DNA from: Alphaproteobacteria bacterium
Lineage (GTDB): Bacteria > Pseudomonadota > Alphaproteobacteria > Thalassobaculales > Thalassobaculaceae
DNA: 64,000 nucleotides
Direction: 5' to 3'
Assembly (NCBI GenBank): GCA_024742605.1
Contig: JANSYC010000008.1
Coordinates: forward strand, 1 to 64,000
The notes under the pieces are model-generated. The model ran no database searches and was not told the DNA's origin. It saw nothing but the letters and a program-made list of their open reading frames with translations. Positions 1-64,000 of the stretch are shown in pieces (the first letter of the stretch is position 1; every line of letters begins with the position of its first letter). Both the position numbers and the translations under genes were made by a program.

Positions 1-922
1 ACCAGCCTGGAGCGTTCTCGGCCCGCCGCTCTGATCGGCGCAGCTGGAACAGGTGACAGATTTTGCCGATGAATAATGTGATCACCGGCAAGTCTTGTTC
101 CCACTCCAAGGTCGCTGACGCCTGAGGCATCTGCACCTTGGCGTCTCCCCATCGCTGGGGTGCTGTGAAGTGACCGATACGAGGACGGTATTTGGGATCA
201 CCGCCGTAAGCCTTCTCCGCAGGCCGAATGAAGTCTCGGCAGAACTCGTACCAGGGCAGGCTTTCAGGCGCCGTGTCCTGTCTCTTGCCAAACCACTTTC
301 GGCTCTCGGTGGGGGAGATGAAGTAGATCTCGTTCCTGCGCCCTTGGCGGACCGTCACCTTGGCGGTGAATATCACCCCGCGCTCATTGGTGTTGTCCCA
401 GAGCTGAACCTGGACCTGTTCAACACCTGTGGTCTCCAGGCCATGAAATTCCAAGCCGCCCGAATTGGCTTCAGGGTCATTGGCTCCTGGCTCATTGGCT
501 TCGTCGGGATTGGCTTCGTCACCTCGCTGGCCCTTGGCTTGATCCGGCTCCCCTGGCTCGGATTGGCTTTTGTCGTCTTCGGCTGGGCGATGCGAAGCGG
601 AGCCGTTGTCTTGGCTGAGCGCAGCGGTGGCCTGAGGCTGGGTTGTAAACCCGATGGAGACATCTGGCTTGCCGGGTGGCTCACTATTAACTTCATTGAC
701 TTCGTCTATGTAAGATAATGATGAGCCAGAAAAAGAAGGGCCATTGGCCTGGTCATTTAATAGTGAGCCAGGGCCAGCCAACAATCGTTGTTCGAGCCCC
801 TTTTTGATGGATTTGAGAGATACAGGTGCAGCTGACTTGGGGATAAGGATCGACTCAGCTGCTGGTCTCGGCTCCGCATTTAATAGTGAGCCATCTGCGG
901 TCAGATGAAGTGAATTGATCAT
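1..922 (-). CDS. Unknown repeat-rich protein, 3' end off the window
   Basis: An open frame starts at ATG 922 and runs off the left edge, giving at least 307 codons without a stop. The start is well supported: AAGGAGGT lies just upstream, separated from the ATG by eight T. The first ~150 residues are low-complexity and rich in Ser, Pro, Asp, Glu and Asn, with EAN-type repeats (for example DEANPDEANEPGAN). The later part is more ordered and aromatic (WFGKRQ, WYEFCRDF). I recognise no family. A 14-base word occurs three times inside the coding region, twice encoding GSLLN and once in the opposite orientation, which suggests a DNA-level role. The gene is less GC-rich than the right half of the window and sits in accessory DNA. 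Function unknown. Confidence 0.7.
   Translation of the reverse strand, partial: MINSLHLTADGSLLNAEPRPAAESILIPKSAAPVSLKSIKKGLEQRLLAGPGSLLNDQANGPSFSGSSLSYIDEVNEVNSEPPGKPDVSIGFTTQPQATAALSQDNGSASHRPAEDDKSQSEPGEPDQAKGQRGDEANPDEANEPGANDPEANSGGLEFHGLETTGVEQVQVQLWDNTNERGVIFTAKVTVRQGRRNEIYFISPTESRKWFGKRQDTAPESLPWYEFCRDFIRPAEKAYGGDPKYRPRIGHFTAPQRWGDAKVQMPQASATLEWEQDLPVITLFIGKICHLFQLRRSERRAENAPGW
677..893. repeat. Three copies of a 14-bp word
   Basis: TTAATAGTGAGCCA is found exactly at 757-770 and 880-893, and its reverse complement TGGCTCACTATTAA at 677-690. All three lie inside the unknown gene at the left edge. The inverted copy encodes a different peptide, so protein repetition does not explain the identity. 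They may be protein-binding sites, such as iterons or a partition or autoregulation site. No function can be assigned from sequence alone. Confidence 0.6.
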
Positions 923-948
923 AAAAAAAACCTCCTTGGATTAGGAGG
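923..948 (-). promoter_or_regulatory. SD-sequestering hairpin with U8 tract
   Basis: Read on the minus strand, CCTCCT, a six-base loop and AGGAGG form a perfect 6-bp stem. It is followed by eight T and then directly by the ATG at 922. The right arm is the Shine-Dalgarno sequence itself. The shape is that of an intrinsic terminator, but its position makes it equally a ribosome-site-masking hairpin. It may attenuate transcription or gate translation of the left-edge gene. Confidence 0.5.
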
Positions 949-1012
949 CGCGGTCATATGTTTGAATATGTAACTCCACGCCGGTGTTAAATTTGCACGC
1001 CATTAAATCTTG

Positions 1013-1075
1013 GGGAGAGCCCGAGGCCGGCGTGGTGGCCGATCCAGGTAAGCAAGTCCCAGATTGGGCTCTCCC
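1013..1075. repeat. Inverted repeat with 10-bp arms
   Basis: GGGAGAGCCC at 1013-1022 is matched by GGGCTCTCCC at 1066-1075, a perfect 10-bp inverted repeat with a 43-base spacer. It could be an operator, a transcript-end structure or a recombination half-site pair. Nothing nearby decides between these. Confidence 0.5.
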
Positions 1076-1254
1076 TGCACCCGTATTTATAAAAGCGGGG
1101 TCAGAACCCGGCAGAAATCCCCCAAAAACACCCCATTTTACGAACCCATTGAGATTATTGGTGTATTTTCACGGTTTTTAAGGGCATGGATTTCACTGGG
1201 TACAATATACCCAAGCGGATAAGTGGGGTTTCTAACCCCTTGAGACCCTTGATG

Positions 1255-1346
1255 AAAAAATCAGGTTTTGGGGCTGTATGGGGCATGGGAGGCTCCAAAA
1301 CCGACCCAGACTCTCATTCTTCGACGATATAGCCCTGTCAGTCGAT
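1255..1346. repeat. 92-bp direct repeat, copy 1
   Basis: This block matches 3683-3774 over 92 bp with three substitutions and no gaps. It begins with A6TCAGG and ends with CAGTCGAT. The two copies are in the same orientation and bracket the sensor kinase gene at 1400-3427, so the kinase lies in a unit of about 2.4 kb between direct repeats. Confidence 0.85.
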
Positions 1347-1399
1347 TCCGATCAGGGATATGGACAGGGCCTTAATGCTTTTCAAAGACGAGGCTCGGA

Positions 1400-3427
1400 C
1401 TATCGGCTCTCTGATAGTTTGAGGCTCAATTTGACCACCGTGCCATGGCCTATTTGAGAGTCGAACTCAAGTCGGCTGTTCATGCCTTCGGCAAGCTTTT
1501 GTGAGATTGCTAATCCGAGTCCGCTTCCCTCAAAACCCGAAACATAACTATCGCTTAGTTGCACAAAGGGCTGCCCAATAAGTTTTAGCTGCTCGGGTGT
1601 CATGCCGCGACCGCTATCGGATACCGACAGCAATGCGCTGCTGGATCCTGGCTCAGTCACGCATTCAACACGCACACTGCCGCCTGATCCAGTGAACTTA
1701 ATGGCGTTGGATATGAGGTTCGTAAGGACTTGTCGGAGAGCCCGAGCATCGGCCATGACGACAAGGTCGGCAGGCACCTTCAGGTCCTCGATATGGACGT
1801 TGCATTGGTTAGCCATAGGTCCGAACTGTCGAAGACAATCCGCTGCGATTAGCCGGACCACCACGGGTCGCAGTTCAAAATCGTACGCATTCGACTCGAT
1901 CTTTGCGTAATTCAGGATGTCATTGATGAGCTCAAGTAGCATCTTGCTGCTACTGAAGATGTCCGCGATGTATTCTTGGTATTTCGCATTTTTAACCGGG
2001 CCAAAAACCTCATTATGCATGAGATCAGAAAACCCGAGAACCGCATTTAAGGGGGTCCGAAGCTCGTGGCTCATGCTTGCAAGGAACATGGTTTTAGCGG
2101 TGTTGGCCTCTTCAGCTATACGCGCTTGCTTCCTGCTTTCGTCAGCCAGTTCTTTCAACCTCACTTGAACCGCAGTTTCTTCTGTCATGTCTCGAAGAAC
2201 TGCGCTCATCACTTCAAGGCCCTCAAAACGGCTTTTACCCAGAGAGGCGAGTACGGGAAATTTGGTTCCATCAGCGCGTTGGCCGTGGATCACTCTCCAG
2301 TCTCCCATCATTCGATTATCGACTGAGCTATTTTTGAACTCTTCGACATGATGCGCGTGTTGTTTGTGATGTTCACTGGGGATGAGTATATCCATCGGCT
2401 GCCCCAACATTTCCAGAGCTGTGCGTTGGAACATCTTCTCGGCAGCTGGATTGAAAACGATGATACTGCCGCCACTATCAATGGATACGATTGCGGTTGG
2501 CGCTAAGTGGAGGATCTCTGAAAGCATCGCATTGGCGCGCCGCGAACTGCTGAGTGAAAAGTAGATTAAAATAGAAAACATTGAAGCCAATAAGGATAAA
2601 ATTAATCCGAGAACCAGGTGGGAGCTTGTATGGCTTGATGGCAATTCTGTGGCGGCTTGGACTATGTGCAATTCGAATTTTTGATTCATGAATGGCAGTA
2701 GGAACCGCCTGTCTAATTTAATGTCGATCAATTGTTCTAAATCAGTACCGGCATGTATATTAATTCGATATTGGTCAGAGATAATACTTCCAAGCGTTCC
2801 GTTTACGTCAGACACACGAAATACTGTGCTGAGATACCCTATGAAGCGTTCATCGCGTACCAAGGGGTGGTAGGTAACGATGCCCTGTCCCCCCTGAAAC
2901 AAATCGACGATTGCGGTAGCACGAGGCTCATCGCTGTCGCGGGCAGCCCGCAAGAGATCGCGTATTGTTTCAGTTTGACCTACGGTACGTCCCAAGGCGT
3001 CTTTATTGGCCTCCATCGGCCATACATGAACAATCTGATTGTTCTCATCGATCAGGTTGATGCTAACAAAATCTTCAAACGATCCTTGGATCAGATTGGC
3101 TGCTAGGTCAAAGCCGATTTCCTCAGTAATAACGCCGTCCCGAAGCATTTTTTGTAACACATTCAGATCAGAGGCATGGGCTTCTAAGTTATCCTTTATG
3201 TCATTAAAGATCCGCTTCGCGTCCGCGTCGAACCGAAGCTGATCGGCCACTTCAGCGGACTGGCGGGTTGCGGACGAGACGTAGAGCGTGATGGCCAAAC
3301 CGACGAGTAGAACCGCAGTTCCTATTGCGAACCCCATAAGACGGTTGCGCTTTGATGGAGGAACCTGTCGGCCAGCTTTCTTTGGTGTCGGTTTTGCTCC
3401 ATCAGCATGCTTAGAAATTTGTGCCAC
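1400..3427 (-). CDS. Membrane sensor histidine kinase (PAS, HisKA, HATPase)
   Basis: This 675-residue sensor kinase phosphorylates a response regulator that is not identifiable here. After a Lys/Pro-rich N-terminus, a membrane segment lies near residues 31-50 and a second near 270-292, enclosing a periplasmic sensor region of about 220 residues whose ligand is unknown. A PAS domain follows (about 300-420, with a VLRDMTEE-type C-terminal motif), then a HisKA H-box (MSHELRTPLNAV, His ~454). The HATPase has an N-box (NLISNAIKF), DSGRGM and GSGLGLAIS. No receiver domain is fused and no regulator gene adjoins. The gene is bracketed by two 92-bp direct repeats, suggesting it came or could leave as a unit. 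Confidence 0.88.
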   Translation of the reverse strand: MAQISKHADGAKPTPKKAGRQVPPSKRNRLMGFAIGTAVLLVGLAITLYVSSATRQSAEVADQLRFDADAKRIFNDIKDNLEAHASDLNVLQKMLRDGVITEEIGFDLAANLIQGSFEDFVSINLIDENNQIVHVWPMEANKDALGRTVGQTETIRDLLRAARDSDEPRATAIVDLFQGGQGIVTYHPLVRDERFIGYLSTVFRVSDVNGTLGSIISDQYRINIHAGTDLEQLIDIKLDRRFLLPFMNQKFELHIVQAATELPSSHTSSHLVLGLILSLLASMFSILIYFSLSSSRRANAMLSEILHLAPTAIVSIDSGGSIIVFNPAAEKMFQRTALEMLGQPMDILIPSEHHKQHAHHVEEFKNSSVDNRMMGDWRVIHGQRADGTKFPVLASLGKSRFEGLEVMSAVLRDMTEETAVQVRLKELADESRKQARIAEEANTAKTMFLASMSHELRTPLNAVLGFSDLMHNEVFGPVKNAKYQEYIADIFSSSKMLLELINDILNYAKIESNAYDFELRPVVVRLIAADCLRQFGPMANQCNVHIEDLKVPADLVVMADARALRQVLTNLISNAIKFTGSGGSVRVECVTEPGSSSALLSVSDSGRGMTPEQLKLIGQPFVQLSDSYVSGFEGSGLGLAISQKLAEGMNSRLEFDSQIGHGTVVKLSLKLSESR

Positions 3428-3802
3428 AAAAATTTCCTTGAATGAATTTAATGAATTTTCCAGCTGGCTGACCTCTCCCCAAGCCTGAGCATCAAGGTGT
3501 TTAGGCCTTGATAATCAGTGAATGAGTGGTCCGCGAACCATTGGAATGAAGGCTTGGGAGCCCAGCGTCGCTGCGGACGGCGCTCTAAATCATCAATATC
3601 AAGCGATCCTATCCTACTGTGTTGGAACACAACTTTGTTAGCGTTGAAACGTTAAGCCTCGGTAAATGAAAAAATTTTTTTTAAAAAATCAGGTTTTGGG
3701 ACTGTATGGGGCAGGGGAGGCTCGAAAACCGACCCAGACTCTCATTCTTCGACGATATAGCCCTGTCAGTCGATGTCGACCGGAAAGGCGGTCTCAGGAA
3801 GC
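3428..3802. other. AT-rich spacer with second 92-bp repeat
   Basis: About 375 bp upstream of the sensor kinase, probably including its promoter. It contains an A6T8A6 tract at 3669-3688 and the second copy of the 92-bp direct repeat. I see no supported gene; the only open frames are short and lack ribosome sites. Confidence 0.55.
3683..3774. repeat. 92-bp direct repeat, copy 2
   Basis: It differs from 1255-1346 at three of 92 positions, in the same orientation. It starts inside the last A-run of the A6T8A6 tract and ends just before the DUF3768 gene's 3' end. Confidence 0.85.
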
Positions 3803-4135
3803 CTAATACTCGTCGGCGCGCATGATCATCAGGACGCGGGTGGTGATGTCGGGGTTGGCGGGGTCTTCCGATCCGAGTTTGAGAAACTGGTCGTAGGCAT
3901 CGATCTTCCAGAGGAAGCGCTGGCCCTGATAGTCAAAGGCCCCGAAGTCGTGCTCGGCATATGGATCGTTGCCCGGATCAAAATCCTCGTAGGTGCGGAC
4001 CAGCTGGAAGATCGCGGCCTGATGCTCATAGCCTAAGGCCGAGACCCCAGGCGTCATCATGATGCGTCCGCCGGAAAAGGATCGGCGGAAGGCATCGTTG
4101 AGAGATCGTATTTTATCGTTGTTGGCAGGTGACAT
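3803..4135 (-). CDS. DUF3768 family protein
   Basis: This 110-residue protein matches the DUF3768 pattern along its length: an RSLNDAFRRSFSGG start, a TPGVSALG turn, the NDPYAEHDFGAFDYQG core, KIDAYD, and a C-terminal DITTRVLMIMRADEY. Length is typical. The ATG at 4135 is preceded by a GGAG. The molecular function of the family is not known; members are often found in plasmids and mobile regions of alphaproteobacteria, which fits this setting. It is followed on the same strand, with a gap of about 54 bp, after the small coiled-coil gene, and the two are probably co-transcribed. Confidence 0.85.
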   Translation of the reverse strand: MSPANNDKIRSLNDAFRRSFSGGRIMMTPGVSALGYEHQAAIFQLVRTYEDFDPGNDPYAEHDFGAFDYQGQRFLWKIDAYDQFLKLGSEDPANPDITTRVLMIMRADEY

Positions 4136-4189
4136 GGTTTGCTCCGTCCAGGGAAAGCCGGACGGTAGCGGTGGCAGACGATCAGTCGA

Positions 4190-4510
4190 TCAGGCTTTTC
4201 GTTTGCGCATGGCGGATTGGGCCATGGCCGTGATGCGCTGTTGGGATTTGAGCCCTGCGTCCCGATCCAGCTTACGGGTCTCGGCCTGGGTTTGTGATAT
4301 CTCAGCCCGAAGCTGGGCCAGCTCCATCTGTGCCCTTTCAAACTCCAGCTGTTCCTGGTCGTGCTGATGATCCCGATACATCACGCTGATCAACTGCGCG
4401 CGTTCGTCATCCAGCTTTTGGCGGCGCTTGGCTTGGTGTTTGAGGCGGTTGAGCTGACGGAGCGTGATCGGCTCCGATCTGCTCTCGGTGATGATTTCAA
4501 ATGCGCGCAT
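4190..4510 (-). CDS. Small charged coiled-coil protein
   Basis: A 106-residue protein rich in Arg, Lys, Glu and Gln. Residues ~20-90 look like a long helix or coiled coil (QLEFERAQMELAQLRAEISQ and neighbours). The ATG at 4510 follows AGAGGA at good distance. It has no signal peptide, membrane segment or recognised domain. It lies 54 bp upstream of the DUF3768 gene on the same strand, so the two may form a small mobile-region operon. Function unknown. Confidence 0.6.
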   Translation of the reverse strand: MRAFEIITESRSEPITLRQLNRLKHQAKRRQKLDDERAQLISVMYRDHQHDQEQLEFERAQMELAQLRAEISQTQAETRKLDRDAGLKSQQRITAMAQSAMRKRKA

Positions 4511-4627
4511 GGCAGGGTCCTCTGATCGATAATTTCTTCAACTATTTATCAACCTTTGAGCGGCACGATAATTCGAGGGCAGCCAAAACAAATCAGATAA
4601 GAGCCCGCTGGAATTGGGGGAGGGGCT

Positions 4628-6265
4628 TTGCTGAAGCGATCGTCTTTTGGCTTACCCGACAAGCACGCAACGGCTTTGGTGCTGGGTTATGCAATCGCCT
4701 ACGGGCTTCTGTTCCTATTGGGCAGATACACCATCGGGCTGATCGAGTTCAGCCTGTGGTTTCCAGCTGCAGGGCTCAGGTTTGCCGCACTTCTGATCTT
4801 TGGATGGCGGTTCGCCTTGATCGCTGCATTTGGTGAGCTGGCGGTCCAAGGGATCTTGGGTGAGTGGTCCAAATGGGGATCAGGGTTTGAAGTCCAGATG
4901 GTCTGCGGGGTGGCCGGTCCACCGATAATCTATGGCTTGGTTGTCTGGGTTCTACAGAGGTTCGGTCTGACGCTTCGACCGTTCACCTTCCGTCACACCA
5001 TCTGGCTTTTGATTGCGGCTTTGATCGCCCCGGCCCTAACTGCTCCGGTGAGCACAGGCTTTCTGCATTTGGCAAATCGATTGCCGTTGGATGCGTTCTG
5101 GCCAGCCACCCTGAGCTTTTGGGTTGGAGATGCGGTCGGCATTTTCATGCTGGCCCCTGTTCTTCTGGCGATCTGGCTTGGTCGCAGTGGTGATGGCGTT
5201 CAGCGCCGGTCCGGCGCTGAGCTGATCAATGCACCAGGTGAGCGGAAAGCGTTGATGGAGATCGGCGTTGTTCTCGGCGTATCTGTCGGCTTGTTCGTCC
5301 TTCTGGGCATGCCCGCTCATCCGACGTTTTGGTATCCGTTGTTCCTGCCCATGGTCGTGCTGTCGATGCGTCATGGGTGGTTTGGAGCAATACCCACGAT
5401 CTTTGTGTTCAACGTCATGGCGGCTTGGATAGCTGCGGGTCTGAATGATCCATTCCAACGCTTGGATCTGCAGGTGTTTCTGATCGTGATGTCGGCGAGT
5501 GGCCTGCTGATTGCCGCCATCGTCAAAGACCGAGAACGCGCTGAAGCGGAGAAAAGGCAGCAGCTCAACGAGTTCGCCCATGAGAACCGGTTGGAAGGGC
5601 TCAATTACATGGCTTCTCATATTGTCCATGAGCTGAGCGCTCCGCTATCGGCAATGTCGACATTTGCCAAATCTGGTTTGCGCCGTATCCAGCAATCTCA
5701 ATTTGATACCGATGTAGCCAAAATCACTTTGGTGGAGATAGACGAACAGACCGAGCGGATGACCGGGATTGTTCAGGGAGTAAAACGCCTCGCGCGCCAA
5801 CAAGCTGGGCTGACCGAGTTGATTGAGGTCGCGCCGTTGTTGGAACGCGTCGCTGCTATCTTGAAGATCGCGGCCAAGGCATCCGGGAGCTGGGTCACAA
5901 TCCAGCATCACGCCGAGCGGTTATTCGTTCAAGGCGATGCCGTTCTGCTGGAACAAGCGCTGATCAATATCGGTCGGAACGGGATCGAGGCGATGTCCTC
6001 TGATCCAGGTAAGCTGACCCTGGTTGTTACCCATGATGCGAAGGCCGTTCAGATTGTGATCGGAGACCAAGGCCAGGGCATGAGCGAGGCGGAGATTGCT
6101 GAGTTGTTCCGGCCAAGATCAAGCGTCAAGCCTGACGGCATGGGTGTGGGCTTATCTCTCGTCAAAGCCATTATCGAGGCCCACGAGGGAAAGCTTTCAG
6201 TTCAGTCCAATCCAGATCAGGGGAGCCAATTCGTGGTGGATCTTCCAAGAGCGCCCGTCAAATGA
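4628..6265 (+). CDS. MASE1-domain sensor histidine kinase
   Basis: A 545-residue kinase whose first ~300 residues hold about eight hydrophobic helices in a MASE1-type membrane sensor (WFPAAGLRFAALLIFGWR, WVGDAVGIFMLAPVLL). A linker leads to the H-box (HIVHELSAPLSAM, His ~334). The HATPase shows INIGRNGIEAM, GDQGQGM and GMGVGLSLVK. The likely start is TTG 4628 behind GGGGAGGGG; no upstream ATG fits better. Its last four bases overlap the next gene, a FixJ-like regulator, so the two almost certainly form a two-component pair. The MASE1 ligand is unknown. Confidence 0.88.
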   Translation: MLKRSSFGLPDKHATALVLGYAIAYGLLFLLGRYTIGLIEFSLWFPAAGLRFAALLIFGWRFALIAAFGELAVQGILGEWSKWGSGFEVQMVCGVAGPPIIYGLVVWVLQRFGLTLRPFTFRHTIWLLIAALIAPALTAPVSTGFLHLANRLPLDAFWPATLSFWVGDAVGIFMLAPVLLAIWLGRSGDGVQRRSGAELINAPGERKALMEIGVVLGVSVGLFVLLGMPAHPTFWYPLFLPMVVLSMRHGWFGAIPTIFVFNVMAAWIAAGLNDPFQRLDLQVFLIVMSASGLLIAAIVKDRERAEAEKRQQLNEFAHENRLEGLNYMASHIVHELSAPLSAMSTFAKSGLRRIQQSQFDTDVAKITLVEIDEQTERMTGIVQGVKRLARQQAGLTELIEVAPLLERVAAILKIAAKASGSWVTIQHHAERLFVQGDAVLLEQALINIGRNGIEAMSSDPGKLTLVVTHDAKAVQIVIGDQGQGMSEAEIAELFRPRSSVKPDGMGVGLSLVKAIIEAHEGKLSVQSNPDQGSQFVVDLPRAPVK

Positions 6266-6894
6266 CCGGGGGATATTTAGAACCAGTATGGCTTGCCTTG
6301 GTGGACGACGATCCGGCTACGCGGAACTCGGTGAGCTGGTTGTGTGATGAAGCTGGGATCGAGCTGAACTGTTTTGAGAACGCGTCCAGCTTTTTGGCTG
6401 CCTTGCCGGAGGACCGACCCGTGTCCGTTCTTTTGGATTACCAAATGCCAGTCACAAACGGTTTGGAAGCGCTGGCGCTCATCAAAATCCGCACGCCACA
6501 TGCTGCCATCCTGATGCTGACAGGGTTTGGCAGCGTGCCTCTTGCGATGACCAGCGTGGGGCAGGGCGCTTATACCTTCGTGGAGAAGCCCTTCAATGAC
6601 ATGGACCTGCTTTCAAAGATCCAAGAGGGCCTTCGTTTGGCGGAGGATCAGTTCGTGGATCATTTGGCGACCAGCGGTGCAGATGCGCGCCTCGCGACCC
6701 TAACAAGCCGAGAGCGTGAGGTGTTCGATCTGGTTGCTGTTGGCCATGCGAGTAAGGTGATTGCAGATCGGCTGGGCTTGGCAACCAAGACTGTTGAGGT
6801 GCATCGCAGCCGCGCGATGTTGAAGCTGGGCGTCACCACGATGGCTGACATTTTGGAGCTCGCGAAGCAGGGAACGCCCGCAGCACCGGCTTGA
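6262..6894 (+). CDS. FixJ/LuxR-type response regulator
   Basis: A 210-residue regulator. The receiver domain has the acidic pocket LVDDDP, phosphoacceptor Asp ~59 (SVLLDYQMP), Thr in MLTGFG, and Lys ~109 (VEKPF). A LuxR-type helix-turn-helix follows (LTSREREVFDLVAVG, IADRLGLATKTVEVHRS). Start ATG 6262 overlaps the kinase stop (ATGA), which implies translational coupling. It probably takes phosphate from the MASE1 kinase and activates unknown promoters. Its 3' end overlaps the convergent unknown gene by 62 bp. Confidence 0.92.
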   Translation: MTGGYLEPVWLALVDDDPATRNSVSWLCDEAGIELNCFENASSFLAALPEDRPVSVLLDYQMPVTNGLEALALIKIRTPHAAILMLTGFGSVPLAMTSVGQGAYTFVEKPFNDMDLLSKIQEGLRLAEDQFVDHLATSGADARLATLTSREREVFDLVAVGHASKVIADRLGLATKTVEVHRSRAMLKLGVTTMADILELAKQGTPAAPA

Positions 6895-8317
6895 GGGTCG
6901 CTGTTTTACCAACCTTCTCGATTGATGCAGCCCAATCCGACAGCAACGACGCGTAGGCATCCTCGACGATTTTGCCTGGCATTTTGAATGTGAACTGCGC
7001 CTTGAAGTCTGAACTGATTATCAGTGGGCGGCTCATCTGGCTCTTCAGTTTCTGCCAATAGCCAACCAAGGTTGGGATCGTCGTTTTCTCATCCAATGCC
7101 TCGCTGCATTCAATCGTCATGCGTAGCGGGGATAGGGCAGTTTTGCCGCTGTCCAGGACCGGATTGGTTTCAAAGAGAAGAGAATACATCCAGCGAGCGT
7201 CAGCATCGCACAGCATCTCCTCCACTCTCTTGAGGTATCTGACCTGGAGAAATAACTTCTCGGTTACGTCGGGCAAGACTGCTTTTTTCGGGGTCGCCCC
7301 GACAATCACAGATGCCTCTGTCCGGTTGTTGCTGATTGAAAGGTGGGTCTTGTCGGTTGGAGAACCCGTGTCACCCGATGCCGGTCTCATCACCACTATT
7401 CGACCGATGTCGAGTTTGACATCATTCTTCAAGGCGCCTTGGTTGAGCGTGTTTCTGCTGCCGCCCTTAACCTCAGGTACCAGACGCCCCAGTTTCATTG
7501 CCGTTCCGAGAAAGTCTGCGGCATCGTCATTGGCCTCAATCTTGATTTGGGAGTGTTTACGGATGAGTTCGTTCGCCTCCTCGGGGCGCATCGAGAAGCT
7601 GTCGACAACGTCCAATTGATCGCCATCTTTTCGGACATAGAGAACACCGTAATCGGTAGGTATCTGGAGCGTATCCGTCGCGGAAAGGACAGCGAGAGGA
7701 TTCCGACCCTTGATGATTTCAAGCTTCTTTTCAAAAATCTTCTTGTCGATCTTTGAAGTGACCTCTGAGGAAAAATTCTGATCCTCTTTGTTGGTCTCGT
7801 CGTTCCGATACTTAACTTGAGCAGCAATTGCGGCAGTCATCCCACCTACTTCGAGGATTTTATCCTGCACCTTCTCAGGAAGAGTAATATCGACATCGAG
7901 ATCTTTGAAATGCCGATGGACCCAATCCATCACTGCGGTGTACCGGCTCGCACTGGCGGTCTGGTGTTTTTCTTTGAACTGGAAAGCGACCCGAACCAAA
8001 TCTGCGAAAGGGCTGGAGCCTTCAGCCGCTTTCGCTGGAACATATTTCCGTTCGGCTTTATCGGTTTCGCTCAGACCGGGAGTGTCATCAATTAACTTGT
8101 TGTGGGTGGTGATATTGGCGTTATGAGTGTTGATCTTCGACTGAAGCCATTTTCGGTCTGTCAAATCTAATGATAGGCGATAGACGGTATAGGCCTTACC
8201 AATCGCCAGAGAAGATGCCTTATGCCCCATTTCAAACTGGAGAAAAGCATCCGTAAGAAGCTGTTCGATTTGTGTTGTTGTAACAGATGGAGTTTCGAGT
8301 TCTACATCTATGCTCAT
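6833..8317 (-). CDS. Unknown 494-residue protein
   Basis: A long frame with a strong start: AGGAGG five bases before ATG 8317 (a GTG two codons earlier would overlap the ribosome site). The protein is soluble and rich in Lys, Asp and Thr, with no signal peptide or membrane helix. Its N-terminal ~100 residues look helical; the middle holds a beta-rich part (YGVLYVRKDGDQLDVVDSF); the end has hydrophobic strands near RPLIISSDFKAQF. I recognise no family. The last ~20 codons (ending ASRAPKCQPSW) are read from DNA antisense to the response-regulator gene, so the original 3' end may have been replaced. Base composition is less GC-rich than the right half of the window. Confidence 0.72.
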   Translation of the reverse strand: MSIDVELETPSVTTTQIEQLLTDAFLQFEMGHKASSLAIGKAYTVYRLSLDLTDRKWLQSKINTHNANITTHNKLIDDTPGLSETDKAERKYVPAKAAEGSSPFADLVRVAFQFKEKHQTASASRYTAVMDWVHRHFKDLDVDITLPEKVQDKILEVGGMTAAIAAQVKYRNDETNKEDQNFSSEVTSKIDKKIFEKKLEIIKGRNPLAVLSATDTLQIPTDYGVLYVRKDGDQLDVVDSFSMRPEEANELIRKHSQIKIEANDDAADFLGTAMKLGRLVPEVKGGSRNTLNQGALKNDVKLDIGRIVVMRPASGDTGSPTDKTHLSISNNRTEASVIVGATPKKAVLPDVTEKLFLQVRYLKRVEEMLCDADARWMYSLLFETNPVLDSGKTALSPLRMTIECSEALDEKTTIPTLVGYWQKLKSQMSRPLIISSDFKAQFTFKMPGKIVEDAYASLLSDWAASIEKVGKTATLKPVLRAFPASRAPKCQPSW

Positions 8318-8375
8318 ATTCACCTCCTGGGTTAATCGGTGGTGAAATATTGATTTACAGATTTGCTACTTTCTA

Positions 8376-8392
8376 TTGGGGTTAAACCCTAA
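8376..8392 (+). repeat. Palindromic core site, copy 1
   Basis: TTGGGGTTAAACCCTAA, the first of four sites fitting TTGGGGTTNNACCCTAA (others at 13107, 14323 and 19173, same orientation). An inverted half copy, AACCCCAATAT, lies at 8445-8455. This copy is just upstream of the unknown 494-residue gene and at the left border of the integrase mosaic. It is a candidate recombinase core or attachment site. This copy lacks the longer flank (GCGATCAGGGATA) that precedes the other three. Confidence 0.55.
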
Positions 8393-8483
8393 CGCGGTTA
8401 CAAATTGTAATCCTTTATAAATGTGGTGGTTGGGAATGTCGCCTAACCCCAATATGTTGGGTTTTCGCTTTGAATATTTCCTA

Positions 8484-8570
8484 AAAATTTATGCCGTGCG
8501 GGCAGCTCCGGGTGCGTTTGCAGAGGTTTTAGGTGCCCAAAATGCTTCTCAATCATGTGCACGCTGGTGC
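8484..8570 (-). pseudogene. Integrase 3'-end remnant 1
   Basis: On the minus strand this reads TSVHMIEKHFGHLKPLQTHP and onward, a diverged copy of the final ~28 codons of the integrase at 11779-13044, including the active-site region (KHYGH becomes KHFGH, so the catalytic Tyr is lost). Similarity stops exactly where the PAS_5 gene begins to differ, and that gene's stop codon uses the last base of the remnant. It marks a module border. Confidence 0.75.
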
Positions 8571-8995
8571 TATTTCTTTAGCATGACGATCCAGGCCAAG
8601 AGATGCGTCACCGCACCCGTCTCGTCGGCAAGGGGGAGCAGAATCTCATCGAGCTTCTCAAATTCATCTAGGGGGCCGACATATTCGATGGGGGCTCGGA
8701 CTGGCTCGCCTGTTTTGATGGCTTGCCGAATATTTCTCATCATGGGGCCATCCTCCTCGACGTGAGGAAGTGACGTCATCGTGCGCCCTGTGTGGTCTTC
8801 GAAGAACACCAATAGTGCATTCTCGCCGATAACCCGGAACCGTATGTCCTGGCCGCCATCAACAACATCGAAAAACAAATGGTCCGGAAGAAGCTCGGAA
8901 ATATCATTTGGTTCAAAATCTGACCTGAGGGGAGTCTTCCGCCCCTTTCGCAATCCCTCCCAATAGGAGAGGGCGTCTTTGATAATGTGGTGCAT
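8570..8995 (-). CDS. PAS_5-family protein
   Basis: A 141-residue protein fitting the PAS_5 family common in Rhodospirillales: WEGLRKGRKTPLRSDFEP at the N-terminus, LFFDVVDGGQDIRFRVIGENA in the middle, then the DHTGRTM element and a C-terminal LDEILLPLADETG. Members are small single-domain proteins with unknown ligand. No output domain is present. The gene is divergent from the interrupted BLUF gene (start 9290), with an integrase remnant in between, and ends against another integrase remnant. Two more PAS_5 genes occur in this window (21469 and 32040). Confidence 0.8.
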   Translation of the reverse strand: MHHIIKDALSYWEGLRKGRKTPLRSDFEPNDISELLPDHLFFDVVDGGQDIRFRVIGENALLVFFEDHTGRTMTSLPHVEEDGPMMRNIRQAIKTGEPVRAPIEYVGPLDEFEKLDEILLPLADETGAVTHLLAWIVMLKK

Positions 8996-9054
8996 GCCTC
9001 TTCAGGAGGTTGGTTGAGCGCTACCGCAGTTTGGCGGAGCGTGAGTCCAGCATT

Positions 9055-9162
9055 TCAAATCTTGTAACGCGCTGTCAATTCGCGATGGGCCTGAAGCGGC
9101 TTCAAGTGCCCATAATGCTTCTCAATCATGTGCACGCTGGTGCCCATGTTGACGGCCAGGGC
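9055..9162 (-). pseudogene. Integrase 3'-end remnant 2
   Basis: This segment encodes the last ~33 residues of the integrase (from NMGTSVHMIEKHYGH to RYKI plus TGA) identically at protein level to 11779-11880, with silent base differences. Upstream of about 9162 the match ends abruptly. The catalytic Tyr is preserved but no catalytic Arg/His part remains. It sits in the 294-bp gap between PAS_5 and BLUF; I see no other gene there. Confidence 0.8.
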
Positions 9163-9289
9163 TGGGTTCACCAGAAAATCCTTAGTTTTGATCAAAGAGA
9201 GGAGATTTCTACAAAAACGATGCGGCAGCGTTAATCTTTTCTTTGGTCTTCGATCTGATAATCTGAGTCCTTAACAATGGGGGTCGAGT

Positions 9290-9844
9290 ATGAAGCCATG
9301 TTCACGGCTAATCTATCACAGTAGATCCAGCGCTGGAGTCGGCAGGGAAGATATTAAGGGCACCTCGATAAATCGCTCTGACGACCGCGTTGGCGGGTCA
9401 AATGTCTGGGGTTTCCGCCACTTTTGACCTCCGGGTTCGACCGGAACCGGTATTTATCGAGGTGCCCTTAAGGATGTCCTCGCCACCGCACGGCCCCGCA
9501 ATGTCGAGAAGGATGTGACCGGAGCCTTGTGTTTCAGGCGCCGCTGGTTCTTTCAGGCCCTGGAGGGTGAGCCGGAGACAATTCAGCAGTTTTTCGAGAA
9601 GATCAGCGAGGATCGACGCCATCAGGACGCCAAGATCGTCTCGATTGAAAAGAGTGTGGACCGGTGGTTCAGCCAATGGTCGATGCAATATGCCGATGAC
9701 GACGCTATGCTCGCGCTGAAGCAGACCAATGGGGTCGACAATTCTTCGGATCCCAAGCAACTGACCGCCGAAGGGTTCCGAAACATGTTCAAAACCGCCG
9801 CGGCGGCCAGTCAATCCGGCAGTCTGCCCGGAGAGGAAGTGTAG
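9290..9844 (+). pseudogene. BLUF blue-light receptor, interrupted
   Basis: Removing 114 bp (9354-9467) joins two parts of one frame into an intact BLUF protein of ~146 residues: MKPCSRLIYHSRSS, then REDIKDVLATARPRNVEKDV, TGALCF, WFFQALEGEP, and WFSQWSMQYA. The key flavin-site residues are present: Tyr in LIYHS, Asn in RPRNV, Gln in FFQALEG. BLUF domains bind FAD and report blue light through a hydrogen-bond switch. The inserted element keeps phase but adds an in-frame TGA, so full-length product cannot be made. Start ATG 9290 follows a G-rich site. The sensor kinase at 9997 lies 150 bp downstream and could be its former partner, though it carries its own sensor. Confidence 0.85.
9354..9471. 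mobile_element. MITE-like element in BLUF gene
   Basis: A 110-bp element (9358-9467) with perfect 16-bp terminal inverted repeats (GGGCACCTCGATAAAT and its complement) flanked by a TTAA direct repeat (9354-9357, 9468-9471), the expected target duplication. A second inverted pair inside (GGTCAAA with TTTGACC) makes it highly foldable. It encodes nothing and must have been moved by a transposase elsewhere. Excision with one TTAA restores the BLUF frame. I cannot assign the parent IS family. Confidence 0.8.
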
Positions 9845-9996
9845 GACGGGGACGATGTCCTGTTCTTATAGCGAGTGTCTTAAGACGATAAGGCTCGGTT
9901 GCTTCCGGTCGGCAGCGTTGTTCTAACCGGCAGCGGCTGAGAGAGTCGCACAGAGTCTCTGTTTCAGACTTTGCGACTGATCGAGATACGGGGACT

Positions 9997-11718
9997 ATGC
10001 GCGCATCCACTTTCAACCCCTGGCAGACCTTTGTTGCGATTGCGGCGAGCGCGTCCGTGGTGACCTGTCTGGTCGGCTATGTCTACTATCGAAATCTCCA
10101 AGACTCGGTGCTTCACAACGCAACCCACGAAATTTTTGGCGAACTGCTGGAAGTGGGCAATTCGGCCGATGTGCAGCTCGACATCCTTGAAGGGATCACC
10201 TATTCCGTCGCCGCCCATTCCGGGCAGTTGGTGCAATCCGGCGGGCCACCGGATGTGCAGAGCGAGCAGGGGTTCAACGATGCCCTCGCACAGCGTTTTC
10301 CAAAGATCAGAACCATCGTCACCATCGACCGCGACGGGACCATCCGCAGCGATACCAGGGAGGGCCGCCCAGTCATTGGCATCAATGTCTCGGACCGGGA
10401 ATATTTCACTGCGCAAGTGAATGGCGACGCGCCAGGGATCTATATCTCACAGCCGATTGTCAGCAGGGTGGACGGCAAGTGGACTTGGGTCATTTCCGAA
10501 CCGGTACTGGGACCCCAAGGCGAGGTGGCCGCCGTGGTGATCTCCTCGGTGGACCGGCGGTACTTCTTGAATGTCTTCAATAAGCTGCCTGAAAATGAGG
10601 GGCTCGGTCTGGCGCTGGTTCATGAAGCGGGCGTTGTGCTGGAAGGGACGGCCGCTTTTCTGCCCTATATCGGCAAACAACTGCCGGCAAATGGCTATGT
10701 CGACTTTACCGTGGACGAGCGGAGCACACTGAGCGACTTTCCGGAGCAACCGCTGCTGATCACCAAGTCGAACGGGCCCGAGGCGCGGAGATGGCCTGTC
10801 TATCCCATCGCCTTGGCTGAGCCGTCCTATTTTTCCAAATCTCTGCAAGAGGATCGCCAGCAATCGATCCTACTGACCTTGATCGCTCTTGGCGTGATCT
10901 GGGTCGGCGTATTCATCGGGTACAAGAATGCCGAGAACAACCGCCGGGCCAGGGTTCTGGCGGAGCAGGCGGAGTTCGAAGCGCAGGTGGCCAGGGATGC
11001 CGCCAATCGGGCCAATGAGGCGAAATCCCTGTTCCTGGCGAGCATGAGCCATGAGATTCGCACGCCGCTGAACGCGGTGGTCGGGTTCGCGGAATCGTTG
11101 GAGATGGGTATTGGCGCCAAGGATCCGAAGAAACGCCAGGAAATCCTGTCGATCATCGCCTCGGCGGGTCGTCAATTGAACGAACTGCTGGGCAATATCC
11201 TGGAATTCTCACGCGTCGAATCCGGTCATGTCGAACTCGAAATGGAACCGCTGCTACCCTCCGATGTGTTCAAGGAGGTGCTACCCATCGTCCGGCAAAT
11301 CGCCAGCGACCATGGCGTCAGTTTTGAGGGCATAAGAAAATCCGACAGCCGAATTCTGGCCGAGGCTGCCCGTCTGAAGCAGGTGTTCCTCAACCTCATC
11401 AGCAATGCGGCGAAATACAATCGGCCCGGCGGAACAATTGAGTTCGGATGCGATAATGTCCCTGGCGGCCGTGTGAGAATCTATGTCAGTGACACCGGAA
11501 TCGGCATGTCGGAATCAACGAAGGAGCAGATATTCTCGCCTTTCGCACGTGGTCGGGAGACGGATCAGGACAAACCGGGGGCCGGACTGGGCCTGTCGAT
11601 CTGCAAGCAACTGGTCGAGCGGATGAACGGCGAGATCGGATTTACCTCGACGCTGGGACAGGGCACCACCTTCTGGATGGAATTCCCGGTCGTCGAGGAA
11701 GAAGTCGCTGCTACATAG
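9997..11718 (+). CDS. Membrane sensor histidine kinase, PDC/Cache-like sensor
   Basis: A 573-residue kinase. A membrane helix near residues 10-30 and another near 288-308 (ILLTLIALGVIWVGVFIGY) enclose a ~255-residue periplasmic sensor of PDC/Cache type (motifs TIDRDGTIRSDTREG, SDREYFTAQ and GKWTWVISEPV are typical). A short coiled coil leads to HisKA (MSHEIRTPLNAVVGF, His ~352) and HATPase (NLISNAAKYN, DTGIGM, GAGLGLSICK). No regulator is adjacent. It follows the broken BLUF gene on the same strand within the integrase-bounded module. Ligand unknown; Cache domains usually bind small molecules. Confidence 0.88.
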   Translation: MRASTFNPWQTFVAIAASASVVTCLVGYVYYRNLQDSVLHNATHEIFGELLEVGNSADVQLDILEGITYSVAAHSGQLVQSGGPPDVQSEQGFNDALAQRFPKIRTIVTIDRDGTIRSDTREGRPVIGINVSDREYFTAQVNGDAPGIYISQPIVSRVDGKWTWVISEPVLGPQGEVAAVVISSVDRRYFLNVFNKLPENEGLGLALVHEAGVVLEGTAAFLPYIGKQLPANGYVDFTVDERSTLSDFPEQPLLITKSNGPEARRWPVYPIALAEPSYFSKSLQEDRQQSILLTLIALGVIWVGVFIGYKNAENNRRARVLAEQAEFEAQVARDAANRANEAKSLFLASMSHEIRTPLNAVVGFAESLEMGIGAKDPKKRQEILSIIASAGRQLNELLGNILEFSRVESGHVELEMEPLLPSDVFKEVLPIVRQIASDHGVSFEGIRKSDSRILAEAARLKQVFLNLISNAAKYNRPGGTIEFGCDNVPGGRVRIYVSDTGIGMSESTKEQIFSPFARGRETDQDKPGAGLGLSICKQLVERMNGEIGFTSTLGQGTTFWMEFPVVEEEVAAT

Positions 11719-11778
11719 AACCGCTCTTCCAATGACGGATACTCGACACCTCGGTCGGATGTGAGGGTTGTTTTTTGG

Positions 11779-13044
11779 TCATATTTTATAACGAGCCGTC
11801 AATTCGCGGTGTGCCTGAAGCGGCTTCAGATGGCCATAATGCTTCTCAATCATGTGCACGCTGGTGCCCATGTTGACGGCGAGGGTGTAGACGCTGACCC
11901 GCCCGTAGACGAGGGCGAAGGTCGCGTAGGTGTGGCGGAGGGAGTAGGGCGCTCGTTTGTCGCCGTATCGGTCGAACATCACGCCAGCATCCTTGCATAG
12001 CGCATCAAAGCCCTTCTTGAAGCTGTCGATCCGATTGCCGTCCGTATCAGAGAACACGAACTGCTCTGGATCGGTGGGCTGATTACGATCACGGAGCCGT
12101 TCCAGGTAGATCCTGGTGCTGGGCATGGCGATCAACTCTCTGCGCTTGCCTTTGCCTGAAACCAAGAGCTGAACCACATGTCCGTCACCTTCGGTCTGGG
12201 TGTAGGTGACATCCTTCCAGCGCAGGTTTTTGGCCTCGGTGGGACGCATGCCTGAGTTGGCCATGATCAGGATCCAATCGTGCAGGAGTTGACGGTCATG
12301 TCTGACCCGTTCGCCGGGAGCTTTCCTGATCCTGACCACGGAGATTCTGGTCAGTCGGCGGTAATCGCGGATATCGAAATGCGGTCTGCGCTGGCTCTTG
12401 AGCCGTTCCGACTTGATGATGGGAATGTTCTGGCTGCTGACGTAGCCCCATCGACGCGCCTGTTCGAACACGGCCCGGAGATAAGAGGCTTCTGTGCGCT
12501 TGGTGGATGTCGAGGGCAGGCTGGGTTTGCTCTGGGTGGTTCGAACCGTTTCCATCTCGCCGGTGCGCTGGTTCCGGCGCTCGTAGTCGATGAAGGTGGT
12601 TCCAGCACCAGGACCTGTTGTCCAATAGGTGTCTCGCCATTCCTGCCAGCGGTAGATATCTGGATCGGTGATGGTGTCGATCATCTTTGAGCCGAAGTAG
12701 GGGATCAGATAGCGGTCGATCACCTTCCGCTGGTCGTTGAGCTTCTTCAGGGTGATCACGTTGCCATCGACCTGGGACCTGAGATGGGCCAGATACTCGG
12801 TCGCAACGTTGCGGAAAGTACGGCGGCGGATGGACATGCCGCTCTCTGCCTTGAACTTGGCTTCCGCATAGAGGTCTTCGGCCAACTGACGAGCTTCCGC
12901 CTCATCAACCGTGTTCAGGGATTTGTAGACGTAGGGTTTGGCGGGGAGCTTGATCCTGCACTGGAAAAAGGGAGACGCTGCGCGAGTGAAAACCACCAGC
13001 TTGCCCTGGCGGAGAATGATTTTTCGCTGATTTGTGGTATCCAT
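11779..13044 (-). CDS. Tyrosine recombinase / integrase
   Basis: A 421-residue phage-type integrase (from ATG 13044, behind GAGAG; a TTG at 13077 would add 11 residues). It has an SAM-like N-terminal core (TFRNVATEYLAHLRS) and a C-terminal catalytic domain: box I Arg in NSGMRPTEAKNLRW, box II APYSLRHTYATF (the usual first His of HxLRH is Tyr), and the nucleophile Tyr in HMIEKHYGHLKP. It catalyses site-specific strand exchange; its target is not shown, but the 17-bp palindrome 63 bp upstream of its start is a strong candidate. Truncated copies of its 3' end (two) and 5' end (two) occur at 8.5, 9.1, 14.25 and 19.15 kb, so it is the only intact member of a recombined family. Confidence 0.9.
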   Translation of the reverse strand: MDTTNQRKIILRQGKLVVFTRAASPFFQCRIKLPAKPYVYKSLNTVDEAEARQLAEDLYAEAKFKAESGMSIRRRTFRNVATEYLAHLRSQVDGNVITLKKLNDQRKVIDRYLIPYFGSKMIDTITDPDIYRWQEWRDTYWTTGPGAGTTFIDYERRNQRTGEMETVRTTQSKPSLPSTSTKRTEASYLRAVFEQARRWGYVSSQNIPIIKSERLKSQRRPHFDIRDYRRLTRISVVRIRKAPGERVRHDRQLLHDWILIMANSGMRPTEAKNLRWKDVTYTQTEGDGHVVQLLVSGKGKRRELIAMPSTRIYLERLRDRNQPTDPEQFVFSDTDGNRIDSFKKGFDALCKDAGVMFDRYGDKRAPYSLRHTYATFALVYGRVSVYTLAVNMGTSVHMIEKHYGHLKPLQAHRELTARYKI

Positions 13045-13106
13045 GATCGCTCTCTCGGCTCTGCTGACAATCTGCAAAGCCTGAGGTGGGAAAGCGATCA
13101 GGGATA

Positions 13107-13123
13107 TTGGGGTTGAACCCTAA
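13107..13123 (+). repeat. Palindromic core site, copy 2
   Basis: TTGGGGTTGAACCCTAA directly upstream of the intact integrase. The shared flank CTGACAATCTGCAAAGCC through GCGATCAGGGATA continues leftward to the integrase start, and the same arrangement recurs at 14.3 and 19.2 kb. Candidate attachment core, or an operator of the integrase promoter. Confidence 0.6.
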
Positions 13124-13140
13124 TCCAGAGCGGATGGTGA

Positions 13141-14121
13141 TCAGTCCATAGTGATGTCGGACCAGCCTTCGGGAACGACATAATCGTATGTCAAAGCTGT
13201 TAGGTGCTCTCTCTGGGGACGCCAATTCCGAAGCCGTCTTGGCTTTCCTCCGGCTGCTGACTTTTCTCCCGAAACGCCGCTGATCTCAATCTCAGCGACG
13301 ATGAAGAGGTCTGAGATGCAGTCGCGTGATCTTGCTTCCAGCACTTCGTTGCGGGTGAGCAGCAGTTTTGCACCTGGGGTGGTGGTTCCCTTTACCTCGA
13401 CATGCCGGTCTTGTTTACCGGGCTTGGTGCAAAGGAGATCAAATGGGTTGGCGCCGAATGTGTTCTTTCGAGATACGTCTTCGACGTCATAGCCTTTCTG
13501 CCGATAAAAACGTGCGGCGATATCCATCGCATGGGCTTCAATAATCTTTCTGTGCTCTGCATCTGCCTGAAAACCTTGACCGCCGCGTTTCTCAGATTGT
13601 TTGGACTTTGCCGCCTGCCTGACTGAAGCAGGCATTTTTGATGCAGGGCGCTGGGCCGAAGGTGTCCAGTCGATAAGGCTTTTCAACGGGTCACTGATCG
13701 GTTCTTCGACGTCGATTGGGTCGAAAATCACCTTCACCGGTTTCGAAGATGCGGGGTCGTGTTCGAGGTATTCAAGGCGACCTGCGTAGATAAATGGCTG
13801 TGTCTGAGATCGTACCTTGGCCACCTCCCGAACGAACAGGAGTGGCTGCATTTCACCCGATAGAATCTCGCGGATATTTTTGTGATGAGGCGCCTGTGTG
13901 CTTTGGCTTTCCCAGTGGAATAGCCCGTCGGAAAAATAGTCTTCATAGGACACACTGGGGTTGCTGTTTCCTTTGTCCAACGTGACAAAGAAGATGACGT
14001 GATCACCATCGGGATAGAGGCCTTCTCTCGACCCTGAAATTCGCTCATCCCCAAAAATTCCACCGAGTTCAGAGCGAGTATAAGGAGTGTTGATTTTCAG
14101 CTTTTTAGGATCAATCGCCAT
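13141..14121 (-). CDS. DUF3427-DUF3883 nuclease-like protein
   Basis: A two-domain protein of about 326 residues. The N-terminal ~150 residues match DUF3427 (NTPYTRSELGGIFGDERISG, YEDYFSDGLFHWESQS, FIYAGRLEYLEHD), a module often attached to helicases and defence nucleases. A Lys/Gln-rich linker follows. The C-terminal part is DUF3883 (IAARFYRQKGYDVEDVSR, NPFDLLC, HVEVKGTT), with the Asp and E-x-K spacing of a PD-(D/E)xK nuclease fold. The start is uncertain: MAID at 14121 (GAGAG upstream) or an ATG at 14133; the open frame further upstream is integrase-derived DNA. It stands alone between two palindromic sites, as a single-gene module. A role in phage or plasmid defence is an inference from the family. 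Confidence 0.82.
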   Translation of the reverse strand: MAIDPKKLKINTPYTRSELGGIFGDERISGSREGLYPDGDHVIFFVTLDKGNSNPSVSYEDYFSDGLFHWESQSTQAPHHKNIREILSGEMQPLLFVREVAKVRSQTQPFIYAGRLEYLEHDPASSKPVKVIFDPIDVEEPISDPLKSLIDWTPSAQRPASKMPASVRQAAKSKQSEKRGGQGFQADAEHRKIIEAHAMDIAARFYRQKGYDVEDVSRKNTFGANPFDLLCTKPGKQDRHVEVKGTTTPGAKLLLTRNEVLEARSRDCISDLFIVAEIEISGVSGEKSAAGGKPRRLRNWRPQREHLTALTYDYVVPEGWSDITMD

Positions 14122-14213
14122 AGGCGCTCTCATACTCAATGATGTGGACCAGGTCAGATCCAGCAACTTTAAGTGCAATAGGTATGGATGGCGATAACAG
14201 TGTCCGACATCAT

Positions 14214-14340
14214 CGGTTGCCCTGGTGGAGGATGATCTTCTGCTGTGAGTTGGTTTCCATGATCTGTGCCCTGGCTCTGCTGACAATCTGCAAAGCCTGA
14301 GCGGGGAAAGCGATCAGGGATATTGGGGTTGGACCCTAAC
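14214..14340 (-). pseudogene. Integrase 5'-end remnant 1
   Basis: From ATG 14260 the minus strand reads METNSQQKIILHQGN and then stops, matching the integrase N-terminus MDTTNQRKIILRQGK. Upstream sequence (CTGACAATCTGCAAAGCC, GCGATCAGGGATATTGGGG) also matches the intact integrase leader. Only the first ~15 codons remain. It marks the right border of the DUF3427-DUF3883 module. Confidence 0.78.
14323..14339 (+). repeat. Palindromic core site, copy 3
   Basis: TTGGGGTTGGACCCTAA, preceded by the same GCGATCAGGGATA flank as copies 2 and 4. One central base breaks the symmetry. It lies immediately before the leader of the MmgE/PrpD-TAXI operon. Confidence 0.6.
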
Positions 14341-14568
14341 TCGAAGGCCTGTTTGGTGGGGAAGTGGACCTTAATGATCAAGACCAACAACGTGCCGCCG
14401 CGAACCTCCGTCATCATGGGGCGATACATGGCACAAGGTGTCCGCCAGAACTCTAGAAATTCGCGAAGGCTCTATCGGTTACGCGAGAGCCCCGAAGACC
14501 GAACTTTTCGCCAACACCAATCGCAAATTAGAAGCAATCCGCGACTCAACTCCGAATATGCTGACCAA

Positions 14569-15972
14569 ATGAGCATAGCGGCAGCATTTTGCGATTGGGC
14601 ATACAGTTTTAAGCTTGAGGGCGCACCGCAGGACGTCGCTGCGGACGGGCGCTATCGGCTTCTCGATGTAGCCGGTCTGTGTCTCGCAGCGGCGCCCACG
14701 GCGCTCGGGCGTGCTGTCCATGACGGGTGTGAGGCATTGGCCGGAGGGGCAGTTGGTTCGGGAGGTCTCAAGGCGTCGACCGTGATCGGGTTCGGCACCT
14801 CCTTACCGCCGGCCTATAGCGCGATGATAAATGCCACCCTCGCCCATGCGATGGATTTCGATGACACCCATCTTCCCTCCCTAATGCATCCCAGTGCTCC
14901 AGTGGCGTCCGCCGCGCTGGCTTTGGCGGAGATGTTTGGGCGTTCCGGAGCCGATGTGCTCACCGCTCTGGTGGTCGGGAACGAGTTGGCCTGCCGTCTT
15001 TGCATGGCAGCTCCCGGTGCGTTCCATAGCAAAGGCTTGCATCCGACCGGGGTTCTGTCGCCGCCGGTGGTGGCTTTGATTGCGTCGCAGCTGATGGGCC
15101 TCGACCGAGGCCAGGCGTTGAACGCGATGGGAATTGCCTGCAGCCAGGGGTCGGGCCTGCTGGAGGCTTATCAGGACGGCAGCTGGGTCAAGACGCTGCA
15201 CCCAGGATGGGCGGCGCATGGCGGGATCTCGGCTGCGTTCCTGGCGCGTGCGGGGTTTACCGGACCCGCAACCGGCCTGGACGGACGGTTCGGGCTGCTT
15301 CGGGCGATGCTCGATGGTCCCGGTACAGACCTGGACACCGGTACCGTTGTCGATGGGCTTGGCTCGCGATGGGAGAGCCGGTCCAATTTCTACAAGCTGT
15401 ACCCGTTTGCCCAGGTCCTGTTGCCGTTCGCCGAGATGGCGATGGAGATCCGTAGAGAGACCGGAGGGGCGGATACCGTGACCGAGATTCTGGCGGAGAT
15501 CCCAGCGCGCTACATCCCGGTGGTCTGTGAGCCGAGAGCCGCCAAGATCGCCCCGCACACGAATACCCATGCCCGCGCCAGCCTCGCCTATGCCGTTGCG
15601 GTGGCGTTGGTCCGAGGGAGTGCTGGGATCGACGATTACTCCGACACGGCAATCTTCGAGCCGGACGTTCTCCGCATCGCAGCACTGGTGACCCATGCCC
15701 AGCTGGATCCGGTGCCAGCGGGGGACGGGTTCGCCGGCGCCCTGACGGTAAAGCGCGCAGACGGATCGTCACGGCGCCTGGTGCAGGTCTCCCGCAAAGG
15801 CCATCCGGGAGAGGTCGATACACCGGGCGCTGTCGCTGCGAAGTTCCGCGACAATGCGGGCCGACGATTACCGCCGGACGCCGTCGAAGCATTGTTCTCA
15901 AAGGTGATAACCGTCGACAGCCAGGCCGACATGACGGCGCTGCTGGCGTTGACGTCGCCGGTCGGTGCCTGA
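14569..15972 (+). CDS. MmgE/PrpD family protein
   Basis: A 467-residue protein of the MmgE/PrpD family (2-methylcitrate dehydratase, cis-aconitate decarboxylase and other tricarboxylate-acting lyases or isomerases). Hallmarks: AYSAMINATLAHAMDFDDTH near residue 90, HPSAPVASAALALAE, a Gly-rich GLHPTGVLSP, HPGWAAHGGISAAFLA, and the FYKLYPFAQVLLPF substrate-site region. Start MSIAAAFCDW at 14569 gives normal family length. It is followed after 96 bp by a TAXI binding protein and its permease, so the enzyme probably processes the acid that this transporter brings in. Substrate not determinable; many family members are not involved in propionate metabolism. Confidence 0.85.
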   Translation: MSIAAAFCDWAYSFKLEGAPQDVAADGRYRLLDVAGLCLAAAPTALGRAVHDGCEALAGGAVGSGGLKASTVIGFGTSLPPAYSAMINATLAHAMDFDDTHLPSLMHPSAPVASAALALAEMFGRSGADVLTALVVGNELACRLCMAAPGAFHSKGLHPTGVLSPPVVALIASQLMGLDRGQALNAMGIACSQGSGLLEAYQDGSWVKTLHPGWAAHGGISAAFLARAGFTGPATGLDGRFGLLRAMLDGPGTDLDTGTVVDGLGSRWESRSNFYKLYPFAQVLLPFAEMAMEIRRETGGADTVTEILAEIPARYIPVVCEPRAAKIAPHTNTHARASLAYAVAVALVRGSAGIDDYSDTAIFEPDVLRIAALVTHAQLDPVPAGDGFAGALTVKRADGSSRRLVQVSRKGHPGEVDTPGAVAAKFRDNAGRRLPPDAVEALFSKVITVDSQADMTALLALTSPVGA

Positions 15973-16068
15973 AACGGCACCTCAACTGCGCCGCAGTCCC
16001 CGCACCGCGAGCAAACGACAAGGGGGCAGAATGAACGGGTTTTAATCGTAACAACAGGAGACTTGGCT

Positions 16069-17013
16069 ATGAAGCTGATCCGCAACTCACTGGTCGCTGC
16101 GGCGATCCTCGCGACAGGTCTGGTCGCGGTCGACGCGCAGGCGAAGCCGCAGAATTTGTCGATTGTCACGGGCAACACGGGCGGAACATTCTATCCGGTC
16201 GGCGTCGGCCTCGCCAAGCTGCTGTCCGATGCCGGCATGCAATCGGCAGCAGATGTCGGCGGTGGCAACTCCAACATTATTGCGATCTCCAAGGGCTCGG
16301 CGAATATCGGATTCACCTTCAGCCCGACCGCCGTGTTCGCCGCCAACGGCGATGAGCCGTTCAAGGAGAAGTTTACCAACCTCAAGGGTATCGGGACGCT
16401 ATATACCAATGTCACCCATATCGCGGTGACCCAGGACAGCGGCGTGAAGAGCGTCAAGGAATTGAAGGGCCAGTCCTTCGCCTCGCAGCCGTTGAGTGCT
16501 GGCTCGGCGACGTTCTTCCGTATGGTGCTGGAGGCCAACGGCCTGACCGAGGATGATCTTGAGATCGCCGTTCGGGGCGGCCCAGCTCAGGGTGCGCAGG
16601 CGGTCCGCGATCGGCGCGCAATTGGCTTTCAGGCAACCGCAGGCTATCCGAACGGGTCGTTCTCCGAGGCCTTCATCTCGGTGCCGATGAACCTGCTGGA
16701 TATCGAGGACAGCACCTTCAAATGGATCAATGACAAGAATCCGGGCCTGGTGCGGGCGGAAATTCCGGCCGGGACCTACAAGGGTCTCGACACGCCGGTT
16801 AAATCGATCGGCGCGAGCACGATCCTGATCGTCAACGCCGACATGGCCGAGGACGATGTCTATGAGATCGTCAAGGCGATGATCGAAAACCTGGACAGCC
16901 TGAAGGCGGTCCACGGCTCGGTGCGCGGCACGACTGTCGAAAGCATGTCGAAGATCGCCGGTGTCGAGATGCACCCCGGTGCGGTTCGCGCCTACAAAGA
17001 GGCTGGCTTCTGA
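16069..17013 (+). CDS. TAXI-type TRAP solute-binding protein
   Basis: A 314-residue periplasmic binding protein with an N-terminal signal peptide (MKLIRNSLVAAAILATG, cleavage probably after AQA). The mature part starts with the TAXI-family strand and loop SIVTGNTGGTFYPVGVGLAK and contains GGNSNIIAISKGSANIGFT and GSATFFRMVLEA. ATG 16069 has CAGGAG eight bases upstream. TAXI systems use ion gradients and a fused permease, here the next gene. Ligand unknown; association with MmgE/PrpD suggests a tricarboxylate or related organic acid. Confidence 0.92.
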   Translation: MKLIRNSLVAAAILATGLVAVDAQAKPQNLSIVTGNTGGTFYPVGVGLAKLLSDAGMQSAADVGGGNSNIIAISKGSANIGFTFSPTAVFAANGDEPFKEKFTNLKGIGTLYTNVTHIAVTQDSGVKSVKELKGQSFASQPLSAGSATFFRMVLEANGLTEDDLEIAVRGGPAQGAQAVRDRRAIGFQATAGYPNGSFSEAFISVPMNLLDIEDSTFKWINDKNPGLVRAEIPAGTYKGLDTPVKSIGASTILIVNADMAEDDVYEIVKAMIENLDSLKAVHGSVRGTTVESMSKIAGVEMHPGAVRAYKEAGF

Positions 17014-17029
17014 GCCATTGATTGATCGG

Positions 17030-17060
17030 GACGGCGGCTGCGGGTTTTGCGGCCGCCGTC
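17030..17060 (+). terminator. Hairpin between TAXI genes
   Basis: GACGGCGGC and GCCGCCGTC form a perfect 9-bp GC stem with a 13-base loop, followed by a mixed, T-containing tract. It sits in the 124-bp gap between binding protein and permease and probably lowers permease expression relative to the binding protein, either by partial termination or by protecting upstream mRNA. Confidence 0.55.
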
Positions 17061-17137
17061 TTCCGATCGTTTCTTGACGGGCGGGCCGGGGGTTCGAGCT
17101 TCCCGCACCTCTATTTGTGACTCTTGGAGGCCTGGAT

Positions 17138-19024
17138 ATGGATGAGGCGCTCGATCGGGTGGCCCGGCTTTTCATTCTGCCGTTCGGAGTGGTGGTGGCC
17201 CTGGGAATGTCGGCCTACCAGCTTTGGGTCGCCTATTTCGGCACGCCTCAATCGATGTTTCACTACCCCGTCCACGTGATGTTCGCGCTGTGCGTTCTGT
17301 TCCTGTACAGCGCCCATCAGGTGCAGGGTTCGCATCGTGCGCTGAGAATGGCGATTGACCTGGTGCTGGTTGGGATCACGGTCTGGGCGACGGCATATTT
17401 GTTCATGAATGCGGACTATCTTGCCAACCGATTCATGTATGTGGAGCCGCTGTCGCCGATCGAGATGTTCCTGGGTATCGCGCTAATGGGAATCATTCTT
17501 GAGGCGGCCCGGCGGACCATCGGCTGGGTTTTGGTATGGCTGACCCTGGCTTTCATCGCGTTTGCGCTGTTCGGAAACTATTTGCCGGAACCGTTCTATC
17601 ATCGCGGGTTCTCGGTGGAGCGGATTGTCGAGCAGAGCTACATGACCCCGGACGGTATCTGGAACGTACCGATCGCGGTCACCGCCAATTTTATCTTCCT
17701 GTTCGTGCTTCTGGGCGCCTTCCTGCTGTCCTCGGGAGCGGGCAGCTTCTTCACCGACATCGCGCGCTCTCTGACCGGACGACTGACCGGTGGTCCGGCC
17801 AAAACGGCCGTGGTGGCCAGCGGATTCATGGGCATGCTCTCGGGCTCATCCCCAGCCAATGTGGTGACCACCGGATCCTTCACCATTCCGGCCATGCGCA
17901 AGGCCGGCTACGATAAGAATTTCGCAGCCGGTGTCGAGGCGGTGGCTTCCTCAGGGGGACAGATCACCCCGCCGATCATGGGGTCGGCCGCCTTCCTTAT
18001 GATCGAATTCGTGGGGGTCCCGTATTTCGAGATCATGAGCGTCGCCATTATCCCGGCGCTGCTGTTCTTCATCGGCATTTTGGCGATGACCGATCTGGAG
18101 GCGAGGCGACTCAAGCTGAGCTCCGAGACGGCAGACACGGTTCCACGTCTCTGGCCAATCCTGCGGGAACGGGCCTACCTGCTTGGCCCGATCGTGGTGA
18201 TGGTCTGGCTGTTGATGGAAGGCTACACACCGACCAGCACGGGCTTTTATTCGATTGTCAGCCTGCTGGTCCTGCTGGTGATCTTCGATCCTGTGAACCG
18301 GCGACGGATCTTCAATGTTCTGGGAGAGGCCATGATTCAGGCGCCGCGGATCATCGGCCCCGTCACGGTCGCCTCGGCCATCGGTGGCGTCCTGGCGGGT
18401 ATCATTCTGATGACCGGGCTCGGCATCAAGATGAGCGAAATCATCCTGGACGTTTCAAACGGTATCCTGATCGTGGCACTGCTGCTGACGATGCTGGTTG
18501 CGGTGGTGTTGGGCATGGGAATGCCGACTGCCAGCGCCTACATTATTCTCGCCATCCTTCTGGCTCCAGGGCTTGAGCAAATGGGCGTGCCGCTGATTGC
18601 CGCCCATCTTTTCATCGTCTTCTGTGCTGCCAAGTCATCGATTACCCCGCCGGTGGCGGTTTCATCCTATGCGGCGGCGGCGATCGCCGGCTCAGATCCC
18701 TGGCGGACCAGTCGCGTGGCGTTCAAGCTCGGCATCTCCGGCGTCATTATACCGTTCGTGTTCGGCTACAGCCCGGAACTTTTGGGATATGGCACGTGGT
18801 ACGCGGTAACATGGGCGGTCATGACGGCGTCCTGCGGCGTGATCATGGTTTCGGTTGCGGCGATCGGGTGGCTGCATGTCCCGCTGTTCTGGTATGAGCG
18901 GGTGGTGGCGGTCGCGATCGCACTGCTTCTCATGGTCTCCGATTGGCGCACGGACCTCGCGGGCCTAACGATGCTGTGCATCTTTGCGGGATTGGTCTGG
19001 TTTCGAAAGTCGCGAAAGACCTGA
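17138..19024 (+). CDS. TRAP transporter fused permease (4TM-12TM)
   Basis: A 628-residue membrane protein with ~16 hydrophobic helices, the fused small and large permease subunits typical of TAXI systems. The DctM-like part shows SGAGSFFTDIARSLTGR, GGPAKTAVVASGFMGMLSGS, the GQITPPIMGSAAFLMIEF motif and GMGMPTASAYIILAILLAP. ATG 17138 has GGAGG seven bases upstream (a GTG at 17117 is less likely). It takes up the substrate of the preceding binding protein with Na+ or H+. The operon ends here, 70 bp before an integrase 5' remnant. Confidence 0.93.
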   Translation: MDEALDRVARLFILPFGVVVALGMSAYQLWVAYFGTPQSMFHYPVHVMFALCVLFLYSAHQVQGSHRALRMAIDLVLVGITVWATAYLFMNADYLANRFMYVEPLSPIEMFLGIALMGIILEAARRTIGWVLVWLTLAFIAFALFGNYLPEPFYHRGFSVERIVEQSYMTPDGIWNVPIAVTANFIFLFVLLGAFLLSSGAGSFFTDIARSLTGRLTGGPAKTAVVASGFMGMLSGSSPANVVTTGSFTIPAMRKAGYDKNFAAGVEAVASSGGQITPPIMGSAAFLMIEFVGVPYFEIMSVAIIPALLFFIGILAMTDLEARRLKLSSETADTVPRLWPILRERAYLLGPIVVMVWLLMEGYTPTSTGFYSIVSLLVLLVIFDPVNRRRIFNVLGEAMIQAPRIIGPVTVASAIGGVLAGIILMTGLGIKMSEIILDVSNGILIVALLLTMLVAVVLGMGMPTASAYIILAILLAPGLEQMGVPLIAAHLFIVFCAAKSSITPPVAVSSYAAAAIAGSDPWRTSRVAFKLGISGVIIPFVFGYSPELLGYGTWYAVTWAVMTASCGVIMVSVAAIGWLHVPLFWYERVVAVAIALLLMVSDWRTDLAGLTMLCIFAGLVWFRKSRKT

Positions 19025-19092
19025 CACCGCACAGATGTGCCTGTTCTCACAGCAATGGTCTCATTGGGGCGAAATCCAACATTTGCTGTCGC

Positions 19093-19195
19093 CACACGGG
19101 TGAACACCATGATCTGTGCCTTGGCTCGGCCGACAATCTGCAAAGCCTGAGGCTGGAAAGCGATCAGGGATATTGGGGTTGAACGCTAATTAGAA
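19093..19195 (-). pseudogene. Integrase 5'-end remnant 2
   Basis: From ATG 19110 the minus strand reads MVFTRVATANV, matching the integrase VVFTRAAS segment but missing codons 2 to ~17. Upstream the leader CCGACAATCTGCAAAGCC and GCGATCAGGGATATTGGGG is kept. An open frame continues antisense into the permease gene and is not a real protein. It closes the TAXI module on the right. Confidence 0.75.
19173..19189 (+). repeat. Palindromic core site, copy 4
   Basis: TTGGGGTTGAACGCTAA with the GCGATCAGGGATA flank; one base in the right arm differs from copy 2. It is the last copy before the IclR gene and the right border of the mosaic. Confidence 0.58.
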
Positions 19196-19237
19196 TCGCT
19201 TCGTGGTCTGAAGGCGGGGGAAGGCGCCCAAAGCGGC

Positions 19238-19975
19238 TCATCCACGTTCGAATGACAGACTGATCTGCGCGGCCGTTGCGGTCACAAGGTCAGCCAGGAT
19301 TGGCAGGCGGGCTTGCAAAAAGCGATGCTTCGGCCCGGTGACGCTGATCGCACCAACGACCGATTTCCGGTTCCGAATAGCTGCGCCCACGCACCGAATA
19401 CCAATCTTGCGCTCCTCGTTATCAAGTGAGTATCCGCGGGCTCGTGTAGCCACAAGCTCGCGATACAACTGTTCCTTATCGGTTATCGTGTTCTCGGTGA
19501 ATTTTTTCAACTCACCCGCCAGCAGGGTATGAGCCGTGTCCTCGGGCAGAGCTGCCAAAACAGCCTTGCCGGTTCCGGTACAATAGGGCGGTTCACGCTC
19601 AAGCCGAATGATTTCATTGGTGCTCTCCTGCATCTCGTGACGGTCAATCGATACAACGTTTTGGCCATCGAACACGCAGACATGAACAGCTTCACCGCTT
19701 TGGTTCATCAGCGAGGCGGCGGGCTTGCGAGCATGGCGAGGGATGTCCAGATCGGACAAAACAGTGCCGCCCAGGGACAGGAAGCGTAAACCCAGCCGAT
19801 AGTCGTCACGGTTGCCGTCTTGAACGACCAACCCAATGGCTTTCAAGCTTTTCAGAAATCGGTGGACGGTGGCTTTCGGCATGTCCGTTTTGCTAGCGAT
19901 ATCGGCCAATCCAAGCCGAGGCGCGTCCGGGGAAAAACATTCTAGGACCAGTGAGATTTTATGAAGCGACTTCAT
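19238..19975 (-). CDS. IclR-family transcriptional regulator
   Basis: A 245-residue regulator. The winged helix is at residues 1-65 (GLADIASKTDMPKATVHRFL), followed by the IclR effector domain (YCTGTGKAVLAALPED, ATRARGYSLDNEERKIGIRCV, GAISVTGPKHRF). It normally binds a small organic acid and represses or activates a nearby catabolic gene. It is divergent from a DapA-family gene across ~120 bp that contains a perfect palindrome, its probable target. It may also act on the adjacent TAXI-TRAP operon. Confidence 0.9.
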   Translation of the reverse strand: MKSLHKISLVLECFSPDAPRLGLADIASKTDMPKATVHRFLKSLKAIGLVVQDGNRDDYRLGLRFLSLGGTVLSDLDIPRHARKPAASLMNQSGEAVHVCVFDGQNVVSIDRHEMQESTNEIIRLEREPPYCTGTGKAVLAALPEDTAHTLLAGELKKFTENTITDKEQLYRELVATRARGYSLDNEERKIGIRCVGAAIRNRKSVVGAISVTGPKHRFLQARLPILADLVTATAAQISLSFERG

Positions 19976-19996
19976 GCTTGTCCCTCCGAATTCTAC

Positions 19997-20006
19997 ATTC
20001 CGGAAT
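19997..20006. promoter_or_regulatory. Candidate IclR operator
   Basis: ATTCCGGAAT, a perfect 10-bp palindrome, lies 22 bp upstream of the IclR start in the IclR-dapA divergent gap. A related half-site (GAATCCATTCC) follows. Short TTCC/GGAA palindromes are compatible with IclR binding, but this is position-based inference. Confidence 0.4.
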
Positions 20007-20098
20007 AAGAAGCAGAATCCATTCCTAATACAACAGACAACGCTTACCGTCCTGAGATGGATTGGATCTTAATCCACAATATGGAACAGGAGAGCGTC

Positions 20099-20989
20099 TT
20101 GTCTGAACTCAAAGGAATTGTCGCACCCTTCACGACCCCTTTTACGGAAAGCGGGGCGGTCAATCTTTCACTAGTCCCTGCTCAGGTGGAGTGGCTTATT
20201 GAAAATGGGGTTCACGGATTGGCAGCCGGGGGTAGCACAGGCGAAGGTCATGCGCTGGATCGAGCTGAATACCGTGAACTGATGGAGAAAACCGCTGAAG
20301 CCGTTGCCGGCCGTGTGCCGCTCGTCGCTGGAATTATTGCGAACTCAACAGCCGAAGTCGCCGCGCGTGGCCAGTCCGTCAAGGATCTCGGCGTTGCCGC
20401 TCTGCAGATTACCCCGCCTTCCTATCTTTTCAGGCCGGATGACGACGCGATGGTCCGGCATTTCAAAGAAATCTACGACGAATGCAATGTGCCGATCCTG
20501 ATTTATAACGTGGTCCCGTGGTGTTATCTGTCTCCGGACCTGCTCTTGCGCATTATGGATGAAGTCCCGGGTGTGCTCGGGGTCAAGCAGAGCGCTGGTG
20601 ATATGAAACTGTTCGCCGATCTGGTGCGGCGAGCGAAACCTGCGAACTTGATCTTCAGTGCGGTCGACGCCTTGTTATATCCGTCTTATCAGCTTGGAGC
20701 GTGTGGCTCGATTGCAGCGATTCTCACAGCCGCCCCCGGTCCTTCCGTTAAGCTATGGAACGCGGTGAAAGCACAAGATTGGGACACGGCGCGTGATTTG
20801 CATGAGCGGTTGATGCCGCTATGGGATGCAATCGGCGTCGATAACATGCCGTCCCTCTGTAAATACGCACAGCAGCTTCAGGGGTTGGATGCAGGATATG
20901 CCAGACGTCCAACCTCACCAGCGACCCATGAGCAAAAACTCCAGGTACGTAGCGCACTGGAAAATCTAGACCTTGTTGCGAAAAAATAG
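20099..20989 (+). CDS. DapA/DHDPS-family aldolase
   Basis: A ~296-residue class I aldolase of the dihydrodipicolinate synthase/N-acetylneuraminate lyase superfamily. Motifs: KGIVAPFTTPF at the N-terminus, GVHGLAAGGSTGEGHAL, VPILIYNVVPWCYL (catalytic Tyr), and GVLGVKQSAGD (Schiff-base Lys). TTG 20099 with AGGAG six bases upstream gives the normal family N-terminus; ATG 20057 would add 14 unrelated residues. Divergent from an IclR regulator, so probably an inducible catabolic aldolase or dehydratase acting on a keto-acid, not lysine synthesis. A terminator follows at 21043. Confidence 0.85.
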   Translation: MSELKGIVAPFTTPFTESGAVNLSLVPAQVEWLIENGVHGLAAGGSTGEGHALDRAEYRELMEKTAEAVAGRVPLVAGIIANSTAEVAARGQSVKDLGVAALQITPPSYLFRPDDDAMVRHFKEIYDECNVPILIYNVVPWCYLSPDLLLRIMDEVPGVLGVKQSAGDMKLFADLVRRAKPANLIFSAVDALLYPSYQLGACGSIAAILTAAPGPSVKLWNAVKAQDWDTARDLHERLMPLWDAIGVDNMPSLCKYAQQLQGLDAGYARRPTSPATHEQKLQVRSALENLDLVAKK

Positions 20990-21042
20990 CAGTTCGTTGA
21001 AGCTGGATTTCCGTAGGTAAATGAAAAAAGACACATCGATAA

Positions 21043-21071
21043 GACATCCGGCCAACGACCGGGTGTCTTTT
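21043..21071 (+). terminator. Intrinsic terminator after dapA-like gene
   Basis: GACATCCGG, a 7-base loop and CCGGGTGTC form a 9-bp stem with one T-G wobble, followed by TTTT. It lies 54 bp after the aldolase stop. The remaining ~190 bp to the tRNA gene hold no gene; CTGCTAACAATCTGC near 21117 weakly resembles the integrase leader. Confidence 0.75.
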
Positions 21072-21258
21072 ATAAACAAACACTCGTTCGAATTGTTCTG
21101 TAAGGTGGCTCAAATCTGCTAACAATCTGCCTATTTCAGCCCAAAAATCACCAAAAGAACATAACAAGAACACAGAGTGCAAAGGGAGTGCAGACATAAA
21201 AAATCGCCAACACATTGGTGCGGCGATCATGCAAGCCATTGATTTTATTGGGTTCGGA

Positions 21259-21334
<76 letters not shown>

Positions 21335-21468
21335 ATCCGAAGCGGGGACGTTCGTCCCGCGAAGGCGCGCGTTATACAAAGACGCCGGGGGCTTGTCGAG
21401 GGTGGTTTTGGCCGGAGCGCGTTTTTATCGGGCGGGCCGGTGCGGCGCCCGGTGCCTTGCCCGCGCGC

Positions 21469-22068
21469 TCAGGCCTTGCGGGACGGCATGTGGATCGTCG
21501 CCACCACCGCCTGGTCGACCGCACCGCCGGCGGCGGAGCGCACCGGCAGCACCAGTTTCTCGTAGTCATAGGCCAGATGGTCGACGACCGACTGGATCCG
21601 CATCGCCACCGGCGCGCTCCGCGCGAAGGCGGCGTCGAACTGTGCGCGGACCATGGCCCGAAGCGGCGGATGGAAGACCTCGAGGGTCTGTCCGGTGAAG
21701 TCCTGGCCGAATATGGCCACGATCTCGGTGCCGACCAGCCGGTAGCGGCAGGTCCAGTCGGCGCCGTCGGTCTCCGGCGAGGGCGCGACTGGTTCCCGGT
21801 CGGCGATCATGGTCCGGCCCAGGATGGACCTGACGTCCTGGGGATGGAATTGGGCGCGGCTGGGGGGCGTGCTGCCCTCCGCTTCGGCGGCCCGGCGCCA
21901 GGCCTCGAACAGGTCCCGCAGCGGCGCCGCATTTAGCGCCTCCGGAAGCCGTGCGACCGGAATGTCGGTCACCGCGCGCGCCTGCTGGATCCGGTTCCCA
22001 GCCCAGGGACGGCCCCAGAGCGTGTTGCGGGGGATCAGGTTCGCGAGGTTCGGGGTCGATTGTGCCAT
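21469..22068 (-). CDS. PAS_5-family protein
   Basis: A 199-residue PAS_5 protein. After a ~45-residue N-terminal extension it shows LRDLFEAWRRAAEAEGSTPP, the QFHPQDVRSILGRTMI segment, RYRLVGTEIVAIFGQDFTGQTLE, and a C-terminal YEKLVLPVRSAAG. The start at MAQSTPN (22068) is chosen because the open frame further upstream is arginine-rich, unconserved and antisense to the next operon's leader. No output domain. It is the first protein-coding gene right of the tRNA. Ligand and role unknown. Confidence 0.8.
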   Translation of the reverse strand: MAQSTPNLANLIPRNTLWGRPWAGNRIQQARAVTDIPVARLPEALNAAPLRDLFEAWRRAAEAEGSTPPSRAQFHPQDVRSILGRTMIADREPVAPSPETDGADWTCRYRLVGTEIVAIFGQDFTGQTLEVFHPPLRAMVRAQFDAAFARSAPVAMRIQSVVDHLAYDYEKLVLPVRSAAGGAVDQAVVATIHMPSRKA

Positions 22069-22259
22069 GTTCTTAGCTTCGATCCGCCCATTCTGGGCAT
22101 TTGGCTTAAACGCTAAATTAGCATATCGCTTTAAGGAGGTCGATAAAAGCCCCGAAATAATGCGAGATCTTAAGGTCTTACCGGGACGTCGCTCTTTGAC
22201 GGTTGACCGGAAGGGGGGCGGGCGCGACGCTCGCGCCAGAGTTTTCCAGGAGAGACCGC

Positions 22260-23480
22260 ATGACCGAAGCCGGGCCCCCAACCCCGCCCAGCCCCGAGCC
22301 CGATCCTCAGCCCGCGTCGGCGGGGCAATCGCCTGGCGATCCGCCGCTGCCGCTCGCCGGGGTGCGGGTGGTCGAGCTCGGCGGCAGCGTCGCGGTGCCC
22401 TACGCCTGCTGGGTGCTGGCGTCGCTCGGGGCCGAGGTGGTGAAGGTCGAACGCCCCGGTACCGGTGACGATGCGCGGGCCTGGTCGCCGCCGGAGAAGG
22501 ACGGTTTCGGGGCGATCTTCACCTCGCTGAACGCCGGCAAACGTTCGGTCACGGTCGACTACAAGAACCCGGACGATCTGGCGCGGCTGGTCACGCTGAT
22601 CGGTCGGTCGGATATCGTGGTGCAGAATCTGCGCCCCGGCCTGGCGGAGTCCTTCGGGATCGGGGCGGACACCATGTGCGCCGCGTTCGAGCGGCTGATC
22701 TACGTGGAATCCGGCGCCTTCGGGCGGCAGGGACCGCTGAAGGACAAGCCGGGCTACGACCCGCTGATGCAGGCCTTCGGCGGGCTGATGAGCGTGACCG
22801 GGCACGAGGGCAATGATCCGGTGCGGGTCGGCACCTCGCTGATCGACATGGGCACCGGGATGTGGGCGGTGATCGGGGCGATGGGCGCGCTGATGCGGCG
22901 GGCCGAGACCGGGCGTGGCGGGCGGGTGGACGTCTCGCTCTATGAAACCGCGCTCGGCTGGATGACCTATCACGTCACAGGCTATCGGTTCTCGGGACGG
23001 GTGCCGAAGCGGCCGGGCACCCGGTCGCCCGGCATGGCGGTCTATCAGGCCTATGCCTGCGCCGACGGGCATCTGATCATCGCCGCCCCCAGCGACCGGC
23101 TGTTCGGGCGGGTCGCCACGGCCCTGGAGCGCCCGGTGTGGACCGAAGATCCCAGGTTCCGCACCAACGCGCTGCGCTGGGAGAACCTGGAGGTGCTGAA
23201 CGGGCTGATCGAGGCGGTGACCCTGACCCGCGACCGTGCCCACTGGCAGGCGGCCCTGGAGGCGGTCGGCGTGCCGTCGGCGCCCCTGCAGGATGTGGGC
23301 GAGATGCTGGGCCATCCCCAGACCGAGGCCCTGGAGATTCTACAGACCACGCCCGACGGATGGGAGCTGGTCGGGTTGCCGCTGTCCTTCGATCGGGCGC
23401 GCCCGTATCAGAAGTCCGGCCCGCCGCCTTTGGGCGCAGATACCGAAGCCGTGTTCACCCGAGAGGATTGCGATCGATGA
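22260..23480 (+). CDS. Type III CoA-transferase (CaiB/BaiF)
   Basis: A 406-residue family III CoA-transferase, moving CoA between acyl donors and a carboxylate via an Asp-CoA thioester. Motifs: GVRVVELGGSVAVPYACWVLASLGAEVVKVERPGTGDDAR split over residues ~35-75, NAGKRSVTVDYKNP, and GYDPLMQAFGGLMSVTG. SD CCAGGAGAG precedes ATG 22260. The stop overlaps the next gene's start (ATGA), so the CoA-transferase and the enoyl-CoA hydratase are translationally coupled. Substrate unknown. Confidence 0.9.
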   Translation: MTEAGPPTPPSPEPDPQPASAGQSPGDPPLPLAGVRVVELGGSVAVPYACWVLASLGAEVVKVERPGTGDDARAWSPPEKDGFGAIFTSLNAGKRSVTVDYKNPDDLARLVTLIGRSDIVVQNLRPGLAESFGIGADTMCAAFERLIYVESGAFGRQGPLKDKPGYDPLMQAFGGLMSVTGHEGNDPVRVGTSLIDMGTGMWAVIGAMGALMRRAETGRGGRVDVSLYETALGWMTYHVTGYRFSGRVPKRPGTRSPGMAVYQAYACADGHLIIAAPSDRLFGRVATALERPVWTEDPRFRTNALRWENLEVLNGLIEAVTLTRDRAHWQAALEAVGVPSAPLQDVGEMLGHPQTEALEILQTTPDGWELVGLPLSFDRARPYQKSGPPPLGADTEAVFTREDCDR

Positions 23481-24280
23481 GTGCCCTGGACCTGAAGCTT
23501 GAGACCGTCACCCTGGAAAGGATCGGCGACCATGTGCTGCTGGCCACTCTGGACCGGCCGGAGGTGCGCAATGCGCTGAACACCCAGATGGGGTTCGATC
23601 TGCGGGATCTGTGGGTCGAACTGTACCGGGATCCGGCGGAGGTCCGGGTGGTGGTGCTGACCGGGCGCGGGGAGAAGGCATTCTGCGCCGGTGGCGATCT
23701 CAAGGAACGCCAGGGGATGACCGATGCCGAATGGCGGATCCAGCACGCGCTGTTCGAGCAGATGGTGAAGGCGCAGATGGATTGTCCGATGCCGATGATC
23801 GCGGCGGTCAACGGGGCGGCCTTCGCGGGCGGCCTGGAGATCGCGCTGGGATGCGATTTCGTCTACGCGGCCGAGAGCGCCCGGTTCGCGCTGACCGAGG
23901 TGACCCTGGGGATCATGCCGGGGGCGGCCGGCACCCAGCTGCTGCCGCGGGCGGTGGGCCTGCGGCGGGCCAAGGAGATTATCCTGACCGGCAAACCCTT
24001 TGACGCCACGCAGGCGGAGGCCTGGGGCATGGTCAACCGGCTGTGCGGCGCGGATGCGCTTCTGGACGAGGTCCTGGAGACGGCGCGGACGATCGCTGGG
24101 AACGCGCCGATATCGGTCCGTCAGGCGAAGAAGGCGGTGACCGCCTCGACCCAGATGGATTTCAAGAACGGCTACGATTTCGAGATCGAGGCCTACAACA
24201 GAACGGTCGGAACCGAGGATCGGCACGAAGGCATCAACGCCTTCAACGAGAAGCGTAAACCGGTCTACAAGGGGCGCTGA
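23477..24280 (+). CDS. Enoyl-CoA hydratase/isomerase family protein
   Basis: A 267-residue crotonase. Oxyanion-hole segments are KAFCAGGDLKER (residues ~65-77) and NGAAFAGGLEIALGCD. The catalytic pair region is ALTEVTLGIMPGAAGTQLLPR, with Glu in the usual place for hydration. ATG 23477 overlaps the CoA-transferase stop. Together they probably activate and hydrate an unsaturated acid. Confidence 0.9.
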   Translation: MSALDLKLETVTLERIGDHVLLATLDRPEVRNALNTQMGFDLRDLWVELYRDPAEVRVVVLTGRGEKAFCAGGDLKERQGMTDAEWRIQHALFEQMVKAQMDCPMPMIAAVNGAAFAGGLEIALGCDFVYAAESARFALTEVTLGIMPGAAGTQLLPRAVGLRRAKEIILTGKPFDATQAEAWGMVNRLCGADALLDEVLETARTIAGNAPISVRQAKKAVTASTQMDFKNGYDFEIEAYNRTVGTEDRHEGINAFNEKRKPVYKGR

Positions 24281-24310
24281 TCGGTTCGCCCGGACCGCCG
24301 GGGAGCGAGC

Positions 24311-26047
24311 ATGGACGGGGTGCAGAACGCCACTCAGATCTCCCTATGGATCGCTGTCCTGGCGGTGCTGCTGGTGGGGATCTTGGCCTTTTGGCTGAAC
24401 CGCCGGCTGACCGCTCGGGCCCGGGCGGATGCGGACTTGGCACGGCGGTCCGAGCAGCGCTTCCGGCTGCTGGTCGACGGGGTCCGGAACACCGCCATCC
24501 ACATGGTCGACATGGACGGCGTCGTCACGTCGTGGAATGTCGGTGCCCAGCGGATCTACGGCTATGCCGCGGACGAGATTGTGGGCGGCGACATGTCGAC
24601 CTTTCACACCGATGAGGACATCCGGCAGGGTCTTCCCAGACAGATCCTGGCGACGGCGATGGCCACCGGCCGGTACGAGGGGGAGGGGCCGCGGCTGCGC
24701 AAGGATGGGAGCCGATTCTGGGCCGCGTTCTCGCTCTACACGGTCGAGGATCCGGAGGGCGAAATCGCAGGTTTCGCAAAGATCACCCGTGATGTCTCCG
24801 AACGAAAGGCCGCCCAGGATGAGCTTCAGGCTGCCAAGGTGGAGCTCGAACTTCGGGTGCTGGAGCGCACGCGCGAGCTGGTGCTGGCGAAGGAGTCAGC
24901 CGAGCAGGCCAATGCCGCCAAATCCCAGTTCCTCGCCAATATGAGCCATGAACTCCGCACCCCGCTGAATGCGATCATGGGCTATAGCGAGATGCTGCTG
25001 GAAGACATGAAGGAGACAGCGGCGGCGCCGGATCTGGAGCGGATCACCCGCGCAGGCAGCCATCTGCTGAGACTGATCAACGAGGCCCTGGATCTCTCGA
25101 AGATCGACGCCGGACAGATGGAGCTGTTCGTCGAGACCTTCGATCTGACGGATCTCATTCGCGACGTGACCGACGCCATGGGTCCGATCGCGCGCCGCAA
25201 CGGCAACTCGGTCGACTGCCGATTGGCTGACGGGCTCAGCGCGCTCCGTTCGGACGCGCAGAAGGTTCGGCAATGTCTCGTGAACCTGCTGTCGAATGCC
25301 TGCAAGTTCACCGAGAATGGCACTGTTGTCCTGTCGGTTGAGGAGCGGGAGGTCGACGGCATGGCGTCGGTGGTTTTCGAAGTCGCCGATACCGGGATCG
25401 GAATGACGGAGGACCAGCTGGAGCATGTTTTCGACGCCTTCGCCCAGGCGGACGGCTCGATCACCCGAAGATTTGGGGGGACTGGGCTGGGGCTCACTCT
25501 CACACGGCGGATGGCGGAACTGATGGGCGGCAGCGTGTCCGCGGCCAGTACGTTGGGGGCGGGGTCGACGTTCACCCTGACCCTGCCAAAGACCCCGCCG
25601 GATGTGGACATCATCGAAGCGGTGGCACCGACGGGCAGTTCAGAGGTTGGCGCCCCGGCCGAACCGATGGTTCTCGTGATCGACGACGACCCGTTGGTGC
25701 TGGATCTCATGGAACGGCTGCTCGGCCGGAACGGCTTTCGCCCCTATCTGGTCGACAACGGTCCCGATGGGATCGCTGCGGCCGTATGGCTCAAGCCGTC
25801 GGTGATCCTGTTGGATGTTCAGATGCCGGGCCTGGACGGCTGGCAGACCCTGAGTCAGCTAAAGGCGCGGGCCGAGACCACCGACATTCCGGTCATCATG
25901 TCGACAATGGTCGATGATCTGAAACGCGGGTTTACCCTCGGGGCGGCGCATTACCTTGTGAAGCCGATCGACAACGTGACCCTGATCGAAACCCTGCGGC
26001 GTCATACAGCCGGGCACCCGGTCGCGTCGGAGACGGAGCTGGGATGA
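24311..26047 (+). CDS. Hybrid PAS histidine kinase with receiver domain
   Basis: A 578-residue hybrid kinase. One N-terminal membrane helix (residues ~9-30) is followed by a PAS domain (FRLLVDGVRNTAIHMVDMDG to KITRDVSERKAAQ), a coiled coil, HisKA (MSHELRTPLNAIMGY, His ~213), HATPase (NLLSNACKFTENG, DTGIGM, GGTGLGLTLT), and a C-terminal receiver from ~453 (LVIDDDPLV, Asp ~502 in VILLDVQMPGLDG, Lys in YLVKPID). It lies 30 bp after the hydratase. A phosphorelay partner (Hpt) is not encoded nearby. Signal unknown; the PAS has no obvious cofactor signature. Confidence 0.92.
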   Translation: MDGVQNATQISLWIAVLAVLLVGILAFWLNRRLTARARADADLARRSEQRFRLLVDGVRNTAIHMVDMDGVVTSWNVGAQRIYGYAADEIVGGDMSTFHTDEDIRQGLPRQILATAMATGRYEGEGPRLRKDGSRFWAAFSLYTVEDPEGEIAGFAKITRDVSERKAAQDELQAAKVELELRVLERTRELVLAKESAEQANAAKSQFLANMSHELRTPLNAIMGYSEMLLEDMKETAAAPDLERITRAGSHLLRLINEALDLSKIDAGQMELFVETFDLTDLIRDVTDAMGPIARRNGNSVDCRLADGLSALRSDAQKVRQCLVNLLSNACKFTENGTVVLSVEEREVDGMASVVFEVADTGIGMTEDQLEHVFDAFAQADGSITRRFGGTGLGLTLTRRMAELMGGSVSAASTLGAGSTFTLTLPKTPPDVDIIEAVAPTGSSEVGAPAEPMVLVIDDDPLVLDLMERLLGRNGFRPYLVDNGPDGIAAAVWLKPSVILLDVQMPGLDGWQTLSQLKARAETTDIPVIMSTMVDDLKRGFTLGAAHYLVKPIDNVTLIETLRRHTAGHPVASETELG

Positions 26048-26111
26048 GGCGGTCCTGGCTGCGATCTCCGGTTTCGGCCTATCCTGGGCCCACTGGCAAA
26101 CACCGGATCAA

Positions 26112-27620
26112 ATGATGGCCAACCAGAATCCCTATGTCGTCTCGGTCGGCTCGGTTTCGTTCGGCGGGAGCATGCCATCCGCTCGGCATTTCGAGAGGGC
26201 GATTGCGAAAGCCCGCAAGAACTTACCCGACCTGGCCAAAAATGACGCGACCAGTGCCGACCAGTGCTATCTGGAGTGTCTGAGCCTGGCCGATGGACAA
26301 CCGGAACGACTCTGTGACGTCCTGGCGTTGGACTATCTTCCGAAATCCAAAAAGCATTTCGAGCGTTTGATGTCGGCCGGGCATGAGGTCGCAAGACACC
26401 GGCCCCGGCAGGCTGTGAAGCTTGTTTCCTATGCGTACAGAGCGGGCGAAAAAGAGGCCGCGCGAAATCTGTGTTCTGCGATCTGCGGGTCGCAGGAGGA
26501 CGAACTGCTGGTTGCCAGGGTGACAAGTCTCATCTTGATACACGATCAGGATGCCGGCTACGTCGTTTCGTTCCTGTCGAAAATAACCTCGAACAATCCA
26601 AACAAGGTCAACCTTCTTAGCTTGCAGGCGGAGTATTCGAATAAGGCTCAAAGAGAAAAAATTATACGGAACGTGCCTCCGATAACGGCAGCAGTTCTTC
26701 AGCACCTGCAGCCGGAGCGGCCGATTTCCGTGCTCGACGGTGGCGCGACCCAATCGGAAATCGAGCGGCAGTTCTCCGGTTGGCCGCCGGAGAAATGGCG
26801 CGCCGTCGGCTTCGATCCGCATCCCAGTGCCGACCTGTCTGTCGAGCACGCCGGCAATGTCAGTATGATCCGCACAGCGCTCGGTGCGGCGCGGGGCAAG
26901 CTGCGCCTCTACCATACCGCTTCGGATGGAGCGTCTTCGATCTTCGATCCCAATGTCGAGTATCTCAAGCACCTGCTTCACGGCAAGGAAACACCGCTGA
27001 CCGATGTGATGTCCGTGATCGGCGAGAGCGAGGTCGATGCGATCGATCTGGATACCTGGCGGCAGGAGGCGCAGGTTTTGCCGTTCGATTTCATCAAACT
27101 GAACGTCCAGGGCGCCGAACTTGAGGTCCTGCGGGGTGCGAAAGACACCATCGAACACTGTCTGGGCCTTCAGGCCGAGGTTTCGTTCGCCCCGATCTAC
27201 CGGAACGCGCCGGTCTTTCGGGACATCGACGCACACCTGGACGGGCTTGGGTTCACGTTCTTCGATATGCGGAAGCCGACCACGAATGGCCGGGCCGCAA
27301 GCCGGTCGACCGTCTTTTCCGGCTCCCGCGTCGGCCTGTTCCGCTGGCCGAGCCGGCAACTGACGGAGGCGCATGTTCTTTACCTCCGGGATCCCTTCAG
27401 ACCCGAAGAACAGGCAGCGCCGCGCTGGCGGACTCCCCAGCCGTGGCTGCGCCTTGCGGTGGTTGCCGAACTCAATGGCCAGGTGGACTTTGCGATGCAG
27501 CTTTGTGAGACCGTTCTGGGGCGATTTGCCGATTCATTTAATGACGGAGGAGCCGCTCTCTCTAAAGACCTGGATGCGGCGAGCGATTTTTATCAGGAGT
27601 TTGACCGGTCCAACCGCTGA
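26112..27620 (+). CDS. FkbM-type methyltransferase with extra domains
   Basis: A 502-residue protein. Residues ~200-400 are an FkbM SAM-dependent methyltransferase (ISVLDGGATQSEIERQFSGW as motif I, VGFDPHPS acidic loop, IDLDTWRQ, FIKLNVQGAELEVLRGAKD). The first ~195 residues are a helical, tetratricopeptide-like region (LAKNDATSADQCYLECLSLA, KLVSYAYRAGEKEAARNLC). The C-terminal ~100 residues are unassigned. FkbM enzymes O-methylate glycans or lipids. It stands alone between the hybrid kinase and a convergent flavodoxin-like gene. Target unknown. Confidence 0.8.
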   Translation: MMANQNPYVVSVGSVSFGGSMPSARHFERAIAKARKNLPDLAKNDATSADQCYLECLSLADGQPERLCDVLALDYLPKSKKHFERLMSAGHEVARHRPRQAVKLVSYAYRAGEKEAARNLCSAICGSQEDELLVARVTSLILIHDQDAGYVVSFLSKITSNNPNKVNLLSLQAEYSNKAQREKIIRNVPPITAAVLQHLQPERPISVLDGGATQSEIERQFSGWPPEKWRAVGFDPHPSADLSVEHAGNVSMIRTALGAARGKLRLYHTASDGASSIFDPNVEYLKHLLHGKETPLTDVMSVIGESEVDAIDLDTWRQEAQVLPFDFIKLNVQGAELEVLRGAKDTIEHCLGLQAEVSFAPIYRNAPVFRDIDAHLDGLGFTFFDMRKPTTNGRAASRSTVFSGSRVGLFRWPSRQLTEAHVLYLRDPFRPEEQAAPRWRTPQPWLRLAVVAELNGQVDFAMQLCETVLGRFADSFNDGGAALSKDLDAASDFYQEFDRSNR

Positions 27621-27653
27621 GGCCCGGTTGGCAGGTGCGCTCTTGGACCCGGC

Positions 27654-28121
27654 CTAGAACACCCCTGCTTCGATCCCCGCCGCCATCATCGTGCCGAGCT
27701 CCCGGCACTGGTCGACGAACTCCTCGTCGAAGCCGCCCCGGCAGATCAGCGGCGCGGCGACCGGCTTCCAGCGCAGCCCGGTGGTGATGGTTTCGACGGC
27801 GCGCCGGGTTCCGGTCCCGTCATGCCCGGCCCGGACGATCAGCGCATAGGGCATGCCCTGGGTTTCCTCCAGGCAGGGGTAGTAGCAGCGGTCGAAGAAA
27901 TCCTTCATCGCGCCGGACATATAGCCAAGGTTTTCGGTCGTGAAGAGCAGGATGCCGGATGATCCGGTGACGTGCTCCGGTTCGGTGTCGAAGGGGCCGC
28001 GGACATCGACCGCGACCCCCGAGATGTCGTCATCCTGCGCGCCTGCCGCCACCGCGTCGCGCAGCCGGACCGTGTTCGGGGACGGTGCGTGGGCGATGAT
28101 GAGCAGGCGTTTGTCGGTCAT
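27654..28121 (-). CDS. Flavodoxin-fold NAD(P)H oxidoreductase
   Basis: A 155-residue single-domain flavodoxin-like protein. The FMN phosphate loop is at the N-terminus (IIAHAPSPNTVRL), with the isoalloxazine loop FTTENLGYMSGAMKDFFDRC near residues 60-80. It likely binds FMN and reduces an unknown acceptor. It is 11 bp downstream of the 2-hydroxyacid dehydrogenase and probably in the same minus-strand operon (28133-29828). Confidence 0.78.
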   Translation of the reverse strand: MTDKRLLIIAHAPSPNTVRLRDAVAAGAQDDDISGVAVDVRGPFDTEPEHVTGSSGILLFTTENLGYMSGAMKDFFDRCYYPCLEETQGMPYALIVRAGHDGTGTRRAVETITTGLRWKPVAAPLICRGGFDEEFVDQCRELGTMMAAGIEAGVF

Positions 28122-28132
28122 CCGGCCTCCGG

Positions 28133-29110
28133 CTACTTGCCCAGGGCCTTGCGGTTCACCACCACGTCCGGATCCAGAGTGCCATCGAAGCAGGCGAGGA
28201 TGTTCTCCATCGTCTGGTGCGAGGACCGCATCGAGGCTTCCAGACTGATACCTGCGGTGTGCGGGGTGAAGATGATCCGGGGCTCACCCATGAAGATGTG
28301 GTCGGCCGGTGCCGGTTCCACATCGAACACGTCGAGGCCCGCCCCCCGGATGTGCCCGGACTGAACGGCCGCCAGTAGGGCCGGTTCGTCCACGATGCCG
28401 CCGCGCGCGCAGTTGAGCACGATCGCACCCTCCCGCAGTCCGGCGAGCTCGGAGGCGCCGATCATGCCGATGGTCTCCTCGTTGCGGGGCGTGTGCACGG
28501 TGACCGCATCGGCCTCGCCCAGTACGGCGCGGAAATCCGCCACCGGTTCTGCGCCGGTGGCGGCGATCGCTTCGGCGGAGAGATAGGGGTCGTGGCCCAG
28601 CACCCGCATTCCGAAACCGAGTGCACGTTTGACCACCCGGCTGCCGATCCGGCCGAGCCCGATCACCAGCAGGGTGCGCCCCTCGATATCGATTGGCTTG
28701 ACGGTTTCCCGATCCTTCCAGTTGCCCGACCGGGTCAGCTTGTCCAGGGCCGGCATCTGCTTGGCGATCGCCAGCAGGAACATCATCGCCTGTTCGGCCA
28801 CAGACGGCGCGTTGGACCGGGGGGCGATGGCGACGGCTACCCCGTGATCGCTGCAGGCCTCCACGTCCACCGAGTCGTAGCCCACGCCGTGGCGCGAGAC
28901 GACCTGGAGGCCGGGGGCGGCCTCGACGATCTTGCGGGAAATCTGGGCCACCCGCACCGCGATGCCGTTCACCCCATCGATATGCTTGAGGATCGACTCC
29001 TCCGAGATGTCGGTCAGCACTTCGAAGGTGACGTCCTCGCGGGCGCGCAGCAGCTTCATGCCTTCCTCGTGCATCGGACCGAGGACCAGGACTTTCTTCA
29101 TATTGGACAT
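28133..29110 (-). CDS. D-2-hydroxyacid dehydrogenase (SerA-like)
   Basis: A 325-residue NAD-dependent dehydrogenase of the D-isomer-specific family. Rossmann motif VIGLGRIGSRV; catalytic Arg in NCARGGIVDE, Glu in FDVEPAP and His in TPHTAGIS are all visible. No ACT domain, so it is not the biosynthetic serine enzyme (that is at 62085). It lies between an RraA-like gene and a flavodoxin-like gene. Probable role: oxidation or reduction of a sugar-derived 2-hydroxy acid. Confidence 0.88.
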   Translation of the reverse strand: MSNMKKVLVLGPMHEEGMKLLRAREDVTFEVLTDISEESILKHIDGVNGIAVRVAQISRKIVEAAPGLQVVSRHGVGYDSVDVEACSDHGVAVAIAPRSNAPSVAEQAMMFLLAIAKQMPALDKLTRSGNWKDRETVKPIDIEGRTLLVIGLGRIGSRVVKRALGFGMRVLGHDPYLSAEAIAATGAEPVADFRAVLGEADAVTVHTPRNEETIGMIGASELAGLREGAIVLNCARGGIVDEPALLAAVQSGHIRGAGLDVFDVEPAPADHIFMGEPRIIFTPHTAGISLEASMRSSHQTMENILACFDGTLDPDVVVNRKALGK

Positions 29111-29126
29111 GTGATGGAATCCGTTC

Positions 29127-29828
29127 TCAGTGAATTTCGGCGGCGCTGCCCATGGCGGCCGTCAGCTTGTCGATGTCGAAACCGGGGGCGCGGGCGGCGT
29201 CCAGAATCACCTTCTCCTTGCGCTCCAGAAGCTTGATCGTCTCGGGGAGCTTCTTGACCGCATCGGCGGGCACCACGACTGCGCCGTGTCGGTCGGCGTG
29301 AATGATGTCGCCGTTATCGACCAGCATGCCGAAGATGTTCACCTGACCGCCGTAGTCGACCACGTGCACATGGGCGTGGCTGGGGCCGACCTTGCCGGCC
29401 AGCATCTGAAAGCCCGGAGCGCAGGCGTCCAGATCGCGGATCGAGCCGTTGGTGACGAGACCGAGAGCCCCCAGCCCGGAATGGATCGCCGTGTTCACCT
29501 CACCCCAGAACGCCCCGAAACCCGGATTGGGGTCCAGATCCTGGATCACCGAAACGGTTGGGCCCTGGCCCTCGGCCACATAGCGATAATAGGCCTGCCG
29601 CAGGTTCAGGTTTTCGGCAGCGGTGCGTTTCGGCGCGGCGACGGCGCGGATCGTCGCGGTGCGCGCGAAGCCGCAGATCGGCTTCTGGTCGGGATAGGCG
29701 CAGACCATCTGCTCGACCGTGAACCCGAGGGCTCGGCGTTCCGGATTGGTCACCTCCAGCCCGTTGCAGATGGTCGGTGTGTCCCATTCGGTCAGTTTCT
29801 GAAGATCCGCCAGCGTGATCGCGCTCAT
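29127..29828 (-). CDS. RraA-like / HMG aldolase family protein
   Basis: A 233-residue RraA-family protein. Characteristic parts: DTPTICNGLEVTNPE at the N-terminus, FWGEVNTAIHSGLGALGLVTNGSIRD with the metal-ligand Asp, and HADRHGAVVVPADAVKKLPE. Family members include RNase E inhibitors but also class II aldolases or decarboxylases for HMG and oxaloacetate-like acids; clustering with a hydroxyacid dehydrogenase and a sugar kinase favours the metabolic role. It is the first gene of the minus-strand operon and divergent from the PfkB kinase. Confidence 0.82.
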   Translation of the reverse strand: MSAITLADLQKLTEWDTPTICNGLEVTNPERRALGFTVEQMVCAYPDQKPICGFARTATIRAVAAPKRTAAENLNLRQAYYRYVAEGQGPTVSVIQDLDPNPGFGAFWGEVNTAIHSGLGALGLVTNGSIRDLDACAPGFQMLAGKVGPSHAHVHVVDYGGQVNIFGMLVDNGDIIHADRHGAVVVPADAVKKLPETIKLLERKEKVILDAARAPGFDIDKLTAAMGSAAEIH

Positions 29829-29987
29829 CGTTTCCGTCCCTATAATCGGTTGTTCTTGCGTGATTGGATGATTGTTGCTTGGGCAACGATCGTAACAGGG
29901 CCGGGCCGTCGAGCAACATGCTTGCGTGGTCGTTCGCGCTCATGGACTGTTGCCGGATGGGCATGGACCGGCGGGAAGGGGGGAGTC

Positions 29988-30917
29988 TTGGCTTTTGATC
30001 TGCTGTGTTTCGGCGAGCCTCTGATGGAGCTGACCCGGGTCAGTCGTGGCGGGGCGCCGGTGTACGTGCCGGGCTATGGCGGCGACACCATGAACTGCGC
30101 GATCGCGGCGGCCCGCCAGGGCGCGCGCGCCGGGTACATCTCGGCGCTGGGAGAGGATGCGTTCGGCGTCGAACTCAGGGCTTTGCTGGCGGCGGAGAAG
30201 GTCGACGACCGTTTCGTCCGATCCGACCCCGATGCTCCGACCGGCCTCTATGTGATTACGCCCAGCCCGGCCGGGCGGGATTTCGCCTACTACCGGGCCG
30301 GCTCCGCCGCGTCTCGCTACCGGCCAGCGGATTTGCCGGCAGATGTTCTCGCCGATACCAAGATCGTTCAGCTCTCCGGCATCAGTCAGGCGATCGGGGA
30401 GGGGCCGTGCGACGCCGGCTTCCGGCTGATCGAGGCGGCGCGCGCGGCCGGCTGTCAGGTGGCCTACGATACCAATCTGCGGCTCAAGCTGTGGTCTCTG
30501 GAACGGGCGCGGGCGATCATGCACGGGGCGCTGGAACGCTGTACCATCGCGCTGCCGTCGATCGACGATAGCCGGGTTCTGACCGGGCTGGAGGATGCGG
30601 ATGCGATCGTCGACCTCTACCTCTCGCGCGGCCCGTCCATCGTCGCAATGAAGATGGGGGAGCAGGGGGTTCTGGTCGCCACTGCCTCCCAACGGAGACG
30701 GGTGCCGCCGATCAAGGTAACGCCCGTCGATGCGACCGGAGCCGGGGATGCGTTCGGGGGGTCCTTCCTGGCGCGGCTGGCGGCAGGTGACGATCCGTTC
30801 ACGGCGGCCCGCTACGCCAATGCGGCGGCAGCGCTGACGACGACCGGATACGGTGCGGTGGCCCCGATCCCGAAGGCGCGCGACGTCTGCCTCGCCTTGG
30901 AAAGAGGCGAAGGCTGA
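29988..30917 (+). CDS. PfkB-family sugar kinase
   Basis: A 309-residue ribokinase-fold kinase, most like 2-keto-3-deoxygluconate kinases. It has FGEPLMELTRVS at the start, the GGDTMNCAIAAARQG motif, YDTNLRLKLW, and the ATP/catalytic motif DATGAGDAFGGSFLARL with the base Asp. The start is TTG 29988 behind GAAGGGGGGA; no ATG fits, and the open frame upstream is antisense to the RraA-like gene. With the neighbouring aldolase-like and dehydrogenase genes it suggests a keto-sugar-acid pathway. A cupin gene follows after 42 bp. Confidence 0.86.
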   Translation: MAFDLLCFGEPLMELTRVSRGGAPVYVPGYGGDTMNCAIAAARQGARAGYISALGEDAFGVELRALLAAEKVDDRFVRSDPDAPTGLYVITPSPAGRDFAYYRAGSAASRYRPADLPADVLADTKIVQLSGISQAIGEGPCDAGFRLIEAARAAGCQVAYDTNLRLKLWSLERARAIMHGALERCTIALPSIDDSRVLTGLEDADAIVDLYLSRGPSIVAMKMGEQGVLVATASQRRRVPPIKVTPVDATGAGDAFGGSFLARLAAGDDPFTAARYANAAAALTTTGYGAVAPIPKARDVCLALERGEG

Positions 30918-30959
30918 CGTAGTGTGGAAAGAACGTAATCAAAGCTACTGGAGGATTCT

Positions 30960-31472
30960 ATGAGCGTCACCGCGATGAAGTCGGACCGCCCGGCATCGAC
31001 CCATCCGCTCTCGCCGCTTGAGGTGGTCGAGGTGGCGGTGCCGGAGGACGAGCGGGTCTGGGTGCCCCAGGCGCCGAACGTCTCGTTCCGGCCGCTCTTC
31101 TTCAATACGTTGAACGGCCAATGGTGCAACCTGTTGCGGGTGCGCAAGTCCGGTGTGCTGAGCCGGCATCTGCATCCGGCGCCGGTCCACGGCTTTGTGA
31201 TCAAGGGCAGCTGGCGGTATCTGGAGCATGACTGGGTCGCCACCGAAGGGTCCTATGTCTTCGAGCCGCCGGGCGAGACCCACACGCTTGTGGTTGATGA
31301 GGACTGCGAGGAGATGATCACCTTCTTCAACATCACCGGCTGCATGTATTACGTCGACGAGCAGGGCAACAATACCGGATTCGAGGACGTCTTCACCAAG
31401 ATCGACATGTGCCGCAAACACTATGCGGCCTGCGGTTTGGGGGCGGATTACGTCGACCGGTTCATCCGCTGA
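30960..31472 (+). CDS. Cupin dioxygenase-like protein
   Basis: A 170-residue single-domain cupin resembling the 2,4'-dihydroxyacetophenone dioxygenase family. Metal ligands fit [19 protein letters not shown] (His/His/Glu-or-Gln site) and the second motif [11 protein letters not shown] with a His. ATG 30960 has CTGGAGG upstream. It could be an Fe-dependent C-C cleaving enzyme or a non-catalytic sugar-acid cupin. Encoded between the PfkB kinase and methylglyoxal synthase, probably one operon. Confidence 0.75.
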
Positions 31473-31491
31473 ACCTGAGCGTCGGGCGCGC

Positions 31492-31935
31492 ATGAAACCG
31501 AACAAGCGCATCGGCCTGGTCGCGCATGACGCCAAGAAACGCGACCTTCTGGAGTGGGTCGACGACCATCGCGGCACGCTCGAACGGCATGAGCTCTGGG
31601 GGACCGGCACCACCGGCGGTCTGGTTGCGGACCGTCTGGGCCTGCCGGTGCATCGCCTGAAATCCGGTCCGCTGGGCGGCGATCAGCAGATGGGCGCGCT
31701 GATCGCGGAAGGCCGGCTCGACGTTCTGATATTCTTCACCGATCCGCTGTCGTCGATGCCGCACGATGTGGATGTCAAAGCCTTGGTCCGCTTGTCGACG
31801 GTCTATGGGATCGCCATGGCCTGCAACCGGACGACGGCCGATTTCCTGATCGCGAGCCCGCTTTTCAATGCTGCCTATGAGCCGGTCGACACCGATTATT
31901 CGGACTATATTTCGAGACAGTTGGATCGCATCTGA
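31492..31935 (+). CDS. mgsA: Methylglyoxal synthase
   Basis: A 147-residue enzyme converting dihydroxyacetone phosphate to methylglyoxal and phosphate. Nearly all signature parts are present: [22 protein letters not shown], the phosphate-binding and catalytic [17 protein letters not shown] (Asp), [18 protein letters not shown] (His), and [14 protein letters not shown]. It starts at ATG 31492, 19 bp after the cupin. In this setting it may relieve sugar-phosphate accumulation. Confidence 0.95.
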
Positions 31936-32039
31936 GTTTGGGCTTGAAGCTTTCGATTGTGGCCAGTATCGAAGCCGTACTTTGCGTCGTGGAGGGGAAA
32001 CCGCCCGGCGGCTTTTGAATCGGCTCCTGAAAGCGAATC

Positions 32040-32559
32040 ATGCAGGTCACGGAAGAAGAGACGAAAGGCGCGTTTAACGACCGGCGGATCCGGTCGGATG
32101 TGATGCGAGGCTTCTATGCGGCCTGGGACGCCTCGAGCGCAGGCCGACCAGCACCTGCACGGTCCGACTTCCTTCCGGAGACCTTGGTGACCTGGTGGCC
32201 GGACATGTTCCTGGTGGACGTCGCCATCGAAGCCGGACGGCCGGTATTCGCCCACCGACTTTTCGGCAGTTGCCTGGAAAACCGGCTGGGCCGGAAATTG
32301 GGCGGCCATGCCCTCGACAGCCAGACCGACATGGAAGTGGGCGATCCTCGGCTGGGGGGGGGTGGGCGCGAACGGGCCTACCAGACCCGTTCCGGGACAA
32401 TAGCGCCGGCGCATCATTACCTGCGCCTCAAGAATGACGGGGAAGCGCCCAGCGGAATTCGAACGCCTGCTGCTGCCCCTCTCGAACGACGGACGGACGG
32501 TCGTCCGACTGCTGGGCGCGGCGCAATACCGGAACCTGCTGACCAACAGGGCCTCCTGA
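32040..32559 (+). pseudogene. PAS_5-family gene with frameshift
   Basis: The frame from ATG 32040 encodes a PAS_5 N-terminus (RGFYAAWDASSAGRPAP, LVTWWPDMFLVDVAIEAGRP, LGRKLGGHALDS). Its expected C-terminus (AEFERLLLPLSNDGRTVVRL to TNRAS and TGA at 32557) is in the +1 frame from about 32440. One indel between about 32403 and 32450 would join them; a nine-G run at ~32355 is nearby. It could be a true mutation or a sequencing error. The repaired stop overlaps the next ATG (TGATG), typical of translational coupling, so the gene was co-expressed with the PYP homologue. Confidence 0.78.
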
Positions 32560-32948
32560 TGTCTGATCGCATACCCGAAGAAATAGACTTAGAAGCCGAC
32601 GATCTGGCGGAAATTCTGGACCGACTCGGTGAAGCGGAACGGAATCGCCTGCCGTTCGGCTTGGTCCTGATGAGCCATTCCGGCGACGTGCTGTACTACA
32701 GCGACCGTGAGCGCGAGATGTCAGGCTACCCGCGTGATCCGGTCGGTCTGAATTGGTTGCGGGATGTCGCTCCGTGCATGAACGAGGAGTGGATCGTGGA
32801 AGGTTTGGCCCGGTGCCGAGATTGCTGGCGACTCGATTTCATGGTGAGGACGACAGGGGACCATCGGGATCGCAGACAGGAGTTGGATCTTCGGCTTCTG
32901 AGCGCGGTCAACGGGCAACGCATGTGGCTGCTCATCCGGCGGATCTAA
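32559..32948 (+). CDS. pyp: Photoactive yellow protein homologue
   Basis: A 129-residue PAS-fold protein. It aligns end to end with Halorhodospira PYP (125 residues): DDLAEILDRLGEAERNRLPFG matches the N-terminal cap; YSDREREMSG matches YNAAEGDITG; RDVAPCM matches KDVAPCT; the end RMWLLIRRI matches YWVFVKRV. Chromophore residues are conserved: Tyr47 and Glu51 (PYP Tyr42, Glu46) and the p-coumarate-binding Cys73 (Cys69); PYP Thr50 is Ser and Arg52 is Tyr. It should bind 4-hydroxycinnamate and photocycle in blue light. No tyrosine ammonia-lyase is in the window. The start is set by the TGATG overlap; the longer frame through the PAS_5 gene exists only because of the frameshift. Confidence 0.85.
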   Translation: MSDRIPEEIDLEADDLAEILDRLGEAERNRLPFGLVLMSHSGDVLYYSDREREMSGYPRDPVGLNWLRDVAPCMNEEWIVEGLARCRDCWRLDFMVRTTGDHRDRRQELDLRLLSAVNGQRMWLLIRRI

Positions 32949-33165
32949 GCCACGTCGAGCACTGTTGCGGTTCGCCGACCGGCAGGATCGGGCGGAATTC
33001 GACTAAATTGAGGCCGATATGTGCGAAACGGCCATTGGTCTATTGACACCTGACACAGGTTCTCCGGTAAGGTGTCGGCGGTTCAATCAACGCTCAAGCG
33101 CCTAGATCGACCAAAAGCGGAATAAGAAAAGAAATAATCCGCAACAATCAGGGAGGAAATCTTAA

Positions 33166-34221
33166 ATGGCATTGTCCGTTCTCAAAAAAGTAGGTGCCGT
33201 CGCGGCGACCTGCGCAGTTGCACTCACCATGTCCGCAGGCGATGCGGACGCTAAGAAAGTGCGTTGGAAAATGCACTCCGCGTTCGGCACCAACGTGGCC
33301 GTGCTCGGTAACGTCGGCATTCGGATCACCGAATGGACCCGCGAGATGTCCGACGGCGACTTCGACATCAAGCTGTTCGAGCCCGGCGCACTGGCCGGTG
33401 GCTACGCGTACTACGATCCGATCTCTCAGGGCGCTTTCGAAGCCGCCTACGGCACTCCGGGTGCGAACCAGGGCAAGAACTCCGTGTTCGCGTTCCTGTC
33501 CACCTGGCCGTTCGGTCCGGGCGCGCTCGAGTTCAACGCGTGGCTGCAGTACGGCGGCGGCGTCGAGCTCGGAAAGGAATTCTACGGCCGGGACGGCATC
33601 GAGTACTTCTACTGCGGCATGATCCCGCCGGAGACCTCGGGCTGGTTCCGTGAGCCGATCGAGAGCCTCGATCAGCTGAAGGGCCTGAAGATGCGGTTCT
33701 TCGGTGTCGGCGCGAAGGTCATGCAGAAGCTCGGCGTTTCCACCCAGCAGCTTGCTGGTGGTGACATCTACCCGGCGCTGGAGCTGGGCACGATCGACGC
33801 GACCGAGTTCTCCATGCCGGCGATTGACCGGTCCTACGGCTTCTACCAGATCGCGAAGTACAACTACTTCCCCGGCTGGCACCAGCAGTCGACCACCAAC
33901 GAGGTTCTGTTGAACCGCGAGGCATGGGAGAAGCTGGAGAAGCCGCAGCAGGCGATGTTCAGCACTGCCTGTATGGCGAATATCGGTGTCGAGCTGGCCG
34001 AGGGTGAAGCCCTTCAGCCTGCTGCAATGCTCGCGAATATCGCCGATGGCGTGACCAATGTGAGCTGGAGCGACGAGGTCCTGGATACCCTTCGTGAGAA
34101 GTGGGAAGAGGTGCTCGCCGAGGAACTCGCCGCCAATCCGGACGTGCAGACTCTCTGGGACAGCTATACCAAGTTCAACGAGAGCTACAAGATCTGGGGC
34201 GAAATGGGTTACCTGAAGTAA
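33166..34221 (+). CDS. dctP: DctP-type TRAP solute-binding protein
   Basis: A 351-residue binding protein with a signal peptide (residues 1-~29, ending ADA). Mature features: KVRWKMHSAFGTNVAVLG, an FDIKLFEPGALAGGYAYYD loop, and the substrate-binding Arg in LKGLKMRFFGVGAKV; ALELGTIDATEFSMP follows. It resembles TakP-like 2-oxo-acid or lactate binding proteins. A strong GGAGG precedes ATG 33166. A weak TTGACA element at 33043 may be the promoter -35. Paired with DctQ and DctM downstream. Confidence 0.9.
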   Translation: MALSVLKKVGAVAATCAVALTMSAGDADAKKVRWKMHSAFGTNVAVLGNVGIRITEWTREMSDGDFDIKLFEPGALAGGYAYYDPISQGAFEAAYGTPGANQGKNSVFAFLSTWPFGPGALEFNAWLQYGGGVELGKEFYGRDGIEYFYCGMIPPETSGWFREPIESLDQLKGLKMRFFGVGAKVMQKLGVSTQQLAGGDIYPALELGTIDATEFSMPAIDRSYGFYQIAKYNYFPGWHQQSTTNEVLLNREAWEKLEKPQQAMFSTACMANIGVELAEGEALQPAAMLANIADGVTNVSWSDEVLDTLREKWEEVLAEELAANPDVQTLWDSYTKFNESYKIWGEMGYLK

Positions 34222-34231
34222 TCCAACCTCT

Positions 34232-34299
34232 GGAACCGCATCGCTTCGACGTCGGGTTGTCACACTCACGGTGTGACCCCAACGATCCGATGCGGTTCC
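34232..34299 (+). repeat. Nested inverted repeats after dctP
   Basis: GGAACCGCATCG (34232-34243) pairs perfectly with CGATGCGGTTCC (34288-34299). Inside, GTCACAC (34259-34265) pairs with GTGTGAC (34271-34277). The transcript of the dctP-dctQ gap would fold into a long hairpin. With the terminator just after it, this likely raises dctP over dctQM expression by mRNA protection and partial termination. Confidence 0.75.
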
Positions 34300-34308
34300 C
34301 AAGACCCG

Positions 34309-34337
34309 AAAAACGGCGGCGGATCGTCGCCGTTTTT
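34309..34337 (+). terminator. Intrinsic terminator between dctP and dctQ
   Basis: AAAACGGCGGCG, a 3-base loop and CGTCGCCGTTTT form a 12-bp stem with one G-T pair, ending in a T5 run. It lies 88 bp after dctP and 123 bp before dctQ, as expected for differential expression of binding protein and permease. Confidence 0.8.
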
Positions 34338-34459
34338 CTCTTGAGCCGGAACTCTCCGAACACGTCGTCTTAGGTTGCTGCCGGGTCTGCGAGAGCCTCG
34401 TGGGCTGTGACGTGATGCGGAGTGTTCCCCCACAGGGCAAACAAACTGGACAGAGGTCG

Positions 34460-35125
34460 ATGGGTGGTTTACTGGTTTTAGCGAACGGGTTGGACCGGTT
34501 CGCGCGAGAGGTGGGCAAGACGGTCGGGTGGATGATGCTGCCGCTGATCTTCATCATCATGTTCGATGTCGTCACGCGGAAGATCGACTTCACGCGGCTG
34601 CTTTTTGCGACGTACACCGCCGAGTCGGGTATCTCCGTCTCGACGATTCTCCAGGACCTGCAATGGCATTTTCACGCCATCTTGCTGATGCTCACCTTCG
34701 GTTTCGGCTATCTCGCGAACGCCCATGTTCGGGTCGACGTGTTCCGCGAGTTGCTCTCGAAGACGAAGCAGGCCTGGATTGAGCTCGTCGGACTGGTCCT
34801 GCTGGGTGTCCCCTTCGTCATACTGATGATGGTCTATTCGTTCGATATGGTGGCGCTGTCCTTCCATCAGGGCGAGGGGTCGGAGTCCCTGACCGGTATC
34901 GGGCAACGGTGGATCATCAAGAGCGTGATGATCATCGGCTTCACGGTGCTGATGATGTCTTTCATCGCAACCATCATCCGCCTGTGCGCCTATCTGTTCG
35001 GCAGCCAGTTTCAGCAGGATGAGGGCTCGGGCGGATTGGAAATCTTCGCAGGTGACGCGAAAGAATTGGAAGAGGCGCGCCGCCAGGCGGAGCGCGCTCT
35101 CCTGGAAGAGAGTGCCAGACAATGA
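34460..35125 (+). CDS. dctQ: TRAP transporter small permease (DctQ)
   Basis: A 221-residue membrane protein with four helices (WMMLPLIFIIMFDVVTRKID, FHAILLMLTFGFGYLANAHV, LVGLVLLGVPFVILMMVYSF, and SVMIIGFTVLMMSFIATII) and a charged C-terminal tail. ATG 34460 follows AGAGG; an open frame 20 codons longer has no ribosome site. The stop overlaps the DctM start by four bases. Confidence 0.9.
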   Translation: MGGLLVLANGLDRFAREVGKTVGWMMLPLIFIIMFDVVTRKIDFTRLLFATYTAESGISVSTILQDLQWHFHAILLMLTFGFGYLANAHVRVDVFRELLSKTKQAWIELVGLVLLGVPFVILMMVYSFDMVALSFHQGEGSESLTGIGQRWIIKSVMIIGFTVLMMSFIATIIRLCAYLFGSQFQQDEGSGGLEIFAGDAKELEEARRQAERALLEESARQ

Positions 35126-36738
35126 TGGAAATGTGGGAGCTGATCTACGACCACCTCTACGAATTTATCGGCGCGTACATGTTCCTCGCGCTGGCCTTCA
35201 TGCTGTTCACGGGGCTGCCGGTGGCGATCGCCCTCGGTGGCGTGTCGATGGTGTTCGGCGTTCTCGCGATCGAACTCGGGTTTCTCGACTTCGCGGTGTT
35301 CTATCAGGTGATCCAGCGGGTCTGGGGCGGTGACGGTGCGTCGGGTGCCATCCAGAACCCGATCCTGGTGGCGATCCCGTGCTTCGTCTTCATGGGCACC
35401 ATGCTCGAGAAGTCGAAGGTCGCCGAGGACCTGCTGCATATTCTGCAGGTTATGCTGCGTCGGGTCCCCGGTGCGCTGGCTCTGTCGGTAACCGTGATGG
35501 GCACCATCATGGCGGCGACCACCGGCATCATCGGCGCATCGGTGGTTATGATGACCTTGCTGGCGCTGCCGGCAATGCTGACCCGCGGTTACAATCCGGC
35601 GCTCGCGACCGGAACCATCGCGGCCTCCGCCACGCTGGGCATTCTCATCCCGCCGTCGATCATGCTTGTGCTGATGGCCAACCTGCTGGCCGTGTCGGTC
35701 GGCAACCTGTTCATCGGTGCGATCTTCCCGGGCCTGGTTCTGGCCGGCCTCTACTTCCTCTACATCGTGACCACCTGCACGATCAAACCGCATCTGGCGC
35801 CGCCTTTGCCGGACGGAATGATCAAGCTCAATCCGACCCGTGTCTCCAATGTCATCAAATTCCTGGGCGTTGCGGCACTGGCGATCGTCGTGGCGATTGT
35901 CGGCGACTCGTCCGGCGTGGCGGAGTGGGTGAACTGGGGTCTGAGTGCGTTCCTGGTGATCTTCCTGGCCTCCATGATCATCGGCCGGGCCGAGGGCAAC
36001 ACCCTGCTCGGGGGGATTCTGAAGGGCTTCGTGCCGCCGATCTTCCTGATCGTGATGGTGCTGGGTTCGATCTTCGCGGGCTGGGCGACCCCGACCGAAG
36101 CGGCTGGCGTCGGTGCCTTCGGATCTCTGGTGCTGGCCTGGTTCAACCGGACCCTCAATCGCGAGGTGCTGACCTCGGTGATCCACCGGACGGCCCTCAC
36201 AACGGCGATGATCTTCTTCATCTTCGTGGGGGCCACGGCGTTCTCGACCATCTTCCGGAACGTCTACGGCGAGGATCTGATCATCGAATTCATCGAGTGG
36301 CTGGAGTTGAGCCCCTGGGCGCTCCTGTTCATGCTGATGTTCTCGATCTTCCTGCTGGGTTTCTTCTTCGATTTCCTGGAGATCACCCTGATCATCCTGC
36401 CGGTGTTCGCGCCGGTGATCCGGACCCTGGCGCCGGCCTTCGCACCCCATCTCGGGCTCGAGCCGCCGACCAACATGGCGCAGACCCGGCATCTGGAGGA
36501 ACAGGTGATATACTGGTTCGCCATTCTAGCGGCGACCAATCTACAGACCTCGTTCCTGACGCCACCTTTCGGTTTCGCGCTGTTCTACATGAAGGGCGTG
36601 GCACCGTCGGCGGTGAAGATGCAGGACATCTACAAGGGCATCATCCCCTTCGTGCTCCTGCAGGTCATCGGGCTCAGCGCGGTGGTCATGTTCCCGGAAC
36701 TGGCACTCTGGCTGCCGTCGCAGGTCTTCGGGCGATAG
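35122..36738 (+). CDS. dctM: TRAP transporter large permease (DctM)
   Basis: A 538-residue ion-coupled permease with ~12 helices. Family motifs: FTGLPVAIALGGVSMVFG, NPILVAIPCFVFMGTMLEKS, GIIGASVVMMTLLALPAML, and the SATLGILIPPSIMLVLMANL signature. It is longer than many DctM proteins, with a cytoplasmic loop near residues 225-240 and extended helices, as in TakM-like members. Translationally coupled to dctQ. Completes a DctPQM uptake system for a carboxylate. Confidence 0.93.
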   Translation: MMEMWELIYDHLYEFIGAYMFLALAFMLFTGLPVAIALGGVSMVFGVLAIELGFLDFAVFYQVIQRVWGGDGASGAIQNPILVAIPCFVFMGTMLEKSKVAEDLLHILQVMLRRVPGALALSVTVMGTIMAATTGIIGASVVMMTLLALPAMLTRGYNPALATGTIAASATLGILIPPSIMLVLMANLLAVSVGNLFIGAIFPGLVLAGLYFLYIVTTCTIKPHLAPPLPDGMIKLNPTRVSNVIKFLGVAALAIVVAIVGDSSGVAEWVNWGLSAFLVIFLASMIIGRAEGNTLLGGILKGFVPPIFLIVMVLGSIFAGWATPTEAAGVGAFGSLVLAWFNRTLNREVLTSVIHRTALTTAMIFFIFVGATAFSTIFRNVYGEDLIIEFIEWLELSPWALLFMLMFSIFLLGFFFDFLEITLIILPVFAPVIRTLAPAFAPHLGLEPPTNMAQTRHLEEQVIYWFAILAATNLQTSFLTPPFGFALFYMKGVAPSAVKMQDIYKGIIPFVLLQVIGLSAVVMFPELALWLPSQVFGR

Positions 36739-36768
36739 CGAAGCGGCGGTACACACAAGCTCTCGGCG

Positions 36769-36792
36769 CGGCCGTCCCTTTCGGGGCGGCCG
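36769..36792 (+). terminator. Hairpin after dctM
   Basis: CGGCCGTCCC, TTTC and GGGGCGGCCG form a 10-bp stem with one T-G pair and a tetraloop, followed by TTCCGCTTTC. No long T-run, so termination may be partial; the hydrolase gene starts 64 bp later. Confidence 0.6.
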
Positions 36793-36855
36793 TTCCGCTT
36801 TCAAAGGCTTTAGGGACCGCCTAAGCTTTCCTGAACCTGCCGGGGAGCACCGCAA

Positions 36856-37794
36856 ATGGACTTGGATCCGCAATGCCGCGCCATGCTGGAGGCGATCGCC
36901 GCGAACGGCTCGCCCTTCGATACCGACGATGCGGTCGAAGCCCGCAGGCTGGTCGCCGCCACCACCAAACCCCTGCCGGATCCGGATCCCCGGTTCTCCG
37001 CAGTTCGGGACGGCAGCTTTCCGGGGCCCGGCGGTGCGATCGGGTATCGCTACTACCGCCCAACGGGGATCGCCGCCTGCGGGGCGCCCGCGCTGATCTT
37101 CTATCACGGCGGCGGCATGGTCTTCGGCACCCTGGACAGCCACGATCCGATTTGCCGGGCGGCGGCAATCGGGGCGGGGTGCGTGGTGCTCTCCATCGAC
37201 TACCGGCTGGCGCCCGAGGCGGTTTTCCCGGCGGCCGTGATGGATTCCTGGGCGGCGTTCATGGAGGTGGTCGACCGGGCCGCGAGCTTCGGGATCGATG
37301 CGGCGCGGATCGCCGTCGGCGGTGACAGCGCGGGCGGCAACCTGGCGGCGGTGATTTCGTTGATGGCCCGCGACGTCGCCGGTCCCTTGCCGTGTTTCCA
37401 GTGGCTGATCTACCCGAACACCGACATGGCGGCGCGGGGCGGCTCGATCGACGCCTTCGCCGACGGCTATTTCCTGACCCGGGACGGACTCGCCTGGATC
37501 CAGAAGCTGTACCTCACCTCGGAGGATCAGAAGTTCGACTGGCGCGCCTCACCGCTGCGGGCGCCGAGCCTGGCGCGGGTCGCTCCGGCCCTGGTGCAGA
37601 CCGCCGGGTTCGATCCGCTGAAGGACGAAGGCACGGCCTACGCCGCCCGCCTGAAGGAGGCCGGGGTGGCGGTTGAGCTGATCGACTATCCGGGGATGAT
37701 CCACGGATTCATCCGGGCGATCGGTGCGATCGATGTGGCGCAACAGGCGGTCGATGACGGGGTCAAAGCCCTCAAGTCGGCTTTTGCCGCCTGA
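36856..37794 (+). CDS. HSL-family alpha/beta hydrolase
   Basis: A 312-residue esterase of the hormone-sensitive lipase group. HGGGMVFGTLDSHD holds the oxyanion HGGG; the nucleophile is Ser in GGDSAGGNLAAV; the acid is probably Asp in TAGFDPLKDEG; the His is in GMIHGF. ATG 36856 follows GGGGAG. Probably hydrolyses a carboxylic ester whose acid is handled by the adjacent TRAP system, an inference from position. Its 3' end overlaps the convergent AroQ-like gene by 23 bp. Confidence 0.9.
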   Translation: MDLDPQCRAMLEAIAANGSPFDTDDAVEARRLVAATTKPLPDPDPRFSAVRDGSFPGPGGAIGYRYYRPTGIAACGAPALIFYHGGGMVFGTLDSHDPICRAAAIGAGCVVLSIDYRLAPEAVFPAAVMDSWAAFMEVVDRAASFGIDAARIAVGGDSAGGNLAAVISLMARDVAGPLPCFQWLIYPNTDMAARGGSIDAFADGYFLTRDGLAWIQKLYLTSEDQKFDWRASPLRAPSLARVAPALVQTAGFDPLKDEGTAYAARLKEAGVAVELIDYPGMIHGFIRAIGAIDVAQQAVDDGVKALKSAFAA

Positions 37795-38212
37795 TCACAC
37801 GGATCAGCGCCTCAAGCCCCAGGGAATAGGAGTCGAGGCCCAGGCCGACGATCATGCCGGCCGACTCCTCGGCCAGCACCGAATGCATGCCGCGCTTCTC
37901 GAGATTGGTCATGTGCACTTCGATGTAGGGCAGCCGCACTCCCCGCAGACAGTCCCGCAGGGCGAAGCCCTGATAGAGAAATCCGGCCGGGTTCATCAGC
38001 AGGCCGTCGATCCCGTCGCGTGCGGCCTGGTAGATGCGGGTGATCGCCTCGCCCTCGATGTTGGAATAGAAAATGTCGAGGTCGACACCTTTCGACTCCG
38101 CTTCGGCACCGATCATCGCGTCCAGTTCCGCCGCCGTGGTGGTGCCGTACAATTCCGGCTGGCGGCGTCCGAGCCATTCCATGTTCGCACCCTGAACCAG
38201 CAAGACTCTCAT
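37772..38212 (-). CDS. Divergent type II dehydroquinase-like protein
   Basis: A 146-residue protein of the AroQ fold: LLVQGANMEWLGRRQPELYG replaces the usual GPNLNLLG-R-P--YG, IEVHMTNL replaces EVHLSN (His kept), and Arg and Tyr of the flexible loop are present. The conserved NPGAYTHTS block is changed to NPAGFLYQGFALRDCL. Length matches AroQ. The altered block suggests it is not the housekeeping shikimate enzyme but a paralogue acting on a related cyclic hydroxy-acid, or a catabolic quinate-type enzyme. Encoded convergently with the hydrolase. Confidence 0.72.
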   Translation of the reverse strand: MRVLLVQGANMEWLGRRQPELYGTTTAAELDAMIGAEAESKGVDLDIFYSNIEGEAITRIYQAARDGIDGLLMNPAGFLYQGFALRDCLRGVRLPYIEVHMTNLEKRGMHSVLAEESAGMIVGLGLDSYSLGLEALIRVIRRQKPT

Positions 38213-38307
38213 GCCGTTCTCCCCTTTGCTGTAGGTCAGGATGCTATGCGACGATGCGCGCTAAGACAAAGGCCCGGAAACCCGGCGCATATGCAGGAGG
38301 ATGTCGG

Positions 38308-38976
38308 ATGAGCGAAGCCGTGATGGCGGTCTGGGGCGATGCCGCCCCCGAGGCGGATGCCGAGTTCAGCGAATGGTACCATCGCGAACACGTGCCGCAG
38401 CGGGTCGGCTTCCCCGGCTGGCGGTCCGGCCGGCGCTACAAAAAGATCGGACGGGGCAAGCACCGCTATCTCGCCCTCTACGAGGCCGACTCGCTGGCCG
38501 CCTTCGACGATCCGGTCTATCGCCATTCGCTGGACAATCCGACCGAATGGACCAAGCGGATGATGCCGCATTTCCGGAATTTCATCCGCTCGGTCTGCCG
38601 TGTCCGGTTCGTCTCGGGCGAGGTGGCGGGTTCGGTGCTCGCCACCATCCGCTACGCACCGCCGGACGGGCAGGCTGAACCGATCGCCCGCTGGATTTCC
38701 GGTCTGGCCCTGCACGACCTGCGGGAACGGGAAGGCATCACCCGGGTCGCATTCTGGCAGTCGGATCTGGACCGATCTCTGGTCGGCACCACCGAGCAGA
38801 AGATCCGTAAGGGGGCGGACGGAAAGGCGCCATTCACCGCCGTGATCGAGGGCACCGACGAGAGCTTCGTGCGGGCTGCCCTCGAGGAAAGCGGCATCGA
38901 GGCCGGATTGGCGGAACGCGAGGCCCGCGACGTCACCATCGGCGTCTACCGGCTGATGTTCGCGCTGGGGGGATAG
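38308..38976 (+). CDS. Dimeric alpha/beta-barrel (EthD/ABM-like) protein
   Basis: A 222-residue soluble protein. The N-terminal ~100 residues resemble an EthD/ABM-type ferredoxin-like barrel (EFSEWYHREHVPQRVGFPGW, KHRYLALYEADSLAAF); the second half (ISGLALHDLREREGITRVAFWQ) looks like a repeat of the same fold. CAGGAGG precedes ATG 38308 by seven bases. Such proteins act as small oxygenases or isomerases, or have no known activity. Its stop is four bases from the convergent sigma-54 activator's stop. Function unassigned. Confidence 0.62.
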   Translation: MSEAVMAVWGDAAPEADAEFSEWYHREHVPQRVGFPGWRSGRRYKKIGRGKHRYLALYEADSLAAFDDPVYRHSLDNPTEWTKRMMPHFRNFIRSVCRVRFVSGEVAGSVLATIRYAPPDGQAEPIARWISGLALHDLREREGITRVAFWQSDLDRSLVGTTEQKIRKGADGKAPFTAVIEGTDESFVRAALEESGIEAGLAEREARDVTIGVYRLMFALGG

Positions 38977-38979
38977 GGG

Positions 38980-40596
38980 TCAGCTCATCTCGGCCAGCCT
39001 TTTGTAAAGGTACCCCCGGCTGACTCCGAGCAGTTCCGCGGCCCGTTTCTTGTTGCCGTGCGTGGTCTCCAGCGCCTGCCGGATCAATCCTTCCTCGACG
39101 CTTTCCAGGCGCCGCTTCAACGGTGCGCGCGGACCGGTGCTGGGTGCCGCCGCGAGGTCGGCCAGATCCTCGGCTGTCAACTCGGGACCTTCGGCGAAGA
39201 TGGCGGCCTTCTGGATCACGTTGATCAGCTCCCGCACGTTCCCCGGCCAGGAATGCCGCGCCAGCACCGCCAGCGCATCCGGCCGGAGCCCGCGCACGGC
39301 CAGCCCGTGGCGGTCGGCGGTTCGGTCGAGGATGGCGCGGGCGATCACCGGGATATCCTCGACCCGCTCCCGCAAGGGCGGGGTGGTCAGGGTCACGACC
39401 CCGATGCGGAAATAGAGATCGGCCCGGAACCTCTCCTCCGCGATCAGCTTCTCCAGCGGGCGGTTGGTGGCCGTCACCAGGCGGAAATCGGCCTGCCGCG
39501 GGACGGTGCCTCCGAGCCGCTCGAACCGGCCCTCGTCCAGAACCCGCAGCATCTTGGCCTGGGTCTCGGCGGACATGTCGCCGATCTCGTCCAGGAAGAA
39601 GGTGCCGCCGTCGGCCGCTTCCAGCTTGCCGGGACGGCCCTTGGCCTGGGCGCCGGTGAAGGCGCCCGGCTCGGTGCCGAACAGCTCGGACTCGACCAGG
39701 GTCTCGGGCAGGGCGGCGGCGTTCAGCATCACCAGCGGGCCGCTCCCGCGGTCGGACAGTCCGTGCAGGGCGTGGGCCACCAGCTCCTTGCCGGTCCCGC
39801 TTTCGCCCCGGATCAGGACCGGCACGTCCAGGGGCGCGACGCGGGCAATGTCGGATTTGAGCTTTGTGATCGCCGGGCTGTCGCCGATCAGGGCATCTAG
39901 CGGGTCAGGTCGGCCGCGCAGTGCCGCCAACTCCCGTTTGTAGTGATCGACCTGGGCCCGCAGGCGCGCGATCTCCCGGCCGAAGGCTGCCGCCTGTTCC
40001 GGACCCTTGAACATCACCTGTCCGATGGCGCCCAGCACGGTGCCGTCGCGCTTGATCGGGAACCGGCTGACCACCCGGTCGATCCCGCGCATGTTCTGAA
40101 CCTGTCCGATCTCGGCGCGGCCGCTGCGCGCGACCTCCGGCAGACGGGTGTTCTCGATCACCTGGTCGGCCGGCTGGCCCAAGCCTTCGCCGCGCTTGAT
40201 CCCGAAGAACCGCGCATGCACCGGACTGACCCAGCGCAGGCGCCCCTCGGTATCGACCACGGTGATCGCCTCATAAGGATTGGTCAAAAAGTGCGAGAGG
40301 ATATCATGGGCGAATGCGACCGATCCCGCGAAGTCCGCCAGCGGATCCTCAGCCCCGCTGGGCCACAGCATGTGCAGCACGGCGGCCTCGCCGGGAATCG
40401 ACAGGATCGACCATGTGCGGTCCTCTTGTGCGAATGTCCAGAGGCGACGGGTCCGGCCGGACGCTTGAAGCGCTGTTCCGATGTCAGGCTCCACGGTCAC
40501 ATCCGCATACTGGATGTGGCCGTCAACGGACAGCAGGACGAGATGAGGAGGTGTGTTCACAGAAAGAACAATAGACAGATACAGTGTCTTCTTCAA
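38980..40596 (-). CDS. PAS-containing sigma-54 activator
   Basis: A ~538-residue enhancer-binding protein. An N-terminal sensing region (~1-100) and PAS domain (ITVVDTEGRLRWVSPVHARF) precede the AAA+ domain: Walker A GESGTGKE, sigma-54 contact loop ELFGTEPGAFTGA (GAFTGA kept), Walker B GGTFFLDEIGD and arginine finger regions. A Fis-type helix-turn-helix ends it (NKKRAAELLGVSRGYLYKRL). The start is unsure: TTG 40596 or GTG 40560, neither with a clear ribosome site. It is divergent from the CoA operon at 40683, whose promoter is -24/-12 type, so it almost certainly controls it; the inducer is probably an acid or acyl-CoA. Confidence 0.9.
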   Translation of the reverse strand: MKKTLYLSIVLSVNTPPHLVLLSVDGHIQYADVTVEPDIGTALQASGRTRRLWTFAQEDRTWSILSIPGEAAVLHMLWPSGAEDPLADFAGSVAFAHDILSHFLTNPYEAITVVDTEGRLRWVSPVHARFFGIKRGEGLGQPADQVIENTRLPEVARSGRAEIGQVQNMRGIDRVVSRFPIKRDGTVLGAIGQVMFKGPEQAAAFGREIARLRAQVDHYKRELAALRGRPDPLDALIGDSPAITKLKSDIARVAPLDVPVLIRGESGTGKELVAHALHGLSDRGSGPLVMLNAAALPETLVESELFGTEPGAFTGAQAKGRPGKLEAADGGTFFLDEIGDMSAETQAKMLRVLDEGRFERLGGTVPRQADFRLVTATNRPLEKLIAEERFRADLYFRIGVVTLTTPPLRERVEDIPVIARAILDRTADRHGLAVRGLRPDALAVLARHSWPGNVRELINVIQKAAIFAEGPELTAEDLADLAAAPSTGPRAPLKRRLESVEEGLIRQALETTHGNKKRAAELLGVSRGYLYKRLAEMS

Positions 40597-40597
40597 G

Positions 40598-40624
40598 AAC
40601 AGATGAAAGATTTAACCATCTGTT
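40598..40624. promoter_or_regulatory. Candidate activator site (inverted repeat)
   Basis: AACAGATG (40598-40605) and CATCTGTT (40617-40624) form a perfect 8-bp inverted repeat with an 11-base spacer. It lies between the sigma-54 activator and the -24/-12 promoter, about 45 bp from the -24 element. A helical-turn-scale spacing suits a Fis-type dimer. It is closer than most enhancers. Confidence 0.55.
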
Positions 40625-40642
40625 TTAACGGTATTTTTAGTC

Positions 40643-40658
40643 TGGCATGTAGGTTGCT
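40643..40658 (+). promoter_or_regulatory. Sigma-54 promoter (-24/-12)
   Basis: TGGCATGTAGGTTGCT fits TGGCACG-N4-TTGCW with one mismatch, with invariant GG and GC at correct spacing. Transcription would start near 40669, a few bases before the GGAGG of the CoA-transferase (ATG 40683). The divergent activator carries GAFTGA, so the two match functionally. Confidence 0.8.
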
Positions 40659-40682
40659 ATAAGTTGGTTCGGAGGAAACAAG

Positions 40683-41951
40683 ATGTCCACGACGACACCA
40701 GATGCGCCCGGGTCCGGCCTGCCCATGGATCGGTTGCCGCCACCGCCCGCGACCGCACCCTTCGCTCTGCTCGAGGGGGTGCGGGTGCTCGACCTGACCA
40801 CCTCGGTGGCGGGGCCCTATGCCACCATGCTGCTGGGCGACTACGGCGCCGAGGTGGTGAAGGTTGAGCGGCCCCGGACCGGCGACGATGCGCGTCACTG
40901 GGGACCTCCCTTCCTGGACGGCGAGTCGCTCTGGTTCCTGTCCGTCAATCGGAACAAGTGCAGCGTGACCCTCGATTACCGTGATGGTCCGGGGCGGGCC
41001 TTGTTCGAGGATCTGGTGCGGGCCAGCGACGTGGTCGTCACCAATCAGGTGCCCCGTGTGCAGGAAAAGCTGGGCGCCGACTACGAAACCCTCAAGGCGC
41101 TTAAGCCGGATCTGATCTTTGCGGCGCTCACCGGTTTCGGCCTGACCGGATCCCGCAAGGACAAGCTGTGCTACGACCTGATCGCCGAGGGCTATTCCGG
41201 CGTCATGGATCTGACGGGCGAGTTCGAGAATCCGCCCCAGAAGGTCGGCACGCCGGCGGCGGATCTGCTGGCCGGACACGATCTGGCGCTCGCGGTGGTC
41301 TCCGCATTGTTCGCGCATCGGCAGACCGGGCAGGGGCGTCTGATCGACATCTCCCTGGTCGAGAGCATGACCCGCTTCATGGCCCCGCGCCTTGTCAGCT
41401 ATCTGGGCTCGGGCGAGTTGCCGCGCCGTTCCGGTGCACGGGACAGCGTGATCTCGATCTATCAGGTGTTCGAAACGGCGGATCAGCCGATGACCCTGGC
41501 GATCGGCAATGACGGCATCTGGAAGCGGTTCTGGGTGGCCCTCGGTGAGCCCGAAATGGCGGACAATCCGGCCCATGCGACCAATGCGGACCGGCGCGCC
41601 GTGCGCGAGGCGATCGTGGGCGAGATTCAAGACCGGCTGGTGACGCGCGGGCGCGCCGACTGGCTGGCGCTGTTCGAGAGCGCGGGGGTGCCGGCCGGGC
41701 CGATTCAACGGCTGGACGAGGTGGCGGAAGATCCGGGGCTGGCGGAACGCGGGTTTCTGTACGCCCAGCCGCGACCCGGCAAGCCGGATGCCCCGCAACT
41801 GAACACCGGCGTGCACCTGGACGGTTCGCCGAACAGCCCGCGAATGCCACCACCGGGCCTTGGGGCGGACGCGGACGCTGTGCTCGGCGACTGGCTCGGG
41901 TACGATGCGGACAAGATCACCGAGGTCCGGGCCGCCGGCGCCCTCGGCTGA
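40683..41951 (+). CDS. Type III CoA-transferase (CaiB/BaiF)
   Basis: A 422-residue CoA-transferase, first gene of the sigma-54 operon. VRVLDLTTSVAGPYATMLLG and DYGAEVVKVERPRTGDD are the N-terminal motifs; the catalytic Asp region is YDLIAEGYSGVMDLTGE. GGAGG at 40671 precedes ATG 40683. It may transfer CoA to the substrate acid from a pathway thioester such as succinyl-CoA, in parallel with the ligase downstream. Confidence 0.9.
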   Translation: MSTTTPDAPGSGLPMDRLPPPPATAPFALLEGVRVLDLTTSVAGPYATMLLGDYGAEVVKVERPRTGDDARHWGPPFLDGESLWFLSVNRNKCSVTLDYRDGPGRALFEDLVRASDVVVTNQVPRVQEKLGADYETLKALKPDLIFAALTGFGLTGSRKDKLCYDLIAEGYSGVMDLTGEFENPPQKVGTPAADLLAGHDLALAVVSALFAHRQTGQGRLIDISLVESMTRFMAPRLVSYLGSGELPRRSGARDSVISIYQVFETADQPMTLAIGNDGIWKRFWVALGEPEMADNPAHATNADRRAVREAIVGEIQDRLVTRGRADWLALFESAGVPAGPIQRLDEVAEDPGLAERGFLYAQPRPGKPDAPQLNTGVHLDGSPNSPRMPPPGLGADADAVLGDWLGYDADKITEVRAAGALG

Positions 41952-41977
41952 AACCGATACTGGGAAGGAAAGACCAG

Positions 41978-42757
41978 ATGGCCTTTGAGTCCATTCTGTA
42001 CGAGGAAGACGGCCCGATCGGCTGGATCACCCTGAACCGGCCGGATGACGGCAACATGTTCACGCCCGAAATGTGCCATGAGATCCGAGACTGTATCGAG
42101 GGCATCCGGCGCGAGACCCGCACCCGTGTGGTGGTGCTGACCGGGGCAGGCGACAAGTTCTTCTGCATCGGCGGTCGCAAGGAAGGTATGGAGGACACCA
42201 CGCTCTATGCCGGTGTGCTGCCGACGCTGGAGATGTACGAGGCGATCGACAAACTGCAGAAGCCGGTGATCGCCATGGTCAACGGGTTCGCGGTCGGCGG
42301 CGGCAACGTGCTCCAGGTGGTCTGTGATCTGACCATCGCCAAGCAGTCCGCGGTCTTCCGTCAGGTCGGCCCGATGATGGGCAGCTTCGACAGCGGCTAC
42401 GGCACCTGGTACCTGGAAGACGCCATCGGCAAGAAGCGCGCGAAGGAGATGTGGTACACCAACCGCAAGATCTCCGCCGATCTGGCGCTCGACTGGGGTT
42501 TGGTGAACCGGGTCGTACCGGACGATGTCCTCCGGGAGGAGACCCGCGCCTGGGCGCTGGAGATTGCCGAGCGGGGTCCGTTTGCGCTGGCCGCCGTCAA
42601 GGGCGCGTTCAACGCGCGGCATGGCGGGGTCGGCGGCATGGGCCGGATGGCCCACGATCAGCTCCTGCGGCTGTACCTGAAGACCGACGAGGCCAAGGAG
42701 CTTTCGGCCAGCATGGGCGAGCGGCGCAAGCCCGATCCCGACAAGTTCGGTCATTGA
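41978..42757 (+). CDS. BadI/MenB-like crotonase
   Basis: A 259-residue crotonase. The parts that separate BadI (2-ketocyclohexanecarboxyl-CoA hydrolase) and MenB from ordinary hydratases are present: GDKFFCIGGRKEG, NGFAVGGGNVLQVVCDLTIA, VGPMMGSFDSGYGTWYLED, and KRAKEMWYTNRKISADLALDWGLVN. The length of 259 is that of BadI. BadI opens a cyclic beta-keto acyl-CoA to a dicarboxylic acyl-CoA; MenB runs a Dieckmann closure. Menaquinone synthesis genes are absent here and catabolic neighbours favour a BadI-like ring-opening role. Confidence 0.75.
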   Translation: MAFESILYEEDGPIGWITLNRPDDGNMFTPEMCHEIRDCIEGIRRETRTRVVVLTGAGDKFFCIGGRKEGMEDTTLYAGVLPTLEMYEAIDKLQKPVIAMVNGFAVGGGNVLQVVCDLTIAKQSAVFRQVGPMMGSFDSGYGTWYLEDAIGKKRAKEMWYTNRKISADLALDWGLVNRVVPDDVLREETRAWALEIAERGPFALAAVKGAFNARHGGVGGMGRMAHDQLLRLYLKTDEAKELSASMGERRKPDPDKFGH

Positions 42758-42773
42758 GTGGACGGACGCTGAC

Positions 42774-44459
42774 ATGAGTCGTCTGCTCACCCTGCACGAC
42801 CCGGCTGTCGCCAACGCCTATCGCGCGGCCGGTCTCTGGCATGACGAGACGTTCTACGCGCTGCTCTCCAAGCACGCGGCGGCCCGGCCGGGCGGCCATG
42901 CGCTTCGCGACGGCGTCCGCCGTCTGACCTGGGCCGAGCTCAAGGCCTGGGTCGATGCGATCGCCGATACGCTGCATGAGACCGGCGTGCGGAGCGGGGA
43001 ACGGGTGGCGCTGTGGGGCTCGAACCGGGCGGAGATCGTCGCCTGCTTTCTGGCCTGCTCCCGGAACGGCTATGTCTGCAACCCCTCACTCCACCGGAAC
43101 TACACGGTCGAGGAGATCACCGGCCTGCTGCACCGGGTGCGCGCCACGGTGGCGGTCGTGGAAGAGGGCTGGGGCGCGGACACCGACCGGCACGATCCCT
43201 TCGGGCCGATCACGGCCCTGCCGGACATGCGCCGTGTGTTTCGGCTTCCCAAAGCGCGGGAGAGTGGCGATCTGCCGCCGCCCGGCACGCGGCCGCGCCA
43301 CCTGCGCGCGCCCGACCCGAACGCCGACAGCGTCTGCTATCTCGCCTTCACCAGCGGCACCACCGGCGCGCCGAAGGGCGTGATGCATTGCGACAACTCG
43401 CTGCTGGCCAACTGCCGGGATCTGGTGGCGGACTGGGACCACGATCACGAGACCGTCCTGCTGTCGCTCTCGCCGCTGAGCCATCACATCGCCTGGGTCG
43501 CGGTCGGCCAGGCCATGGTGGCGGGGATGGAACTGGTGGTCGACGATCCGGGCCCCGGTCTGAGCCGGCTCGACTGGATGCTCGAGAGCGGGGCGACCTA
43601 CGTCATGGGGGTGCCGACCCATGCGATGGACATTCAGGCCGAGCAGGCCCGGCGCGGGATCGCCAAGCTGGGTGCCGTGGATCTGTTCTACATGGCCGGC
43701 GCCCCGATCCCGCCCGCCGTGGCCGAGCGGTTCCTGCAGCAGGGGATCCGGCCGCAGAACATCTACGGCATGACCGAGAACTCCTCCCATCAGTACACCC
43801 ACCCCCATGACGATGCGGTCACCGTATGCACCACCTGCGGGCGCGGCGGTCCGGCCTATTCGGTGCGGATCTTCGATCAGGAGAACCCGGACATCAAGGT
43901 TCCCTCGGGCACCATCGGGCAGATCGGCGGCAAGGGGGCGGCGCTGATGCTGGGCTATTTCGACAACCAGGAGGCCACCGAGCGATCCTTCAACGCCGAC
44001 GGATGGTTCCTGTCCGGCGATCTGGGCGTGCTGGATGCGGCCGGGAATCTGTCCATCGTCGGTCGGCTGAAGGACGTGGTGATCCGGGGCGGCCACAACA
44101 TCTTCCCGGCCCGGGTCGAGGATCTGGCGGTCAAACATCCCGCCATCGCCAAGGCCGCAGCCTTTCCGGTGCCGGACGAGCGGCTGGGCGAGCGGCTGTG
44201 TCTGGCCGTGCTGCTGTCGGGGGACACCGCTCCCGATGCCGATGCGGTCTTGCATCACCTTTACGCGACCGGGCTGTCGAAATACGACATGCCGGAATAC
44301 TTCCTGGTGATGGACGCGTTTCCGATGACCCCCAGCGGCAAGATCCTGAAGCGGGAACTGGCGGACTGGGCGAAAGCCGGACGGATCGCGCCCGCGCCCT
44401 GCCGGTTCACGGCGCCCGAAATCCTGCCGAGAAACCACAAGGAGGGGGCGACCCCATGA
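42774..44459 (+). CDS. AMP-forming acyl-CoA ligase (AliA-like)
   Basis: A 561-residue class I adenylate-forming ligase. P-loop FTSGTTGAPKGVMH, motif YGMTENSSHQYTHP, WFLSGDLGVLD, and the C-terminal catalytic Lys in MTPSGKILKREL are all visible. It activates a carboxylate to acyl-CoA. Overall shape resembles cyclohexanecarboxylate- and medium-chain ligases. It follows the BadI-like gene by 16 bp and overlaps the hydratase start by four bases (ATGA). Confidence 0.87.
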   Translation: MSRLLTLHDPAVANAYRAAGLWHDETFYALLSKHAAARPGGHALRDGVRRLTWAELKAWVDAIADTLHETGVRSGERVALWGSNRAEIVACFLACSRNGYVCNPSLHRNYTVEEITGLLHRVRATVAVVEEGWGADTDRHDPFGPITALPDMRRVFRLPKARESGDLPPPGTRPRHLRAPDPNADSVCYLAFTSGTTGAPKGVMHCDNSLLANCRDLVADWDHDHETVLLSLSPLSHHIAWVAVGQAMVAGMELVVDDPGPGLSRLDWMLESGATYVMGVPTHAMDIQAEQARRGIAKLGAVDLFYMAGAPIPPAVAERFLQQGIRPQNIYGMTENSSHQYTHPHDDAVTVCTTCGRGGPAYSVRIFDQENPDIKVPSGTIGQIGGKGAALMLGYFDNQEATERSFNADGWFLSGDLGVLDAAGNLSIVGRLKDVVIRGGHNIFPARVEDLAVKHPAIAKAAAFPVPDERLGERLCLAVLLSGDTAPDADAVLHHLYATGLSKYDMPEYFLVMDAFPMTPSGKILKRELADWAKAGRIAPAPCRFTAPEILPRNHKEGATP

Positions 44460-45226
44460 GTTTGAGCCTGGAGATCCGAGATCGCATCGCGATCCTGACC
44501 CTCGACCGCCAGGATGCGCTGAACGCCCTGAATTTCGCGCTGATCGGCGAGATCTCTGCCAAGCTCGAGCAGGTCGCAGCGTCGGACGCGCGGGGGCTGA
44601 TCGTCACCGGGGCCGGGCCGAAGGCGTTCTGCGCGGGGGCCGATATCAAGGAGCTGATGGGCCGGGATCTGATGGCCCAGAAACGCGGCGCCGAACTGGG
44701 GCAGCGGACCTTTCAGAAGATCGCCGATCTGGAGATCCCGTCGCTGGCGCTGATCAACGGGTTCTGTTTCGGCGGCGGGCTGGAGATGGCTCTGGGCTGC
44801 ACCTTCCGGCTGGCGGTGCCGAAGGCCAAGATGGGTCTGCCGGAGATCAAGCTGGGGCTGATTCCGGGATATGGCGGCACCCAGCGCCTGCCGCGCCTGA
44901 TCGGCGAGGGAAGGGCCCTGGACATGATCCTGTCGGGCCGGTTCGTCGGCGCCGAGGAGGCGGAGCGGATCGGGCTGGTCACAAAGCTGACCGAGACCGA
45001 GGATCCGATGGGGGAGGCGATTGCGTATCTCGCTGCCGTCACCCAGTACGGCCTGCCGGCCCTGGCGCTGGCAAAATCGGCGGTGGCCCGGGCGCTGGAT
45101 CTGCCGGTTGTCGAGGGTCTGAAGATCGAGGCGGACCTCTCGACCCTGGCCTTCAACACCGAGGACGCCAATGAGGGGCTGGCCGCCTTCGTCGAAAAAC
45201 GCCCTGCCGTCTTCAAGGACCGATGA
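44456..45226 (+). CDS. Enoyl-CoA hydratase (BadK-like)
   Basis: A 256-residue crotonase with AFCAGADIKELMG and NGFCFGGGLEMALGCTFRLA as oxyanion-hole segments, and LPEIKLGLIPGYGGTQRLPR carrying the two catalytic Glu positions typical of true hydratases. ATG 44456 overlaps the ligase stop. In the proposed alicyclic scheme it would hydrate the ring 1-ene acyl-CoA (BadK role); by sequence alone a short-chain hydratase is equally possible. Confidence 0.88.
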   Translation: MSLSLEIRDRIAILTLDRQDALNALNFALIGEISAKLEQVAASDARGLIVTGAGPKAFCAGADIKELMGRDLMAQKRGAELGQRTFQKIADLEIPSLALINGFCFGGGLEMALGCTFRLAVPKAKMGLPEIKLGLIPGYGGTQRLPRLIGEGRALDMILSGRFVGAEEAERIGLVTKLTETEDPMGEAIAYLAAVTQYGLPALALAKSAVARALDLPVVEGLKIEADLSTLAFNTEDANEGLAAFVEKRPAVFKDR

Positions 45227-46410
45227 GCATGCATCAGACCGTACTGGATCGCCTGGACGAGAGCCTGGATCTGCCCGAGGACGAGCGGATGGTGCTCGAG
45301 AGCGTCAAGCAGCTGGCGGCCGACAAGATCGCGCCGCGGGCCGCCGACTACGACCGGAGCTCGATCTTTCCCCAGGACAATATCGACGAGATGAACGCGC
45401 TGGGCATGAACGCGATGTTCGTGCCGGAGGCATATGGCGGGCTGGGGTTGAGCTACACCGTCTATCTGGCCTGCGTGCGGGAGATCTCGAAGGCCTGTGC
45501 CTCCACCGGTATCATCTGGGCGACCAATTTCCACGGCATGAAGCCGGTGATGGATTTCGGCACCGAGGCGCAGAAGCAGCGGATTCTGCCGACCATCGCC
45601 GAGGGCGGGCTGGGCTCGCTCTGCATCACCGAGCCGACCGCCGGGTCCGACGCCACCGGCATGAAGACCCGGTTCACGCCCAAGGGCAACGACACGGTCG
45701 TGGTAAACGGCGGCAAGATCTTCATCTCGAACGGAGACGTGGCGGACCATCTGCTGGTGTTTGGCAAATGGAGCGAGATCGACGATCCCAAGGGCGCGAT
45801 CACCGCCCTGGTGGTCGACAAGGGCACGCCGGGCCTCAACGTGCTCCGCAAGGAAGAGAAGATGGGACACAGGGCCGCCACCACGGTGGCGCTGTCCTTC
45901 GAGGACATGGAGGTCAGCCGCGACAATGTGATCGGCGCGCCGGGCGAAGGCCTGAAGATCCTGCTCGCCTCGCTGAACAAGTCCCGGCCCAGCGTGGCGG
46001 CCCAGGCGCTCGGGATCGCACGCGCGGCCTTCGATGACTCGATCGCCTATATCAACGATCGCAAGCAGTCGGGCCGCCGGATCATCGATTTCCAGGGCAT
46101 TCAGTTCACGCTGGCCGATCTTGCGACCGATCTGGCCATGTGCGAGGGCTGGCTGTGGCGGATCGGCAGGATGGTGGATGCGGGCGCCACCGATTTCGGG
46201 ATCGAGGCCTCGATGCTGAAGATGCGTGGCTCCGACCTCGCCATGAAGATCTCGGACGAGGCGGTTCAGCTCCACGGCGGCTACGGCTACTGCCAGGACT
46301 ATCGGGTCGAGCGGCTGATGCGGGACGCCAAGATCACCCAGATCTGGGAGGGCACCAACCAGATCCATCGCCAACTGATCGGCCGCCACTTTGCGGAGCG
46401 GCTCCGATGA
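45223..46410 (+). CDS. Acyl-CoA dehydrogenase
   Basis: A 395-residue FAD acyl-CoA dehydrogenase. Flavin and substrate motifs: LCITEPTAGSDATGMKTRF, FISNGDVADHLLVF, and LHGGYGYCQDYRVERLMRDA. The catalytic Glu sits in IWEGTNQIHRQ as in short/medium-chain enzymes. ATG 45223 overlaps the hydratase stop. It would introduce the alpha,beta double bond (AliB role if the substrate is cyclohexanecarboxyl-CoA). Confidence 0.92.
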   Translation: MSMHQTVLDRLDESLDLPEDERMVLESVKQLAADKIAPRAADYDRSSIFPQDNIDEMNALGMNAMFVPEAYGGLGLSYTVYLACVREISKACASTGIIWATNFHGMKPVMDFGTEAQKQRILPTIAEGGLGSLCITEPTAGSDATGMKTRFTPKGNDTVVVNGGKIFISNGDVADHLLVFGKWSEIDDPKGAITALVVDKGTPGLNVLRKEEKMGHRAATTVALSFEDMEVSRDNVIGAPGEGLKILLASLNKSRPSVAAQALGIARAAFDDSIAYINDRKQSGRRIIDFQGIQFTLADLATDLAMCEGWLWRIGRMVDAGATDFGIEASMLKMRGSDLAMKISDEAVQLHGGYGYCQDYRVERLMRDAKITQIWEGTNQIHRQLIGRHFAERLR

Positions 46411-46539
46411 ACCAGCCCACCACCGTCATTGCCGCGCAGGCGCGAACCCAAGGGGCCATCGGAACGCGGCGACCGGGATTACCGGTGGCGCGAGACTGAC
46501 GAAGAGAGGGCGGGCGATGACCGCCGGGGAGAGGATTGA

Positions 46540-47415
46540 ATGACCGAAATCAGCACCGTCGGCGTCTGCGGCGCCGGAACCATGGGGGCGGGGATCGCCA
46601 TCGTCGCGGCCCGTGCCGGCCATCGTGTCGTCCTCTACGATACCAAGACCGAGACCCTGGAGCGCGCCGCCACGCAGACCGCCGGGTTCTTCGGGAAATC
46701 GGTCGAGCGCGGCAAGCTGACCCAGGAGCAGGTGGACGGCTTCCTCGGGGCCTATACCCGGACGACCGATATCAACGCGCTGGCCGACTGCGATCTGGTG
46801 ATCGAAGCGGTGTTCGAGAACCTGGTGGTGAAACGGGAGCTGTTCGGGAAACTGAACGGTATTTGCCCCGCGCACACGATCTTCGCCTCCAACACCTCGA
46901 CCCTGTCGATCACCGAGATCGCCGGGGGCTGCGGGCGGGAGGACCGGGTGGTGGGCATGCATTTCTGCCTGCCGGCCCAGCTCATGAAGCTGGTCGAGAT
47001 GTCGCCCGGGCTGAACACCTCACCGGACAGTTTCCGGACGGCGTGGGCGTTCTGCGAGGCGCTGGGTCAGCGGCCGGTCAGGACCAAGGACAGCCCGGGG
47101 TTCGTGCTGAACTACTTCCTGGTGCCGTTCAACAACGACGTGATCCGGATGGTCGAGGCCGGGGTGGCGGAGCCCGCCGATATCGACCGGGCGATTAAGG
47201 CCGGGCTCGGCTACAAGATGGGACCCTGCGAGCTGCTGGACCTGATCGGGCTCGACACCCAGGTGCTGCTCTGCGAGGCGTTCTACGACGTCACCCATGA
47301 TGCGCGCTGCGCCGCACCGCCCCTGCTGAAGCGCATGGTGGCCGCCGGCCATCTGGGCCGGAAATCAGGGCGCGGATTCTTCCAGTACGACAAAGACGCG
47401 ATGTTCGGGGGCTGA
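46540..47415 (+). CDS. 3-hydroxyacyl-CoA dehydrogenase
   Basis: A 291-residue NAD-dependent enzyme with the Rossmann loop VCGAGTMGAGIAIVAARAG, catalytic-region FASNTSTLSITEIAG and GMHFCLPAQLMKLVEM (His), and the C-terminal DSPGFVLNYFLVPFNNDVIRM and GYKMGPCELLDLIGLD. Complete and of normal length. A 129-bp gap with no gene separates it from the dehydrogenase. It oxidises the hydroxyacyl-CoA made by the hydratase to the beta-keto form needed by a BadI-like enzyme, where R. palustris uses an SDR (BadH). Confidence 0.92.
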   Translation: MTEISTVGVCGAGTMGAGIAIVAARAGHRVVLYDTKTETLERAATQTAGFFGKSVERGKLTQEQVDGFLGAYTRTTDINALADCDLVIEAVFENLVVKRELFGKLNGICPAHTIFASNTSTLSITEIAGGCGREDRVVGMHFCLPAQLMKLVEMSPGLNTSPDSFRTAWAFCEALGQRPVRTKDSPGFVLNYFLVPFNNDVIRMVEAGVAEPADIDRAIKAGLGYKMGPCELLDLIGLDTQVLLCEAFYDVTHDARCAAPPLLKRMVAAGHLGRKSGRGFFQYDKDAMFGG

Positions 47416-47418
47416 GAC

Positions 47419-48066
47419 ATGAACACATTTCAGATCATCGATGCGGGCGAGAGCCGGTCCTTTCCGCTGGGCGACCCGTTCCGCGATGCCGCCGGAGACA
47501 GCGGCGACATTCTGGTCTTTCTCGGCGCTGGCGCCACAGCGGCGTACCGACCCGATGCGTCGAAGACGGCCATTCTGGTCGAGCTTGGCACCGAATGCCT
47601 GGGCGTGGCGACTGGCGAGTCGCGCGGCGAGGAAGGGTCGAACGCGCTCGGCGTCGCGCGCTTCCGGCTGGGCGACGGAGAGCCGAGCGACCTGATCGAG
47701 CTGGTCCGGCAGCCGGCGACCGATCCAAAGGCCCTGGACGCGGCGAAGGCCCTGCTGGAGGGCGCCGGATTCCAGGTCTCGGTCTGTGCCGATTTCGCCG
47801 GACGGATTCTCGACCGGCTGATCCGTCCCTATTACAACGAAGCGCTGGCCAAGCTGGACGAGGGTCTGGCCAGCGCCTCCGACATGGATCTGACCGTCAA
47901 GCTGGGCCTTGGATATCCGGAAGGGCCGATCGAGCTGCTGGAGCGGACCGGCCTGCACCATCATCACGACGTGACCCAGGCGCTGTTCGAGGTCTATGGC
48001 ACCAAGCACTATGCGCCCGCCCGCCGGGCTAAGGTGGCTAAGCAACGCTCGGAGCAGGGATCGTGA
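47419..48066 (+). CDS. 3HCDH C-domain-like protein (half enzyme)
   Basis: A 215-residue protein. Its second half matches the 3-hydroxyacyl-CoA dehydrogenase C-terminal domain (ADFAGRILDRLIRPYYNEAL, KLGLGYPEGPIELLERTGLH). The first half is a shortened Rossmann-like region without a GxGxxG nucleotide loop. It resembles the second, degenerate half of two-domain hydroxyacyl-CoA dehydrogenases of the PaaC kind. It starts three bases after the full dehydrogenase and overlaps the next CoA-transferase by four. Probably a structural partner of the preceding enzyme. Confidence 0.75.
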   Translation: MNTFQIIDAGESRSFPLGDPFRDAAGDSGDILVFLGAGATAAYRPDASKTAILVELGTECLGVATGESRGEEGSNALGVARFRLGDGEPSDLIELVRQPATDPKALDAAKALLEGAGFQVSVCADFAGRILDRLIRPYYNEALAKLDEGLASASDMDLTVKLGLGYPEGPIELLERTGLHHHHDVTQALFEVYGTKHYAPARRAKVAKQRSEQGS

Positions 48067-49202
48067 CCGGACCCGGGAGGCCGGCCCGGAAACCGCTGAA
48101 GGGCGTCCGCGTTCTCGACTTCTCGACCCTGCTGCCGGGGCCGATGGCGACCCTGCTGCTGGCGGAGGCCGGTGCCGAGGTCATCAAGGTCGAGCGCCCC
48201 GGAACCGGCGAGGACATGCGGCAGTACCCGCCCATGCTGACCGCCGACACCGGGGTCAATTTCGCGCTTTTGAACCGGGGAAAACGTTCCCTGACATCGG
48301 ATCTGAAGAATCCAGAAGAAATCATAAAAATCAAAGTTTTACTAAAACAAACTGATGTGTTGATCGAACAGTTTCGACCCGGTGTGATGGCCCGATTGGG
48401 GCTGGGATACGAGGACCTTAAAGCGATCAACCCGGCGCTGGTCTACTGTTCGATCACCGGCTACGGCCAGACCGGGCCGAAGGCCGATGTGGCGGCGCAT
48501 GATCTCAATTACATCGCCGAGGCGGGGCTGCTGGGACTCGGCGCCGATGCCTCCGGCGCGCCGGTGCTGCCGCCGGCCCTGATCGCGGATATCGCCGGTG
48601 GAACCTACCCGGCGGTGATCTCGATCCTGATGGCCCTGCGCGAGGCGGAGCGGACCGGCGAGGGGGCGCATCTGGACATCGCCATGTCCGACAACATGTT
48701 CGCCTTCATGTACTGGGCACTGGGGGAGCGGGAGGTGCAGGGCAAGGACCCGGTTCCGGGCGGTGAGCTGGTCACCGGCGGCTCGCCCCGCTATCAGATC
48801 TACCGCTGCGCCGACGGCCGCTACATGGCGGCGGCCCCGCTGGAGCCGAAGTTCTGGGCGAACTTCTGCCGGGTGATCGAGCTTCCCGAGGCGCTCTGCG
48901 ACGACCGCACGGATCCACTCGCCACCAAGACCGCGATCGCCGAGATCGTGGCCGGGCGCAGCAGCGCTGACTGGGAGATCGCTTTCGACGGTGTCGATGC
49001 CTGCGTCGCCATCGTGCGCACGCTCTCCGAGGCTGCGGCCGATCCGCATTTTCAGGCGCGCGGCCTGTTCAGAGGGACGATGGCCGTGGGCGACCGCACC
49101 GTGACGCCGCTGCCGGTGCCGATCGCGCCGATCTACCGGGATCCGGACGGCGGGGCGGTGCCGCCGGCACTGGGCGAAATGAATGCCGAGGGGGAGAACT
49201 GA
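48063..49202 (+). CDS. Type III CoA-transferase (CaiB/BaiF)
   Basis: A 379-residue family III CoA-transferase or racemase. VRVLDFSTLLPGPMATLLLA, EAGAEVIKVERPGTGEDMR, and YCSITGYGQTGPKAD, followed by AHDLNYIAEAGLLGL with the catalytic Asp. GTG 48063 overlaps the previous stop. Bases 48300-48375 are strikingly AT-rich (codons ATA, AAA, TTA for EEIIKIKVLLKQTD) in an otherwise very GC-rich gene. Confidence 0.88.
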   Translation: MTGPGRPARKPLKGVRVLDFSTLLPGPMATLLLAEAGAEVIKVERPGTGEDMRQYPPMLTADTGVNFALLNRGKRSLTSDLKNPEEIIKIKVLLKQTDVLIEQFRPGVMARLGLGYEDLKAINPALVYCSITGYGQTGPKADVAAHDLNYIAEAGLLGLGADASGAPVLPPALIADIAGGTYPAVISILMALREAERTGEGAHLDIAMSDNMFAFMYWALGEREVQGKDPVPGGELVTGGSPRYQIYRCADGRYMAAAPLEPKFWANFCRVIELPEALCDDRTDPLATKTAIAEIVAGRSSADWEIAFDGVDACVAIVRTLSEAAADPHFQARGLFRGTMAVGDRTVTPLPVPIAPIYRDPDGGAVPPALGEMNAEGEN

Positions 49203-49204
49203 GC

Positions 49205-50194
49205 ATGCTTGCAGTACGGATGGCGGCGTTCGGAGCGCCCGCGACGGCAACCCTCGAGGATCTGCCGACGCCGGAACCCGGCAAGGGCGAGGTTCGGGTG
49301 GCGATGCGGGCTGCGGGGGTGAACTATCCCGACCTGCTGGTGATGACCGGCGCCTATCAGCACAAGCCCCCGCTGCCCTTCACCCCCGGCAAGGAACTGG
49401 CGGGCGTGGTCGACGCGGTCGGCGCCGGCGTGCGCGGGCTGGAGGTCGGCGATCGGGTGATGGTCCAGGTGGAATACGGCGCCTTCGCCGAGCAGGTGAT
49501 CGCGACCGAAGCCCAGTGCTTCCGAATTCCCGACGGCATGAGTTTCGTGGACGCCGCAGCCATGGGGCTGGTCTATCAGACCGGCTGGTTCGCCCTGTTC
49601 GACCGGGCGCGGATGGCGCCGGGAGACGTGGTTCTGGTCCTTGGGGCCACCGGCGGGGTCGGTCTCGCCACCATCCAGATCGCCAAGGCGATGGGTGCGG
49701 GAACCGTTCTGGCCGGTGTCAGTACGATGTCGAAGGCGCAGGCGGCTTTGGACGCCGGGGCGGACCATGTGATCGACCTGTCGGTCGAGAACCTGCGCGA
49801 CGGCCTGCGGGAGCAGGTGATGGCCGTGACCGACGGGCACGGCGCCGATGTCTGCATCGATCCGCTTGGTGGCGATCCGTTCGACGCGGCCATGCGGGCC
49901 CTGGCGTGGTGCGGCCGGATGGTGGTGGTCGGGTTCGCGGCTGGGCGGATTCCAGTGGTCAAGGCGAACTATCTTCTGGTCAAGAACATCGAGGTCTCTG
50001 GCCTGCAATGGTCGGATTATCGGGACCGGACGCCGGACCGGATGCGCGAGGCCCAGGCCGATATTTTCCGGCTCCACGCCGAGGGCAAGCTGTCCCCGCA
50101 TGTGATGGAGCGATTCTCCCTTGATCGGGTCGCCGATGCGATGGCCGTGATCGAGGAGCGCCGGGTCACCGGGAAGGTCGTGCTAGAGCGCTAG
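49205..50194 (+). CDS. MDR-family quinone oxidoreductase-like protein
   Basis: A 329-residue zinc-independent medium-chain reductase. It has AAGVNYPDLLVMTGAY, PFTPGKELAGVVDAVGAGV, the nucleotide loop VLGATGGVGLATIQIAKAMG, and GGDPFDAAMRALAWCGRMVVVGF. NADPH:quinone or enoyl reductase activity is likely. It starts two bases after the CoA-transferase and is probably the last gene of the sigma-54 operon; it may reduce an enoyl-CoA. Confidence 0.88.
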   Translation: MLAVRMAAFGAPATATLEDLPTPEPGKGEVRVAMRAAGVNYPDLLVMTGAYQHKPPLPFTPGKELAGVVDAVGAGVRGLEVGDRVMVQVEYGAFAEQVIATEAQCFRIPDGMSFVDAAAMGLVYQTGWFALFDRARMAPGDVVLVLGATGGVGLATIQIAKAMGAGTVLAGVSTMSKAQAALDAGADHVIDLSVENLRDGLREQVMAVTDGHGADVCIDPLGGDPFDAAMRALAWCGRMVVVGFAAGRIPVVKANYLLVKNIEVSGLQWSDYRDRTPDRMREAQADIFRLHAEGKLSPHVMERFSLDRVADAMAVIEERRVTGKVVLER

Positions 50195-50271
50195 GCGGTC
50201 CTGGAATCCCATGGGTCGCAGGGCTAGGCTGTTGGCTATTGACCCCGCACCTCATGCCGGAGCGCCTGCCG

Positions 50272-51960
50272 ATGGAACCGACCGGTCCCGCCGATCTGAT
50301 CGTCACCAATGGGAAGATCGCGACCCTTGATGCGAGCGACCGCGTCGCCCAGGCCCTCGCCATCAAGGGCGACAGATTCCAGGCCGTTGGCCGGGCTGAA
50401 GAAATCGAACGCCTCGCCGGGCCGGAGACCCGCCGGATCGATGCGGGCGGGAAGCTGGTGGTCCCCGGGCTGATCGACGGCCACGCCCATCTGGACCGGG
50501 AGGGTCTGAAGGAGATCCTGCCATCCCTGTCCGGCTGCCGCTCCATCGCCGACGTGCTGGACCGCATCCGGGAGATCGCAGCGCGGACGCCGAAGGGGGA
50601 ATGGATCGTCACCATGCCGATCGGTGAGCCGCCATTCTACCAGGGCGTTCCCGAGAACCTGGCGGAGGCCAGGTTTCCGACCCGCCAGGAGCTCGACACC
50701 GCCGCCCCCGACCACCCGGTCTACATCCGGCCCATCTGGGGGCACTGGCGCAACACCCTGCCGCTGGTGTCGGTCGCGAACACGCTGGCTCTGGAGCGGG
50801 CCGGGATCACCCGGGACACCATGCCGCCCGCACCGTCGGTCGAGATCGGCAAGGACCCTCTGACCGGCGAGCCGAACGGGAGTCTCCGGGAGTTCATCTA
50901 CAAGCCCCTGGTCGAAAAGACCCTGATGCGCGGCATTCCCAGATTCACCCTGGACGACCGGATCGCCGGGCTGAAGCGGTCCATGGAGGTCTACAACAGC
51001 CTCGGCACCACGAGCGTGTTCGAGGGGCATGGCGTGGCCGGAGAGGTGTTCGCGGCCTATCAGCACCTGCGGGAGGAGGGACCGCTTCCGGTCCGTTCGC
51101 AGCTGATGTTCTCCCCGGCCTGGCTTGGTGTGGACGCCGAAGCCGTGCGCGATCTGCTGGTCGACTGGGGGCGCTGGCTGGCACGTCGGGGCCTCGGGGA
51201 TGCGTATCTCCGCATGGCCGGGATCTATACCGAGTCCGACTATTCCGAGGAGAACCGGTTGCGGGCCCTGTGCGGCCCCTATACGGGCTGGGCCGGCTTC
51301 AATTTCGACAGCGCGCTGCCGGAAGATGTCATGATCGAGATGATGGTCGAGGCGGCCCGGAATGGAATTCGTGTCGGGTCCTTCTCGCCCCGGATCCTGG
51401 AGCTCTACGAGCAGGTGCATCGGCGTGCGAAGATCGACGACCAGCGCTGGATCATCGAGCATATCGGCATGTTCACCGCTGACGAGATCAAGCGGGTCCG
51501 CGATCTGGGCCTGGTGCTGCAATCCTACTCGACCAAATGGATCGAGCAGGACGGAGAGGCCCTGCGGGTGCAGCTCGGCGAGGACCGGGTCGGTCAGGTC
51601 CTGCCACTGCGGGATCTGGTGGATGCGGGGGTGCACGTCTCGCTCGCCACCGACAACGTGCCGCCGAGCCTGTTCGTGCCGATCGGACACGCGGTCTCGC
51701 GTCTGACCGAGCAGGGCCGGGTCCTGGGGCCGGATCAGAAACTCTCGCGCATGGAGGCATTGGCCGCCGCGAGCCGCGAGGGAGCCTGGCTGAGTTTCGA
51801 GGAAGACGAGAAGGGCACCATCGAGCCTGGGAAGCTGGCCGATCTTGCCGTCCTGTCGGAGGACCTGCTGGAGGCCGACGAGGCGCGGATACCCGGCATC
51901 GTCTCGGATCTGACCGTCACCGGCGGCCGGGTGGTGTTCGACCGGGACGCGGTCGGGTAG
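50272..51960 (+). CDS. YtcJ-like amidohydrolase
   Basis: A ~562-residue metal-dependent amidohydrolase (amidohydrolase 3 group). DLIVTNGKIATLDASDR begins the beta-sandwich; VPGLIDGHAHLDREG holds HxH; EGHGVAGEVF, IIEHIGMFTADEIKRV and SLATDNVPPSLF supply further ligands including the Asp. ATG 50272 with GGAG nine bases upstream is chosen over ATG 50254. It cleaves an amide or ester whose identity is not deducible. It lies 77 bp after the MDR gene and may still be in the operon. Confidence 0.85.
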   Translation: MEPTGPADLIVTNGKIATLDASDRVAQALAIKGDRFQAVGRAEEIERLAGPETRRIDAGGKLVVPGLIDGHAHLDREGLKEILPSLSGCRSIADVLDRIREIAARTPKGEWIVTMPIGEPPFYQGVPENLAEARFPTRQELDTAAPDHPVYIRPIWGHWRNTLPLVSVANTLALERAGITRDTMPPAPSVEIGKDPLTGEPNGSLREFIYKPLVEKTLMRGIPRFTLDDRIAGLKRSMEVYNSLGTTSVFEGHGVAGEVFAAYQHLREEGPLPVRSQLMFSPAWLGVDAEAVRDLLVDWGRWLARRGLGDAYLRMAGIYTESDYSEENRLRALCGPYTGWAGFNFDSALPEDVMIEMMVEAARNGIRVGSFSPRILELYEQVHRRAKIDDQRWIIEHIGMFTADEIKRVRDLGLVLQSYSTKWIEQDGEALRVQLGEDRVGQVLPLRDLVDAGVHVSLATDNVPPSLFVPIGHAVSRLTEQGRVLGPDQKLSRMEALAAASREGAWLSFEEDEKGTIEPGKLADLAVLSEDLLEADEARIPGIVSDLTVTGGRVVFDRDAVG

Positions 51961-51963
51961 CGG

Positions 51964-53457
51964 TCAGGTCGTCAGCGTCCGGCGCACGGCGTCGCGCCAG
52001 CCCGCCAGCTTGGCGTCGCGCGCCGCCGTCGGCATGGTGGGTTCGAACCGGCGGTCGAGCCGCCACTGTCTGGCGAATCCCTCCTGATCCGGCCAGACCC
52101 CGGCCTTCGAACCGGCCAGCCACGCGGCCCCGAGCGCCGTGGTCTCCAGCACCACCGGGCGGTCGGCGGGGGCGGCCAGAATGTCGGTCAGACGCTGCAT
52201 CATCCAGTCATTGGCGACCATGCCGCCATCGACCCGCAGGACCATGTTCGCCTCGCCGATTCCGGTGCTGTCGGCGCGCATGGCGTCGACCAGATCGGCG
52301 GTCTGATAGCAGACCGATTCCAGGGCCGCCTTGGCGAGTTCCTTCGGCCCGGTGCCGCGGGTCAGGCCGAACAGGGCGCCGCGCGCATTCGGGTCCCAGT
52401 GCGGCGCGCCCAGGCCGGTGAAGGCGGGAACCAGATAGACGTCCTGTTCGGGATCGGCGTCGTCGGCCATGCGGGCGGTCTGATCGGCCCGCTCGACCAC
52501 GCCCAGCCCGTCACGCAGCCACTGGACGGCGGCGCCGGCCACGAAGATCGCCCCCTCCAGCGCATAGGTCGGCTTGCCCTCCAACCGGTAGGCGATGGTG
52601 GTCAGCAGCCGGTGCTTCGAGTGCACCCGGACGTCGCCGGTGTTGAGCAACGCGAAACAGCCGGTGCCGTAGGTCGATTTCACCATGCCCGGAGAGAAGC
52701 AGGCCTGCCCCAGGGTCGCCGCCTGCTGATCGCCCGCCACGCCCAGGATGCGCACCTCTGCGCCGAACAGCGCCCGGTCGGTGACCCCGAACTCGGCGGC
52801 GCTGTCCAGCACCTCCGGCAGCATGGCGCGCGGAATCCGCAGCATCTTCAGGATATCGTCGTCCCAGTCGTTCTTCTGGATATCGAAGAGCAGGGTGCGG
52901 CTGGCATTGGTGGCATCGGTCACGTGGCGCGTGCCGCCGGTCAGGTGCCAGATCAGGAAGCTGTCCACGGTGCCGAAAGCCAACTCCCCGGCATCGGCGC
53001 GGGCGCGGGCGCCGGGGACGGTGTCGAGAATCCAGGCGAGCTTGGTACCGGAAAAGTAGGGGTCGAGCAGCAGGCCGGTGCGCTCGGAGACCATCGCCTC
53101 GTTGCCCTCGGCCTTCAGCCCGGCACAGAACTCCGCCGTCCGCCGGTCCTGCCAGACGATGGCCCGGTGGATCGCCTCGCCGGTCTTGCGGTCCCAGACC
53201 ACGGTGGTTTCGCGCTGGTTCGTGATGCCGATCCCGGCCAGGTCGGCGGCGTTCAGTCCGGAATCCGCCAGCGCCAGCCGCACGGTGTCGACGGTGGTCC
53301 GCCACAGATCCTCGGCGTCATGTTCGACCCAGCCGGATTTGGGGAAATGCTGCGGGAACTCCTGCTGGCCGGTGCCGCGCACCGAAAACCGGTCGTCGAA
53401 CACGATGGCCCGTGTGGATGTGGTTCCCTGATCGATCGCCAGGACATAGCCGCTCAT
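51964..53457 (-). CDS. glpK: Glycerol kinase
   Basis: A 497-residue FGGY kinase making glycerol 3-phosphate. Family landmarks: [76 protein letters not shown], and [20 protein letters not shown]. Full length. It lies 84 bp downstream of glpD on the same strand; together they convert glycerol to dihydroxyacetone phosphate. No glycerol facilitator is nearby. Confidence 0.97.
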
Positions 53458-53541
53458 GCGTTTCCCCTTCAGTGTCCGTCTTGTCTTCTTTGATCGCCCC
53501 GGCTTGCCGCGGGGTTCGAAATCGTACTCTATTCCAGCCGG

Positions 53542-55119
53542 TTATTCAGCGGCAGCGGCCCGGGTACCGATCTCCCTGTCCATGAACGCCGACAGCTTCT
53601 CCACCTGAGGCTTGCTGAGGCGTAGGCCGAGTTTGGTCCGCCGCCACAGCATGTCCTCGGCCGTCCGGGCCCATTCGTGAGCCATGCCGTAGCGCACTTC
53701 CGCTTCGGTCAGGTCGTGACCGAACAGCTCCCCGAGATCGGCCATCGACTTGGCGTCGCCCAGGATCCCCCGCGCCTTGGTCCCGTAGAGTCGGGTCAGC
53801 CTGCGGGCGTGCGCCTCGCTCAGGAATGGATAATCCGCGGCGAGTTGCCGGGCGTGGTCACCGTGCCCGGTCACTGGAAAATCACCGCCGGGCAACGGCG
53901 CGGAGGCCGTCCAGGCCGCGCCCTTTCGGCCGAGATTGGCTTCGATCTTCTCCAGCATCGAGCCCGCGAGCCGCCGGAAGGTGGTGATCTTGCCGCCGAA
54001 GATATTGATCAGCGGCGGGCCGTCGGTTTCCTGCTCCCGCAAGACATAGTCTCGGGTCGCCTCCTGGGCCTTGCCGGCACCGTCGTCGAACAGGGGCCGC
54101 ACGCCGGAATAGGTCCAGACCACGTCATCGGGTGTGATCGGTTCGGCGAAGTACTCGCTCGCCGCCGCGCAGAGATAACGGATTTCCTCGTCCGTGATCT
54201 TCGCCTTACTCGGATCGGCGGACCGGTCGCCGCCCTCGTAATCCTTATCGGTGGTGCCGACCAGGGTCAGGTCTTCCTCATAGGGAATCGCGAAGATGAT
54301 CCGGCCGTCGGAATTCTGGAAAATATAGCTGCGATCGTGGTCGAACAGGCGCTTCACCACGATGTGACTGCCCTGGACCAGACGCACATTTCGCGCGTCA
54401 TTCTTTCCTGCGGCGCCGTTCAGCACCCGGTCGACCCATGGGCCGGCGGCGTTCACAACCAGCCTTGCCGTGCGCGTCAGGATGTCTCCGGTGCGGGTGT
54501 CGCGCAGGGTGATCCGCCAGAGCTCACCATCACGACGCAGTCCGGTCACCTGGGTGCGGGTCAGGATCTCCGCCCCCCGATCCGCTGCATCTCGGGCGTT
54601 CAGGATCACCATGCGCACGTCGTCGACCGTGCAGTCGGAGTACTCGAACCCTCTTGTGAACAGCGGCTTCAGTGGTTTGCCCGCCTCGTCGGTGACCATG
54701 TTCAGCGTGCGGGTCGGCGGCAGCAGCTTCCGGCCCCCCAGATTGTCGTACAGGAACAGACCCAGCCGCAGCAGCCAGGCCGGACGCAGGCCCTTGTGAT
54801 GCGGCAGGATGAACCGCATCGGCCGGATGATGTGCGGCGCGTTCTTCCACAACACCTCCCGCTCCATCAGGGATTCCCGGACCAGTCGGAACTCGTAGTG
54901 TTCCAGGTAGCGCAGCCCGCCGTGGATCAGTTTGGTCGACCAGGACGAGGTGCCGCTGCCCAGATCGTTCATTTCGGCCAGAGACACGGAATACCCTCGG
55001 CCGGCCGCGTCGCGGGCGATGCCGCAGCCGTTGATGCCACCGCCGACAACGAAGATGTCGAGCGGCGTGTCGGATGACGCGGAGGAAGGAGATGGAACGG
55101 TCGTTGACTGCGGCTGCAT
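53542..55119 (-). CDS. glpD: Glycerol-3-phosphate dehydrogenase (FAD)
   Basis: A 525-residue flavoprotein feeding electrons from glycerol 3-phosphate to quinone at the inner membrane. FVVGGGINGCGIARDAAGRG is the FAD loop; SSWSTKLIHGGLRYLEHYEF, TQVTGLRRDGE, GPWVDRVLNG and WTYSGVRPLFDDG are GlpD-typical. ATG 55119 (MQPQSTTV) follows AAGGCGG; the longer frame to 55281 is unconserved. Operon with glpK. Confidence 0.95.
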   Translation of the reverse strand: MQPQSTTVPSPSSASSDTPLDIFVVGGGINGCGIARDAAGRGYSVSLAEMNDLGSGTSSWSTKLIHGGLRYLEHYEFRLVRESLMEREVLWKNAPHIIRPMRFILPHHKGLRPAWLLRLGLFLYDNLGGRKLLPPTRTLNMVTDEAGKPLKPLFTRGFEYSDCTVDDVRMVILNARDAADRGAEILTRTQVTGLRRDGELWRITLRDTRTGDILTRTARLVVNAAGPWVDRVLNGAAGKNDARNVRLVQGSHIVVKRLFDHDRSYIFQNSDGRIIFAIPYEEDLTLVGTTDKDYEGGDRSADPSKAKITDEEIRYLCAAASEYFAEPITPDDVVWTYSGVRPLFDDGAGKAQEATRDYVLREQETDGPPLINIFGGKITTFRRLAGSMLEKIEANLGRKGAAWTASAPLPGGDFPVTGHGDHARQLAADYPFLSEAHARRLTRLYGTKARGILGDAKSMADLGELFGHDLTEAEVRYGMAHEWARTAEDMLWRRTKLGLRLSKPQVEKLSAFMDREIGTRAAAAE

Positions 55120-55343
55120 GGTCCGCCTTTCGATCGTTGGTCCGTTGCGCGCGCCGAAAGGACAAATCGAACCGAATCTCGGAGAAAGACTCAGGTAAAC
55201 GCAAAGAATTGCTCCGGCGATGGAAGCCGGACAGCACGCGATGTCAGGGTAACAAGATGTGGCGCTCAGGTGAAATCGCAACCGCTGCGGTGCAACATTA
55301 TGGGGCGTCCTGGGCCGGGGAGGCAGGCCGGCGGAGCCGGTGC

Positions 55344-56084
55344 CTAGCCCTTTGGAAGGGCGCTGCCGTCCAGCACAACCATGACTTCCCCTCGCGGCGG
55401 CTCCGCGAAATGATCGATCAACTCGGAGAGCGGCCCGCGGGCGGTCTGTTCGTACATTTTGGTGATCTCGAGCGAGACCGAGGCGGCGATATCTCCATAG
55501 ACATCGTGTGCATCCCGTAGAAGCTCGGGTAGGCGGTGGGGGGCTTCCATCAGCACCATGGTGCAGCGGTGGTGAGCGGCGGCGAGCAGCCAGTTTTTCC
55601 GCTGTCCGGGCTTGCGCGGCGCAAACCCAAGAAAGACGAATTTGTCCGGCGGCAGGTTCGACAGCACCAGGGCGCTGAGGACGGCGGACGGCCCGGGGAT
55701 GACCGTGACCTCGTAGCCCGCGTCCAGGACCGCCTTGATCACCCGGTAGCCGGGATCGTTGACCACCGGCATGCCCGCGTCCGAGCAGAGCGCCACGCTC
55801 TGTCCCCGCTGCAGCAGCCCGACGATGCCGCCGGCACTGGCCCGCTCGTTGTGGTCATGGCAGGCGATCAGGCGTTTTCCGGCGATCCCGAAATGGGTCA
55901 GCAGGCCGCGGGTCTTGCGGGTGTCCTCGCAGGCGATGGTGTCCACTTCCCCCAGGATCCGCAGGGCCCGGGCGGTGATGTCCTCCAGATTTCCGATCGG
56001 CGTGGCGACGAGATACAGCGTCGGGATCCCGTCCGATCCGGCAGACGGCTCGATGCGTTTGGGCGCGCTGTCCTGATCCGTCAT
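55344..56084 (-). CDS. rsmI: RsmI-like 16S rRNA methyltransferase (short)
   Basis: A 246-residue tetrapyrrole-methylase-fold enzyme matching RsmI (2'-O-methylation of C1402): LYLVATPIGNLEDITARALR, ACEDTRKTRGLLTHFGI, HDHNE, ALCSDAGMPVVNDPGYRV (Met where Thr is usual), VIPGPSAVLSALVLSNLP, and MEAPHRLPELLRD. Most RsmI proteins are ~280 residues; here the C-terminal small domain is missing although the catalytic core is complete. It starts four bases after the sulfotransferase-like gene's stop and shares its strand. Confidence 0.88.
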   Translation of the reverse strand: MTDQDSAPKRIEPSAGSDGIPTLYLVATPIGNLEDITARALRILGEVDTIACEDTRKTRGLLTHFGIAGKRLIACHDHNERASAGGIVGLLQRGQSVALCSDAGMPVVNDPGYRVIKAVLDAGYEVTVIPGPSAVLSALVLSNLPPDKFVFLGFAPRKPGQRKNWLLAAAHHRCTMVLMEAPHRLPELLRDAHDVYGDIAASVSLEITKMYEQTARGPLSELIDHFAEPPRGEVMVVLDGSALPKG

Positions 56085-56088
56085 GGCT

Positions 56089-56997
56089 CTAGGCCCCCTC
56101 GCTTTGGGCGACCGGCCAGCCGGCCTGGGCGCAGAATGCCAACTGCTCGTCCGAGAAGATCGACAGATCCCGGCCGCGCCATCGGCCGATGGTACCGGGC
56201 CGGATCACCTCCGACACGGCGGCCCGGATCCGCTCGGTCGGAATCTTCAGGCCCAGGACGTCCGCGATTTCGGTGAGTTCGCGTTCGGGAGCCTCCGTGA
56301 ACTGTTCGAAGTTCAGCGGATGAATGCGGCCGGGATAACGCTTCAGCAGGTCGTCGAGGCGCCGCTGGGTGCGGATCCAGTATTCGAGTTGGGCGGCTTC
56401 CGGTGCCGAAAAATCGGCTGGATCCAGATCGAACATCCAGGACCAGTTGCCGAGTTGGCCTTTGTTGTCGCTGAACGCCATGTCCAGCGGATGGCGGGTC
56501 ACGTAGACAAAGATTGCATGCGGCCATTTTTGCAGGATGTTTTCCGCAAAAATATGGCAGTTCGGCTCCTTGGTCATCCACCCGATCGCATTCGGGTGCC
56601 CGGCCAGACCTTCGGGTTGCCGGGTGCGGAACGGGATCAGCTCGGGGGCCGCAACCAGGATCGAGGGCGCCACGCCGTTCCGCATCACGGTCTCGAACAG
56701 CGTCAGACGCGCGGCGATCTCGGCCTCCGATGCGCCCTGTCGGACCCAGTCCGGATGTTTGAACTGTGCCGTGAAGATCAGATTGTCGTTGGCCCCGTTC
56801 AGGCAATCGCCGGGATAGTATCCGAGGCCGGCCACGGCCCCGGCAACCGCCCGGGTGCCGGAGCCGCCGAGACCGCCGATGAAGAGAATGGGGGCTTGGT
56901 TCTGCACGTCGCCCGGATAGCCCAGCCCGCCGGGTGCGTCAATGTGATCGCGCGTGGGCGGCCGGTCTTGGCTGTTCCAGCGGGGCGGGCTTCGCAC
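56089..56997 (-). CDS. Sulfotransferase-like protein
   Basis: Up to 302 residues. The PAPS 5'-phosphosulfate loop is FIGGLGGSGTRAVAGAVAG and the 3'-phosphate motif is IFVYVTRHPLDMAFSDNKGQ, as in sulfotransferase family proteins. WMFDLDPADFSAPEAAQL and the C-terminal IRPGTIGRWRGR support this. The start may be GTG 56907 (MQNQAPILFIGG), since the longer N-terminus is unconserved. Acceptor unknown. Confidence 0.8.
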   Translation of the reverse strand: MRSPPRWNSQDRPPTRDHIDAPGGLGYPGDVQNQAPILFIGGLGGSGTRAVAGAVAGLGYYPGDCLNGANDNLIFTAQFKHPDWVRQGASEAEIAARLTLFETVMRNGVAPSILVAAPELIPFRTRQPEGLAGHPNAIGWMTKEPNCHIFAENILQKWPHAIFVYVTRHPLDMAFSDNKGQLGNWSWMFDLDPADFSAPEAAQLEYWIRTQRRLDDLLKRYPGRIHPLNFEQFTEAPERELTEIADVLGLKIPTERIRAAVSEVIRPGTIGRWRGRDLSIFSDEQLAFCAQAGWPVAQSEGA

Positions 56998-57099
56998 AGA
57001 TCCTATGGCGGATCAGGATCTTTCCGATCCATGGGCGCGCGCCTATGATCCTCCTCCATTCAAGGCTGACGAAGCCGATATCCGGACAGGGGAAACGTC

Positions 57100-58050
57100 G
57101 TGAAATTCATGTATTTCGATCATTCGAGCGCCGGTGACTGGCGGCTGGGCGTGCTGAAGGGAACCGAACAGGTGGTGGATATCACCGGCGCGGTCTCGGA
57201 CCTGCCGCATCTGGACACGCGGGGGCTGATCGCCGCCGTGATCGCGCATTACGACACCGTCAAGCCGCAGATCGAGGCGGCCGTGGCCTCGGGACCCGGC
57301 ATCGCCCTCGGCGATGTGCGGGTGCGCCCGCCGGTGCCGCTGCCCCGCCAGATCGACTGCATGGCGACCAACTACATGGAGGACGGCACACTGAAGGAGC
57401 CGCCCCTGATCAATGCGTTCCATAAGTCCGCCAGCGCCGTCATCGGAACCCAGGACACCATGGTGCTTCCGGATGTGCCGGCCGGTGTGTTCGAGGGCGA
57501 GGCGGAGATGGCGATCGTGATCGGCAAGCACGCCAGCCATGTGCCCGCCGCCGAGGCCATGGATTACGTCTTCGGCTATATGAACTTCATCGACGGCTCG
57601 GCCCGGGATCTGCCGCCGGCGGGGAACACCTTCTTCCAGGTGAAATCCCGCGACACCTTCGCGCCGATCGGCCCCTACCTGGTGACCGCCGACGAGATTG
57701 CCGATCCCCACAATCTGCAGGTGCGGCTGACCGTGAACGGCACCGTGATGCAGAACTTCAACACCTCCGACATGGCCCACAAGATCCCGCGCTGCATCGA
57801 ATGGCTCAGCTCGATCCACGCTCTGGAGCCCGGCGACATCGTCGCCACCGGTACCAACCACCGCGGGCTGAACCCGTTCATGGACGGCGATGTGATCGAG
57901 CACAGTGTCGAGGGTCTGGGCACCCTGGTGGCCAAGATCTCCGACCCGCTGAAGCGGGGCTGGGATCGGATCACCCGGCTTCAGCACAGGGAAAGCGGCA
58001 AGCCGGGCCCCTACACACCGCAGTTGACTGGGAAATACGCGAAGAGCTGA
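57100..58050 (+). CDS. Fumarylacetoacetate hydrolase-family protein
   Basis: A 316-residue FAH-fold enzyme: FHKSASAVIGTQDTMVLP, VFEGEAEMAIVIGKHAS with the metal-binding Glu pair, YVFGYMNFIDGSARDLP, the VKSRDTFAPIGPYLVTADEI Asp/Lys site, and LEPGDIVATGTNHRG. GTG 57100 follows ACAGGGG. Enzymes of this family hydrolyse or hydrate acylpyruvates or 2-keto acids in aromatic and sugar-acid degradation. Divergent from the sulfotransferase, monocistronic. Confidence 0.9.
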   Translation: MKFMYFDHSSAGDWRLGVLKGTEQVVDITGAVSDLPHLDTRGLIAAVIAHYDTVKPQIEAAVASGPGIALGDVRVRPPVPLPRQIDCMATNYMEDGTLKEPPLINAFHKSASAVIGTQDTMVLPDVPAGVFEGEAEMAIVIGKHASHVPAAEAMDYVFGYMNFIDGSARDLPPAGNTFFQVKSRDTFAPIGPYLVTADEIADPHNLQVRLTVNGTVMQNFNTSDMAHKIPRCIEWLSSIHALEPGDIVATGTNHRGLNPFMDGDVIEHSVEGLGTLVAKISDPLKRGWDRITRLQHRESGKPGPYTPQLTGKYAKS

Positions 58051-58196
58051 GCCCCTCGGCGATTCGGACCCTGCTGTGCGCGGTCGGCTCCGGCCGCGCG
58101 CCCGGATTTCCGGGCCGGGCCGATGGGGCATCGGCTTGAGCGCGGGCGGGTGATAGCGTGGTCCTCTCGCTTCACCGACCCGGAAACGCCCCGCAT

Positions 58197-60068
58197 ATGG
58201 CCGTTCAGCCCGTGCTCTCGTCCCCCTCGGCCCTTCCGGCGGCGCCCGTGGCCGCGCCCGAAAGCCCGACCGAGGCCCTGCACCGGGTGTTCGGGTTCTC
58301 GGCCTTCCGGCCCGGACAGGCCGAGGTTGTGGAGGCGGTGCTGGCGGGGCGGGACACGCTGGCCGTCATGCCGACCGGGGCCGGAAAGTCGCTGTGCTAC
58401 CAGCTGCCCGCCGTGGTCGAGGACCGCTCGCTCACCATCGTCGTCTCGCCGCTGATCGCCCTGATGGACGATCAGGTGAAGGGTCTGCGGCTGCAGGATG
58501 TGGCCGCCGCCGCCATGCATTCGGGCCAGGAAAGGGAGATCAATGCCGCCGCCTTCCGGGCCGCCATCGCGGGCGAGCTGCGATTGCTCTATGTCTCGCC
58601 GGAACGCCTGCTGCTGGACGGGATTCTGGACGGGCTGGCGCGGGCGCCGGTCCGCCGGATCGTGGTGGACGAGGCCCATTGCATCAGCCAGTGGGGGTTC
58701 AGCTTTCGGCCGGAATATCTGGGCCTGCCGCGCCTGCGGGAGGCGTTCCCGGACGCCGCCTTCGCCGCCTTCACCGCGACCGCCGACCAGGCCACCCGCG
58801 ACGAGATCGTCGACCGGCTGCTGGGTCCGGAGGCGGCGGTGTTCGTGTTCGGCTTCGACCGGCCGAACATCGAGTTGCGGATCATGGAGAAATCCCAGCC
58901 GAAGAAACAGCTCCTGGCCTTCCTGGACGGCCGTAAGGGTCAGAGCGGCATCGTCTACTGCCTGTCGCGCAAGATGGTCGACGAGACCGCCCGCGCCCTG
59001 CAGGCCGAGGGGTACTCCGCCATCCCCTATCACGCCGGCATGAGCCAGGAGATCCGGGCCGCCAACCAGGACCGGTTCGCGACCGAGAGCGGAATCATCA
59101 TGGTGGCGACCATCGCGTTCGGCATGGGGATCGACAAGCCCGACGTGCGCTTCGTCTTCCACACCGACGTGCCCGGCTCGCTGGAGGCCTATTATCAGGA
59201 GATCGGGCGGGCCGGACGGGACGGAGAGCCCGCGACCGCCCAGATGCTGTACGGCATGGAAGACATCCGGACCCGCCGCCGCTTCATCGAGGAGAGCGGG
59301 GCCGAGGCGGACAAACGCCGGATCGACCACCGGCGGCTGAACGCGCTGCTCGGGCTGTGCGAGACCACCGAATGCCGCCGCCGCTCCCTGCTGGCCGCGT
59401 TTGGGGAGCCGCGCGCGGCAGATTGCGGGAACTGCGATGTCTGCCGGGAGCCGCCCGAGGTGATCGACGGCACCGAGCCGGCGCAGAAGATCATGTCGGC
59501 GATCCTGCGCACCGGCTGCCGGTTCGGCGCCGGACACATCGTCGACATCGTGACCGGGGCGGAGACCGAGACGATCAAGCGCTACGGGCATGAGTCGCTG
59601 CCGACCTTCGGGGTCGGACCGGAGTTCAAGAAGGACGGCTGGCGCTCGATCGTCCGGCAATTGGTGGCGATGGGGATTCTGGATCTGGATCTTGACGGCT
59701 GGGGCGCTCTGCGGCCGACCGAGCGCGGCCGGCTGGTGCTGAAGGCGGAGGAGCGGATCACCGTCCGCAAGCCTGTGCTGCGCAGGACCCGGGCCTCGGG
59801 CGGCACGTCGGCCCCGCATCCCCATGCCGATGACGCCGACGCCGCGCTGCTGGCCCGGCTGAAGGAGCTGCGGCTGCGCATTGCCAAGGAGAATTCGGTG
59901 CCCGCCTATGTGGTGTTCAACGACCGCAGCCTGATCGAGATGGCCGCGCGACACCCGACCTCAATCGCGGAGCTCGGCACGGTTCATGGTGTCGGCGCCT
60001 CCAAGCTCGAGAAGTTCGGCGACCGGTTTCTGGCGGTTCTGTGCGATCAGGCGGGGGCTGCCGACTAG
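58197..60068 (+). CDS. recQ: ATP-dependent DNA helicase RecQ
   Basis: A ~623-residue 3'-5' helicase. FGFSAFRPGQAEVVEAVLAG, Walker A AVMPTGAGKSLCYQLPA, DEAH-box VVDEAHCISQWGFSFRPEYL, and GMGIDKPDVRFVFHTD; the Zn-binding Cys cluster is CETTECRRRSLLAAFG to CGNCDVC. An RQC winged helix and a C-terminal HRDC domain (LLARLKELRLRIAKENSVPA) complete it. ATG 58197 is preferred over GTG 58158. Restarts stalled forks and suppresses illegitimate recombination. Confidence 0.95.
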   Translation: MAVQPVLSSPSALPAAPVAAPESPTEALHRVFGFSAFRPGQAEVVEAVLAGRDTLAVMPTGAGKSLCYQLPAVVEDRSLTIVVSPLIALMDDQVKGLRLQDVAAAAMHSGQEREINAAAFRAAIAGELRLLYVSPERLLLDGILDGLARAPVRRIVVDEAHCISQWGFSFRPEYLGLPRLREAFPDAAFAAFTATADQATRDEIVDRLLGPEAAVFVFGFDRPNIELRIMEKSQPKKQLLAFLDGRKGQSGIVYCLSRKMVDETARALQAEGYSAIPYHAGMSQEIRAANQDRFATESGIIMVATIAFGMGIDKPDVRFVFHTDVPGSLEAYYQEIGRAGRDGEPATAQMLYGMEDIRTRRRFIEESGAEADKRRIDHRRLNALLGLCETTECRRRSLLAAFGEPRAADCGNCDVCREPPEVIDGTEPAQKIMSAILRTGCRFGAGHIVDIVTGAETETIKRYGHESLPTFGVGPEFKKDGWRSIVRQLVAMGILDLDLDGWGALRPTERGRLVLKAEERITVRKPVLRRTRASGGTSAPHPHADDADAALLARLKELRLRIAKENSVPAYVVFNDRSLIEMAARHPTSIAELGTVHGVGASKLEKFGDRFLAVLCDQAGAAD

Positions 60069-60072
60069 CGGC

Positions 60073-61020
60073 TCATCCCGCCTGCTGGCCGTCCGGAACG
60101 CCCAATGTGGCGAGGCCCCGTGCACGTCGTTCCTCGGCCCAGTCGAGGAACAGCCGCACCAGCCGCATGGCCGGGCTGTCGTCGGGGTCCTCGGCGCGGG
60201 TGACCGCCCACCAATCCAGCGACAGGCCGACCGGCCGGACCACCAGGGTGCCGTCGGCGATCTCCGGCTCGATCGCCCAGCGGCTGAACAGCGCCACGCC
60301 GTATCCCGCGCGCAGCAGATCGATGGTCGATTCCGGTGACGGCATCGGGGTCAGGCGGGAATAGGGGACCAGCGGACGCCCGATCAGGGTCTCCCACTCG
60401 AAGCCCGGCTCGGTCGCGAACGGATAGGTGAACACCCGGTGCGGGGCGATCAGCGAGGAGTCCACGTAGTCCTCGACCGCGAGCGGATGCTCCGGCGCCA
60501 TCACCGCGACCAGCGGGTCGGTCGCCAGGTGGTGCCATCGAAAACGCTGGGACGCCGAAGGGCGGCCGTAGATGGTCGAGACGTCCACCACCCCCTCGAG
60601 CAGCGAGGCCAGAGGGCGCTGGGTCGCGCGGCCGGACAGATCGAAATTCAACTCCGGATCCCGTGCCGCCAGGAAATCCAGAAAGCCCGGCAGCCAGTGG
60701 TACCTGCTGTAGGTCGCCTGGCCGAGCCGCACGAGCACTTTGCCGCCGGCCTGCGTGCTGTCGATCTCCGCCTCGATCCGGACCAGTTCCTCCAGCGTCC
60801 GGTCGGCGAAGATGCGCAGCCGCTCCCCCTCCGGTGTCAGCAGCAGGTGTCCGTCGGCCCGCACGACCAGGGCTGCGCCAAGTCGACGTTCGGCCTCCTT
60901 CAGACGATGGGAGGCCGCCGACTGGGTGATGCCGAGGCGGACGGCGGTCGCCGACACGCTGCCGGTCTCCTCCAGACCGGACAGCAGCGCAAGATGGTTG
61001 AGGTTAAGGCGAGGGAGCAT
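60073..61020 (-). CDS. LysR-family transcriptional regulator
   Basis: A 315-residue regulator: winged helix NLNHLALLSGLEETGSVSAT, AVRLGITQSAASHRLKEAER, then a periplasmic-binding-like effector domain. It lies divergent to an EamA transporter across 80 bp bearing a perfect 14-bp palindrome, so it probably controls the transporter and itself. Effector unknown. Confidence 0.92.
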   Translation of the reverse strand: MLPRLNLNHLALLSGLEETGSVSATAVRLGITQSAASHRLKEAERRLGAALVVRADGHLLLTPEGERLRIFADRTLEELVRIEAEIDSTQAGGKVLVRLGQATYSRYHWLPGFLDFLAARDPELNFDLSGRATQRPLASLLEGVVDVSTIYGRPSASQRFRWHHLATDPLVAVMAPEHPLAVEDYVDSSLIAPHRVFTYPFATEPGFEWETLIGRPLVPYSRLTPMPSPESTIDLLRAGYGVALFSRWAIEPEIADGTLVVRPVGLSLDWWAVTRAEDPDDSPAMRLVRLFLDWAEERRARGLATLGVPDGQQAG

Positions 61021-61037
61021 GGTCTAATATTAATTTA

Positions 61038-61051
61038 TTTCATTAATGAAA
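61038..61051. promoter_or_regulatory. Candidate LysR operator
   Basis: TTTCATTAATGAAA, a perfect 14-bp palindrome, is centred between the LysR start (61020) and the EamA start (61101). It sits in a short AT-rich island. LysR sites are usually T-N11-A palindromes; this matches in size and place. Confidence 0.6.
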
Positions 61052-61100
61052 TGCAAATTACGAATTTTACGTGATGCCTGGCGGAAGATAGACCGGGCCC

Positions 61101-62045
61101 ATGGCAAACATGACCTTGACCCCGCCCGTCCTGCCCAAGCGCGCCCCGGGCGCTTTCACCCCAACTCTGGCGATCCTCGCCGCGTCTATATGTTTCGGCC
61201 TCGTTCCGCTGTTCGTGCGCGAGCTTCAGGCGCTCGGCATCGGCTCGCCGGCGATCGCGTTCTGGCGCTTCGCCTTCAGCGCTCTCGTCATGCTGCCGTT
61301 CCTGCCCTGGGCGCGGGCCAAGCGCCGGCAGGCACTGCTGCTGGGGGGGGCCGGGCTGTTCCAGGGACTGTCCTGGGTCGCCTATATGCATGCGATCGAG
61401 ACCGGTCCGATTGCCATCAGCGGCGTGATCTACATGTCCTATCCGATCTTCGCACTGCTGTTCGCCTGGGTTCTGCTGGGCAGTCGGCCGACCGGGCGGG
61501 CGTGGCTCGCCGGAGCCCTCGTGCTCGCGGCGGCGGCGTTCGTGATCGGTGGGGACGGGGCCGGCCTTGACGGCGCATCCCTAGGTGCGCTGCTCTGGTC
61601 GGTCCCGGCTCCGATCGGGTTCGGGCTGATCATCGTGGTGCTGAGTTCGATGGTCGGCGGGCTGACCCCGTTCGAGCGGATGGCCGCCGGGATGTGGGGC
61701 GCGGTGATCGGCCTCGCCCCGATGGCGGCCTTCGCCGCGCCGGGGGCCTTCGTGCCGTCCTCGCCGGATGCGTGGATGGCGGTTGCGGGCCTCGGTGCGG
61801 CCACAGCGCTGATTCCGCAGCTGGTCTACACCTTCGCCTGCGCCAAGACCGGGCCCGCCCGCGCGGCGGCGGCCGGGTCGATCGAGCTGCCGACCATGAT
61901 CCTGATCGGTTGGCTGGCCTTCGCCGAACAGCCCGGGCCGGTGGAGATCGTGGCGGTGGTCCTGGTGGTCATCGCCATCCTGCTGGCCCCACCTATTGCC
62001 GCACCTGCGAAGGCCGCTGTTGTCAGAGACGGGAGGGTCGTCTAG
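61101..62045 (+). CDS. EamA/DMT-family transporter
   Basis: A 314-residue ten-helix permease with two EamA repeats (helices 1-5: ASICFGLVPLFVRELQALG, AIAFWRFAFSALVMLPFLP; helices 6-10: LLWSVPAPIGFGLIIVVLSS, SIELPTMILIGWLAFAEQPG). Such transporters export metabolites or amino acids. Probably controlled by the divergent LysR regulator. Substrate unknown. Confidence 0.88.
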   Translation: MANMTLTPPVLPKRAPGAFTPTLAILAASICFGLVPLFVRELQALGIGSPAIAFWRFAFSALVMLPFLPWARAKRRQALLLGGAGLFQGLSWVAYMHAIETGPIAISGVIYMSYPIFALLFAWVLLGSRPTGRAWLAGALVLAAAAFVIGGDGAGLDGASLGALLWSVPAPIGFGLIIVVLSSMVGGLTPFERMAAGMWGAVIGLAPMAAFAAPGAFVPSSPDAWMAVAGLGAATALIPQLVYTFACAKTGPARAAAAGSIELPTMILIGWLAFAEQPGPVEIVAVVLVVIAILLAPPIAAPAKAAVVRDGRVV

Positions 62046-62084
62046 TTCTCCGCGCACCGACAACCCGATTGGATACTGGACGTC

Positions 62085-63329
62085 ATGAGCAAAGCGCTGT
62101 CCCGGCCGAAGAACCAGATCCGGTTTCTGCTTCTGGAGGGCATTTCGGAGACCGCCGTTTCGGTGCTGCGGCAGGATGGCTACGAGAACCTGGATCGCCG
62201 GAAGACCGCGCTCGAGCGGGACGCCCTGATCGAGGCGCTCAAGGGCGTGCACATGCTCGGCATCCGCTCCCGCACCCAGCTGACCCGCGAAGTGCTGGAG
62301 GCGGCCGAGACCCTGGTTGCGGTCGGCTGCTTTTCCGTCGGCACCAATCAGGTCGATCTGGAGGCCGCCCACGGCAAGGGCGTGCCGGTGTTCAACGCGC
62401 CGTTCTCCAACACCCGCAGCGTGGCCGAGCTCACCATCGCCGAGATCGTCATGCTGATGCGGGGCGTGTTCCCGAAATCCGTCGCGGCCCATAATGGCGG
62501 CTGGCTCAAGACAGCGGTCGGCAGCCGGGAGCTGAGGGGCAAGACCCTCGGCATCGTCGGCTACGGGAACATCGGAACCCAGCTTGCCATGCTGGCCGAA
62601 AGCATGGGGATGCGGGTGATCTATCACGACCGCACCGACAAGCTGAGCCACGGCAATGTGGAGCCGGCGGGCAGCCTGGAGGCGCTGCTGGAACGCGCGG
62701 ATGTTGTATCGCTGCATCTGCCGGAAACCAAGGAGACCAAGGGCATCTTCGGCGCGGCCGAGATCGCGGCGATGAAGCCGGGCGCCTTCCTGATCAACAA
62801 CGCGCGCGGCAGCCTGGTCGATATCGACGCGCTGGCCGAGGCCCTGCGCTCGGGCCGTCTGGGCGGGGCCGCGCTCGACGTGTTCCCGGTCGAGCCCAAA
62901 TCCAACACCGACGTTTTCGACAGCCCGTTGCGTGGCCTGGACAATGTGATCCTGACCCCGCATGTGGGCGGATCGACCGAAGAGGCGCAGGAGCGGATCG
63001 GCGAGGAGGTGGCGCGCAAGCTGGTCGAGTATTCGGATGTGGGCTCGACCATCGGAGCGGTGAACTTCCCCGAGGTGCAGCTGCCGAAAGGCACGTCGGT
63101 GACCCGCTTCATTCAGGTCCAGCGCAATCTGCCCGGGGAGCTGAGTCGCCTGAACGAACTGTTCGCCCACCACAACATCAACATCGCCGCCCAGCACTAC
63201 CAGACCGATGGCGAGATCGGCTACGTGGTGCTGGACGCCGAGGGAACCGTGGCCAACAGTTTCGAGATTCTGACCGATATCCGCGCCCTGCCGGGCACCA
63301 TCCGCGCCCGGTTGCTGAACCGGGCCTAG
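62085..63329 (+). CDS. serA: Phosphoglycerate dehydrogenase
   Basis: A 414-residue enzyme with the E. coli-type short SerA layout: substrate and NAD domains (GIVGYGNIGTQLAMLAESMG; Arg in NNARGSLVD, Glu in FPVEPKS, His in TPHVGGSTEEAQ), then a C-terminal ACT domain (GELSRLNELFAHHNINIAAQ, VLDAEGTVANSFEILTDIRA). First step of serine synthesis; the ACT domain implies serine feedback. ATG 62085. Confidence 0.93.
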   Translation: MSKALSRPKNQIRFLLLEGISETAVSVLRQDGYENLDRRKTALERDALIEALKGVHMLGIRSRTQLTREVLEAAETLVAVGCFSVGTNQVDLEAAHGKGVPVFNAPFSNTRSVAELTIAEIVMLMRGVFPKSVAAHNGGWLKTAVGSRELRGKTLGIVGYGNIGTQLAMLAESMGMRVIYHDRTDKLSHGNVEPAGSLEALLERADVVSLHLPETKETKGIFGAAEIAAMKPGAFLINNARGSLVDIDALAEALRSGRLGGAALDVFPVEPKSNTDVFDSPLRGLDNVILTPHVGGSTEEAQERIGEEVARKLVEYSDVGSTIGAVNFPEVQLPKGTSVTRFIQVQRNLPGELSRLNELFAHHNINIAAQHYQTDGEIGYVVLDAEGTVANSFEILTDIRALPGTIRARLLNRA

Positions 63330-63333
63330 GGTC

Positions 63334-64000
63334 TCAAGAACCCTGCCGGATCTCCCAGGCGGCCCGCAGACCTGCAATCTGGCCCAGGCCCAGCGCCGTC
63401 AGCAGGCCGTTGCCGGACGCGTAGCCGCCAGCCCCCGTACGTCCGCTGATGCCCACAGCAGCCCCGCCGCCCGCGAACAGGTTGGGGATCGGCGTGCCGT
63501 CGGCCGTGATCACCCGCGCGTGGGTATCGACGGCCAGCCCGCCCTGGGTGTGGAAAAGGCCCGGCTTGACCCGGACGATCGCGTAGGGCGGCCGCAGCGG
63601 TGCCAGCTCGAACTTGCGGCGTCCGAACGGGTCGGCACCGGTGCCACCGGCGGCGGTGTTGTAGGCGTCCAGGGTTTCGGCCAAGGCGTAGCCGGGGATA
63701 TCGAACGGATCCCCCAGGGTCTGCGGGTCGTCCGACCAGCGCACCGCCCCCATCTCCGCCATTTCGGCGTATTCCTCTTCCTGGGCGGCGATCTCGTGGA
63801 TGCGCGTATCGTAGATGGCATAGGCGAACGGGCCCTGGCGCATGACCTCGGGTGCGTAGCCGGAATAACCCGAATCCTCGTTGCCGAACCTGCGGCCGTC
63901 CTGGCCGACCAGCACCCCGCCTTTCTCGATGGTGGTCCAGGACAGCAGGCTGCCCTGGGGGTAGGCCACCGCCGCGTATCCCTGATAGGCCGCCATGTTT
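63334..64000 (-). CDS. FAD-dependent dehydrogenase, 5' part off window
   Basis: The C-terminal ~220 residues of an FAD-binding-2 flavoprotein (fumarate reductase/3-ketosteroid dehydrogenase/tricarballylate dehydrogenase-like). GGVLVGQDGRRFGNEDSGYS, FHTQGGLAVDTHARVITADG, and the FAD-closing GGGAAVGISGRTGAGGYASG segment are clear. The frame is open to the right edge, so the start is not visible. Its stop lies four bases after serA's stop, convergent. Confidence 0.85.
   Translation of the reverse strand, partial: NMAAYQGYAAVAYPQGSLLSWTTIEKGGVLVGQDGRRFGNEDSGYSGYAPEVMRQGPFAYAIYDTRIHEIAAQEEEYAEMAEMGAVRWSDDPQTLGDPFDIPGYALAETLDAYNTAAGGTGADPFGRRKFELAPLRPPYAIVRVKPGLFHTQGGLAVDTHARVITADGTPIPNLFAGGGAAVGISGRTGAGGYASGNGLLTALGLGQIAGLRAAWEIRQGS

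Follow-up and report, generated by a model that had tools for sequence, protein, structure and literature searches.

A divergent photoactive yellow protein relative coupled to a PAS_5 gene suggests a signaling partner for one clade of the PYP family

Results

A PYP-like gene overlaps a frameshifted PAS_5 gene

The window, a stretch of 64,000 nucleotides from alphaproteobacterial contig JANSYC010000008.1, encodes on its forward strand a 129-residue relative (32559-32948; MSDRIPEEID...WLLIRRI) of photoactive yellow protein (PYP), a blue-light sensor. The stop codon of a PAS_5 gene (TGA, 32557-32559) overlaps its start codon (ATG, 32559-32561) by one base, so that both the ORF and the TGATG coupling described in the initial annotation are confirmed. 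A mechanical ORF call fuses the two genes into one frame of 302 residues (32040-32948), which the same annotation had attributed to a frameshift. The corresponding locus of a same-genus genome (G001; contig CALAHL010000118.1, an uncultured Rhodospirillaceae MAG) bears this out: an intact PAS_5 ORF of 227 residues is followed there by the PYP-like gene with an ATGATG overlap, and aligning the two loci at the DNA level reveals a single additional base in the window between 32430 and 32455, near CGCCCAGCGGAATTCG, where the PAS_5 reading frame shifts from frame 0 to frame 1. The forward-strand PAS_5 gene of the window is read in two parts, one in the frame of 32040 (32040-32454), with a Pfam PAS_5 match over residues 22-95, and one past the frameshift (32455-32559; EFERLLLPLSNDG...TNRAS). 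The match in the window fragment scores 24.6 bits, above the PF07310 gathering score of 22 bits, as do the same-genus gene (43.6 bits) and that of genome G470 (45.9 bits).

Between the window and the same-genus locus, dN/dS is about 0.12-0.14 for the PYP-like gene, which is under purifying selection, and is higher, about 0.27-0.34, for the first part of the PAS_5 gene. Past the frameshift the PAS_5 end is conserved in its own frame (dN/dS 0.08-0.19); the extra base therefore arose very recently or reflects an assembly error. Ten consecutive G within the PAS_5 gene (32347-32356), next to a site where its length differs by 6 bases from that of the same-genus gene, are prone to sequencing error, yet the frame is kept there. 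Two further PAS_5 domains lie on the reverse strand of the window (8597-8989 and 21526-21927), and PF07310 matches number 28 in the window genome versus 1 to 14 in five other genomes searched.

The encoded protein belongs to the PYP family

The profile search that the initial annotation had proposed returned TIGR02373 (photo_yellow) as the sole NCBIfam match of the PYP-like protein (E 1.8e-15, 57.1 bits), and coverage of profile positions 2-124 of 124 upholds the claim of full-length alignment. The protein is not filed as a TIGR02373 equivalog because its score lies under the curated cut-off of 143.05 bits; the model catches only about 20% of PYP homologs (PMC9664959). All PDB sequences matching it at E < 0.01 are PYP or engineered PYP variants (best 6.7e-11). 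It shows the full-domain sequence homology used to define the family (PMC9664959) and, when aligned with Halorhodospira PYP, carries Tyr47, Glu51 and Cys73 in place of Tyr42, Glu46 and Cys69, the same three equivalents that had been picked out at the outset; Cys73 is preceded by V70-A71-P72. Against the same-genus orthologue (78%), the block 36-75, which includes these three residues, has 2 changes in 40 positions and the remainder 27 in 89 (p 0.001, for a block picked by eye after the alignment had been inspected).

An AlphaFold2 model built from five sequences (pLDDT 86) was compared with known structures. Z reached 19.8 against PYP crystal structures, aligned over residues 3-129, as compared with 16.3 against the PYP domain of Rhodospirillum centenum Ppr and 11.6 against the closest PAS domain outside the PYP family; Foldseek agrees with the PYP fold assignment. 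The PYP fold with its N-terminal cap is present in the predicted structure, and the better match to other PAS proteins for which the initial annotation had allowed was not seen in this comparison.

The window protein resembles Halorhodospira halophila PYP in length, modeled fold and end-to-end alignment, and shares Tyr42, Glu46 and Cys69, Ala67-Pro68 before the Cys, and Trp119 (PYP numbering). The two are only 22% identical, however. The window protein differs at R52 (Tyr), T50 (Ser), T70 (Met), F96 (Gly) and M100 (Asp), of which R52, F96 and M100 are photocycle-tuning residues, and is also changed at F92 and Y98. Unlike the H. halophila protein, it is encoded in a genome in which neither pCL nor TAL was found and is coupled to PAS_5.

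Twelve proteins form one branch of the PYP tree

Ten members were added to the window and same-genus proteins by searching about 1,390 genomes, a total in which some are counted repeatedly, and by one scan of genome contigs. These come from five species of a single genus, which shares its family with Niveispirillum and Indioceanicola; from G470, of that same family; from three genomes in the order of a Pseudolabrys MAG; and from that MAG itself (L029, G416). The PYP phylogeny has been divided into clades A, B and C and a PYP_like branch (PMC9664959), which likewise contain single-domain PYPs beside signaling genes, some with upstream histidine kinases (PMC12826048). In our tree, whose comparison set comprised canonical, kinase-fused and clade-C-type PYPs, the twelve proteins form one branch (support 99/97) separate from all of these. 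The window gene is a very divergent PYP relative, and the clade to which it belongs is itself deep and divergent within the family. The rarity of PYP, invoked in the initial annotation, holds only in relative terms, as 984 homologs were catalogued in a 2025 survey (PMC12826048).

E46, C69 and W119 are kept in all twelve members, and S50, G96, D97 and D100 are likewise carried by 12/12. Position 42 is Tyr in nine members and Phe in three, and L029 has lost Ala67-Pro68. Compared with plasmid sequences, the window protein gave no match, and the member from genome G1177 matched four records at 31-33% identity.

The PYP-like genes are paired with one PAS_5 subfamily

A PAS_5 domain precedes the PYP-like gene in 11 of the 12 members, either running into its start or stopping no more than 10 bases short of it; the twelfth, L029, has no adjoining PAS_5. 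The domain stands alone in two genera (the window genus and G470), and eight genomes have it as the C-terminal part of a histidine kinase-receiver protein, with the architecture PAS-HisKA-HATPase-receiver-PAS_5 wherever the whole kinase protein was read. Pfam PF07310 did not find the kinase tails scanned, those of G380, G926 and G992; a BLASTP comparison does, however, match the tail of G380 to the G001 PAS_5 at 9e-17, and the PAS_5 proteins of G470 and G001 are 42% identical.

A phylogeny of 41 PAS_5 domains, taken mainly from these same genomes, groups the eleven PYP-linked ones in a single clade (support 96/95); the window sequence was translated through the frameshift, with X marking the junction. 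When tested at ten linked loci, a profile of linked PAS_5 sequences matched upstream of PYP at every one (E no worse than 4e-28), and it gave three weak matches only at 34 other PYP loci; since five of the linked sequences went into the profile, this is a check of specificity and no independent discovery. Two observations led us to reject chance adjacency: the pairing is seen repeatedly in genomes that have no more than 1 to 11 PF07310 matches, and the linked domains form one clade.

Shared by several genera, some of them distant alphaproteobacteria, the pairing suggests a signaling partner for PYP, which supports the idea, already raised in the initial annotation, that PAS_5 proteins could act in light signaling. 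This link is apparently new. Neither PMC9664959 nor PMC12826048, whose supplementary lists may include sequences of this clade, mentions PAS_5 by name in its main text; the latter records 8-9 operons in which a kinase domain lies upstream of pyp.

No kinase adjoins the PAS_5/PYP pair in the window. Elsewhere in the window are a CHASE-PAS histidine kinase (1400-3427, reverse strand) and a PAS hybrid histidine kinase-receiver protein (24311-26047, forward strand) with the architecture of the PYP-linked kinases minus PAS_5. The latter was rejected as the missing partner, as its identity to the PYP-linked kinases (about 25%) is far below their mutual identity. In G926 (L094/L103) and G992 (L095/L105), the receiver of the PYP-linked kinase matches Pfam weakly and seems to be without the phospho-acceptor Asp (VVWSLDP), and may for this reason be a scaffold.

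Chromophore supply varies across the clade

A genome search for tyrosine ammonia-lyase and a p-coumarate ligase, suggested in the initial annotation, found neither in the window genome. In this genome, which is 100% complete, neither a TIGR02372 match at E 1e-15 nor a full-length match to 4-coumarate-CoA ligase was obtained, and its sole PF00221 aromatic lyase is HutH by curated score and adjoins urocanase. The 4-coumarate-CoA ligase and tyrosine ammonia-lyase of an H. halophila-type pyp operon are thus both missing from it. The ligase is present in G1177, where kinase-PAS_5 and PYP genes are followed by a TIGR02372-type ligase gene. Its score of 238 bits, like the 295 bits of the ligase that adjoins the canonical PYP in G014, lies under the curated cut-off of 334.7. 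In G1177 at least, the adjoining ligase gene links the clade with p-coumaric acid. In the five-species genus, a TIGR02372-type ligase is encoded elsewhere in the genome, the G380 copy lying near a kinase-fused PYP. At E 1e-15 the TIGR02372 ligase is absent from six of the twelve genomes (the window genome G000, G001, G470, G416, G926 and G992).

Most pyp operons lack ligase and lyase genes, for which broad enzymes or uptake may substitute (PMC12826048); their absence therefore counts against a working photoreceptor without excluding one. As there is no ligase and only a histidine ammonia-lyase, light sensing by the PYP-like protein in the window organism is unproven, and we consider it an even bet.

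Met100 and Phe96 are replaced throughout the clade. Since Met100 has been proposed as the catalyst of chromophore re-isomerization (PMC9664959), its replacement predicts slow recovery. Ser at position 50 accompanies a blue-shifted maximum near 433 nm in two characterized PYPs (PMC12826048), and by analogy a blue-shifted maximum is predicted for the clade.

Discussion

Our preferred reading, to which we assign a probability of roughly 0.55, is that the clade consists of divergent PYPs signaling through one PAS_5 subfamily, with the kinase mostly in cis and, in the window genus, in trans. Homology, modeled fold, pocket residues, conserved gene coupling and the single clade of linked PAS_5 domains form its observed and computed basis. 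A p-coumaroyl thioester on the Cys69 equivalent would be the chromophore, and blue light would drive the change in PYP, which would be relayed, presumably by physical contact and in the direction of the kinase, to the PAS_5 domain; PAS_5 would then alter kinase output. In most members this last step would take place in cis, within the hybrid histidine kinase encoded just upstream with PAS_5 at its C-terminus (eight genomes). Since PAS_5 is free-standing in the window genus, it would there act on a putative kinase partner in trans.

A precedent for the latter is MopJ of Caulobacter, which as a free PAS_5 protein is connected in trans with DivJ and DivL (PMC4432633). Like the PAS_5 protein of the window genus, MopJ is a free-standing PAS_5 (PF07310) protein without an output domain; it differs in being a regulator of the cell cycle and motility, with no adjoining PYP reported in PMC4432633. 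Ppr of R. centenum, a PYP-phytochrome-histidine kinase, similarly ties a PYP domain to a histidine kinase, but its PYP is fused to the kinase N-terminus, whereas in this clade PYP is a separate protein and PAS_5 sits at the kinase C-terminus. The replacements of Met100 by Asp and Phe96 by Gly may give a slow photocycle. We hold more tentatively, at somewhat less than even odds, a fuller version in which an unrecognized PYP clade and its co-inherited PAS_5 receiver make up a two-PAS light switch, working through a hybrid kinase in cis or a free messenger in trans, with the photocycle retuned by G96, D97 and D100.

A serious though doubtful alternative is that the window genus, and perhaps other ligase-less members, kept the PYP fold but no longer sense light, while the PAS_5 pairing stayed; the conserved pocket would then sense something else, such as redox state, a thioester or another small molecule. 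Sensing other than light has been proposed for some methylobacterial PYP domains (PMC9664959). The six ligase-less genomes, the restriction of the window genome to HutH, the Phe at position 42 in three genomes that lack the ligase and the loss of Ala67-Pro68 in L029 all favor this account. Against it, the window genus keeps Tyr42, Glu46 and Cys69, the last two being invariant across the clade, and published pyp operons are themselves mostly without these enzymes.

It is improbable that the module is decaying, with PAS_5 a pseudogene in the window species and the PYP gene being lost. The one-base frameshift in the window assembly and the dN/dS of the first part of PAS_5 would fit such decay, but the PYP-like gene (about 0.13) and the PAS_5 end past the frameshift are both constrained. 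Least credible by far is an ordinary PAS domain with a chance resemblance to the PYP pocket: the weak Pfam PAS match (E 0.1) and the PAS and PAS_4 matches in some relatives point that way, whereas the only NCBIfam match and every significant PDB match are to PYP over the full length. These PYP-restricted PDB matches, together with the gap in fold score between PYP and the best other PAS domain, led us to reject a generic PAS domain.

The signaling chain behind PYP has been named an important gap (PMC12826048). The PAS_5 subfamily is a genetically fixed candidate partner, coupled to a single PYP clade in several families of Alphaproteobacteria and joined to a kinase in most of the members, and the two small proteins offer a concrete pair to study together. 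The PAS_5 family, with its 28 matches in the window genome, would in turn gain a possible input.

Other PYP-like domains were also encountered. Those of L090 (G616) and L092 (G739) lie in frames of ~900 residues, have Ser at the Cys69 position (VSPSTN and VVRSTN) and are therefore probably without chromophore. In L015 (G054), a PYP-like domain forms the C-terminus of a chemoreceptor-like protein; its Cys is kept, but Ile replaces Pro68 (FKDVAICAD) and the residue at the Glu46 position seems to differ (NRYQS). A similar match was found in L021 (G185), from the same genus as G054.
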